Source of the DNA: Apostichopus japonicus
Taxonomy: Eukaryota > Echinodermata > Holothuroidea > Aspidochirotida > Stichopodidae
Assembly (NCBI RefSeq): GCF_037975245.1
Contig: NC_092561.1
Coordinates: forward strand, 11,655,001 to 11,719,000
Direction of reading: 5' to 3'
Length of the DNA stretch: 64,000 nt
Shown here in pieces: positions 1-64,000 of the stretch; position 1 is the stretch's first letter, and every line of letters begins with the position of its first letter. The notes under the pieces are model-generated. The model ran no database searches, was not told the origin of the DNA, and saw only the letters and a list, made by a program, of their open reading frames with translations. The translations under genes were made by a program, and so were the position numbers.

Positions 1-128
1 AAAGATAAATATCAGTTCTTTTCATTTGTTAGTTTGGGCCTTATGCAGATGATTGTCATATAGTATAATATTAAATTAAGTCTAGAATTTTCACGTAGGT
101 ATATTTTTGACAGTTACTCATTATAGAT

Positions 129-347
129 TGTTTTAAGGTTCCCGTTAACTTTCCCTAATGCTTGGTTTATAAACCATTAAAAACACCTGACTGTTTGCTT
201 TACGCAACAACGACTATCATTAATCGGGTGTTTCTTTCTTTAACACGAAACGCGAATGTTTTAAGGTTCCCGTTAACTTCCCCTAATGCTTGGTTTATAA
301 ACCATTAAAAACACCTGACTGTTTGCTTTACGCAATCGGGTGTTTCC
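129..347. repeat. Two-copy direct repeat with internal hairpin
   Basis: Two copies of a roughly 90-100 bp sequence lie 128 bp apart, starting at 129 and 257 and ending near 233 and 347. Both begin TGTTTTAAGGTTCCCGTTAA. Each contains an inverted pair, AAACACCTGA and TCGGGTGTTT, that could form a 10-bp stem with one G-U pair. The loop is 16-17 nt in copy 2 and about 16 nt longer in copy 1. The function is unknown. It may be a fragment of a mobile element. Confidence 0.75.
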
Positions 348-2940
348 TAAAGGCAAACCAGTTTTCAAATGAAGACATTTATCACCAATATTTATCACGT
401 GAAAATCAATTTGATATGAGGGGCGTACCTGGCATACATGTTTAAAAAAATTTTCTCAACATATTACCAAGAAAAGCAAGTAAATCACACCACCCTCGAA
501 TTTGAACATCTACCAGTGTCCACCAGTGCACCGCAAATATAACACAATCAATGAAGGTCATCCTATATTTGCCACAAAATTGTTAACTTGCCAAATATCG
601 TCAACACGTTTTAAAACTATTTTACTGAAACTTTCTGAACATTCAAATTTGCATGTGAAAGTTAGAGAGCCTGACGTTTCGATTCTAGTAGGATATTGTT
701 CAGAGGCTAGCTGAAACGAACTTAACCGAAGACGATAAGAATAGTGACGAGGGGCGGGGCGGGCGGTAGGGGGGGGGGGGGGGTTGGTTGTTGACAAGTA
801 TGATCGAGGAATAAAATAAAGCATATTAGTAATTTACAGAGGAGGATAGAGTCGTTGTTAAGAAGACAAGCAAATCAATTTTCAGACTGGAAGCGTAAAA
901 CTAAATATAGAATAAAGAAACTCTGGTGTTAGCCAGAGGAGGAGAAAGCTGACTTCACTGGGAGGGTGGCACAGCCTGGCAATACCCCCCCCCCCCAGGA
1001 GTACCTAGACATTAAGAGATGCAGATGGACAGATAGTTAAGTTGGACAATTAAATGAGCCATGGATATAGCAAAAATAGATTCAACAAAGGAGAGGTAAG
1101 AATGATGAGAGGATAATGGGCAGTAAAAATGGTAGCGCTCCTCCCCTCTCTTGATGGGGGGGGGGGGCTCTCCAGGGGCAATGTTTGCTCTATGCGGCAC
1201 AGCAGTATAGGACAAAGCGGTCTTCCTCATGCTAGGTGTGTTAAAACAAGTCTCCGAGGACACTGATTAGCTTGTTGGCAATAAGGTATGGTTGTTGAAA
1301 TTTGAGCTTGGCGGCCATATCCATTTACTTTCAAGGATTGACAAAAGTAGATTTCCTTTCAAGTGTCAATTACATTCAAGATTGTTGCAAGGACAATCAC
1401 CACGAGGAAGATGTTGGGGGGGGGCACAATAAATATTATACAGAATGCCATGTTTTAAGCACTGACGTGACGACCTTTTCTTCCCCTGAAAAACTTTGGT
1501 TCAACCATTGAAACGTTATATCCACAACATTTCAGCAAATTTGGACAAAAGCTCTGGGAGGAGTAGCGTATTCCTCTCGTCAACTCCAATGACCTTCAAA
1601 TTTATAAAATATGATCCCGTGTATGAAAATTAACACAAACCTATTAGGAAATTTCAGCCAAATCGAATGAAAAATGACGAAATGGTAGCCATTCAAACAC
1701 GGTGCAAAAAGTGAAAGAATTTCGGGAAAATCGCATGCATGATAACTATACCTCAGTTGAAAGCTATTAGCTGAGCTAAAAATGTATAGAGTTTTTCCTT
1801 CATTTGTTATTGTAGTGCGCTTGCGCTCTACAATAGTGGGACTTATAGCAGTCCTGTTCAATCATCTGCTTGGCTGATCGGTGAACTTTCAATGGAGCTT
1901 GGCATACATTCTGAAGGTATTTCAATTGCACAGGTTCGTTACGCACTAAATCTGTAGCGGATCAGTGTTGACTCTATGTACGCAAAGAAAAATATATCAC
2001 TTTGAGAACTGACATACTACTCCAAAACAGTAAGCCTAATTAAATACTATGGTTCAACATTCTCGAATCAAAACAATTAATTATTTGATTAATTAATTTT
2101 ATTTGGTGATCTCAGCCACGTCCATCTAGTCCGTAATGACATGCATGGCATTATATACTACACAGCTTGCTGCTCCGTACGTATAGGGTTGGCCGTGTAT
2201 GGCGTATTATACGTGCTTTGGGATGCTGAGACACCAGCGCCTATTTTTATGCAAATACATTTGTTCTAGTTTGGGGGAGGGTGCTTGCTTGCTGAAATGC
2301 CAAAGCTCGTAAGCAACTAGCATATCATTTTACTTCCTAGCCAACTGTGGGGCAATGTTGTTGAGCTTTCAAATTGTTTACCAGAGAGCCTGTTCTGTTA
2401 TGTCATAATCGTATAGTAGGCTGCACATCTCCATATGTATACTCCAATGTAATGATAATGCTAATCAATATATCAAATTTTCCGAGTAAACGTTATCTGG
2501 GGACTTGAAGACAAGAGTTAACGGGGTATATATTCCTCCGCTCCCTCAATATAGTTTGCTTAAAATTAACATTTGATCGCCCGAACAAGTTTCATACTAG
2601 TAAGTTGTGTACAAATTTAAAGGTCACCTGGAAAAATAAAAAGTTTCATTGTACTATTCAAATTGACCTTGACCTTTAGTTGTTATGGAATTTTAGAAAA
2701 ACTAATTGAAATCAACTCATCATGATGCATTGAAAGTTTGGTCATGTTCTGTACTTAAGTTATAATAATGACATATATATGTACTATTGGTTCGATTTGA
2801 AAAGTATTTTAACAAAAAAAGCTGTCATCACTTTATCTTCCTTATAACCAATCTGCCAGATTATCGCCAAACTGGCAGGCTGTCGAACGCTGGGACAGTG
2901 CCAATTTGTAAGCGTATACACCCCTTAACTGTAGACGAGT
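348..2940. other. Intergenic region, no gene recognised
   Basis: Upstream flank of the lectin gene. The open frames here are short (under 95 codons), overlap on both strands and show no recognisable domain. The only notable features are homopolymer tracts: 15 G at 769-783, 12 C at 985-996 and 12 G at 1156-1167. Confidence 0.6.
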
Positions 2941-2947
2941 TTTACCG

Positions 2948-2956
2948 TATATAAAG
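2948..2956 (+). promoter_or_regulatory. TATA box of the lectin gene
   Basis: TATATAAAG lies 49-57 bp upstream of the lectin ATG at 3005. The expected start site about 30 bp downstream falls near the initiator-like TTTCAATCAC around 2972-2981. That leaves a 5' UTR of roughly 25-30 nt. The transcription start itself is inferred. Confidence 0.75.
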
Positions 2957-3004
2957 CTATGACTCTCTGGATTTCAATCACTTTTTCTCCATCAATACTG
3001 AAAC

Positions 3005-3114
3005 ATGAAGACCAGTCTTGTCATTGTTGTTCTGTTGGTTTCTGCGTTCGCGGAAACTTACGGTGAATTCCGATGTCCGAAGTTTTGGACGGAATTCAAA
3101 GCACATTGCTACAG
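3005..3114 (+). CDS. Lectin exon 1: signal peptide and CTLD start
   Basis: Begins with the ATG at 3005 and ends in ...TGCTACAG before donor GTGAGT (3115). It encodes 36 codons plus two bases: the signal peptide and the CP...HCY disulphide loop that marks long-form CTLDs. It leaves phase 2, completed to AGG (Arg) by the first base of exon 2. Confidence 0.92.
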
Positions 3115-6100
3115 GTGAGTTAATAAACTCTTTACTGAAAACAGATTAAAATATCAATTTTAATTAAAATTAAATTTCAATCCAATATGGTCTCGCTGAA
3201 AGAGATGTTAATTTCCAAATCTCACATTTTAATACTTTATGTACACTGTTGCAAAAAAAAAAAATATTATATATAAAATTAAAGATGAAATGTTGACGTC
3301 ATATTACTTTAGCTCGCCGTTTGTATCAATAACAGTGTTTATGGCTAAAATAACAGGACGTATATAGCATGTGCATTCGCCGTAAATTTACGTTCACTGC
3401 CCGTCCTGTTTAATGACAGGACGTTTTCGACGTAAAAGTATCATAATACCATATTAAATTAACATTCAACATTTGTCGTAGAATAACAGTGAATACGCAC
3501 TTTTAATTAAATAACGTTAATGAAGAATAACTATCTTAATCGTGGATATAATGACTCGATACCCATTATTCAACCTTTATTTGTATGTAGCGTTATACTT
3601 CATTGCCGTTTTGTATGAATTAACATACACCGAGACACTGTTCAATTTGAATATTCATAGTAAAGGTGTTACCCAAATTTCGTTGCTTAATAATGCACAT
3701 AATTTGTCTAATCTATGATTTAGGTTGTTAGAAATAATACATTTGATATGAAAGGATGTGTGTCTATTGCTTGAAAACTTGTTTGTGCTCAAACTAAAGT
3801 GAAAGTGTTCACTATTATCATAAAAACACAAAATCGGTATAGGCCTATGTATTCACTTGGCTTTAAAGCAAATAAAACTTATAAAACTGAAATTCATCCA
3901 AACATTAGATGTTACACGTTGAGCAGTTGTGGTATTCATTCGTATCTACACGAAATTAATTGCCGAATTAATAAGTTAGTATACAATTAAACAGAAAGTT
4001 ACCTTTTGACAGTAGGTAAAGTTCTTTTGACGGAATTCTAACGACGTTATTTTTCGTTTTCAATGTACCTGTAGAAACCGTCCCACCGATTTTCACAAAC
4101 TGCACTGTTAAATAACATGAAGGCACATGCGTACTCCTAGCTGCCGGTAGTTCACGTAAAAATACAACTTTTTCTAATGGTGTAATTGTTGGATTACTCG
4201 GTAGTCAGAAGTTAATATCTTGCCTTCAGCCCTCATTAACATTGTAACAAGTAAATACAAGAATTAGGTACAGAAATGAAAACAATAGAAACACGCCAAT
4301 AAGAAAGAAAGACATCAACCAAAAATACATGACATTAAGAGCACAGACGTGGTAAAGAGAAGTCATAACAGTAGATAGTTCTTTGTAGCACTTGATTTGT
4401 TTGGAACACCCAGGTATTTCAACCAGCCTCGCCTAAACTTTGACGCATCGCAGTCCTACTGCCAAAACTTCAGATTGGACTCTGACAACTACTCCTGTAG
4501 GCGTGCTAGTCTTGTGACTGTCGACTCATCCGAAGAGAACACCTTTCTCCATGAATGGTGGAAGTCAGTAAGAGAACCAATTCCCTACACACAGGTACTT
4601 CATCAATATGTTAGAAAGATAGTTAACCCCGCTTTTACCAGGTTTATCTGTCTGGGGTATGAAAGCAAGTCAGGTGTGGGGTGGAGTGGGTTGGGGTGTT
4701 GATGCTTACAATTTGAACGCAGTATATCAAACATATGCTTCAAGATGGTCTTATCTGTTCCACCATGGAGCTATATAGCTCCATGGTTCCACGTACTGAA
4801 AGCCTCAGTTGTGTAAACGTGTGAGACAATCTAGACACAATTTATACATCATTTGAAAGGTGGATGGGTGGGGTGGCAGGATTATGTTTCTGCTTTCCCT
4901 TTTCTAGCTAAGGAAGTATTTCATGGCCTTGCTGGATCATTAGCTATTCTTTGTGCTTTTTTTCAGATATATTTTTAAAGGAGTATTTTATATCCTGAAG
5001 AACATGTCAAAGGGACCGCAAGACAGGGTGGTGATTTAGGTTGCGCCCCTCCCCCCCCCCCCCGTTTCTTACAATGCAAACAAACAATAAGTGAAAGAAA
5101 AAGATATACGAAAGAGTTAACCCATGCTTTTCGTTTGACGTTGAGAAAGTTTATTTGATCAATTATGATTGGCCTTCACCCTTTAACTCGCATTTTTGCA
5201 AAGTATGCAACCTAAGTGTTTCTTATTCTTCTTATTGAATATCACTCCAGAGGAAAATTTATTTGATTGAATGATGAAAAAGGAGCACATTTTAAAAATC
5301 CCGGAGAAATTTGCATCCTATTCACCATCACTACATGTCGTTCTCAAGATTTAGATAATTGAAACTGTCATAGTTCGTACCATCAATGGACTTGAGGCAA
5401 ACAAGTGTAATGTCATAGTTGCACATTGACAACAAAATGTTTTGTTTCAATTAATACTTCACTTTATAGTTTTGAAATTGGATTGGGTAAGGATTCTAAC
5501 TTTACTCAAGAGGGTGTGAAGTTAGTGTATAGCACCCCCAGTTTCAGTGTCTATAGTTTTGTTCCTCTGTACGGCGTACCTCCTCCTCTTCACTTTTTTT
5601 TTATTTTCCTTGTTGTCCCCTACATAGCTATGTTCCCACAGTTCACTGACTCTGTATCCGTATAAGCCCCATTGTTTGCTTGTTTCAATTCTGCTAAAGA
5701 GGAGCGCACTCTTCCCTGTTGTAGTCTCTGGTAGGTTTTACCGCAAGCTAATGTTAGGCCTTGTCTGTTAAGTGTCATATTTTACTCTTATATTAATTAT
5801 TATTTAATTTTTAAGTGGGAGACTGTGTAGTTAACCACAGTTTTCCGAGTCCATGTATTAATAGGCCATGGCCTTGTTTTATTCTTCCCTGAAGTGTTAA
5901 GAGTAATTTCATGCTCTGTGTAATCTCTGTGTCTAATTCCTGGATAATGTGTGGCCAAGTCTTAAGTAAAATCTTGTTTGGTAGAGTGGGAAAACTCATT
6001 TCTTTCAAAGCTTCTCTTTGCTTTAATAGTTCTTAAAACGCCTAAGTTTGCAAGCAAGAGACTCCAAGTTGTCATGCATCTGCAATCTAGAAAATTATAG

Positions 6101-9100
6101 AAATTAATAATATTAATTTCCAAACAGGTAAGAGTTCATCCTTTAATATTGCCCAGACCTCTCAGGAGCCTAGTCTTTTTCATTGTGCATACCTTCAATA
6201 TATTATATAATAGTTTCTTGATGGCAATGAGCACACAGAACAGCAGCCCCTTACTAAGAGGGTGTATGTCGCCCTCCTCTTTGAGAAATGTTTGTGATGT
6301 ACCAGCTGGCTTATAGATGCAAAATGGTGCTAGCTTTGGCAAAGGATTGAACTGATTATATGCTTGGGAATTATCATTCTTTAGTGAATGTTACTAACTT
6401 TATTTGGGGGGAGGGCGGCATGGCAACCCCTGACTGGAACCCGAAGAACCGCCCCATCCCCTCCCCACATCGTACGTCACTGTCACTTTTCTCTTAATTC
6501 TCCCTTCCTTTTCTCTTCCTTCTTTCTCTTCTTTTTCTCTCTCCTTCACCTCGTTTTGTCTTTCCTTCATTTTGCCGCTCATGGGTGAATATGTTGTGAG
6601 GTGGGGGGGGGGGGGGGTCGGTATAGCCCTGCTTGTAGTCATATTCTCGCAAAGGTATGTGACTCGTTACAGAAGTTGCCACCCTGCTTCCCTTGATCAA
6701 CTGTATGTTGTGGTTGCATTACAAGCACGTGCCGGTTCTTGAGCTTTGTGCTCCATTAGCAAAACACAAATGATGATAGCGAATTCATAGTGAGATGCAA
6801 CTCAGTTTTGAAGCGCTTGTGATATTACACCTGCTTTATTAGCAAAACACCCATCTCTAGTGTATTCACACTGAGATACATCTCAATTTTGAAAATTGCC
6901 ATTACATTTTTAAGAAAAAGACATAGTTGTTAGTGTGCTTCTATGCTCTCTTAAAATGAGAGACTGAAATTTCAGTCTAATCGACTGAAATTTCAGTCTA
7001 ACGATGGATGGGATAAGGGATCAGACTACTTAGACTGAATTCCAGTCTGAAATGTAAAGACTGAAGGTCAGTCTTAATTAGACTAAATACTCTTCAGTCT
7101 AATAGACTGAAAATCAAACCACTTTAGACTGAACAGTCAGCAGTTTAGACTGATTTATTGCAGCACCAGTCTTAATTAGATTGAATACTTTCAGTCTATT
7201 AGACTGATATCAGACTGGACAGTCGGTCCTTTAGACTGAATTATTACACATCACAGCTATACTATCAATTTTATAAACTGCAAATTCTGGATTGAACAAG
7301 CTTTTCTATTGATCCTCCGTGTTGGCTAAGTGCTGGAATTCTTCAATATAGATGCAGTTAAGGTCATCAAAGACAACATTCAATGATCTGTTAATGCAGG
7401 GGAATTTACTGAAAGGTGCTACTTCATGGAGTGACTTCGCCTTCACATCAAATCATGTTAGACTATAAAGACCAGAAAATTGTTGTAACAGCCACACACA
7501 AAGTACATTAAAAATGGTATTCCATCAAGAAATATAATTGTCAATATCCACAGAACAGTAATTTTATTTCCACTAACCCACTTATATATTCTTATATAAT
7601 TTTCGTTATCATATTAAAAAAAAAAACTACAATATTCTGAGGGATGTTCAACAAAACATGTTATCTTTCCAACAAACGTTCAAATTATAAAGATACTTTA
7701 CCGGCATAACAGTGACATATTTTCAGTTCAATATTAATCTGTCAAATTTCTGCTTGAATTGGGCCATCTAAAATGTTCTTTAATTTTTTGGAAAAGGATT
7801 AGGTGAGCTGAGAACAGATCAGTGGTGTCGCCAATGGGTCGCCTGGGGAACCCCTCCCCCGAGAGGGAATTCACAAATAGACATATCACCAACCAAGATT
7901 CAAATGTCTGGCAACACCACTGCAACAGAAAGCACTTTAAATTCTGTGTATGTCACCACCAGGTGGTAATACCCTGGAATTCATTGACAACACAGCTGTA
8001 AATTGAGTCGTTATATACCCAGCTGACCCCATCTCCCGATCTCACTGAACTTTAAATTTTCCACTGTAAAGGATATAGTAACTATACGATCCTGCCTTTA
8101 CAAAAGGGATAGGATGGAAACACGACGATAGTACAATTGATCTGGTACATTGCCTATTTTCCAGTTGTGAATCATTAATGTATAGAAGCAACAATTTCTT
8201 AGAATGATTTCAAAATGGGGAAAACATGTGACAAATTTTCAGCAGGTTATTTATAAAATATTAGGAATGGTTAAACTATATATCAGTGCGGTCAACATTT
8301 AATGCTTTGTGTTTCAATGATATAGATTGGCGATTGCTGAAAGTCATTATCCAGCACACACAAAACAAAATATTACAAGCAGTTGACAGAATGGCACTAA
8401 CTTCATAATGGCTATTAGATAAACATGAATTATTATATACTGCATTCACGATTTCATGATATGGCATTCATATAAAGCAAATTTGTATGCAAAAACAGTA
8501 CATGTGACTATTATACCACCCTCAATTATTTCTTAACTTTCTGATAGTAATCATATATAGTGATTGTGATTGGGATTTTAATCAAATTTTGAAGTTTTAT
8601 AAATTATCTGACGTGAATCATTTAATGTCGGCCTCTAGCTGAAAAAGAAATGTCACTCGAGAGTCGACTAAAAAATTGAAACAGTTTTGACTCATTACAT
8701 CACTAAAATTTTAAAAAAAAATTGGGGCGGGGGAATAATGAGGAAAGGATATTCTCAAATGGAATTTTCTACAGTTACTGACTTTATAATAATCAGGTTA
8801 CTTGCTTTTCATGGAACAAATTATGGAATATTGTGCACAATAAATAATATTAGCTTAATTAATTGCTTAATTAAATAAACCTTCAACATAGTGAGTGCAG
8901 TGAAATGTGGACACATTAAAGTAAACATTAAAATAACATGCTCGAAAAATCATACAACAAAGTTTTTTTGGCAACTAGGTGTTTGTTTAATTACATTCAT
9001 AATTAGATCAGTATCATTAAAAAACATTTTTAAAAACCAAAAATCAATTAAATATGCATTTCTGGAGCCCTCCCTATTTATATAAAACTGTTGGTAAACT

Positions 9101-12100
9101 CCGGGTAATCAATTTAACGTTTTAGGGTATGTGTTAGTTACTCCTTAAAGGCATTGAAGACTGTTGTCCCAACAGCATGCAGCCATCTGAAAAAGTTAAC
9201 TTTCTTTTGCTTGCAAGTGATGTTTGTTCGTGTCGCTAAAAAAGACAGACAGTAATGAAACGTGATACCTTGATATCTTTAGCTGGACCTGAGATGTTCA
9301 TCGCTGTATAGTTTATACACTGTCATGTGGGTATTGACCGCAGCTGTATGTACTGACTGTACACTAGTGTCTAATTACCGACGGTAGCAAGCTGTGTTTG
9401 TATTTTCTGGGATCGATGGTGGTGTCTAACACTTCTGTTACACCTCATTCGAAACTAGGTCAGATTACCGGCATTAGACGTTCTTTTTGCGCGAGTCTTC
9501 ACACCCTTTTAAAGCTAGTCCATGCTGACACACGTGGTTCAGAACTACAGAGCAATAAAAAAGTAACATTCACTCCTTGAAGTTACTCCATGCTGGTTGC
9601 CCTTATAGATGTGGCAAGGATATGGACGAGAAACTTCACTTCTGTTGGTTGCAAAATTCCATACACCATGGAAGCATGAAACTCACAAAACTAGTGTTGT
9701 AGAGGGGGAGCAAAGTCTATGTTAAATGTATGTTCTACGCCTCTGTCCCTGCTGGAATGGCCAGTTTATCTGCCACAATGAAGAATTGTTTGAGGTTCAA
9801 TTCTGGTCCGAGAGATAGGATGAAAGGCTGCCAATATTGTCCTTGTCTGCCCTGTGCTGCGCTCTCAATATCTGTGCCCTCCTGTTTGGTGAAGATAAAA
9901 ATAAATGTGAGAAAGCAAAATGGTATAAATCAAAACATTCTTAAAAAAGATATGTTGAGAGGTAGAGTTCGATGTGGACTAGACTAGAATAATTTTAAGG
10001 AGAGAATGGAGAAACAAGAACATGACTGGCATTGTACGAAGGAGATATATCAATTCACGATAGGCAGCAATATGTCATCCATGGCGGGTGAGATGTGTTG
10101 TGTGAAGGTGGATTCAAATTCAACCTAACATTTACGGGTTATCATGTTGATTTTGGCAGGTACATGGTTACCAAGCAAGGTTTGTTATTAGTTGTTTTCA
10201 GAAATTTCTCTTTTTAAGGATAAATTGTTCACGACATCTCCTGATTCTATTACATCAGCATAGAAAACCAGTGAACAAGGAATATGATTTACATTTTAGC
10301 CGACTGGTTTCACTAATATGTCTATCTGCTTGTAAAAGAAACTGATTTCATAAGATTAGTGGATGGTAATATTACTGTAAAATCTTATAATAAAGACTGA
10401 TGGCCCACTATATGTTTAATAAAATAACAAAAGCATACCAATTCTTTTCCAGTTTCAACATGATTTAAATACAATGGTAATGGTTTAACAGAATCGTGTT
10501 AGCTTCATGCTGTAATGGCTGTAGCAGTCACTACATTTTTTTCAAATAATTAAGGGTGCTTACAATCTATGCATAATAGTACTGTGTTTTGCAATTTCTT
10601 GAGCATTATTATGTTCAAGTATTTGTAATGAGGTTAACCTAGCTAGATAACCTAGATTCATTTGGGACGATCGAGTACATATTGCAGTCCTGACAAGCGT
10701 GCTTATTCGCCCGACGATTGAGTACATATGCAGGACAGGCGGGCTAATTTGCCCGACGATCTGGTACCATGATAGCTTCATGCTGTAATGGCTGTACACT
10801 CTTAAAAAGTTGGGTAAAAATATTGACCAACTTTCAACCAACACTGGGTACATATGTAACCGCTCAAAAAATGGGCAAAGTTTGCCCAACAGCAGTTGGG
10901 TAATGCATTTACCATGTAGTTGGGTAAATTATTTTACCCATTATTGGTTAATCCATAAAGTTAGTTGGTCAATTTGTTGCCCAAGATTGGTCAATGAATG
11001 AAATTGTATTGGATTGTTTTTACTCAATGTTGGTTGATTGTTACAATTAGTTGGGTAATTTGATACCCAACATTGGTTAATGAATCAAATTTTATTTGAG
11101 TGATTTTACCCAATGTTGGTTGATTGATACAGTTAAATTGGGCAATTTGTTACCCAATATTGGTCGATGAATGAAAAGTACACTAGGGTTTTAATATATT
11201 AACACATAAAATAGTATTAAATTCTCATTTTATTGATGAAAACAGCTTCAAAAAGCTTCACTAGAACTAACAACACATAAAATGGTTTCACAAAATTTAG
11301 CAACATGGTATTGTTGATTGCAGTAATCTATTAACTTACTTTATATCATATTGTGTCAATATGTTCATTATGAAAATGTATCAATATATGCTTTGCAAAT
11401 TTGCTTTAGGACTTGGAACATGAATATTGACTTAGAAGTTCATCATGAAACTACAAGTTATTCTCTTCATGGATAGAATTAACCTTAACATACACAACAT
11501 TGTTTGGTTCTTGTCCACTGACCAATTTGTAACAAGTGTTGTTTACAGCTGAGCCTTTTTTAGCAGTTATAGGTGATTGTTTTCACTACACACTCCATTA
11601 AGTGCTAAGAAATTTGAGCACAGAAGCAAGAAGTTCAACAGGAAATGGCAAGTCCTCATAATTATATCATGATAATTATATAGATATAACTGGTAGTGGA
11701 AACAAATATGGCTCAATGTTAGAAAATGACCACAGCTGTATGTACTGACTGTATACTAGTGTCTAATTACCGACGGTAGCAAGCTGTGTGTGTATTTTCT
11801 GGGATCGATGGTGGTGCCTAACACTTCTGTTACACCTCATTCGAAACTAGGTCAGATTACCGGCATTAGACGTTTCTTTTTGCGCGAGTCTTCACACCCT
11901 TTAAAGCAAACACCTATTGCTTTCAGTAGGGATGGTTGTGGCAGAGCATGTCTCTTGAGAATAACATAGGCCTGGGATGGTGTTAGGTTGGTGCCTCTGC
12001 ACACTACAAAGGGCTGTGGCGTCATGTCCACATCGACAGTCCTTTGCGTATTCTTCTATGGCAACATCCTCCTACAGGTATAAAAGAAAAGGTACCATTT

Positions 12101-15100
12101 ATTCCTGATTGTGACTGTAATTTATTCCTATCTGTGACAGGGACATTTCAAATCAAAGAAAATGCAAATCAGGATGTGACACCTTTTTACTAAGTACTAA
12201 CCTTAGTTAGACAGGACAAGAAAGAATGTAACTGCTGAGCACACACAGCTACTGTAACAGCATCTCTGACCAGATTCCAGAATAGACAAATTATGAGAAC
12301 CTGGAATTTCCGTCACATTAAGCACAAGATATTTTCTCTCATAATAGGTGTAAATTCACATTCATAAAATAAGTGACCTTGCAACTTTAAACAGATTGAG
12401 AATAACCTTTTGGCCATGATGCCATTTTAGTATTTATTTCATGTAGCAACTTTGAACATTCATACATTACAGTAATCTTACTAGTTTTTCCTCAACCAAA
12501 TACTTAGACTCTGCAGTGAAGGTCAAGCGAGACATCAACATGCATAACAGTTTTGGTAGGACACGGCTGGGATTGGAAATTGAAATATATCAACAAAAAA
12601 TTACCAAACAATTTTTTTATTATGCCACACAACTTGGTTAACCAAACCAAGAGGTCATCAAAAGTTCATTATGGTTTTAATATTGTGGATAAATGCATAC
12701 ACCTAGCCTTAGCATAGGCCCCTTTAAGTTTTATCACTCAATTCATTTATACCTGAAAAAGAAAATGATAGAAGGATGAGACATATTTTTACATGTCAAT
12801 GTCTTGTCTTTCTGATCACATAGTCTCGGGCCTACAGATACGCCTACTGTACCAGTTTTGTGGAAATTTTGCAGACGTAGGATCTACACTTAAACCATAA
12901 ATTTATGAATATTGTGACCCCCAATAAAAATAAACATTTGTTATACTATGGCGAGGTATAAATTAGTAGTTTCTTGTCCTGCCTACATCCTTTTGCCCAC
13001 TGGGTCAATTTCCTTCCCTTTTTTAATTTTCAAATTTGAACAACCAATTTACCCAAATTTTTACCACACTCTCTGTAGGTTAATTGCCTGCACCCTCACT
13101 TTTCTGAACAGTTAGGACGAGAAACTATTTTATTTATACAAATGTGATCAATATGGCCCAGGCAATACTAGCATTTATTTAAGTTATATTTGTAATATAT
13201 GACACAACTATATTTGTAATAGTACTGTAGGCCTAAGTAATATATGACACTCAAACTAAGTTTTCCAAAACAATTTTCTGCAAGCTAGTATGAAGTGGAC
13301 TAAGTTAGGCCTATCCTTAGTGACATCTTAATAGTTTTCTTAACTTTGTTCTGAAAACTGACAAATGTGAGACTAGGACTGTCAAGTGTCATCAACATTA
13401 CTTATCCCACGCCAAACACAAGCATAACGCTTTACCTCCGTAGCCTAACATACACGCAAAGCGCGCTCTATCTTGTGCAGCAGAGTTAGGCCTGGCCTAC
13501 GCACGGGCTAGTCTGGGCTACGAACACAATATATACTGTTGACCTAACGTTTGGATATTTCCAAGTCTGTAGATGGACACATCCTAACGTTAGGCTAGGC
13601 CAAGTAATACTAGCAAATCCGTTTGGGGGTATGAATACATTATACTATACCTTCAAATGATTCCTTCAAGTCTTCTACCCCCAACTTCGTTGAAAGTGTC
13701 AACACATCACCATCATCAACCGGCGACGAGAAAGACATAATTCAAAATATACTCATGAATATACTCAAGAATATTCTATTGCATATTCTATTTCGATCCA
13801 TATGTACCGTATCTAGTAGAAGTGTGCATCACGTCGCAGCGCGCAACATGCCTTCACTAGTACGCCAGCGTAGTTAGTATACACGGATGTACGTACGCAA
13901 TGATCACATTGCAGTGCGAATTGTACGACAATATTTTGGCGGGAACATTGCCCAGACGTTGGGCAAATGGACTCGTATATATACAGGATAAACGTTGGAT
14001 AAATGTTTCCAACACCATTTTACCCATAATGGTTAAAGAATGGAAAAAACCAACATTTTCTTAAAACATCTCTACCCAACAAATTTTTGCCCAACGTTTT
14101 AAGAGTGTAGCAGTAACTACATTTTACAAATAATTAAAGGTGCGTACAATCTATGCATAATAGTACTGTGTTTTGCAATTTCTTGAGCGTTATTATGTTC
14201 AAGTATTTGTTATGAGGTAAACCTAGCCTAGATTCATTTGGGACGATCGAGTACATAATGCAGTCCTGACAAGCGTGCTTATTCGCCCGACGATTGGGTA
14301 CATATGCAGGACCGGCGGGCTAATTTGCCCGACGATCTGGTACCATGATAGCTTCATGCTGTAATGGCTGTACACTCTTAAAAAGTTGGGTAAAAATATT
14401 GACCAACTTTCAACCAACACTGGGTACATATGTAACCGCTCAAAAAATGGGCAAAGTTTGCCCAACAGCAGTTGGGTAATTTCTTGAGCATTATTATGTT
14501 CAAGTATTTGTTATGAGGTTAACCTAGCCTAGGCCTAGGCTAGATTCATTTTGGGACGATCGAGTAGGCCTACATATTGCAGGACAAGCGTGCTTAGTCG
14601 CCCGGCGATCGGGTACATATGCAGGACAGGCGGGCTGATTTGCCCGACGATCGGGAACATATGCAGGACCGGCATGCTTATTCGCCCGACGATCATGTAG
14701 ATAGGCCCCACCAATTATAACAATAGCCTAGGCCCTATTTGCTATAGTGCAGCCTAGCTAGGCCTACCTCGCGCACAAGCCTAGAATAACCAACGTTACG
14801 AACTGTCAAGCTTTTATTCTGTATTAATTGGAGAGAAAAAAATACATACATACCCTCGAACACTGTTATCACTTCTTCGTGGAAACCTTTATTTGTAAGA
14901 AAAGTTCTTAAAGACTCAGCCATTGCTAATTTATAACCTTTACTCTAGCTTAGACATACGGTCGTCTGTCTCGTTCATGCCTAGCTGTGTGTACGGCGTG
15001 CGTACGTACAGTACATCGAGTACCTGGCTAAGCGAAGAATATAGTAGTATATATCAGGGTTGTCCAACCTTTTGCAGAGGAGGGCCACATGGAATGATTA

Positions 15101-16168
15101 TGATGAAGGAGGGGGCCGCATGAACCCTACGCTCGATTTTTCGATATTTTTGCCCGAAGCCCAAGGCAACAAAATGTGAGCACTGCGCGCGGAGCGCACT
15201 GATTTATTTTCCTTCCTGATAAAACAGATGAATAAAGTTCAGCCGCCCCCCCCCCCACCTCCGCTAAGAGAGTGTCACACAAACTGACCTGTATGCAGTT
15301 TTTTGGACCCAGAAGGTTCGAATGATTGATTATATAGCTTCAAATTGTTATCAATAAATCTGCTCACTAAAATTTCGCACCGTAGAGCATCTCTGGCGGG
15401 CCGGACGCAACCCTGCGGCGGGCCGGACTGTGGCCCGCGGGCCGTAGGTTGGACAACCCTGGTATATATGTTCCCAAATTGTAGCGCTCGTTGTCACTTA
15501 TTTTTGTGCGGCGTATTTGCAAGTTTTCGGATGACGTAGGCGCATTTATATTCTCTGATTGGATACATTTTTCAGTGGAATACAGAGACTGAAAATGGTA
15601 AGATGCCATGCCACATGTGATTAGCTGATTGGTTAATACAGTCAGTCCAAAACAGCGACTGAACGGTGTAACTGATAATATAGTCTAAGTAGGTGTTTCT
15701 CAGTCTAAGCTCAGTGTTTAACACTGAAAAAAATTTCAGTCTCACAGAAGACTGAATTCTTCAGTCTATCATTTTAAGAGAGTGACATTACGCCTGCTTA
15801 CTTCAAGTTCACTTCTGCTGCAAAATGTTGCTAGGAACCGAATGCAAATTTCACCAGGATGCTTATAATATTAATTCCTGTCTCATCTGTAAATTGTAAA
15901 GTTTTCCTCTGGACTATCTTCTTAACAAGTTCTCGTTATAATATCTTTTAAAAAGCAAGTCAGAATCGGTTACACTGACAGTGGTTCAGAGGGAAGATGG
16001 CGGTGGATCGATGGAAGTACTAGCTCTCACACCAGATGGGATAGTGGTCAGCCGGACAATGCCGGAAGCCGTCAGCACTGTGCGGTGATTTGGAAAACAT
16101 CTACTGATTACGGAAAATGGGATGATGAAGGATGCGGCAACAGCCGGGCATTCATCTGTGAATACTAG
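3005..16168 (+). CDS. Secreted C-type lectin, QPD (galactose-type) CTLD, three exons
   Basis: CDS is join(3005..3114, 4414..4594, 15956..16168), giving 167 aa. Both introns have GT-AG borders and compatible phases (2, then 0). Residues 1-20 form a signal peptide (MKTSLVIVVLLVSAFAETYG). The rest is one long-form C-type lectin domain. It starts with the CPKFW...HCY signature (C24, C35) and continues with C53, C139, C157 and C165 in the usual 1-4 and 2-3 pattern. A seventh cysteine, C65, has no obvious partner and could link subunits. The sugar/Ca2+ site is QPD (129-131), which in this family indicates galactose-type binding. The second Ca2+ motif, usually WND, is WDD here (152-154). The length is normal for a single-CTLD secreted lectin, probably an innate immune or adhesion lectin. 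An alternative donor at 4568 would also keep frame but drop nine residues. Intron 2 (11.4 kb) is swollen by transposons. Confidence 0.92.
3115..4413 (+). other. Lectin intron 1 (phase 2)
   Basis: AT-rich intron running from GTGAGT to acceptor ...ACACCCAG. A 63-codon open frame at 3799-3990 has no recognisable content. No transposon or RNA gene was seen here. Confidence 0.85.
4414..4594 (+). CDS. Lectin exon 2: CTLD core
   Basis: Residues 37-97, including SYC (C53), the unusual C65, the conserved ASLVTVDSSEEN segment and WW (85-86). The upstream phase fits exon 1 exactly. Donor GTACTT at 4595 gives phase 0 into exon 3. A stronger-looking donor, GTAAGA at 4568, is also phase 0 and would give a product nine residues shorter. 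Confidence 0.88.
4595..6945 (+). other. Lectin intron 2, part upstream of element A
   Basis: Non-coding intron sequence before transposon A. It holds the 26-bp palindrome, C and G tracts (5051-5063, 6603-6617) and a pyrimidine-rich stretch at about 6483-6575. Just before A there is an imperfect 83-bp-spaced duplication (about 6755-6812 and 6838-6893) starting ATTAGCAAAACAC. Short open frames around 5426, 5811 and 6136 have no recognisable content. Confidence 0.6.
4762..4787. repeat. Perfect 26-bp palindrome in lectin intron 2
   Basis: The 26 bases centred on TATA (arms ACCATGGAGCTAT) are identical to their reverse complement. This could extrude as a cruciform or mark an old inverted junction. 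No matching element ends were found nearby. Confidence 0.85.
6946..7245. repeat. Left subterminal AGACTGAA motif cluster of element A
   Basis: About fifteen direct and inverted copies of AGACTGAA/TTCAGTCT are packed into 300 bp next to the left terminus. A matching smaller cluster flanks the right end (15640-15775). Such clusters commonly bind transposase. That role is inferred here. Confidence 0.75.
7246..9334. other. Element A interior, no gene recognised
   Basis: AT-rich sequence between the left subterminal cluster and the 181-bp block. Short open frames (for example 8687-8878 and 8891-9085) are low complexity and show no domain. This is the 3' side of the minus-strand gene remnant of element A. 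Confidence 0.5.
9335..9515 (-). repeat. 181-bp block shared by elements A and B, copy 1
   Basis: Nearly identical to 11727-11907, with about six differences including two 1-base indels. It lies downstream, in minus-strand terms, of the last-exon remnant of A. In B the same block contains the end of the coding exon and the 3' flank. The rest of A and B is far more diverged. It may be a conserved 3' module, a gene-conversion tract or a small mobile repeat. Confidence 0.8.
9735..9881 (-). pseudogene. Last-exon remnant of element A gene, QPF domain
   Basis: 147 bases give 48 residues and an early TAG stop at 9737-9735. Aligned with the exon at 11852-12055 of B, it keeps QPF, then Gly, Leu, Gln and Ala-x-Pro at matching spacing, but lacks the terminal CFK motif present in B. 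The acceptor is well formed (CACCAAACAG). Confidence 0.55.
11727..11907 (-). repeat. 181-bp block shared by elements A and B, copy 2
   Basis: Second copy of the block at 9335-9515. Here it includes the final codons and stop of the QPF/CFK exon of B (stop at 11854-11852) and the sequence beyond. Confidence 0.8.
11852..12055 (-). pseudogene. Last exon of element B gene, QPF...CFK domain
   Basis: An uninterrupted 68-codon frame to TGA, coding-like in character. QPFVV begins about residue 14 and GVCFK about residue 48, as in the C-terminus of SAMD3-like proteins (family recalled, not searched). The final 17 residues are Lys/Arg-rich. Confidence 0.55.
13651..13738 (-). pseudogene. First exon of element B gene, SAM-like start
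   Basis: ATG at 13738, 29 codons and a phase-1 donor GTATAG. It lies 370 bp inside the right end of B, so transcription would run leftward from that end. It is homologous in placement, phase and sequence pattern to the first exon in element A. Confidence 0.5.
14373..14480. mobile_element. Truncated left end of element B
   Basis: The first 108 bp of B are repeated almost exactly after TA, then join the target repeat at TTTCTTGAGCA instead of continuing. It sits at the same position in copy 3 of the 274-bp repeat as B does in copy 2. It therefore probably arose by tandem duplication of the occupied site followed by internal deletion. Confidence 0.8.
14854..14923 (-). pseudogene. First-exon remnant of element A gene
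   Basis: ATG at 14923, 23 codons plus one base, donor GTATGT. It encodes MAESLRTFLTNKGFHEEV and ends TVFE. Phase and pattern equal those of the first exon in B. Confidence 0.5.
15055..15461. mobile_element. hAT-like MITE with 8-bp target duplication
   Basis: Inverted ends CAGGGTTGTCCAACCT... and ...GGTTGGACAACCCTG flank 407 bp of GC-rich sequence with no usable gene. The 8-bp duplication GTATATAT lies at 15047-15054 and 15462-15469. CAGGG...CCCTG ends and 8-bp duplications are typical of hAT elements. It is inserted in element A, between its first-exon remnant and right end. Confidence 0.88.
15470..15955 (+). other. Right end of element A and end of lectin intron 2
   Basis: Contains the right subterminal AGACTGAA/TTCAGTCT cluster and terminus of A (to 15782), then 173 bp of intron to the acceptor TTTTAAAAAG at 15955. 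The polypyrimidine tract is weak but precedes a perfectly phased, diagnostic lectin exon. Confidence 0.7.
15956..16168 (+). CDS. Lectin exon 3: sugar-binding half of the CTLD
   Basis: Seventy codons plus TAG encode residues 98-167. It contains EGRWRWIDG, QPD at 129-131, HCAVIW (C139), WDDEGC (152-157) and the terminal FICEY (C165). This is the Ca2+- and sugar-binding half of the domain. The acceptor at 15954-15955 gives phase 0, matching exon 2. Confidence 0.92.
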   Translation, partial: QVRIGYTDSGSEGRWRWIDGSTSSHTRWDSGQPDNAGSRQHCAVIWKTSTDYGKWDDEGCGNSRAFICEY

Positions 16169-16250
16169 GATGATAATAATGAATAAGTTCTAAAATTGAA
16201 ATCCAATCAGTGGTAGAGTAGTTTGGTGATTGGGAACTCTTTTCTTGGCT

Positions 16251-16256
16251 AATAAA
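16251..16256 (+). terminator. Poly(A) signal of the lectin gene
   Basis: AATAAA lies 83 bp after the lectin stop codon, followed by a GT-rich stretch (TTTGTTGTACCTCTGTTTGC) as expected for a cleavage site near 16270-16280. Confidence 0.8.
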
Positions 16257-16394
16257 ACGATCTCAGCAGTGAATTTGTTGTACCTCTGTTTGCATTTTTA
16301 AGACGCAATGCCGTGTAAGGTTTAAAGGTTTGAGGTGACGGAGGTAATGGATGGTACTCTATATAAACGGTAAGGCTAAACAATAATAAATACT

Positions 16395-16714
<320 letters not shown>

Positions 16715-16938
16715 ACAAAACATAACAAAACATCAAATCTTACCACAATGTTACCTTCCGAAAGACATTTCAGGACGATTTAAATAGCCCCCAACCCCCA
16801 GCCCTTGCCTATTTTAACAAGTGCGAGAGGCAGGGGGTAAACGTGATAATATACAATACAGTCCAAAGTCAATTGGGATGTCAAATGGTAAGCTTCCCTC
16901 CCCCTCCCCACCTTGGGATGGGAAAATTTAACAATCTT

Positions 16939-17863
16939 ACCATTGTCCATATACTAACCATTGTCCATATACTTACCATTGTCCATATACTTACCATTGT
17001 CCATATACTTACCATTGTCCATATACTAACCATTGTCAATATACTAACCATTGTCCATATAATTACCATTGTACATATACTAACCATTGTCCATATACTA
17101 ACCATTGTCCATATACTTACCATTGTCCATATACTAACCATTGTCAATATACTAACCATTGTCCATATACTAACCATTGTCCATATACTTACCATTGTCC
17201 ATATACTTACCATTGGCCATATACTTACCATTGTCCATATACTTACCATTGTCCATATACTAACCATTGTCCATATACTTACCATTGTCCATATACTAAC
17301 CATTGTCCATATACTAACCATTGTCCATATACTTACCATTGTTCATATACTTACCATTGTCCATATACTAACCATTGTCCATATACTTACCATTGTCCAT
17401 ATACTTACCATTGTCCATATACTTACCATTGTCCATATACTAACCATTGTCCATATACTTACCATTGTCCATATACTTACCATTGTCCATATACTTACCA
17501 TTGTCCATATACTAACCATTGTCCATATACTTACCATTGTCCATATACTAACCATTGTCCATATACTAACCATTGTCAATATACTTACCATTGTTCATAT
17601 ACTTACCATTGTCCATATACTAACCATTGTCCATATACTAACCATTGTCCATATACTTACCATTGTCCATATACTTACCATTGTCCATATACTTACCATT
17701 GTCCATATACTCACCATTGTCCATATACTAACCATTGTCCATATACTTACCATTGTCCATATACTTACCATTGTCCATATACTTACCATTGTCCATATAC
17801 TCACCATTGTCCATATACTTACCATTGTCCATATACTTACCATTGTCCATATACTAACCATTC
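16939..17863. repeat. 18-bp minisatellite, about 51 copies
   Basis: Tandem ACCATTGTCCATATACTT with the last base mainly T or A and occasional variants. Because 18 is a multiple of three and the unit lacks stops, it gives a 357-codon plus-strand frame (repeating HILTIV) and minus-strand frames repeating MVSIWT. These have no start context or non-repeat domain and are not called as genes. Confidence 0.97.
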
Positions 17864-20452
17864 CTTTTTATTTACATTGTGACAACCCAAGTCTTGACTT
17901 TAACTGGAAGCTATAGTATCTCTCCCTCAATGTATAATGATTATACCATAGATGTTAATAAGGTTATAAACTTAAATCAAATTTTCTTCAAACCTAGCTG
18001 GCATGGAGTTATCGCTACTGAAGTTTGGCATTGTACTCAGATATTTCCAAAATATTGGATTGCCACAAAATAATTGTTTACATACAATGATGAAGCACAT
18101 CATTTAAAGTACTCTTCCAATCAAACAAATGCTACAGCAGCATGTTGCGCAAGGAAGGGAAATCGATTAAAGAAGAAAAGACAGAAATAAGATCTGGCAG
18201 ATAAAAATAATACTGCATCAGCAACACAACAAATATAGCAGCAACATCATCCCCATAGCCATTAATCAAACCAATACCCACCATTCCCCTACAGCCACAA
18301 TTTCTTATACCTGCCCCCTCATATGCAATAGGAAAATGAGAACTGATAATAGATGAGTTAAAGACTGCTTCGTTGATACTTACTGTAGATAAGCAAGACT
18401 TTAAGATATTGTTTTATCCCAATCACCACTAGCAGCTACTTTGTTGAGTTGTCCATACTTACCATTTATTCACAGTGGTAATCAAATATGTCGCAAATAA
18501 AATCACACAACTACAAGAAATACCTCAAGGCAAGCCAAGTTTGTTTTGAGCAACAAAATCAAAATTGTGTTTCAGCTGTACTCTTTGACTTGTAATTGGA
18601 TATTTTGGTTTGGGTTTTCACTGATCTGACTCTAACATATGGCACATACTCAGTACATGGTGAGTTGGACTAGGCTTGGTTTTATACCAAGTGGACGTGC
18701 CCTGTTATATGTTACTCAAGACAATAAATATTGTATTAAAAGTAAAGTATATGAACATTGAAATGGTAGGTGAGAACTTCTCCAAAGATGGCTTGTCTGC
18801 ATGGAGGCAATGTTACTGAATTGTTTTGATAGCACTCCTCCAAACCAACCAATGTCACAGCATGTTAGGCAAGAAATGATAGCTAAATAGGAGAAGAACA
18901 GAGAATTTAAAAATAAATTACAGATAAAAACAACTATAACAGCAAGAACAATTGCAACAATATTAGAAAAACACGACAACATATTAATTGCAACATATTA
19001 ATAGCAACATACTAATCAAGCTAACTTTAAATGGCTAATTTACAAAGATAATTAACAGCTCAGTGATAACTCTTCCTGCATGATTTTCCTGAAATGGTGC
19101 AAATGGAATATAGTATAATTGCCGCCAAACCAGAAATTCCTCTTCGAATTCACAGCCACATGATTGGAGCAATGTCAGTCGGGATTAAATGCCATGATTG
19201 CTTGACTGCATGGACTATCCACGTGAATATCATTTCTATAGCATTTCTCCCTTACACAGATTACATGTGTAAATAAACAAGCATAAATGCTAGCCTTCAC
19301 AAATCCATGCATATACCCACAACATTAATACCCTGACTCTTTGTAGAAGAATCATCGAACATGCGCATAAACCACAGGATGATGTCTGTTAATATCAATC
19401 ATATCATACAAAGTCCTTAATTAGTTGCAAAGTTGCAAGAACTTTTAAGTTAACTTATTTTTAAATTGTTTTGTTGAATAGGCAGCCAGCAGACTAGGGA
19501 TTTCAAGGTATCACTAATGTGGCAAACTTTAGAAGCGTGGAAATCAACTGAGAAGCACCTTCCATAAGTCTGCTACCTTTCCATGGGACACAGCAGCAAG
19601 ACCTACAGTAGCTTACACCCATGTCATGAAAGTATTATTCTAACCGAGCTACTTCACCAGTTATTGAATGAACCACTTTGATCATGCTGCAATCCCATTG
19701 GACATAGGAGTAATGTATATTGCCAGAATGCTGAGTCTGTATTTAAACTGTGAACAGGACATGATCCTGCTTTGTCAAGTCTAAATATTCTATTGGTTCT
19801 GGTGAGGCACAATCCATGGCTTGCACAATGGCAGACTGACATGAGAATAATCCATACTGACTATCTCAGCCTGGAACTGTCTGTATACAACTCCTTCACT
19901 CCGCCTGCCATCTCCGAGAGTTTCTTCATCTGCAAGACTTGGGTTGGAGACAGTTTTCCTGGCAGATGCAGCAAGCAAAAGTAGATGCTGGCCGGCCCTG
20001 TCAAATACCGAGTTTCCTGCAAAAAGCAAATCAATATGCGCGAAATATGCCAAAATCATGCAGAGATAATGTAGGTAATGGTTCTAAAGTACAAATGTAA
20101 TCTTGTAATAAACCGTAATGGCAGCAACATCATCTTTGTAGGTTACATTAGTATCCAATGTTAACCTTTTATTGTAGAGACTACAAGTAAAGTACTTAAT
20201 AAACATTAATGCTTACTAAGAAGGGCAAAAACTTAATTACCTACATATGTTATGCTTAATATTTCCTTGTTTATAGAAGAAGAAAAAAATTCATACCAAT
20301 GTTTTTCAGCAGATCATAAACTTTATAGTCCTTTAGCTATAATATAATCATTCTTTATTCCAATGAATTTGAGAATTTAAACCTTTGAAAATGAACCATT
20401 AAAATTTTTCGCCAAAACATCATCAACTATACTCTTTTAGCTCTTAAATAAA
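17864..20452. other. Intergenic region, no convincing gene
   Basis: AT-rich sequence with scattered short frames. Degenerate related segments near 18110-18190 and 18780-18910 (both with GCATGTT and GGAGAAGAA/AAAGAAGAA themes) suggest old repeats. A minus-strand segment at about 19850-20020 follows a good acceptor (TTTGCTTTTTGCAG) but has no recognisable product. Confidence 0.5.
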
Positions 20453-20475
20453 TTTAAAGGTCAAGCGACACGTAG
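20453..20475 (+). repeat. Left terminal inverted repeat of element C
   Basis: TTTAAAGGTCAAG then CGACACGTAG. It pairs with the right end with one mismatch in the first 22 bases. Confidence 0.8.
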
Positions 20476-20598
20476 ACTTGACTTTACATAATATTAAACT
20501 TAACAATTCTTACATTAACAAAAACCCAACACCGCGAATTTTTCCCGTCTCCAAAGGGGTAGAAATTGGTAAAAAGTACTATTACGTAATAGATTCAG

Positions 20599-20606
20599 TG
20601 ACGTCA
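20599..20606. promoter_or_regulatory. CRE-type motif TGACGTCA near left end of C
   Basis: A perfect TGACGTCA palindrome followed by a G run, 430 bp before the P2X7-like ATG. A related GACATCACGGGGGG lies at the corresponding place in the right end. Activity is inferred from the motif only. Confidence 0.45.
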
Positions 20607-20880
20607 CGGGGGGAGCGCAGAAGAGTGCAAACTGTATATGTTCTGCGTAGTGCATTGGGTATGGAGAAATCTCAAACTTCTCGAAAATATTACCTTTTTC
20701 AGCAGTCTGTTACAAGAAAGTTAAGATTTGGATTAAGATGAAAAAACACAAATTGATACATAAGACATCGAACAAAACATCCATTGACTTCTATTTTCAT
20801 AAATTCTTTGCATTTTCTTCCTATCAAGCAACATAAACTCCGCAAAAATCGACTAGATTGACTCGTACAGGGAAAGCCGA

Positions 20881-20902
20881 AAACAAATGACGTCATTTGT
20901 TT
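20881..20902. promoter_or_regulatory. 22-bp perfect palindrome centred on TGACGTCA
   Basis: AAACAAA, TGACGTCA and TTTGTTT together make a perfect 22-bp palindrome 129 bp upstream of the P2X7-like ATG. This is a likely bZIP (CREB/ATF) site in the promoter of the transposon-borne gene, judged from motif and position. Confidence 0.5.
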
Positions 20903-21030
20903 ACCAAGTCGAAAGTGCATGATATCGTCGCTTGGAACTGCATGCTTATTGCTGTGCCACATACAGTTTCTATACACGCACTGTAGTACGCATATATACA
21001 CAGCACAGCATAGCTTATACATATCGCGAA

Positions 21031-23945
21031 ATGGCTGCCGGTGGCATTGACACACAGTATTTAGATAGCAACGGCGAAGAAGTAAGGGAAATGGAGGACA
21101 TGGTGGACGATCGTGGGGAAGTTTTTCCCTACATGTTCGAACCGGAGACCAGCGAAGAGGAAGCGGGATCGGACAGCGATGTCGAAATTGATCGTCTTGA
21201 CGGAATATAACGGTAACGTTACGCCAAGCGTACTATACTGTATATAGGATAGTTGTGTCACTAGTTAGGCCTAGAACCGATAAATGCTTCCTAACTTTGC
21301 TCATACACTTAGCTAGCCAATTTGTTGATGGGGCAGCAAAATTAACAAAAATGTGCGGTCGAGTTAAGTTAAGGAAGCTACTATTTTCCTTAAAAGTTGT
21401 GGCAGCACATGCCCCAGGAACATGTCACATAGACATATCTTATTTGGTTAGTAGATTGAAGGAGCCAATTGGAAGAGTGCACAACAAATTCAGAGGTGGC
21501 ATATTATTAATTTCCTAGCAGTTGTAGGCCTAGTGGCAAATTAGTGAAGTTACCACAAATCAGGGAAAGGGTGGGTGGAGGGAGAAGGTGGCACCTCACA
21601 CCAGCTTTTTGTCATTTCCGCTTGAGCTAATTTCATAACCAGATTTTCTCAATCTAGGGAATGGATTCAGAAGTGGGAAAGAGTTGGAAACGAGGCAACA
21701 TCGGCCTGTTTTATTTTCCTTTGCAGCATTGTCCCAACAGAGGCAAGACTTCTAAGAAGAGGCTACTGTTACGTTGGAAAACGAGAGGTCTCGATAACTA
21801 ATTTTTAACGAGACACAAGCCTGGGTTCGTTTCCGTAAGGAACACAGACAAATTGACGAGTCTAGAGAATTTGAATGAGAACGTAAACTATATTGAACAA
21901 TGGATTTCGAACCAACAACAACAAGTGGTAATTACAAATATATAGAAAATTACTCACAAACTTAACAAGATAGGATACACTTTGAAACACGCTGGTCTCT
22001 TCCAACGGCGATATCCCTCAGCGGCCACGACCTTGATGACGACGATTCTCGGTCCGTTGTACCGCGAAATTCACTGGTCCTCGAAGAAGTTTCTCGCGAT
22101 CCCAGAAACAGCAGTCACCTTCTTTCCGGCGATGCTCCAAAATAGAAGACGGACTTCCAGCCACAATCGAGTGAAGCACAAGTCGAACTTCTCGCCGACT
22201 AAATATTACCAGAGTCAGTCCAAAATCAGCTTTATAGCCACCAACTCCTGGCGTAACGAACTTCCTCAACGGAGACAGAAACTCTTCACCTTCTCCGAAA
22301 TAACGACTGGAAAACTGTACTTTCACAGCAAAGTCCTCTTCAAACTTCTGAATGGAAGTGTAGAATCAATCTTGGTATCGATATCTCAATCCTTCAGAAA
22401 CTACTGGCAGTTGAGCACTGACGATATATAGTAGAATGGTGTATTATGTGTCGTCGCTTGTATTCGTTCAGAAACTGAGAAACTCTCCGATCTGGGCGGG
22501 TTTTTATACGATTCGCCAGGTCAAGAATCATCTAGATCTTTCTCGATACACCTGAGTAAAATCTCGACCCAGCCTCTCTATTCGCGGAAGTCCTTTGCAT
22601 ATCTCGCGAACATTCCAGAGAATCCACGAAGATGCGTGCACAGCTTACACGCGATTTCACGTAAACCGACGTTAACCCGAGACCAGCACGTCATCATAAG
22701 GAATATACCAGAACAATCGTGTATTATAACATTCTGACACGGTAACCGGACCTAATTTCTCAAATACTGATTTATCACGTAGGCAATTTCAAATACTTTC
22801 TATATTATAACATTAGGTTCCTCACTAGCAGTGACTAGCGTTAGGCTACAATGGGCCCTCGTAACACTACCCCCTCCTTACTAGTGATGTTACTTGTAAG
22901 GAGCTTCAACGGTAGATTGCCCTTCAGAGGTGCCCCTTTTTCTATTTTGACATGTTAGTACAATATGCCCCAATAACTGAGGTTGGCATGAAGTCATTGA
23001 ATTGGCTCTTTATTATTTGAACTGGTTTGTATTGTTTACAGGTGTCATTGTGGCCAATGTGCTGTGATGCCTACAGCAAGGGAGTGTAGATGCTGCAGCG
23101 AAATAGATAAGTAAGGACTGTGATGGATGAAGAAGGTGCTGCATGCATCACCTTACACCCAGGTTTTGAAGCTATGTGCCTGAACCCATTGTTTCTTCAG
23201 ACAGCCTACTACATGTACCGTCAACAGTATGGTGGACGTGCACAGGAAAACAGGATCCAAGAGTAAGTATAGAATACATTATTTTTGTTGTATACCTTTA
23301 TTCATTGCTCTGACCTGCTGTTGAAAGATGTAACAATACAGAGGGTGTATTCATAGTTTAGTTTTGTTTCGTTGTGAAAGGAATAACATTAAGATATAGA
23401 TTTGATCAAGAAAATTTGTGCACCATGTTCAAAACCTGCTTCTGATTAGGTCATTTTGTCCAAAAACTGGTGTAATGCCCATGAGGTTAACCCTTATCAT
23501 GCTGACTGACATATTAGTCATTAAGACTGAGCCATGGAACCAAATGCCACACAAAAAATGTCCACCATGCTTGTGCACGATCCATTTACAAATTTTAGTC
23601 CCCGAGATACAATGATCAGTTTGTATAAATGGCATAGCTAGGCTTACTTTAGGGGAGGCAGATTTAGGGGCCAAGCAAATTCTGGAAATCATATAGAAAT
23701 TTATTTTAAAATTGACGTCTCCAGATGGCTTCCAAGCTTTTGTGTGTCTTCATCTTTTATAGCTGGTTTTCATATGATTATTTTACAGGAAATACAGACA
23801 CACAGCATACAGACAACTTGCACGGATGAGCTAGCAGTTTTTAGGGAAGGAGATTTGTGTTGTTCTCCCATCCTATGCAGTAAGGAGGATCAGAGAAGCT
23901 TTACCATCTGAACAGTATGAAGGATTTAAATTATCAAGACTGTGA
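21031..23945 (+). pseudogene. P2X7 C-terminal (ballast) domain protein, broken copy
   Basis: Exons 21031-21212, 23042-23262 and 23789-23945, with GT-AG borders and phase 2 at both junctions. Exon 1 is acidic, with the family signature PYMFEPE. Exon 2 has CHCGQCAVMP, the zinc-ligand pair RCCSEI, then ACITLHPGF and LQTAYYMYRQQYG. Exon 3 has RHTAYRQ, FLGKEICVVLPS, RRIREALPSEQYEGFK and a normal stop. This order matches the soluble C-terminal domain of P2X7 and its many stand-alone invertebrate relatives. Three lesions break it: TAA at 21208, a one-base deletion near 23110 (the frame changes between EID and VRT), and TAG at 23832 where relatives have Trp. AATAAA signals follow at 24138 and 24145. 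It lies inside transposon C, and a solo LTR occupies intron 1. Confidence 0.85.
21767..22866. mobile_element. Solo LTR, 1,100 bp, with CTAC target duplication
   Basis: Starts TGTTACG and ends CGTAACA (inverted 7-bp ends with TG...CA). It is flanked by CTAC at 21763-21766 and 22867-22870. No internal retroelement genes, primer-binding site or second LTR are present, so it is a solo LTR left by recombination. A 4-bp duplication and TGTTA/TAACA ends suggest a Gypsy-type element. It lies in intron 1 of the P2X7-like pseudogene. Open frames inside (for example 21982-22431) are judged incidental. Confidence 0.82.
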
Positions 23946-24137
23946 GAATGTGGACTGTTTATGCCAAGTCATAGTATCATTTTTGCAAAGTTTTATAGAA
24001 ACAGGGTTCAGTCCTGTCTGTTTTGTGGCTGAATGGTGAACATTTTGGAATTCCAGCTTACATTTTTCTGGTTCATGGTATTAACTACAACCTTGGATGA
24101 AATTTTACATTTTCAAGTTTGGGAAGTACATAACAGT

Positions 24138-24150
24138 AATAAATAATAAA
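24138..24150 (+). terminator. Poly(A) signals of the P2X7-like pseudogene
   Basis: Two AATAAA hexamers (24138-24143, 24145-24150) about 195 bp after the terminal stop codon. Confidence 0.6.
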
Positions 24151-24827
24151 AACTCAAGTTAATGTTTTGTATGTATTCTCTCTTGTAAGCAAAGCTGTCA
24201 CTTCTAGTAGCCTGCCAACAAAATCTGGATGATTGAAATCTCAAATATACTAGGTTAAAATAGAAGAATAGTTTGAATAAAGTACCCTAAACCACTATGT
24301 CAATGGGATCTGGAGAGCTTAGGCTTTCATTAATAAAAGTGTAATGAGAATCAATCTGAAATTGTTCATTAATCCATGGAATATCAAGGATACTTGATCA
24401 TAAATGAGATATAAAAAAATCACATTTTATCCCATGCGGGGAACAAACAGCAAATTTCTGTCAATTCTTTTCGAGAAAAACAAAAAACTGGCAACATGTT
24501 TGAAACACCAAAGTTGCATACAAATAGTAAGTCAGCATGAAATTTATATTTATAAAGTCTGAGCTCTCTAGAAAGGAATACTTGTCATTGGACCTTTTTT
24601 TAAATATAATGTTATCATTACTAATAGTTAGTTACAATGGAAACCAGATGTAAGTAAAACTTGAATGTAAAACTTTAGCAACTTCCCTAAAGGCTGGTAG
24701 CGACCTGTTAATTAACACTGCTCTGCAGCTGTGCCATACACCATGTGAACAGACGATTCACAGAGTCGATTGCTCCCCACTACATTGAAACAAAATTAGA
24801 ACTTGGGAGGCCATCAACTACAGTACT

Positions 24828-25004
24828 TCAGCAAAGCTTTTGAAATCTGCTTCGGTGTTGTTTTATGGCATCCTCATTGTTCGGATGAACATAGGAGCTT
24901 GCAAGGGGTGGGGGCTCTTTTCTGACAGGAACAGGACACTCCTCTCCCAGAGTTCCACTTCTGCAGAAGTTGTTGCAAGCAGTCAAGAAGTTCCCATACA
25001 TAAT
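24828..25004 (-). CDS. Possible terminal exon of a minus-strand gene in element C
   Basis: Read leftward from 25004 after a strong acceptor (TTTACTATTCTACAG), an open frame of 58 codons runs to a stop at 24828. It includes YGNFLTACNNFC, EPPPLASSYVHPNNEDAI and KQHRSRFQ. The PPPL...P..E.AI..H..RF pattern resembles C-terminal ends of multi-copy uncharacterised invertebrate proteins, but I cannot name the family. It converges with the P2X7-like gene, as two transposon genes in opposite orientation would. The function is unknown. Confidence 0.4.
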   Translation of the reverse strand: MMYGNFLTACNNFCRSGTLGEECPVPVRKEPPPLASSYVHPNNEDAIKQHRSRFQKLC

Positions 25005-25709
25005 CTGTAGAATAGTAAAGATATGAAGAATAATATAATAATAGTTCATAAAAAACATACCATTTAGATAGAGGCATTCCAATCACTCCATTTCGGTCAA
25101 TAGGCATGGTACAGTTGTCGGTCAAGTCTTTGGATGCCCAACTAAGGCGACAGCTGAGTACACCTCAATTGGTGTGGATACATGGGTCAGGTTTTACCTG
25201 ACAACTTGTGCCTGAACAATTCCAATATATTTTTTACTGATTACAACAAAACCCTACACCTGTTTGTGCACCTAATATTATGAATTATGTAATCTTCAGC
25301 AGGATGTGTGGTCATTGTCTCAGTAGCTTAACCACTGTTTATGTAGTAAAGTAAACATGTGGACAGAGTAACATCCTGTCCCATCCCCTTGTAATCCATG
25401 GTAAGAGAGTGTATAAGATGCAACTTTCACCATTTGTATTCAGTAGCAGATATCCAGCCAAGTGAAGATATAATATACTCTGTTAAATCCAACTACTTGT
25501 TTGTGCCTTTATTTCTTGTTCACATACAGCTGTGACAACTCTACCAGATACAGTATGTATATGCTAATTGAAGTAAAGACTGATGGCCTCACCACACATT
25601 CCAGACTGCCCCACAGTGTTGGTGTCAAAATTAAAAATGATCCTTTTTCCAGAAAGTTATGGCACCAATTGATTTTCCAGACTAATCTACTATCAATCTT
25701 GAAAATTAC

Positions 25710-25858
25710 CTTGAAGGGTCATCTTTGTCATGTTCAGATGAGTTAACTGATGGAGTGTAGTCCGGACTACCTGGCGGTTTTTCGGTGTATCCCGATGTGG
25801 ATGCCACAGCAGCACACGGACCATCATCGCCACTCCTTTTTGTCTGGTAGCTTCCCCC
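25710..25858 (-). CDS. Possible internal exon of the minus-strand gene in element C
   Basis: From the C10 tract leftward to a donor at 25709 (AAG/GTAATT), one minus-strand frame is open for about 49 codons. It is Ser/Pro/Asp-rich (KRSGDDGPC, EKPPGSPDYTPSVNSSEH). It looks like a disordered linker. The upstream border is unclear because the homopolymer and a TAA lie just beyond it. A further decayed exon-like stretch with a perfect donor (AAGA/GTAAGT at 26535) lies at about 26536-26740 but has an in-frame TAG. Confidence 0.3.
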
Positions 25859-27103
25859 CCCCCATATACATGCCTCAATGTTTTACTGGTGGAGACTCCT
25901 TGTATCCCGTTCAAATCTGACTACTTAAATCTTTAATGCCTGTCACCACCCTCCCCTCCCCCATTTCCCAGCTGTTTTTCGGTAATATCAAGCACATGTC
26001 TATAAGATCATGCTACCTTTAGATGGAGATGTACATTCTGCAGAATCCTGCCTTTATTTTCACTGCAGTTGGTTGGGGAACAGCTTCTAGATTAATCTAA
26101 ATATTGAAAATTGGGAAAGAAAATAACAAGGAAGTTATAAAAGTTCATTTAAGAAAGCAGTTTGATATGTTTGAAAGTACCTGTCACAAGCGTTTTCTTT
26201 TGCAACAAAAATTGCAGCCCTACCAACAAAAATGGCAAAATATAAGGATGTCATTTACTGTGAAACATATGAGCTATGACTCTGAGTATATAGATAGGTG
26301 GGAGCACATTATAATATTGGGCAAAATGACATGTAAACATCTTATGCTTGTTATTCTGGATTTTTCATGATGTACCACAAATGAAAGTTAATATAGCCCT
26401 AGCCTACGCCTAACTTTATCGTCGCCGTACCTAATTTAGGGCCTAACTAAATTATAAGAATTAGCCTACTGTAAGATAGTAATAATACAAAGTTAGTCAT
26501 TGTTGTAGTAGGCCTAGGCCAGAAAATACACTTACTCTTTTCCGATCCAGCTTCGCAACTACTGGTCTACTTGTTTCTATATCTCCTCGAGATTTGAAGA
26601 TACTTTCTCCAAATAGAGAAGGAACGGCATTGTCTTGTAGACGGCGAGCTGTTGGTGTTCCAAGTCCAAGTTGCGCGGATAGGCGATAGGAATCGAAACT
26701 TTAACTGGTGAAGGGCGCACTGCACACATAAGATTCGCTCGAAGGTCCAAGCCAATCTTTACTTATAGGCAGCTAGGCTGGCTGAGTGCACTGGTACTAA
26801 GCTATCGCTGTATACAGTGTTTGACGAACACGAAACTTTCTTGTACTGTTGTGCACCCATTCTCATCTGATATTTTGTTTACTGTTCGTGACGTATTGTT
26901 TACGGCTTTGATCTCGGTTAGCATATAAGGCATACTTAGTTTTGGTAACATTGGCGGTTCCCCCCGTGATGTCATTATCTTTCGGAATTAGCTTGGTTAT
27001 TAACTTAATTAAAACAGCAAAGAAACAATTGTGGAACTCCAAATTTGGAATATAGGGTTTTGATATGAAGCTTTTCAATTTGTGTAAGTTTGAAGGAAAT
27101 CTG

Positions 27104-27126
27104 TTACGTGTCACTTGACCTTTAAA
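27104..27126 (-). repeat. Right terminal inverted repeat of element C
   Basis: Reverse complement reads TTTAAAGGTCAAG then TGACACGTAA, matching the left end at 22 of 23 positions. Confidence 0.8.
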
Positions 27127-27946
27127 TCTCTCAGGACAGACTATGTTGGCTCTGCCCTATCGATCAACAGGCCCCTTCGTAGTAACCACCCTTTCATAAT
27201 GTTTCCATGTCGATTACCTCAGTGCATATTTGGAACAACATTATTCACCATTGATATGTACTTTTTCAGATTAATGAGACATATACATATTAATTATACA
27301 ACACAACGTTACACTGACTTAACAAAGGCAATCTATGGACCATAATTGATGAATTACAGTTCGACTTGGCCATGGTGAAATGGCCATACCAATATTTAAA
27401 TAGGTAGTCACAGTAAGAAACTACTGTATAAAAACGACAGCAAGGTGAATTGACATGGTGCAAATTGTCTTGTTGATGATAGAATCAATATGCCATACAT
27501 TCACTGGATAGTTTATAACATACTTCCATCTCTTTCTGTCTTCGCAAGGGTTCCTTCCAGTGTATATCCATTATTGTTTGCATTAAGACACGGGTAAATA
27601 TAGGGCTTCCCCTCTGTGAAAATATAAGTAAATTAAAAAATGGATACTATCTGAGACACTTACATTATGCTGTGTTCAATAAATTATGTATCCCAATGTT
27701 GACATTTTGCTACAAAACATCATTTACAGAACTTAACAAAAGCACCTCTAAGAAATATATATGACACAAAAAATAGTATTTGTATTGCATGTGTTACCAA
27801 GACAGCAAAGCCATTTTCTCTTTAATTGGTGTGTCGACAGTAAGGAATGGCCTGAACCTCCCTGCCATCTGATCACTCCACTTAATTACCATTTCACCAA
27901 CCAAACAAGAATAAAGGGTTTCTGTAACTACTTCATCTGCCATATA
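27127..27946. other. Intergenic region, nothing recognised
   Basis: Unique-looking AT-rich sequence between element C and the 100-bp tandem repeat. Only short frames without recognisable content (for example 27761-28066, which runs into the repeat). Confidence 0.55.
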
Positions 27947-28541
27947 ATATTCTATCAAGTCAGTAGGCCTATACCTATAACCAACACTATTACATTATTG
28001 TACATATCTCAATGTGAGATATGCTCAATTATGCTAGCTAAATTTAATATTCTATCAAGTCAGTAGGCCTATACCTATAACCAACACTATTACATTTTTG
28101 TACATATCTCAGTGTGAGATATGCTCAATTATGCTAGCTAAATTTAATATTCTATCAAGTCAGTAGGCCTATACCTATAACCAACACTATTACATTATTG
28201 TACATATCTCAGTGTGAGATATGCTCAATTATGCTAGCTAAATTTAATATTCTATCAAGTCAGTAGGCCTATACCTATAACCAACACTATTACATTATTG
28301 TACATATCTCAGTGTGAGATATGCTCAATTATGCTAGCTAAATTTAATATTCTATCAAGTCAGTAGGCCTATACCTATAACCAACACTATTACATTATTG
28401 TACATATCTCAGTGTGAGATATGCTCAATTATGCTAGCTAAATTTAATATTCTATCAAGTCAGTAGGCCTATACCTATAACCAACACTATTACATTATTG
28501 TACATATCTCAGTGTGAGATATGCTCAATTATGCTAGCTAA
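27947..28541. repeat. 100-bp tandem repeat, six copies
   Basis: Six nearly identical 100-bp units. For example, AATTTAATATTCTATCAAGT recurs at 28041, 28141 and 28241. Each unit contains CATATCTCA, a 3-base loop (GTG, ATG in the first copy) and TGAGATATG, a 9-bp hairpin. The copies differ at only about one site each, so amplification is recent. Confidence 0.95.
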
Positions 28542-28889
28542 AATGGGTTTTACATATTTGTATTGTTCCATATTTTTTCCACTTAAACATATCATGTTAA
28601 CTACGCTTTCCAAATATGGACAGGCTAATGCCAGTGCTGTTGTGCAATTTTAATTATTTAAATTTTCTTAATTTTGAGATCTCCTGGTTAGAAATGTACA
28701 CTAAAAAGTTACAAAAAGCACGATATATTTATATGTTGGTAATAATTGTTACATGTATATATAACCAGATACAAATGCAGGATAGAACATTGTGATGCTA
28801 GTCGTAGCATGTTCATGGTAATGGGATGTCCATCTGGGCAGGCGTCAAAATGTGCTTAAAAAAAGACTTTCGTTGCACATATTTATAGT
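28542..28889. other. Intergenic region, nothing recognised
   Basis: AT-rich, no open frame of note and no clear repeat. Confidence 0.5.
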
Positions 28890-29410
28890 ACCAAGGTTTG
28901 TTGGTTGGAAGTTGTAGAGGGATGTCCTGGGAACATTTTTCGCGATGTTGGATGATTGGAGAGGTGTTATTTTTTCGAGTAAACAACAAACATATGACGA
29001 CTTCTTATACGGTGTACGACGATTACAACAAAGCAGTTCATTGTCACAGCAACATGAAAATGGCATTTAAATGCATTTAAACTTACTAGAACCCTTGCAA
29101 GATGTTTTTGTTGACAGGTATAGAGGGATGTCCTGAGATTATATTAGGAGTTGTTGGATGCTTGGAGAGATGTTATCTCGCGGGTAAACAACAAATTTCC
29201 TCACTATGAAGTGTGGGCTAAATTAAAAATCAACAACGACTATCCACAGCAACGTGATAATAGTTTTTAAATGTTACTAAACCTATTTAGAACCAAGGTT
29301 TGTTGGTTGGATGATGTGAAGAAATGTCCTAAGAATACTTGAAGAGTTGTTGGATGCTAAAAGAGGTAATACTTTACGAGTAAACAATAAACATATGACG
29401 TCATAAACAT
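28890..29410. repeat. Degenerate 200-bp tandem repeat, about 2.6 copies
   Basis: Three diverged units share AAGGTTTGTTGGTTGGA, then GATGTCCT, GTTGGATG, GAGTAAACAA and a later CACAGCAAC...TTTAAATG segment, starting near 28892, 29095 and 29294. Divergence is much greater than in the 100-bp repeat, so it is older. Confidence 0.7.
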
Positions 29411-30749
29411 AAATTTCTGGAAGAGTTCATGTTGTTAAAATATCACCAATATTTGTAGGAGATGTCTACAAGTATTCAAAGACAAATCCCAAGTCAAGTA
29501 TCAAGTCTGTGAGCTCATCCCAAGTCATGTCTCATAGCTTTAAGGCAAGTCTCAGGTCTCAAACTACACCTCTAGTTGGACTTGAGTCCAAGTCTTAAGA
29601 CTCATAGTTTTATTATTATACCGTAATTGTTATTTGTTAGTACAAACTGATGTAAAGTGATTTGGGCCATATATTTAGCATCCACAACACTAGCCATATG
29701 ATTAATTCAACTCAACACATTTTTCATTTGTGCACTCGATATTCAAGGAAGAACCAAGCTTAATTGATTTATTATATTTATGCTTTGTGTAGTAGGGCTT
29801 GAATTATGAAAATGCATTGCGCGGGTGTTTGACATACTGACTGAGATTTATACTTATTTTTAAGACTAATTGCAGAAAGAGAAAGGGGAGTTGTTCCAGA
29901 ATGTGTCGGACGACGGTTTTGCAGTGTTTAAAAGGTTACCACATTTCTTTGCATCAGAGTGCAATTTTTGTGCTGAGACATGTTAGAGAGGAGCAAAGTA
30001 AATATGTGTGCCGTGCAGGACATGAACTTATGCCTCATTGTGTGCACACCAACACTTGAGAAAGTCTGTTAATGCAGCATTAGATCTAACACGAGACCTA
30101 GTAACATGTGAAGGGTTATTTTAAAATAAGTTTGTAGTATGGATACAAAGGGCAGAATGTAAAGGCAATGCTAATGGTTGAACACTGGCCGAACAGATGC
30201 TGTTAGTCAAGTTGGGTGGTGATGAATGTTTATGAATTCCCTTTATTACAAATTCTGATATCAGAATTCTATTTTTATCAGATTGCTTCAATACTTTAAA
30301 AAAGCAGCATTTTGCGTCCTTTTCAAATGATTTTTCTCAACCTCACTAATTCCACGATGTTTATCTATTCAAATTTTACTTCAAATGGTGGCCATGGAAG
30401 GCGAAAAATTTACAACATCCAACGTTATTTTTCTCGAAAATATTTTCCGTTATGAGCGCAATAAACCCCACCCCTACGATTAGACTCTGAACTTCATTGA
30501 CCAATACGTAAAATAGCACCATGGTTTATTTGTATATTTTGTCTATGACAGTGCATGGTACTAAAGCAACTTTTTGAAGCTATATTTAGCAACGGCTCAT
30601 AACTAAACATGTTAACTATTCACTGATTGGTTAAATCAAACTAGTGGGTTTGGTGTAACTGTAGACAAACGCTTTTCTCAATATCTGTAGAAGTCCTTAA
30701 TAACTCACAAATTACAATTATACAAGGGAAAAAATGGCCAATATGTTAG
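29411..30749. other. Intergenic region before the satellite
   Basis: Contains a degenerate CAAGTC-rich stretch at about 29470-29605, then unique-looking AT-rich sequence up to the first satellite unit. No gene or element end recognised. Confidence 0.5.
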
Positions 30750-32873
30750 TTCGGTATCGCACATTCGATTCAACGGAACCGCACATTTGATTTAACGGCA
30801 CCCCACAATCGATTTTACGATACCGCAAATTCGATTAATGGGTACCGCACAAATTCGATTGATCGGTACCGCACATTCGAATGATCGGGACGGCACATTT
30901 GATTGATCGGTACCGCAAATTCGTTTGATCGGTACCGCTCATTCGATTGATCGGTAACGCGCATACCATTGATCGGTAACGCACATTTCATTCATTTGTA
31001 CTGCACCTTCGATTAATGGGTACCGCACATTTGTTTTAACGTTAACGTACATTCGATTCATCGGTACAGCACATTATATTGATCGGTACCGTACCTTCTA
31101 TTGATTGGCAGGGCACATTCGATTATACGATACCGAACATTCGATCGATCGGTACCGCATATTCGATTTAACGATAAGACACATTCGATTCATGTGTACC
31201 GCACATCCGATTGCTCGGTAACGCACATTCGATTCATCGGTACCGCACATTCGATTAATAGGTACCATACATACGATTCATCGGTACCGCACATAAGATT
31301 GATCGGTAGCACACATCCGATTGCTCGGTAACGCAAATTCGATTCATCGGTAGTGCACATACGATTGATCGGTACCGCACATTCGATTGATCGGTACCGC
31401 ACATTCGATTGATCGGTACCGCACATACGATTGATCGGTACCGCACATTCGATTGATCGGTACCGTACATTCGATTAATCGGTACCGCACATACGATTGA
31501 TCGGTACCACACATCCAATTGCTCGGTAACGCACATTCGATTCATCGATACAGCACATTCGATTCATCGGTACCGCACATTTGATTGATCGATAACGCAC
31601 ATTAGATTGATCAGTACCGCACATTCGATTGATCGGTACCGCATATTCGATTGATCGGTACAGCACATTCGACTAATAGGTACGGCACATTCGATTCATT
31701 GGTACCGCACATTCGATTCATCGGTACCGAACCTTCGTTTGACCGGTACCTCATATCCGATTGATCGGTACAGCACATTCGATTAATAGGTACGGCACAT
31801 TAGATTCATCGGTACCGCAAATTCGATTCATCGGTACCGAACATTCGATTGATCGGTACTGAAACTTCGGTTGATCGGTACCGCACATTCGATTGATCGG
31901 TACCGCACATTCGATTAATCGGTAGCGCACAGACGATTAATCGGTACCACACATCCGATTGCTCCGTAACGCACATTCGATTCATCGGTAGTGCACATAC
32001 GATTGATCGGTACCGAACATTCGATTGATCGGTACCGCACATTCAATTCAACGGAACAGCACATTCGATTTCACGGTACCGCACATTCTATTTAACGGTA
32101 CTGCACATTCGATACTACGATACCGTACATTCGATTCATCGGTTCCGCACATTAGATTTAAAAGTATCGCACATTCGATTGATCGGTACGGCACATTCGA
32201 TTGATCGGTACCGCACATTCGATTGACCGGTACCGGGCATTCGATTCAACGGAACTGCAAATTCTATTTAACGGTACCCCACATTTGATTGATCGGTACC
32301 GATAATTCGATTGATCGGTACAGCACATTCGATTGATCGGTACCGCACATTTAATTGATCGGTAATGCATATTCGATTGATCAGTACCGCACATTCGATT
32401 GATCGGTACGGCACATACGATTGATCGGTACCGCACATTCGATTGATCGGTAACGCACATTCAATTCTTCGGTACCGCACTTTCGATTGATCGGTACCGC
32501 ATATTCCATTGATCGGTACCGCACATTCGATTGATCGGTACCGCACATTCGATTCATCGGTATACAGCACATTCGAATAATAGGTACGGCACATTCGATT
32601 CATCGGTACCGCAAATTCGATTCATCGGTACCGCACATTCGATTAATGGGTACCGAACATTCGATTGATCGGTACCGAATCTTCGTTTGATCGGTACCTC
32701 ATATTCGATAGATAGGTACCGCACATTCGATTGACCGATACGGCACATTAACGGTACCCCACATTCGATTGATTAGCACCGATCATTCGATTGATCAGTA
32801 AAGCACATTCGATTGACCGGTAACTCACATTCGATTGATGAGTGCCGACATTCTATTGATCGATACCGCACAT
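30750..32873 (-). repeat. 22-bp satellite array, left block (inverted orientation)
   Basis: About 96 units of the reverse complement of the main unit, reading GATCGGTACCGCACATTCGA then TT. Units at the outer edge (30750-31200) are the most diverged, as is usual at satellite borders. The block ends at 32873, where the orientation switches. Apparent proteins here are repeat artefacts. Confidence 0.97.
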
Positions 32874-35800
32874 ACCGATGAATCGAATGTTCGGTACCGA
32901 TGAATAGAATATGCGGTACCGATGAATCGAATGTGCGGTATCGATCAATCGAATGTGCAGAACCGATCAATCGAGTGTGCAGAACTGATCAATCAAATGT
33001 GCGGTACCGATGAATCGAATGTTCGGTACCGATGAATCGAATGTTCGGTACCAATCAATCGAATGTTCGGTACCGATCAATCGGATGTGCGGTACCGATA
33101 AATCGAATGTGCGGTAACGTTAAATCGAATGTGATGTAACGTTAAATCGAATGTGCGGAACCATCAATCGAATGTGCGGTACCGATGAGTCGAATGTGCA
33201 GTACCGATGAATCGAATATGCGGTACCGATGAATCGAATGTGCGGTACCGATCAATCGAATGTGCGGTACGGTTAAACTTATGTGGGATACCGATCAATC
33301 GAATGTTCGGTACCGATCAATCGAATGTGCGTTACCGATCAATCGAATGTTCGGTACCGATCAATCGATTGTGCGGTACCGATCGATCGAATGTGCGGTA
33401 ACGATCAATCGAATATTCGGTATCGATGAATCGAATGTGCGTTACCGATCAATCGAATGTGCGGTTCCGATCAATCGATTGTGCGGTACCGATCGATCGA
33501 ATGTGCGGTACTGATCAATCGAATGTGCGATACCGATCAATCGAATGTGCGGTACCGATCAATCGAATGTGCGGTACCGATCGATAGAATGTGCGGTACC
33601 GATCAATCGAATGTGCGGTACTGATCAATCGAATGTGCGGTATGAATGGATCGAATGTGCGGTACCAATCATTTGAATGTGCGGTACCGATCTATCGAAT
33701 GTGCGGTACCGATCAACCGAATGTGCTTTAACGATCAATCGAATGTGCGGTACCAATCTATCGAATGTACGGTACCGATGACTCGAATGTGCGGTACCGA
33801 TCAATCGAATGTTCGGTACCGATGAATCGAATATGCGGTACCGATCAATCGAATGTGCGGTACCGATGAATCGAATGTGCGGTATCGATCAATCGAACGT
33901 GCAGAACCGATCAATCGAGTGGGCAGAACTGATCAATCAAATGTGCGGTACCGATGAATCGAATGTTCGGTACCGATGAACCGAATGTGCGGTACCGATC
34001 AATCGAATGTTCGGTACCGATCAATCGGATGTGCGGTTCCGATAAATCGAATGTGCGGTAACGTTAAATCGAATGTGATGTAACGTTAAATCGAATGTGC
34101 GGAACCATCAATCGAATGTGCGGTACCGATGAGTCGAATGTGCAGTACCGATGAATCGAATATGCAATACCGATGAATCGAATGTGCGGTACCGATCAAT
34201 CGAATGTGCGGTACCGATCAATCGAATGTGCGGTACCTATCAATCGAATATTCGGTACCGATCAATCGAATTTTCAGTACCGATCAATCGAATGTGCTGT
34301 ATCGATCAATCGAATGTACGGTACCGGTCGATCAAATGTGCGGTACTGATCAATCAAATGTTCGGTACGATGAAACTTATGTGCGATACCGATCAATCGA
34401 ATGTTCGGTACCGATCAATCGAATGTGCGGTACCGATCAATCGAATGTACGGTAACGATCAATCGAATATTCGGTACCGATCAATCGAATGTGCGGTACA
34501 GATCAATCGAATGTGCGGTACCGATCAATCGATTGTTCGGTACCGTTCAATCGGATGTGCGGTACCGATGAATCGAATGTTCGGTACCGATCGATCGAAT
34601 GTTCGGTATTGAATAATCGAATGTTCGGTACCGATCAATCGAATGTGCGGTACCGATGAATCAAATTTGCGGTAATTATCAAACGAATGTGCGTGACCGA
34701 TCAATCGAATGTTCCGTACCGATCGATCGAAAGTGCGGAACCGATCATTCGAATGTGCAGAACCGATCAATCGAATTTGCGGTACCGATCAATCGAATGT
34801 GCGTTACCGATCAATCGAATGTTCGGTACCGATCAATCGGATGTGCGGTACCGATCTATAGAATGTACGGTACCGATCAATCGGATGTGCGGTACCGATC
34901 AATCGAATGTGCGGTAACGATCAATCGAATGTGCAGTACCGATCGATAGAATGTGCGGTACCGATCAATCGAATGTGCGGTAACGATCAATCGAATATTC
35001 GGTACCGATGAATCGAATGTGCGTTACCGATCAATCGAATGTTCGGTTCCGATCAATCGATTGTGCGGTACCGATCGATCGAATGTGCGGTACTGATCAA
35101 TCGAATTTGCGATACCGATCAATCGAATGTGCGGTACCGATCAATCGAATGTGCGGTACCGTTCAATCGAATGTGCGGTAACGATCAATCGAATATTCGG
35201 TACCGATCAATCGAATGTGCGGTATGAATGGATCGAATGTGCGGTACCAATCATTTGAATGTGCGGTACCGATCTATCGAATGTGCGGTACCGATCAACC
35301 GAATGTGCTTTAACGATCAATCGAATGTGCGATACCGTTCAATCGAATGTTCGGTACCGATCAATCGAATGTGCGGTACCCATTAATCGAATGTATGGTA
35401 TCGTTAAATCGAATGTTCGATACAATTCAATCGAATGTGCGGTACCGATCAATCGAATGTTCGGTATCGATCGATCGAATGTTCGGTACCGATCAATGGA
35501 ATGTGCGGTACCAATCATTCGAATATGCGGTACCGATCAATCGAATGTTCGGTACCGATCGATCGAATGTGCGGTAACGATGAATCGAATGTGCGGTAAC
35601 TATCAAACGAATGTGCGTTACCGATCAATCGAATGTTCCGTACCGATCAATCGAAAGTGCGGAACCGATCAATCGAATGTTCGGTACAGATGATTTGAAT
35701 GTTCGGTACCGATCGATCGAATTTGCGGTACCGATCAATCGAATATTCGGTACCGATCAATCGCATTTTTAGTACCGATCAATCGAATGTGCTGTATCAA

Positions 35801-35966
35801 TCAATCGAATGTGCGGTATCGATCAATCGAATGTGCGCTGCCGATCAATCGAATGTGCGGTACCGATCAATCGAATGTGCGGTACCGATCTATCGAATGT
35901 GCGGTACCGATCAATCGAATGTGCGTTACCGATCAATCGAATGTTCGGTACCGATCAATCGAATGT

Positions 35967-36450
35967 GCTGTAACGCTTAATCGAATGTTGGGTACCGATC
36001 AATCGAATGTGCGTTACCGATCAATCGAATGTGCATTAACGTTTAATCGAGTGCGCGTTACCGATCAATTGAATGTTTGGTACCGATCGATCGAATGTGC
36101 GGTACAGATCAAGCGAATGTACGGTACCGATCTATCGAATGTGCGGTACCGATCAATCGAATGTGCGTTACCGATCAATCGAATGTTCGGTACCGATCAA
36201 TCGAATGTGCTGTAACGCTTAATCGAATGTTGGGTACCGATCAATCGAATGTGCGTTACCGATCAATCGAATGTGCATTAACGTTTAATCGAGTGCGCGT
36301 TACCGATCAATTGAATGTTTGGTACCGATCGATCGAATGTGCGGTACAGATCAAGCGAATCTACGGTACCGATAAATCGAATGTGCGGTACCGATCAATC
36401 GAATGTGCGTTAACGATCAATCGAATGTTCAGAACCGATCGATCGAATGT
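35967..36450 (+). repeat. 242-bp (11-unit) tandem duplication within the satellite
   Basis: The run starting GCTGTAACGCTTAATCGAAT at about 35967 recurs at about 36209, exactly 11 units later. It shares the same variants (TTGGGTACC, GCATTAACG, GAGTGCGCG) and has one visible change (GTACGG to CTACGG). Confidence 0.75.
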
Positions 36451-38629
36451 GCGGTACTGATCAATCGAAAGTTCGGTATCGATCAATCGAATGTGCAGAA
36501 CCGATCAATCGAGTGGGCAGAACTGATCAATCAAATGTGCGGTACCGATGAATCGAATGTTCGGTACGATGAAACTAATGTGCGATACCAATCAATCGAA
36601 TGTTCGGTACCGATCAATCGAATGTTCGGTACCGATGAATCGAATGTTCGGTACCGATCAATCGAATGTGCGGTACCGATCTATCGAATGTACGGTACCG
36701 ATTAATCGAATGTGCGGTACCGATGAATCGAATGTTCGATACCGATGAATAGAATATGCGGTAACGATGAATCGAATGTGCGGTACCGATCAATCGAATG
36801 TGCGGTATCGATCAATCGAATGTGCAGAACCGATCAATCGAGTGGGCAGAACTGATCAATCAAATGTGCGGTACCGATGAATCGAATGTTCGGTACCGAT
36901 GAATCGAATGTGCGGTACCGATCAATCGAATGTTCGGTACCGATCAATCGGATGTGCGGTTCTGATAAATCGAATGTGCGGTAACGTTAAATCGAATGTG
37001 ATGTAACGTTAAATCGAATGTGCGGAACCATCAATCGAATGTGCGGTACTGATCAATCGAATGTTCGGTACGATGAAACTTATGTGCGATACCGATCAAT
37101 CGAATGTTCGGTACCGATCAATCGAATGTGTGTTACCGATCAATCGAATGTTCGGTACCGATCAATCGATTGTGCGGTACCGATCGATCGAATGTGCGGT
37201 ACTGATTAATCGAATGTGCGGTACCGATCAATTGAATGTGCGGTACCGATCAATCGAATGTGCGGTACCGATCAATCGAATGTGCGGTAACGATCAATCG
37301 AATATTCGGTACCGATCAATCGAATGTGCGGTACCGATCAATCGAATGTGCGGTATGAATGAATCGAATGTGCGGTACCAATCAATCGAATGTGCAGTAC
37401 CGATCTATCGAATGTGCGGTACCGATCAACCGAATGTGCGTTACCGATCAATCGAATGTTCGGTACCGATCAATCGAATGTGCTGTAACGCTTTATCGAA
37501 TGTGCGGTATCGATCAATCGAATGTGCGGTACCATTCAATCGAATGTTCGGTACCGATCAATCGAATGTGCGGTACCGATCAATCGAATGTGCGGTACCG
37601 ATCAATCGAATGTGCGGTAACGATCAATCGAATATTCGGTAAAGATCAATCGAATGTGCGGTACCGATCAATCGAATGTGCGGTATGAATGAATCGAATG
37701 TGCGGTACCAATCAATCGAATGTGCAGTACCGATCTATTGAATGTGCGGTACCGATCAACCGAATGTGCGGTACCGATCAACAGAATGTACGTTAACGAT
37801 CAATCGAATGTGCGTTACCGATCAATCGAATGTTCGGTACCGATCAATCGAATGTGCTGTAACCCTTTATCGAATGTGCGGTATCGATCAATCGAATGTG
37901 CGGTACCGATCAATCGATTGTTCGGTACCGTTCAATCGGATGTGCGGTACCGATGAATCGAATGCTCGGTACCGATCGATCGAATGTTCGGTATTGAATA
38001 ATCGAATGTTCGGTACCGATCAATCGAATGTGCGGTACCGATGAATCAAATTTGCGGTAATTATCAAACGAATGTGCGTGACCGATCAATCGAATGTTCC
38101 GTACCGATCGATCGAAAGTGCGGAACCGATCATTCGAATGTGCGGTATCGATCAATCGAATTTGCGGTACCGATCAATCGAATGTGCGTTACCGATGAAT
38201 CGAATGTTCGGTACCGATCAATCGAATGTGCGGTACCGATCTATAGAATGTACGGTACCGATTAATCGAATGTGCGGTACCGATGAATCGAATGTTCGAT
38301 ACCGACGAATAGAATATGCGGTACCGATGAATCGAATGTGCGGTACCGATCAATCGAATGTGCGGTATCGATCAATCGAACTTGCAGAACCGATCAATCG
38401 AGTGGGCAGAACTGATCAATCAATTGTGCGGTACCGATGAATCGAATGTTCGGTACCGATGAATCGAATGTGCGGACCGATCAATCGAATGTTCGGTACC
38501 GATCAATCGGATGTGCGGTTCTGATAAATCGAATGTGCGGTAACGTTAAATCGAATGTGATGTAACGTTAAATCGAATGTGCGGAACCATCAATCGAATG
38601 TGCGGTACCGATGAGTCGAATGTGCAGTA

Positions 38630-41600
38630 CCGATGAATCGAATATGCGGTAGCGATGAATCGAATGTGCGGTACCGATCAATCGAATGTGCGGTACCGAT
38701 CAATCGAATGTGCGGTACCTATCAATCGAATATTCGGTACCGATCAATCGAATTTTCAGTACCGATCAATCGAATGTGCTGTATCGATCAATCGAATGTA
38801 CGGTATCAGTCGATCAAATGTGCGGTACTGATCAATCGAATGTTCGGTACGATGAAACTTATGTGCGATACCGATCAATCGAATGTGTGTTACCGATCAA
38901 TCGAATGTTCGGTACCGATCAATCGAATGTGCTGTAACGCTTTATCGAATGTGCGGTATCGATCAATCGAATGTGCGGTACCGATCAATCGATTGTTCGG
39001 TACCGTTCAATCGGATGTGCGGTTCCGATGAATCGAATGTTCGGTACCGATCGATCGAATGTTCGGTATTGAATAATCGAATGTTCGGTACCGATCAATC
39101 GAATGTGCGGTACCGATGAATCAAATTTGCGGTAATTATCAAACGAATGTGCGTGACCGATCAATCGAATGTTCCGTACCGATCGATCGAAAGTGCGGAA
39201 CCGATCATTCGAATGTGCGGTATCGATCAATCGAATTTGCGGTACCGATCAATGGAATGTGCGTTACCGATGAATCGAATGTTCGGTACCGATCAATCGA
39301 ATGTGCGGTACCGATCTATAGAATGTACGGTACCGATTAATCGAATGTGCGGTACCGATGAATCGAATGTTCGATACCGACGAATAGAATATGCGGTACC
39401 GATGAATCGAATGTGCGGTACCGATCAATCGAATGTGCGGTATCGATCAATCGAATGTGCAGAACCGATCAATTGAGTTGGCAGAACTGATCAATCAATT
39501 GTGCGGTACTGATGAATCGAATGTTCGGTACCGATGAATCGGATGTGCGGTTCTGATAAATCGAATGTGCGGTAACATTAAATCGAATGTGATGTAACGT
39601 TAAATCGAATGTGCGGAACCATCAATCGAATATGCGGTACCGATGAGTCGAATGTTCGGTACCGATGAATCGAATATGCGGTACCGATGAATCGAATGTG
39701 CGGTACCGATCAATCGAATGTGCGGTACCGATCAATCGAATGTGCGGTACCTATCAATCGAATGTTCGGTATCGATCGATCGAATGTTCGGTACCGATCA
39801 ATGGAATGTGCGGTACCGATCATTCGAATATGCGGTACCGATCAATCGAATGTGCGTTAACGATCAATCGAATGTTCAAAACCGACCGATCGAATGTGCG
39901 GTACTGATCAATGGAATGTTCGGTACGATGAAACTAATGTGCGATACCAATCAATCGAATGTGCGGTACCGATCAATCGAATGTGCGGTATGAATGAATC
40001 GAATGTGCGGTATCGATCAATCGAATGTGCAGTACCGATCTGTTGATTGTGCGGTACCGATCAACCGAATGTGCGTTAACGATCAATCGAATGTGCGTTA
40101 CCGATCAATCGAATGTTCGGTACCGATCAATCGAATGTGCTGTAACGCTTTATCGAATGTGCGGTACCGATCAATCGAATGTGCGGTACCGATCAATCGA
40201 TTGTTCGGTACCGTTCCATCGGATGTGATGTACCGATGAATCGAATGTTCGGTACCGATCGATCGAATGTTCGGTATTGAATAATCGAATGTTCGGTACC
40301 GATCAATCGAATGTGCGGTACCGATGAATCAAATTTGCGGTAATTATCAAACGAATTCGCGTGACCGATCAATCGAATGTTCCGTACCGATCGACGAAAG
40401 TGCGGAACCGATCATTCGAATGTGCGGTATCGATCAATCGAATTTGCGGTACCGATCAATCGAATGTGCGTTACCGATCAATCGAATGTTCGGTACCGAT
40501 CAATCGAATGTGCGGTACCGATCTATAGAATGTACGGTACCTATTAATCGAATATGCGGTACCGATGAATCGAATGTTCGGTACCGACGAATAGAATATG
40601 CGGTACCGATCAATCGAATGTGCGGTACCGATCAATCGAATGTGCGGTATCGATCAATCGAATGTGCAGAACCGATCAATCGAGTGGGCAGATCTGATCA
40701 ATCAAATGTGCGGTACCAATGAATGGAATGTTCGGTACCGATGAATCGAATGTGCGGTACCGATGAATCGAATGTTCGATACCGACGAATAGAATATGCG
40801 GTACCGATGAATCGAATGTGCGGTACCGATCAATCGAATGTGCGGTATCGATCAATCGAACGTGCAGAACCGATCAATCGAGTGGGCAGAACTGATCAAT
40901 CAATTGTGCGGTACCGATGAATCGAATGTTCGGTACCGATGAATCGAATGTGCGGACCGATCAATCGAATGTTCGGTACCGATCAATCGGATGTGCGGTT
41001 CTGATAAATCGAATGTGCGGTAACGTTAAATCGAATGTGATGTAACGCTAAATCGAATGTGCGGAACCATCAATCGAATGTGCGGTACCGATGAGTCGAA
41101 TGTGCAGTACCGATGAATCGAATATGCGGTAGCGATGAATCGAATGTGCGGTACCGATCAATCGAATGTGCGGTACCGATCAATCGAATGTGCGGTACCT
41201 ATCAGTCGAATATTCGGTACCGATCAATCGAATTTTCAGTACCGATCAATCGAATGTGCTGTATCGATCAATCGAATGTACGGTATCAGTCGATCAAATG
41301 TGCGGTACTGATCAATCGAATGTTCGGTACGATGAAACTTATGTGCGATACCGATCAATCGAATGTGTGTTACCGATCAATCGAATGTTCGGTACCGATC
41401 AATCGATTGTGCGGTACAGATCGATCGAATGTGCGGTACCGATCGATCGAATGTACGGTACCTATTAATCGAATATGCGGTACCGATGAATCGAATGTTC
41501 GGTACCGACGAATAGAATATGCGGTACCGATCAATCGAATGTGCGGTACCGATCAATCGAATGTGCGGTATCGATCAATCGAATGTGCAGAACCGATCAA

Positions 41601-44600
41601 TCGAGTGGGCAGATCTGATCAATCAAATGTGCGGTACCAATGAATGGAATGTTCGGTACCGATGAATCGAATATGCGGTAGCGATGAATCGAATGTGCGG
41701 TACCGATCAATCGAATGTGCGGTACCGATCAATCGAATGTGCGGTACCTATCAATCGAATATTCGGTACCGATCAATCGAATTTTCAGTACCGATCAATC
41801 GAATGTGCTGTATCGATCAATCGAATGTACGGTATCAGTCGATCAAATGTGCGGTACTGATCAATCGAATGTTCGGTACGATGAAACTTATGTGCGATAC
41901 CGATCAATCGAATGTGTGTTACCGATCAATCGAATGTTCGGTACCGATCAATCGAATGTGCTGTAACGCTTTATCGAATGTGCGGTATCGATCAATCGAA
42001 TGTGCGGTACCGATCAATCGATTGTTCGGTACCGTTCAATCGGATGTGCGGTTCCGATGAATCGAATGTTCGGTACCGATCGATCGAATGTTCGGTATTG
42101 AATAATCGAATGTTCGGTACCGATCAATCGAATGTGCGGTACCGATGAATCAAATTTGCGGTAATTATCAAACGAATGTGCGTGACCGATCAATCGAATG
42201 TTCCGTACCGATCGATCGAAAGTGCGGAACCGATCATTCGAATGTGCGGTATCGATCAATCGAATTTGCGGTACCGATCAATGGAATGTGCGTTACCGAT
42301 GAATCGAATGTTCGGTACCGATCAATCGAATGTGCGGTACCGATCTATAGAATGTACGGTACCGATTAATCGAATGTGCGGTACCGATGAATCGAATGTT
42401 CGATACCGACGAATAGAATATGCGGTACCGATGAATCGAATGTGCGGTACCGATCAATCGAATGTGCGGTATCGATCAATCGAATGTGCAGAACCGATCA
42501 ATTGAGTTGGCAGAACTGATCAATCAATTGTGCGGTACTGATGAATCGAATGTTCGGTACCGATGAATCGGATGTGCGGTTCTGATAAATCGAATGTGCG
42601 GTAACATTAAATCGAATGTGATGTAACGTTAAATCGAATGTGCGGAACCATCAATCGAATATGCGGTACCGATGAGTCGAATGTTCGGTACCGATGAATC
42701 GAATATGCGGTACCGATGAATCGAATGTGCGGTACCGATCAATCGAATGTGCGGTACCGATCAATCGAATGTGCGGTACCTATCAATCGAATGTTCGGTA
42801 TCGATCGATCGAATGTTCGGTACCGATCAATGGAATGTGCGGTACCGATCATTCGAATATGCGGTACCGATCAATCGAATGTGCGTTAACGATCAATCGA
42901 ATGTTCAAAACCGACCGATCGAATGTGCGGTACTGATCAATGGAATGTTCGGTACGATGAAACTAATGTGCGATACCAATCAATCGAATGTGCGGTACCG
43001 ATCAATCGAATGTGCGGTATGAATGAATCGAATGTGCGGTATCGATCAATCGAATGTGCAGTACCGATCTGTTGATTGTGCGGTACCGATCAACCGAATG
43101 TGCGTTAACGATCAATCGAATGTGCGTTACCGATCAATCGAATGTTCGGTACCGATCAATCGAATGTGCTGTAACGCTTTATCGAATGTGCGGTACCGAT
43201 CAATCGAATGTGCGGTACCGATCAATCGATTGTTCGGTACCGTTCCATCGGATGTGATGTACCGATGAATCGAATGTTCGGTACCGATCGATCGAATGTT
43301 CGGTATTGAATAATCGAATGTTCGGTACCGATCAATCGAATGTGCGGTACCGATGAATCAAATTTGCGGTAATTATCAAACGAATTCGCGTGACCGATCA
43401 ATCGAATGTTCCGTACCGATCGACGAAAGTGCGGAACCGATCATTCGAATGTGCGGTATCGATCAATCGAATTTGCGGTACCGATCAATCGAATGTGCGT
43501 TACCGATCAATCGAATGTTCGGTACCGATCAATCGAATGTGCGGTACCGATCTATAGAATGTACGGTACCTATTAATCGAATATGCGGTACCGATGAATC
43601 GAATGTTCGGTACCGACGAATAGAATATGCGGTACCGATCAATCGAATGTGCGGTACCGATCAATCGAATGTGCGGTATCGATCAATCGAATGTGCGTTA
43701 CCGATGAATCGAATGTGCGGTACCGATCAATCGAATGTGCGGTATCGATCAATCGAATGTGCAGAACCGATCAATCGAGTGGGCAGATCTGATCAATCAA
43801 ATGTGCGGTACCAATGAATGGAATGTTCGGTACCGATGAATCGAATGTGCGGTACCGATGAATCGAATGTTCGATACCGACGAATAGAATATGCGGTACC
43901 GATGAATCGAATGTGCGGTACCGATCAATCGAATGTGCGGTATCGATCAATCGAACGTGCAGAACCGATCAATCGAGTGGGCAGAACTGATCAATCAATT
44001 GTGCGGTACCGATGAATCGAATGTTCGGTACCGATGAATCGAATGTGCGGACCGATCAATCGAATGTTCGGTACCGATCAATCGGATGTGCGGTTCTGAT
44101 AAATCGAATGTGCGGTAACGTTAAATCGAATGTGATGTAACGCTAAATCGAATGTGCGGAACCATCAATCGAATGTGCGGTACCGATGAGTCGAATGTGC
44201 AGTACCGATGAATCGAATATGCGGTAGCGATGAATCGAATGTGCGGTACCGATCAATCGAATGTGCGGTACCGATCAATCGAATGTGCGGTACCTATCAG
44301 TCGAATATTCGGTACCGATCAATCGAATTTTCAGTACCGATCAATCGAATGTGCTGTATCGATCAATCGAATGTACGGTATCAGTCGATCAAATGTGCGG
44401 TACTGATCAATCGAATGTTCGGTACGATGAAACTTATGTGCGATACCGATCAATCGAATGTGTGTTACCGATCAATCGAATGTTCGGTACCGATCAATCG
44501 ATTGTGCGGTACAGATCGATCGAATGTGCGGTACCGATCGATCGAATGTACGGTACCTATTAATCGAATATGCGGTACCGATGAATCGAATGTTCGGTAC

Positions 44601-44755
44601 CGACGAATAGAATATGCGGTACCGATCAATCGAATGTGCGGTACCGATCAATCGAATGTGCGGTATCGATCAATCGAATGTGCAGAACCGATCAATCGAG
44701 TGGGCAGATCTGATCAATCAAATGTGCGGTACCAATGAATGGAATGTTCGGTACC
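38630..44755 (+). repeat. 3.03-kb tandem duplication within the satellite
   Basis: 38630-41658 is repeated as 41659-44755. Marker variants recur at a constant offset of 3,029 bp (for example 38633 and 41662, 40324 and 43353). After a 66-bp, three-unit insertion near 43690-43756 in copy 2 the offset is 3,095 bp (41113 and 44208). Identity is nearly complete, so the duplication is recent. Confidence 0.85.
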
Positions 44756-47700
44756 GATGAATCGAATGTGCGGTACCGATGAATCGAATGTTCGGTACCG
44801 ATCAATCGAGTGTTCGGTACCGATCAATCGAATTGGCGGTTTCGATCAATGGAATGTTCGGTACCAATAAATCGAATGTGCGGTACCGATCTATCGAATG
44901 TGCGGTACCGATCAACCAAATGTACCTTACCGATCAATCAAATGTTCGGTACCGATCAATGGAATGTTCGGAACAGATCGATCGAATGTTCGGTACCGAT
45001 CAATCGAATTTGCGGTACCGATCGATCGAATGTGCGGTACCGATCAATCGAATGTGAGGAACGAATCAGTCGAATGTGCGGTACCGATCAATCGAATGTG
45101 CGTAAGGAATGAATCGATTGTGCGGTACCAATCAATCGAATGTGCCGTACCGATCTATCGAATGTGCGGTACCGATCAATCGAATGTGCGTTAAGGATCA
45201 ATCGAATGTGCGTTACCGATCAATCGAATGTTCGGTACCGATGAATCGAATATGCTGTAACGCTTAATCGAATGTGCAGTACCGATCAATCGAATGTGCG
45301 GTACCGATCAATCGAATGTGCAGTAACGATCAATTAAATTTTCAGTACCGATCAATCGAATGTGCGGTATCGATCAATCGAATGTACGGTACGAATCGAT
45401 CGAATGTGCGGTACTGATCAATCGAATGTTCGTTACAATGAAACTAATGTGCCATAGCGATCAATCGAATGTTCGGTACCGATCAATCGAATGTGCGGTA
45501 TGAATGAATCGAATGTGCGGTACCAATCAATCGAAAGTGCGGTAACGATCTATCGAATGTGCGGGAACGATCAATGGAATGTGCGGTATGAATGAATCGA
45601 ATTTGCGGTACCAATCAATCGAAAGTGCGGTAACGATCTCTCGAATGTGCGGTACCGATCAATCGAATGTTCGGTACCGATCAATCGAATGTGAGGAACC
45701 AATCAGTCGAATGTGCGGTACCGATCAATCGAATGTGCGGTAACGATCTAACGAATGTGCGTTACCGATCAATGAAATGTTTGGTATCGATCGATCGAAT
45801 GTGCGGTACAGATCAATTGAATGTGCGGTACCGATCAATCGAATGTGCGCTAACGATCTATCGAATGTTCAGTACCGATCGATCGAATGTGCAGAACCGA
45901 TCAATCGAATGTTCGGTACCGATGAATCGAATGTTCGGTATCGATCAATCGAATGTGCGGTACAGATCGATAGAAAGTGCGGTATCGATCAATCGAATGT
46001 GCGGAAACAATCAATCGAACGTGCGGTACCGACCAATCGAATGTGCGGTATGAATAAATCGAATGTGCGGTACCAATCAATCGAATGTACGGTACCGATC
46101 AATCGAATGTGCGGTACCAATCAATCGAATGTGCGGTAACGATCTATCGAATGTGCGTTACCGATCAATGGAATGTTTGGTATCGATCGATCGAATGTGC
46201 GGTAGAGATCAATTGAATGTGCGGTACCGATCAATCGAATGTGCGGTACCGATCAATCGAATTTTCAGTACCGATCAATCGAATGTGCGGTATCGATAAA
46301 TCGAATGTGCGGTTCTGATCGATCGAATGTGACGTACCGATCAATCGAATATTCGGTACTATTAAACTAATGTGCGGAACCAATCTATTGAATATGCGGT
46401 ACCGATCAATCGAATGTGCGTTAAGTATCAATCGAATGTGCGTTACCGATCAATCGAATGTGCGGTACCGATCAATCGAAAGTGCGGTACCGATCAATCG
46501 AATGTGCGTTAACGTTTAATCGGGTGTGCGTTACCGATCAATCGAATGTACGGTATCGATCAATCGAATGTGCGGTACGGATGAATCGAATATGCGGTTT
46601 CGATCAATCGAATGTGCGGTACAGATCGATCGAATGTGCGGTACCGATCAATCGAATGTGCGGAACCGATCAATCGAATGAGCGGAACCGATCGATCAAA
46701 TGTGCGGTACCGATCAATCGAATTTGCGGTATCGATGAATGGAATGTGCGGTACCGATGAATCGAATGTGCGGTACCGATCAATCGAATGTGCGGTACTG
46801 ATCAATCGAATGTTCGTTACCGATGAAACTAATGTGCGATACCCATAAATCGAATGCTCGGTATGAATGAATCGAATGTGCGGTACCGATCAATCGAATG
46901 TGCGGTATGAATGAATCGAATGTGCGGTACCAATCAATCGAATGTGCGGTATACCGATCTATCGAATGTGCGGCATTGATGAATCGAATGTGCGTTAACG
47001 ATCAATCGAATGTGCGTTACTGATCAATCGAATGTTCGGTACCGATGAATCGAATGTGCTGTAACCCTTAATCGAATGTGCGGTACCGATCAATCGAATG
47101 TGCGGTACCGATCAATCGAATGTGCGTTAACGTTTAATCGAGTGTGCGTTACCGATAAATCGAATGTGCGGTACCGATTAATCGAATGTGCGGTACCGAT
47201 GAATCGAATGTGCGGTACCGATCGATCGAATGTGCGGTATCGAACAATCGAATGTTGGGTACCGATCGATCGAATGCGCGGACCCGATCGCTCGAATGTG
47301 CGGCATCAATCAATCGAATTTGCGGTACCGATCAATCGAATGTGCGGTACCGATCAATCGAATGTTCGGTACCGATCAATCGAATGTTCCATACCGATCA
47401 ATCGAATGTGCGGTACCGATGAATCGAATGTGCGGTACCGATCGATCGAATATGCGGTACCGATCAATCGAATGTGCGGCACCGATCAATCGAATGTGCG
47501 GTACCGATAAATCGAATGTGCGTGACCGATCAATCGAATGTGCGGTAGCGATCAATCGAATGTGCGGTACCGATGAATCGAATGTGCGGAACCGGTCGAT
47601 CGAATGTGGGTTAACGATCAATCGAATGTTCAGTACCAATCGATCGAATGTGCAGAACCGATCAATCGAATGTTCGGTACCGATGAATCGAATGTTCGGT

Positions 47701-47944
47701 ATCGATCAATCGAATGTGCGGTACAGATCGATAGAATGTGCGGTATCGATCAATCGAATGTCCGGAAACAATCAATCGAACGTGCGGTACCGACCAATCG
47801 AATGTGCGGTATGAATGAATCGAATGTGCGGTACCAATCAATCGAATGTACGGTACCGATCGATCGAATGTGCGGTACAGATCAATTGAATGTGCGGTAC
47901 CGATCAATCGAATGTGCGGTACCGATCAATCGAATTTTCAGTAC

Positions 47945-50900
47945 CGATCAATCGAATGTGCGGTATCGATCAATCGAATGTGCGGTTCTGATCGATCGAA
48001 TGTGACGTACCGATCAATCGAATTTTCGGGACTATTAAACTAATGTGCGGAACCAATCTATTGAATATGCGGTACCGATCAATCGAATGTGCGTTAAGTA
48101 TCAATCGAATGTGCGTTACCGATCAATCGAATGTGCGGTATTGATGAATCGAATGTGCGTTAACGATCAATCGAATGTGCGTTACCGATCAATCGAATGT
48201 TCGGTACCGATGAATCGAATGAGCTGTAACGCTTAATCGAATGTGCGATACCGATCAATCGAATGTGCGGTACCGATCAATCGAATGTGCGTTAACATTT
48301 AATAGAGTGTGCGTTAACGATCAATCGAATGTGCGGTATCGATTAATCGAATGTGCGGTACCGATGAATCGAATGTGCGGTACCGATCGATCGAATGTGC
48401 GGTATCGATCAATCGAATGTTGGGTACCGATCGATCGAATGCGCGGACCCGATCGCTCGAATGTGCGGCATCGATCAATCGAATGTTCCATACCGATCAA
48501 TCGAAAGTGCGGTACCGATGAATCGAATGTGCGGTACCGATCGATCGAATATGCGGTACCGATCAATCGAATGTGCGGCACCGATCAATCGAATGTGCGG
48601 TACCGATAAATCGAATGTGCGGTACCGATCAATCGAATGTTCAGTACCGATCAATCGAATTTTCAGTACCGATCATCCGAATGTGCGGTATCGATCAAGC
48701 GAATGTACGGTACCGATGAATCGAATGTGCGGTACCAATCAATCGAATGTGCGGAACCGATCGATCAAATGTGCGGTACTGATCAATCGAATGTTCGTTA
48801 CCGATGAAACTAATGTGCGATACCAATCGATCGAATGTTCGGTACCGATCGATCAAATGTGCGGTATCGATCAATCGAATGTTCGGAACAGATCGATCGA
48901 ATGTTCGGTACCGATCAATCGAATGTGCGGTACCGTATCGATCGAATGTGCGGTACCGATCAATCGAACTTGCGGTACAGATCGATCGAATGTGCGTGAC
49001 CGATCAATCGAATGTGCGGAAGCAATCAATCGAATGTGCGGTACCGATGAATCGAATGTGCGGAACCGGTCGATCGAATGTGCGTTAACGATCAATCGAA
49101 TGTTCAGTACCAATCGATCGAATGTGCAGAACCGATCAATCGAATGTTCCGTACCGATGAATCGAATGTTCGGTATCGATCAATCGAATGTGCGGTACAG
49201 ATCGATAGAATGTGCGGTATCGATCAATCGAATGTCCGGAAACAATCAATCGAACGTGCGGTACCGACCAATCGAATGTGCGGTATGAATGAATCGAATG
49301 TGCGGTACCAATCAATCGAATGTACGGTACCGATCGATCGAATGTGCGGTACAGATCAATTGAATGTGCGGTACCGATCAATCGAATGTGCGGTACCGAT
49401 CAATCGAATTTTCAGTACCGATCAATCGAATGTGCGGTATCGATCAATCGAATGTGCGGTTCTGATCGATCGAATGTGACGTACCGATCAATCGAATTTT
49501 CGGTACTATTAAACTAATGTGCGGAACCAATCTATTGAATATGCGGTACCGATCAATCGAATGTGCGTTAAGTATCAATCGAATGTGCGTTACCGATCAA
49601 TCGAATGTTCGGTACCGATAATTCGAATGTGCTGTAACGCTTAATCGAATGTGCGGTACTGATCAATCGAAAGTGCGGTACCGATCAATCGAATGTGCGT
49701 TAACGTTTAATCGAGTGTGCGTTACCGATCAATCGAATGTACGGTATCGATCAATCGAATGTTCGGTACGGATGAATCGAATATGCGGTTTCGATCAATC
49801 GAATGTGCGGTACAGATCGGTCGAATGTGCGGTACCGATCAATCGAATGTGCGGAACTGATCAATCGAATGTGCGGAACCGATCGATCAAATGTGCGGTA
49901 CTGATCAATCGAATGTTCGTTACCGATGAAACTAATGTGCGATTTCGATAAATCGAATGCTCGGTATGAATGAATCGAATGTACGGTACCGATCAATCGA
50001 ATGTGCGGTATGAATGAATCGAATGTGCGGTACCAATTAATCGAATGTGCGGTATACCGATCTATCGAATGTGCGGTATTGATGAATCGCATGTGCGTTA
50101 ACGATCAATCGAATGTGCGTTACCGATCAATCGAATGTTCGGTACCGATGAATCGAATGAGCTGTAACGCTTAATCGAATGTGCGGTACCGATCAATCGA
50201 ATGTGCGGTATCGATCAATCGAATGTGCGGTTCTGATCGATCGAATGTGACGTACCGATCAATCGAATTTTCGGGACTATTAAACTAATGTGCGGAACCA
50301 ATCTATTGAATATGCGGTACCGATCAATCGAATGTGCGTTAAGTATCAATCGAATGTGCGTTACCGATCAATCGAATGTGCGGTATTGATGAATCGAATG
50401 TGCGTTAACGATCAATCGAATGTGCGTTACCGATCAATCGAATGTTCGGTACCGATGAATCGAATGAGCTGTAACGCTTAATCGAATGTGCGATACCGAT
50501 CAATCGAATGTGCGGTACCGATCAATCGAATGTGCGTTAACATTTAATAGAGTGTGCGTTAACGATCAATCGAATGTGCGGTATCGATTAATCGAATGTG
50601 CGGTACCGATGAATCGAATGTGCGGTACCGATCGATCGAATGTGCGGTATCGATCAATCGAATGTTGGGTACCGATCGATCGAATGCGCGGACCCGATCG
50701 CTCGAATGTGCGGCATCGATCAATCGAATGTTCCATACCGATCAATCGAAAGTGCGGTACCAATCAATCGAATGTGCGGTACCGATCGATCGAATATGCG
50801 GTACCGATCAATCGAATGTGCGGCACCGATCAATCGAATGTGCGGTACCGATAAATCGAATGTGCGGTACCGATCAATCGAATGTTCAGTACCGATCAAT

Positions 50901-53900
50901 CGAATTTTCAGTACCGATCATCCGAATGTGCGGTATCGATCAAGCGAATGTACGGTACCGATGAATCGAATGTGCGGTACCAATCAATCGAATGTGCGGA
51001 ACCGATCGATCAAATGTGCGGTACTGATCAATCGAATGTTCGTTACCGATGAAACTAATGTGCGATACCAATCGATCGAATGTTCGGTACCGATCGATCA
51101 AATGTGCGGTATCGATCAATCGAATGTTCGGAACAGATCGATCGAATGTTCGGTACCGATCAATCGAATGTGCGGTACCGTATCGATCGAATGTGCGGTA
51201 CCGATCAATCGAACTTGCGGTACAGATCGATCGAATGTGCGTGACCGATCAATCGAATGTGCGGAAGCAATCAATCGAATGTGCGGTACCGATGAATCGA
51301 ATGTGCGGAACCGGTCGATCGAATGTGCGTTAACGATCAATCGAATGTTCAGTACCAATCGATCGAATGTGCAGAACCGATCAATCGAATGTTCCGTACC
51401 GATGAATCGAATGTTCGGTATCGATCAATCGAATGTGCGGTACAGATCGATAGAATGTGCGGTATCGATCAATCGAATGTCCGGAAACAATCAATCGAAC
51501 GTGCGGTACCGACCAATCGAATGTGCGGTATGAATGAATCGAATGTGCGGTACCAATCAATCGAATGTACGGTACCGATCGATCGAATGTGCGGTACAGA
51601 TCAATTGAATGTGCGGTACCGATCAATCGAATGTGCGGTACCGATCAATCGAATTTTCAGTACCGATCAATCGAATGTGCGGTATCGATCAATCGAATGT
51701 GCGGTTCTGATCGATCGAATGTGACGTACCGATCAATCGAATTTTCGGTACTATTAAACTAATGTGCGGAACCAATCTATTGAATATGCGGTACCGATCA
51801 ATCGAATGTGCGTTAAGTATCAATCGAATGTGCGTTACCGATCAATCGAATGTTCGGTACCGATAATTCGAATGTGCTGTAACGCTTAATCGAATGTGCG
51901 GTACTGATCAATCGAAAGTGCGGTACCGATCAATCGAATGTGCGTTAACGTTTAATCGAGTGTGCGTTACCGATCAATCGAATGTACGGTATCGATCAAT
52001 CGAATGTTCGGTACGGATGAATCGAATATGCGGTTTCGATCAATCGAATGTGCGGTACAGATCGGTCGAATGTGCGGTACCGATCAATCGAATGTGCGGA
52101 ACTGATCAATCGAATGTGCGGAACCGATCGATCAAATGTGCGGTACTGATCAATCGAATGTTCGTTACCGATGAAACTAATGTGCGATTTCGATAAATCG
52201 AATGCTCGGTATGAATGAATCGAATGTACGGTACCGATCAATCGAATGTGCGGTATGAATGAATCGAATGTGCGGTACCAATTAATCGAATGTGCGGTAT
52301 ACCGATCTATCGAATGTGCGGTATTGATGAATCGCATGTGCGTTAACGATCAATCGAATGTGCGTTACCGATCAATCGAATGTTCGGTACCGATGAATCG
52401 AATGAGCTGTAACGCTTAATCGAATGTGCGGTACCGATCAATCGAATGTGCGGTACCGATCAATCGAATGTGCGTTAACATTTAATAGAGTGTGCGTTAA
52501 CGATCGATCGAATGTGCGGTATCGATTAATCGAATGTGCGGTACCGATGAATCGAATGTGCGGTACCGATCGATCGAATGTGCGGTATCGATCAATCGAA
52601 TGTTGGGTACCGATCGATCGAATGCGCGGACCCGATCGCTCGAATGTGCGGCATCGATCAATCGAATGTTCCATACCGATCAATCGAAAGTGCGGTACCG
52701 ATGAATCGAATGTGCGGTACCGATCGATCGAATATGCGGTACCGATCAATCGAATGTGCGGCACCGATCAATCGAATGTGCGGTACCGATAAATCGAATG
52801 TGCGGTACCGATCAATCGAATGTTCGGTACCGATCAATCGAATTTTCAGTACCGATCATCCGAATGTGCGGTATCGATCAAGCGAATGTACGGTACCGAT
52901 GAATCGAATGTGCGGTACCGATCAATCGAATGTGCGGAACCGATCGATCAAATGTGCGGTACTGATCAATCGAAGGTTCGTTACCGATGAAACTAATGTG
53001 CGATACCAATCGATCGAATGTTCGGTACCGATCGATCAAATGTGCGGTATCGATCAATCGAATGTTCGGAACAGATCGATCGAATGTTCGGTACCGATCA
53101 ATCGAATGTGCGGTACCGTATCGATCGAATGTGCGGTACCGATCAATCGAACTTGCGGTACAGATCGATCGAATGTGCGTGACCGATCAATCGAATGTGC
53201 GGAACCAATCAATCGAATGTGCGGTACCGATGAATCGAATGTGCGGAACCGGTCGATCGAATGTGCGTTAACGATCAATCGAATGTTCAGTACCAATCGA
53301 TCGAATGTGCAGAACCGATCAATCGAATGTTCCGTACCGATGAATCGAATGTTCGGTATCGATCAATCGAATGTGCGGTACAGATCGATAGAATGTGCGG
53401 TATCGATCAATCGAATGTCCGGAAACAATCAATCGAACGTGCGGTACCGACCAATCGAATGTGCGGTATGAATGAATCGAATGTGCGGTACCAATCAATC
53501 GAATGTACGGTACCGATCGATCGAATGTGCGGTACAGATCAATTGAATGTGCGGTACCGATCAATCGAATGTGCGGTACCGATCAATCGAATTTTCAGTA
53601 CCGATCAATCGAATGTGCGGTATCGATCAATCGAATGTGCGGTTCTGATCGATCGAATGTGACGTACCGATCAATCGAATTTTCGGTACTATTAAACTAA
53701 TGTGCGGAACCAATCTATTGAATATGCGGTACCGATCAATCGAATGTGCGTTAAGTATCAATCGAATGTGCGTTACCGATCAATCGAATGTTCGGTACCG
53801 ATAATTCGAATGTGCTGTAACGCTTAATCGAATGTGCGGTATCGATCAATCGAAAGTGCGGTACCGATCAATCGAATGTGCGTTAACGTTTAATCGAGTG

Positions 53901-56900
53901 TGCGTTACCGATCAATCGAATGTACGGTATCGATCAATCGAATGTTCGGTACGGATGAATCGAATATGCGGTTTCGATCAATCGAATGTGCGGTACAGAT
54001 CGATCGAATGTGCGGTACCGATCAATCGAATGTGCGGAACTGATCAATCGAATGTGCGGAACCGATCGATCAAATGTGCGGTACCGATCAATCGAATGTG
54101 CGTTAACATTTAATAGAGTGTGCGTTAACGATCGATCGAATGTGCGGTATCGATTAATCGAATGTGCGGTACCGATGAATCGAATGTGCGGTACCGATCG
54201 ATCGAATGTGCGGTATCGATCAATCGAATCTTGGGTACCGATCGATCGAATGCGCGGACCCGATCGCTCGAATGTGCGGCATCGATCAATCGAATGTTCC
54301 ATACCGATCAATCGAAAGTGCGGTACCGATGAATCGAATGTGCGGTACCGATCGATCGAATATGCGGTACCGATTAATCGAATGTGCGGTACCGATCAAT
54401 CGAATGTTCGGTACCGATCAATCGAATTTTCAGTACCGATCATCCGAATGTGCGGTATCGATCAAGCGAATGTACGGTACCGATGAATCGAATGTGCGGT
54501 ACCGTATCGATCGAATGTGCGGTACCGATCAATCGAACTTGCGGTACAGATCGATCGAATGTGCGTGACCGATCAATCGAATGTGCGGAACCAATCAATC
54601 GAATGTGCGGTACCGATGAATCGAATGTGCGGAACCGGTCGATCGAATGTGCGTTAACGATCAATCGAATGTTCAGTACCAATCGATCGAATGTACAGAA
54701 CCGATCAATCGAATGTTCGGTACCGATGAATCGAATGTTCGGTATCGATCAATCGAATGTGCGGTACAGATCGATAGAATGTGCGGTATCGATCAATCGA
54801 ATGTCCGGAAACAATCAATCGAACGTGCGGTACCGACCAATCGAATGTGCGGTATGAATGAATCGAATGTGCGGTACCAATCAATCGAATGTACGGTACC
54901 GATCGGTACAGATCAATAGAATGTGCGGTACCGATCAATCGAATGTGCGGTACCGATCAATCGAATTTTCAGTACCGATCAATCGAATGTGCGGTATCGA
55001 TCAATCGAATGTGCGGTTCTGATCGATCGAATGTGACGGACCGATCAATCGAATTTTCGGTACTATTAAACTAATGTGCGGAACCAATCTATTGAATATG
55101 CGGTACCGATCAATCGAATGTGCGTTAAGTATCAATCGAATGTGCGTTACCGATCAATCGAATGTTCGGTACCGATAATTCGAATGTGCTGTAACGCTTA
55201 ATCGAATGTGCGGTACCGATCAATCGAAAGTGCGGTACCGATCAATCGAATGTGCGTTAACGTTTAATCGAGTGTGCGTTACCGATCAATCGAATGTACG
55301 GTATCGATCAATCGAATGTTCGGTACGGATGAATCGAATATGCGGTTTCGATCAATCGAATGTGCGGTACAGATCGATCGAATGTGCGGTACCGATCAAT
55401 CGAATGTGCGGAACTGATCAATCGAATGTGCGGAACCGATCGATCAAATGTGCGGTACTGATCAATCGAATGTTCGTTACCGATGAAACTAATGTGCGAT
55501 TTCGATAAATCGAATGCTCGGTATGAATGAATCGAATGTGCGGTACCGATCAATCGAATGTGCGGTATGAATGAATCTAATGTGCGGTACCAATTAATCG
55601 AATGTGCGGTATACCGATCTATCGAATGTGCGGTATTGATGAATCGAATGTGCGTTAACGATCAATCGAATGTGCGTTACCGATCAATCGAATGTTCGGT
55701 ACCGATGAATCGAATGAGCTGTAACGCTTAATCGAATGTGCGGTACCGATCAATCGAATGTTCGTTAACATTTAATAGAGTGTGCGTTAACGATCGATCG
55801 AATGTGCGGTATCGATTAATCGAATGTGCGGTACCGATGAATCGAATGTGCGGTACCGATCGATCGAATGTGCGGTATCGATCAATCGAATGTTGGGTAC
55901 CGATCGATCGAATGCGCGGACCCGATCGCTCGAATGTGCGGCATCGATCAATCGAATGTTCCATACCGATCAATCGAAAGTGCGGTACCGATGAATCGAA
56001 TGTGCGGTACCGATCGATCGAATATGCGGTACCGATCAATCGAATGTGCGGCACCGATCAATCGAATGTGCGGTACCGATAAATCGAATGTGCGGTACCG
56101 ATCAATCGAATGTTCGGTACCGATCAATCGAATTTTCAGTACCGATCATCCGAATGTGCGGTATCGATCAAGCGAATGTACGGTACCGATGAATCGAATG
56201 TGCGGTACCGATCAATCGAATGTGCGGAACCGATCGATCAAATGTGCGGTACTGATCAATCGAAGGTTCGTTACCGATGAAACTAATGTGCGATACCAAT
56301 CGATCGAATGTTCGGTACCGATCGATCAAATGTGCGGTATCGATCAATCGAATGTTCGGAACAGATCGATCGAATGTTCGGTACCGATCAATCGAATGTG
56401 CGGTACCGTATCGATCGAATGTGCGGTACCGATCAATCGAACTTGCGGTACAGATCGATCGAATGTGCGTGACCGATCAATCGAATGTGCGGAACCAATC
56501 AATCGAATGTGCGGTACCGATGAATCGAATGTGCGGAACCGGTCGATCGAATGTGCGTTAACGATCAATCGAATGTTCAGTACCAATCGATCGAATGTGC
56601 AGAACCGATCAATCGAATGTTCCGTACCGATGAATCGAATGTTCGGTATCGATCAATCGAATGTGCGGTACAGATCGATAGAATGTGCGGTATCGATCAA
56701 TCGAATGTCCGGAAACAATCAATCGAACGTGCGGTACCGACCAATCGAATGTGCGGTATGAATGAATCGAATGTGCGGTACCAATCAATCGAATGTACGG
56801 TACCGATCGATCGAATGTGCGGTACAGATCAATTGAATGTGCGGTACCGATCAATCGAATGTGCGGTACCGATCAATCGAATTTTCAGTACCGATCAATC

Positions 56901-58800
56901 GAATGTGCGGTATCGATCAATCGAATGTGCGGTTCTGATCGATCGAATGTGACGTACCGATCAATCGAATTTTCGGTACTATTAAACTAATGTGCGGAAC
57001 CAATCTATTGAATATGCGGTACCGATCAATCGAATGTGCGTTAAGTATCAATCGAATGTGCTGTAACGCTTAATCGAATGTTCGGTACCGATCAATCGAA
57101 AGTGCGGTACCGATCAATCGAATGTGCGTTAACGTTTAATCGAGTGTGCGTTACCGATCAATCGAATGTACGGTACAGATCAATAGAATGTGCGGTACCG
57201 ATCAATCGAATGTGCGGTACCGATCAATCGAATTTTCAGTACCGATCAATCGAATGTGCGGTATCGATCAATCGAATGTGCGGTTCTGATCGATCGAATG
57301 TGACGGACCGATCAATCGAATTTTCGGTACTATTAAACTAATGTGCGGAACCAATCTATTGAATATGCGGTACCGATCAATCGAATGTGCGTTAAGTATC
57401 AATCGAATGTGCGTTACCGATCAATCGAATGTTCGGTACCGATAATTCGAATGTGCTGTAACGCTTAATCGAATGTGCGGTACCGATCAATCGAAAGTGC
57501 GGTACCGATCAATCGAATGTGCGTTAACGTTTAATCGAGTGTGCGTTACCGATCAATCGAATGTACGGTATCGATCAATCGAATGTTCGGTACGGATGAA
57601 TCGAATATGCGATTTCGATCAATCGAATGTGCGGTACAGATCGATCGAATGTGCGGTACCGATCAATCGAATGTGCGGAACTGATCAATCGAATGTGCGG
57701 AACCGATCGATCAAATGTGCGGTACTGATCAATCGAATGTTCGTTACCGATGAAACTAATGTGCGATTTCGATAAATCGAATGCTCGGTATGAATGAATC
57801 GAATGTGCGGTACCGATCAATCGAATGTGCGGTATGAATGAATCTAATGTGCGGTACCAATTAATCGAATGTGCGGTATACCGATCTATCGAATGTGCGG
57901 TATTGATGAATCGAATGTGCGTTAACGATCAATCGAATGTGCGTTACCGATCAATCGAATGTTCGGTACCGATGAATCGAATGAGCTGTAACGCTTAATC
58001 GAATGTGCGGTACCGATCAATCGAATGTTCGTTAACATTTAATAGAGTGTGCGTTAACGATCGATCGAATGTGCGGTATCGATTAATCGAATGTGCGGTA
58101 CCGATGAATCGAATGTGCGGTACCGATCGATCGAATGTGCGGTATCGATCAATCGAATCTTGGGTACCGATCGATCGAATGCGCGGACCCGATCGCTCGA
58201 ATGTGCGGCATCGATCAATCGAATGTTCCATACCGATCAATCGAAAGTGCGGTACCGATGAATCGAATGTGCGGTACCGATCGATCGAATATGCGGTACC
58301 GATCAATCGAATGTGCGGCACCGATCAATCGAATGTGCGGTACCGATAAATCGAATGTGCGGTACCGATCAATCGAATGTTCGTTACCGATCAATCGAAT
58401 TTTCAGTACCGATCATCCGAATGTGCGGTATCGATCAAGCGAATGTACGGTACCGATGAATCGAATGTGCGGTACCGATCTATCGAATGTGCGGAACCGA
58501 TCGATCAAATGTGCGGTACTGATTAATCGAATGTTCGTTACCGATGAAACTAATGTGCGATACCGATCGATCGAATGTTCGGTACCGATCGATCAAATGT
58601 GCGGTATCGATCAATCGAATGTTCGGAACAGATCGATCGAATGTTCGGAACCGATCAATCGAATGTGCGGTACCGTATCGATCGAATGTGCGGTACCGAT
58701 CAATCGAACTTGCGGTACAGATCGATCGAATGTGCGTGACCGATCAATAGAATGTGCGGAACCAATCAATCGAATGTGCGGTACCGATCAATCGAATGTG
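47945..58800 (+). repeat. Higher-order repeat of about 2,245 bp with deletion variants
   Basis: A marker block with GCGCGGACCCGATCGCTCGA recurs in successive copies (blocks beginning at 48395, 50640, 52578, 54206, 55868 and 58135). The first spacing is 2,245 bp (102 units plus one base). Later spacings of 1,938, 1,628, 1,662 and 2,267 bp reflect internal losses or gains of unit multiples, for example a loss of about 307 bp before 52430. Shared rare variants show one ancestral block amplified several times. Confidence 0.82.
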
Positions 58801-60401
58801 CGGTATGAATGAATCGAATGTACGTTACCGATCAATCGAATGTGCGGTACCGATCAATCGAATGTGCGGTACCGATCTATCGAATGTGCGGTACCGATCA
58901 ATCGAATGTGTGTTAACGATCAATCGAATGTGCGGTATGAATGAATCGAATGTGCGGTACCAATCAATCGAATGTGTGTTAACGATCAATCGAATCTGCT
59001 GTACCGATCAATCGAACGTGCGGTACCGATCAATCGAATGTGCGGTACCGATCCATCGAGTGTGCGGAACCGATATATCGAATGAGCGTTACCGATCAAT
59101 CGAATGTTCGGTACCGATCGATCGATTGTGCGGAACCGATATATCGAATGTTCGGTACCGATCGATCGAATGTTCGGTATTTACCAATCGAATGTGCGGT
59201 ACAGATGAATCGATTGTGCGGCACCGAAGAATCGAATGTGCGGTACCGATCAATCGAATATGTAGTACCGATCAATCGAATGTGCCGTAACGATCAATCG
59301 AATATGCGGAACCGATCAATCGAATGTGCGTTACCGATCAATCGAATGTTCTGTAACGCTTAATCGAATGTGCGGTACTGATCAATCGAATGTGCAGTAC
59401 CGATCAATCGAATGTGCGGTACCGATCAATCGAATGTGCGGTATGAATGAATCGAATGTGCGGTACCAATCAATCGAATGTGCGGAACCGATCTATCGAA
59501 TGTGCGGTACAGATCGATCGAATGTGCGGTACCGATCAATCGAATGTGCGGAACCAATCAATCGAATGTGCGCTACCGATCAATCGAATGTGCGGTACCG
59601 ATCCAGCGAATGTGCGGAACCGATCAATCGAATAGGCGTTAGCGATTAATCGAATGTTCGGTACCGATAGATCGAATGTGCGGTATCGATTAATCGAATG
59701 TTCGGTACCGATAAATCGATGTTCGGTATCGATCAGTCGAATGTGCTGTAACGCTTAATCGAATGTGCGGTACCGATCCATCGAATGTGCGAAACAGATT
59801 AATCGAATGTGCGGTACCGATTGATCGAATGTGCGGTACCGATCAATCGAATGTGCGATACAGATCGATCGAATGTGCGGTACCGATCAATCGAATGTGC
59901 GGAACCAATCAATCGATTGTGCGTTACCGATCAATCGATTGTTCGGAAACGATCGATCGAAATTGCGGTATCGATCAATCGAATGTGCTGTAACGCTTAA
60001 TCGAATGTGCGTTACCGATCCATCGAATGTGCGAAACAGATCAATCGAATGTGCGGTACCGATCAATCGAATGTTCGGTACCGATTGATCGAATGGGCGG
60101 TATCGATCGATCGAATGTGCGGTATCGATCAATCGAATGTGCGGAACCGATCAATCGAATGTGCGTTACCGATCAATCGAATGTGTGGAACCAATCAATC
60201 GAATGTGCGTTACCGATCAATCGAATGTGTGGAACCAATCAATCGAATGTGCGGTACCGATCAATCGAATGTTCGGTACCGATCGGTCGAATGTGCGGTA
60301 CCGATCAATCGAATGTTCGGTACCGATGAAACTAATGTGCGATACCGATCAATCGAATGTGCGTAACCGATCAATCGAAAGTGCGTTACCGATGAATCGA
60401 A

Positions 60402-63400
60402 TGTGCGGTACCGATCAATCGAATGTGCGGTACCGATCGATCGATATTCGGTACCGATCAATCGAATGTGCGTAAACGATCAATCGAATGTGCGTTAGCG
60501 ATTAATCGAATGTTCGGTACCGATAGATCGAATGTGCGGTATCGATTAATCGAATGTTCGGTACCGATAAATCGATGTTCGGTATCGATCAATCGAATGT
60601 GCTGTAACGCTTAATCGAATGTGCGGTACCGATCAATCGAATGTGCGAAACAGATTAATCGAATGTGCGGTACCGATTGATCGAATGGGCGGTATCGATC
60701 GATCGAATGTGCGGTATCGATCGATCGAATGTGCGGTACCGATCAATCGAATGTGCGATACAGATCGATCGAATGTGCGGTACCGATCAATCGAATGTGC
60801 GGAACCAATCAATCGATTGTGCGTTACCGATCAATCGAATGTTCGGAAACGATCGATCGAAATTGCGGTATCGATCAATCGAATGTGCTGTAACGCTTAA
60901 TCGAATGTGCGTTAACGATCAATCGAATGTTCAGTACCAATCGATCGAATGTGCAGAACCGATCAATCGAATGTTCCGTACCGATGAATCGAATGTTCGG
61001 TATCGATCAATCGAATGTGCGGTACAGATCGATAGAATGTGCGGTATCGATCAATCGAATGTCCGGAAACAATCAATCGAACGTGCGGTACCGACCAATC
61101 GAATGTGCGGTATGAATGAATCGAATGTGCGGTACCAATCAATCGAATGTACGGTACCGATCGATCGAATGTGCGGTACAGATCAATTGAATGTGCGGTA
61201 CCGATCAATCGAATGTGCGGTACCGATCAATCGAATTTTCAGTACCGATCAATCGAATGTGCGGTATCGATCAATCGAATGTGCGGTTCTGATCGATCGA
61301 ATGTGACGTACCGATCAATCGAATTTTCGGTACTATTAAACTAATGTGCGGAACCAATCTATTGAATATGCGGTACCGATCAATCGAATGTGCGTTAAGT
61401 ATCAATCGAATGTGCGTTACCGATCAATCGAATGTTCGGTACCGATAATTCGAATGTGCTGTAACGCTTAATCGAATGTGCGGTATCGATCAATCGAAAG
61501 TGCGGTACCGATCAATCGAATGTGCGTTAACGTTTAATCGAGTGTGCGTTACCGATCAATCGAATGTACGGTATCGATCAATCGAATGTTCGGTACGGAT
61601 GAATCGAATATGCGGTTTCGATCAATCGAATGTGCGGTACAGATCGATCGAATGTGCGGTACCGATCAATCGAATGTGCGGAACTGATCAATCGAATGTG
61701 CGGAACCGATCGATCAAATGTGCGGTACCGATCAATCGAATGTGCGTTAACATTTAATAGAGTAGTGCGTTAACGATCGATCGAATGTGCGGTATCGATT
61801 AATCGAATGTGCGGTACCGATGAATCGAATGTGCGGTACCGATCGATCGAATGTGCGGTATCGATCAATCGAATCTTGGGTACCGATCGATCGAATGCGC
61901 GGACCCGATCGCTCGAATGTGCGGCATCGATCAATCGAATGTTCCATACCGATCAATCGAAAGTGCGGTACCGATGAATCGAATGTGCGGTACCGATCGA
62001 TCGAATATGCGGTACCGATTAATCGAATGTGCGGTACCGATCAATCGAATGTTCGGTACCGATCAATCGAATTTTCAGTACCGATCATCCGAATGTGCGG
62101 TATCGATCAAGCGAATGTACGGTACCGATGAATCGAATGTGCGGTACCGTATCGATCGAATGTGCGGTACCGATCAATCGAACTTGCGGTACAGATCGAT
62201 CGAATGTGCGTGACCGATCAATCGAATGTGCGGAACCAATCAATCGAATGTGCGGTACCGATGAATCGAATGTGCGGAACCGGTCGATCGAATGTGCGTT
62301 AACGATCAATCGAATGTTCAGTACCAATCGATCGAATGTACAGAACCGATCAATCGAATGTTCGGTACCGATGAATCGAATGTTCGGTATCGATCAATCG
62401 AATGTGCGGTACAGATCGATAGAATGTGCGGTATCGATCAATCGAATGTCCGGAAACAATCAATCGAACGTGCGGTACCGACCAATCGAATGTGCGGTAT
62501 GAATGAATCGAATGTGCGGTACCAATCAATCGAATGTACGGTACCGATCGGTACAGATCAATAGAATGTGCGGTACCGATCAATCGAATGTGCGGTACCG
62601 ATCAATCGAATTTTCAGTACCGATCAATCGAATGTGCGGTATCGATCAATCGAATGTGCGGTACCGATCAATCGAATGTGCGGTACCGATCGATCGATAT
62701 TCGGTACCGATCAATCGAATGTGCGTAAACGATCAATCGAATGTGCGTTAGCGATTAATCGAATGTTCGGTACCGATAGATCGAATGTGCGGTATCGATT
62801 AATCGAATGTTCGGTACCGATAAATCGATGTTCGGTATCGATCAATCGAATGTGCTGTAACGCTTAATCGAATGTGCGGTACCGATCAATCGAATGTGCG
62901 AAACAGATTAATCGAATGTGCGGTACCGATTGATCGAATGGGCGGTATCGATCGATCGAATGTGCGGTATCGATCGATCGAATGTGCGGTACCGATCAAT
63001 CGAATGTGCGATACAGATCGATCGAATGTGCGGTACCGATCAATCGAATGTGCGGAACCAATCAATCGATTGTGCGTTACCGATCAATCGAATGTTCGGA
63101 AACGATCGATCGAAATTGCGGTATCGATCAATCGAATGTGCTGTAACGCTTAATCGAATGTGCGTTAACGATCAATCGAATGTTCAGTACCAATCGATCG
63201 AATGTGCAGAACCGATCAATCGAATGTTCCGTACCGATGAATCGAATGTTCGGTATCGATCAATCGAATGTGCGGTACAGATCGATAGAATGTGCGGTAT
63301 CGATCAATCGAATGTCCGGAAACAATCAATCAAACGTGCGGTACCGACCAATCGAATGTGCGGTATGAATGAATCGAATGTGCGGTACCAATCAATCGAA

Positions 63401-64000
63401 TGTACGGTACCGATCGATCGAATGTGCGGTACAGATCAATTGAATGTGCGGTACCGATCAATCGAATGTGCGGTACCGATCAATCGAATTTTCAGTACCG
63501 ATCAATCGAATGTGCGGTATCGATCAATCGAATGTGCGGTTCTGATCGATCGAATGTGACGTACCGATCAATCGAATTTTCGGTACTATTAAACTAATGT
63601 GCGGAACCAATCTATTGAATATGCGGTACCGATCAATCGAATGTGCGTTAAGTATCAATCGAATGTGCGTTACCGATCAATCGAATGTTCGGTACCGATA
63701 ATTCGAATGTGCTGTAACGCTTAATCGAATGTGCGGTATCGATCAATCGAAAGTGCGGTACCGATCAATCGAATGTGCGTTAACGTTTAATCGAGTGTGC
63801 GTTACCGATCAATCGAATGTACGGTATCGATCAATCGAATGTTCGGTACGGATGAATCGAATATGCGGTTTCGATCAATCGAATGTGCGGTACAGATCGA
63901 TCGAATGTGCGGTACCGATCAATCGAATGTGCGGAACTGATCAATCGAATGTGCGGAACCGATCGATCAAATGTGCGGTACCGATCAATCGAATGTGCGT
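60402..64000 (+). repeat. 2,253-bp tandem duplication at the right edge
   Basis: 60402-62654 is followed directly by a second copy from 62655 to beyond the window (marker pairs 60619 and 62872, 61147 and 63400, 61476 and 63729). Only isolated differences are seen, for example CAATCGAACG at about 61075 against CAATCAAACG at about 63328. Confidence 0.82.

Follow-up and report, generated by a model that had tools for sequence, protein, structure and literature searches.

A probable Kolobok transposon, decayed and carrying a P2X7 ballast-type gene, in Apostichopus japonicus

The segment from 20458 to 27121 of the window, the 64,000-nucleotide stretch of Apostichopus japonicus DNA analysed in this work, is very probably a dead and probably internally deleted copy of a Kolobok transposon of the Kol0 lineage, inserted at a TTAA site. 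It spans 6664 bp, or about 5.6 kb when a nested insertion is discounted. A dead Kol0 element is the best account of this segment because it joins the paired ends, the TTAA sites, a decayed gene for KolX, the ballast-like protein related to the C-terminus of the vertebrate immune receptor P2X7, and a probable THAP domain; the transposase assignment is drawn from a sub-threshold THAP match and from the company of KolX, not from a catalytic core. The original prediction, that a transposon with terminal inverted repeats carries the ballast domain, was right in kind and matches both the anatomy found here and the published Kol0 elements (Kojima and Bao 2022, PMC9587614). Spread of the ballast domain by transposons is already published in that article, and the element is a new, decayed member of an already described Kolobok class.

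In the passages of PMC9587614 available to us, Kolobok elements are characterised by TTAA duplications and 5'-RR...YY-3' ends, and by a transposase whose DDD/E core contains C/DxxH and, in almost every lineage, a zinc finger. The Kol0 lineage, represented by Kolobok-1_XT, combines this transposase with KolX, a second protein of ballast fold which marks the lineage. According to the same passages KolX resembles the C-terminus of P2X7, the P2X7 tail is derived from KolX, and zebrafish Nanor is likely a domesticated KolX. THAP is absent from the main text of this article, while a THAP domain with C2CH and an AVPTIF box is given as usual in Kolobok transposases in part of a 2018 paper on frog elements (PMC6004289). 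Ballast domains are found across animals, as stated in part of Rump et al. 2020 (PMC7016195), whose main text contains no word beginning with "transpos"; the main text of PMC9004415 has neither P2X7 nor KolX. The segment described here carries the 4-bp TTAA duplication and the RR...YY ends of Kolobok and, identified through the Pfam profile PF20478, the second gene of Kol0. KolobokP-type long terminal direct repeats (about 450 or 660 bp) were absent between the two ends.

Table 1. Features of the element, in window coordinates; a slash in a donor site separates exon from intron.
Feature	Position	Strand	Details
TTAA target-site duplication, left copy	20454..20457		directly outside the element
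Left terminal inverted repeat	20458..20474	+	17 bp, AGG at start
Left subterminal inverted motif	20599..20614	+	TGACGTCACGGGGGGA; 141 bp from left end
KolX exon 1	21031..21212	+	182 nt; donor ACG/GTAACG, phase 2
Insertion in KolX intron 1	21767..22866		1100 bp; TGTTACG...CGTAACA ends, CTAC on both sides
KolX exon 2	23042..23262	+	221 nt; cysteine-rich part CHCGQC...CRCC...CIT
KolX exon 3	23789..23945	+	157 nt
Putative linker exon of minus-strand gene	25709..25861	-	donor CAAG/GTAATT
THAP-like piece, C-terminal half	26536..26769	-	VCSAPF...AVPSLF; donor GA/GTAAGT
Right subterminal inverted motif	26959..26974	-	147 bp from right end
Right terminal inverted repeat	27105..27121	-	17 bp, CCT at end
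TTAA target-site duplication, right copy	27122..27125		directly outside the element

The plus-strand gene is composed of three exons, with boundaries inferred from phase and GT-AG sites; the introns between them are of GT-AG type and keep the phases compatible. Its ATG is found 573 bp in from the left end, beyond the left subterminal motif. Four single pieces of the plus strand of the element, together with the joined gene, were compared with Pfam. With X placed at the broken points, the joined protein matched P2RX7_C (PF20478) at E 1.1e-9 and 39.0 bits, against a cut-off of 23.5, over positions 75-192 of the 192 of the profile. Exons 2 and 3 alone matched at E 1.2e-8, and the pieces of exons 1 and 2, when searched singly, had no Pfam match. 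The KolX label is thus given through a P2X7 family model and not by direct comparison to a KolX sequence. The three-exon gene of P2X7 C-terminal type that had been proposed from the letters alone is therefore borne out, though in broken form: there is an in-frame TAA at 21208-21210 in exon 1, the reading frame of exon 2 is broken near 23111, and an in-frame TAG lies at 23832-23834 in exon 3. Interrupted at these three points, the gene in its present form is dead.

In a search of the PDB, the top match of the KolX protein was the P2X purinoceptor 7 (9e3m, residues 477-592), which is weak at E 0.23. A search of this kind would prove nothing alone, because the P2X7 entries (E 0.23 and 0.28) are closely followed by unrelated chains from E 0.78. 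In the alignment with 9e3m five P2X7 cysteine columns are shared (477, 479, 482, 493 and 506); positions 498 and 499 face other residues, with the CRCC of the query close by. A tyrosine is found at the position of P2X7 Cys572, exon 3 reading LPSY where 9e3m reads LPSC; this cysteine is among the positions named as highly conserved in ballast domains in the consulted part of Rump et al. 2020 (PMC7016195).

The 1100-bp insertion in the first intron of KolX is a probable solo LTR, judged from its ends and the 4-bp direct repeat on both sides. Two of its ORFs were compared with Pfam and gave a single chance-level match (CoV_NSP2_N).

On the minus strand, the frame running from 26769 to 26536 reads PISKDWLGPSSESYVCSAPFTS*SFDSYRLSAQLGLGTPTARRLQDNAVPSLFGE..., with one in-frame stop, and is followed by a GTAAGT donor. 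With the stop read as X, it matched the THAP profile (PF05485) at E 0.039 and 15.2 bits, which is below the cut-off of 23.9. The match covers positions 46-87 of 87, up to the last position of the profile, and holds the AVPSLF box (AVPxxF). Against this match, unrelated sub-threshold Pfam matches of other pieces had comparable or lower E values (0.043, 0.0051 and 0.071). From its sequence the piece is probably one half of a THAP domain; it lies 352 bp inside the right end, beyond the right subterminal motif. It had no match in the PDB up to E 10, and its N-terminal counterpart was not found among the minus-strand pieces searched in Pfam. The ORF at 25709-25882, which contains the putative linker exon, had no Pfam match.

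Pfam found no transposase or DDD/E core when all 41 ORFs of 25 amino acids or more lying on the minus strand within 23876-27138 were searched; the copy is decayed, and Pfam itself may or may not contain a model of the Kolobok core. The nearest match in the transposase search was Integrase_Zn at E 0.099, below threshold. This match was taken as chance, and the same holds for the sub-threshold matches to DUF3012, DUF2787, DUF2633, Phospholamban, wnt and the At5g54830-like family. In 20440-27140 as a whole the minus strand has 90 ORFs of 25 or more amino acids, of which 44 were searched in Pfam; the remaining 46 all begin below 23876, in the left half, to which a core could have been displaced. 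As to the minus-strand exon-like pieces of the original prediction, one has a recognisable, sub-threshold half THAP domain. Of the protein families suggested there (THAP, YqaJ, DDE), THAP was matched below threshold, and YqaJ and DDE had no match among the pieces searched. The mobilising partner that had been placed on this strand therefore stands as a probable THAP-type gene, itself sub-threshold, but not as a transposase core in this copy.

The same observations are compatible with a non-autonomous lineage, which would keep KolX and a THAP-only protein and borrow the transposase of another Kolobok. No DDE core was found in this copy and the minus-strand THAP piece runs into a splice donor, as such a lineage would have it. 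We consider this improbable, if the least improbable of the alternatives: the THAP piece has a stop, KolX is broken as well, and a single decayed copy cannot separate a lineage from a private deletion. A more specific version is more improbable still, namely that a Kol0 sub-lineage keeps KolX and a THAP-only protein without the transposase core, and that KolX together with subterminal CRE-like GACGTCACGGGGGG motifs forms a regulatory or docking module parasitising another Kolobok. If true, it would give the first defined role in transposition for KolX and, by descent, for the P2X7 ballast.

The termini also speak for a Kolobok copy. The inverted ends of 23 bp that had been noticed at first, matching at 22 positions, are present at 20452-20474 and 27105-27127, but only part of these arms is repeat. 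The true terminal inverted repeat is 17 bp long, AGGTCAAGYGACACGTA, with 16 of 17 positions matching, and the outer 6 bp, made up of TTAA and two flanking bases, fall outside the repeat proper; TTAA counts as inverted for free because it is a palindrome. Both ends start with AGG, at 20458 on the left and at 27121 on the opposite strand on the right, which gives 5'-RR...YY-3' termini (AG at 20458-20459, CT at 27120-27121). Inside the 17-bp repeat, identity between the two ends drops to 2-8 of 20. The predicted subterminal motifs are present too, the left and right 16-mers matching at 15 of 16 positions, and this shared motif could be a candidate site for the transposase or for a promoter. A perfect palindrome of 22 bp occupies 20881-20902, between the left subterminal motif and the start of KolX. 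Its centre is TGACGTCA, which we take to be CRE-like.

These termini also bear on a transposon of the piggyBac type carrying a ballast-type gene at TTAA. The TTAA target site is shared, as TTAA duplications are common to piggyBac and Kolobok, and some piggyBac elements carry KolX-like proteins, as given in the sections of PMC9587614 at hand. In those sections RR...YY ends tell the two groups apart, piggyBac being without them, and the KolX-like proteins of piggyBac are without most of the seven cysteines. The AGG...CCT ends found here are RR...YY and thus of Kolobok type, a cysteine-rich core is kept with five cysteine columns shared with P2X7, and the probable THAP domain fits Kolobok. A piggyBac origin is accordingly very unlikely.

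The chance expectation for the ends was obtained from 400 first-order Markov sequences of 9000 nt each. An inverted pair of 23-mers with at most one mismatch was seen in 0 of 400. Some inverted pair of 17-mers with at most one mismatch was present in 64 of 400 (9 of 100 in another run), and the 17-bp repeat alone is weak evidence because random sequences have such a pair this often. None of the 400 sequences had a 17-mer pair of this quality that was also flanked on each side by TTAA and carried RR ends. That a host ballast-domain pseudogene lies by chance between two unrelated short inverted repeats, a reading helped by the frequency of 17-mer pairs in random sequences and by a copy search confined to the window, is very unlikely in view of the TTAA sites and RR ends, of the second inverted motif inside each end, and of a KolX-type gene and a sub-threshold THAP piece between them.

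Comparison of the element with the window by blastn (E up to 1) gave no other copies: apart from the self-match, the only hits were between its two ends and at two short palindromes inside it. The KolX read-through was searched in collections of viruses and prokaryotes, in which negative results say little: four stretches of viral contigs and twenty of genome contigs fitted a pattern, none of which was confirmed, and there was no match in phages. Rfam gave nothing at gathering score over the window.

Outside the element, a tandem array with a 22-bp unit, TCGGTACCGCACATTCGATTGA, occupies more than 33 kb from 30751 to 63999, up to the end of the window; the listed unit switches strand at about 32873. 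Many long open frames run through this array because three units make a reading period of 66 bp, and they are taken to be no genes. About 0.8 kb outside the right end, at 27945-28542, are six near-identical tandem copies of 100 bp (99% matches). To the left are found a C-type lectin exon on the plus strand (15926-16165, PF00059, E 2e-13), a perfect AAGA array of 80 copies (16395-16715) and, nearby, an 18-bp array of 51.5 copies (16936-17862). Two copies of a dispersed direct repeat, some 385 bp long and 95% identical, lie at 10520-10904 and 14106-14480, with more partial copies, and the hexamer AGGCCT is enriched (12 observed, 3.5 expected).

As a Kol0 copy, the element would descend from an ancestor in which two genes faced each other, KolX on the plus strand and a THAP-DDE transposase on the minus strand. 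In an intact element, the THAP domain would anchor the transposase close to the ends, and the enzyme would cut at the terminal inverted repeats, with rejoining at TTAA. KolX would travel along as an accessory protein; our guess is that it may act as a zinc-stabilised cofactor of the transposition complex and perhaps, as in P2X7, sense nucleotides.

The element represents an independent sighting, made from raw sequence, of the transposon-borne KolX arrangement proposed as the origin of the P2X7 ballast. This suggests that, before a stand-alone P2X7-like gene in an invertebrate annotation is called a host gene, its surroundings be examined for TTAA-flanked ends. The "ancestral synteny" that ties ZCD genes to two markers, mentioned in the part of Rump et al. 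2020 (PMC7016195) available to us, may likewise reflect, in part, gene pairs of transposons.

With the P2X7 ballast, the ZCD proteins and Nanor, as far as covered by the consulted sections of PMC7016195, the gene of the element shares the P2RX7_C domain and the cysteine-rich core. It differs from them in that no P2X channel part was found with it, in its location inside a transposon and in the change of Cys572 to tyrosine. With the frog XKol elements, as given in parts of PMC6004289, the element shares AG ends and TTAA and, probably, a THAP domain with an AVPTIF-like box. The full-length frog copies listed there measure 6763-13907 bp, and ten full-length copies all have AG ends, with intact TTAA except at one right end. 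The sequences of the terminal inverted repeats differ between frog and sea cucumber, and the main text of PMC6004289 has no word beginning with P2X. Set against Kol0 (PMC9587614), and by its published description rather than by Repbase families, the present copy differs in being decayed, in its unrecognisable DDE core and in its nested LTR-like insertion. It is alike in its TTAA sites, in its RR...YY ends, in the ballast-fold KolX carried inside and, probably, in a second, transposase-type gene.
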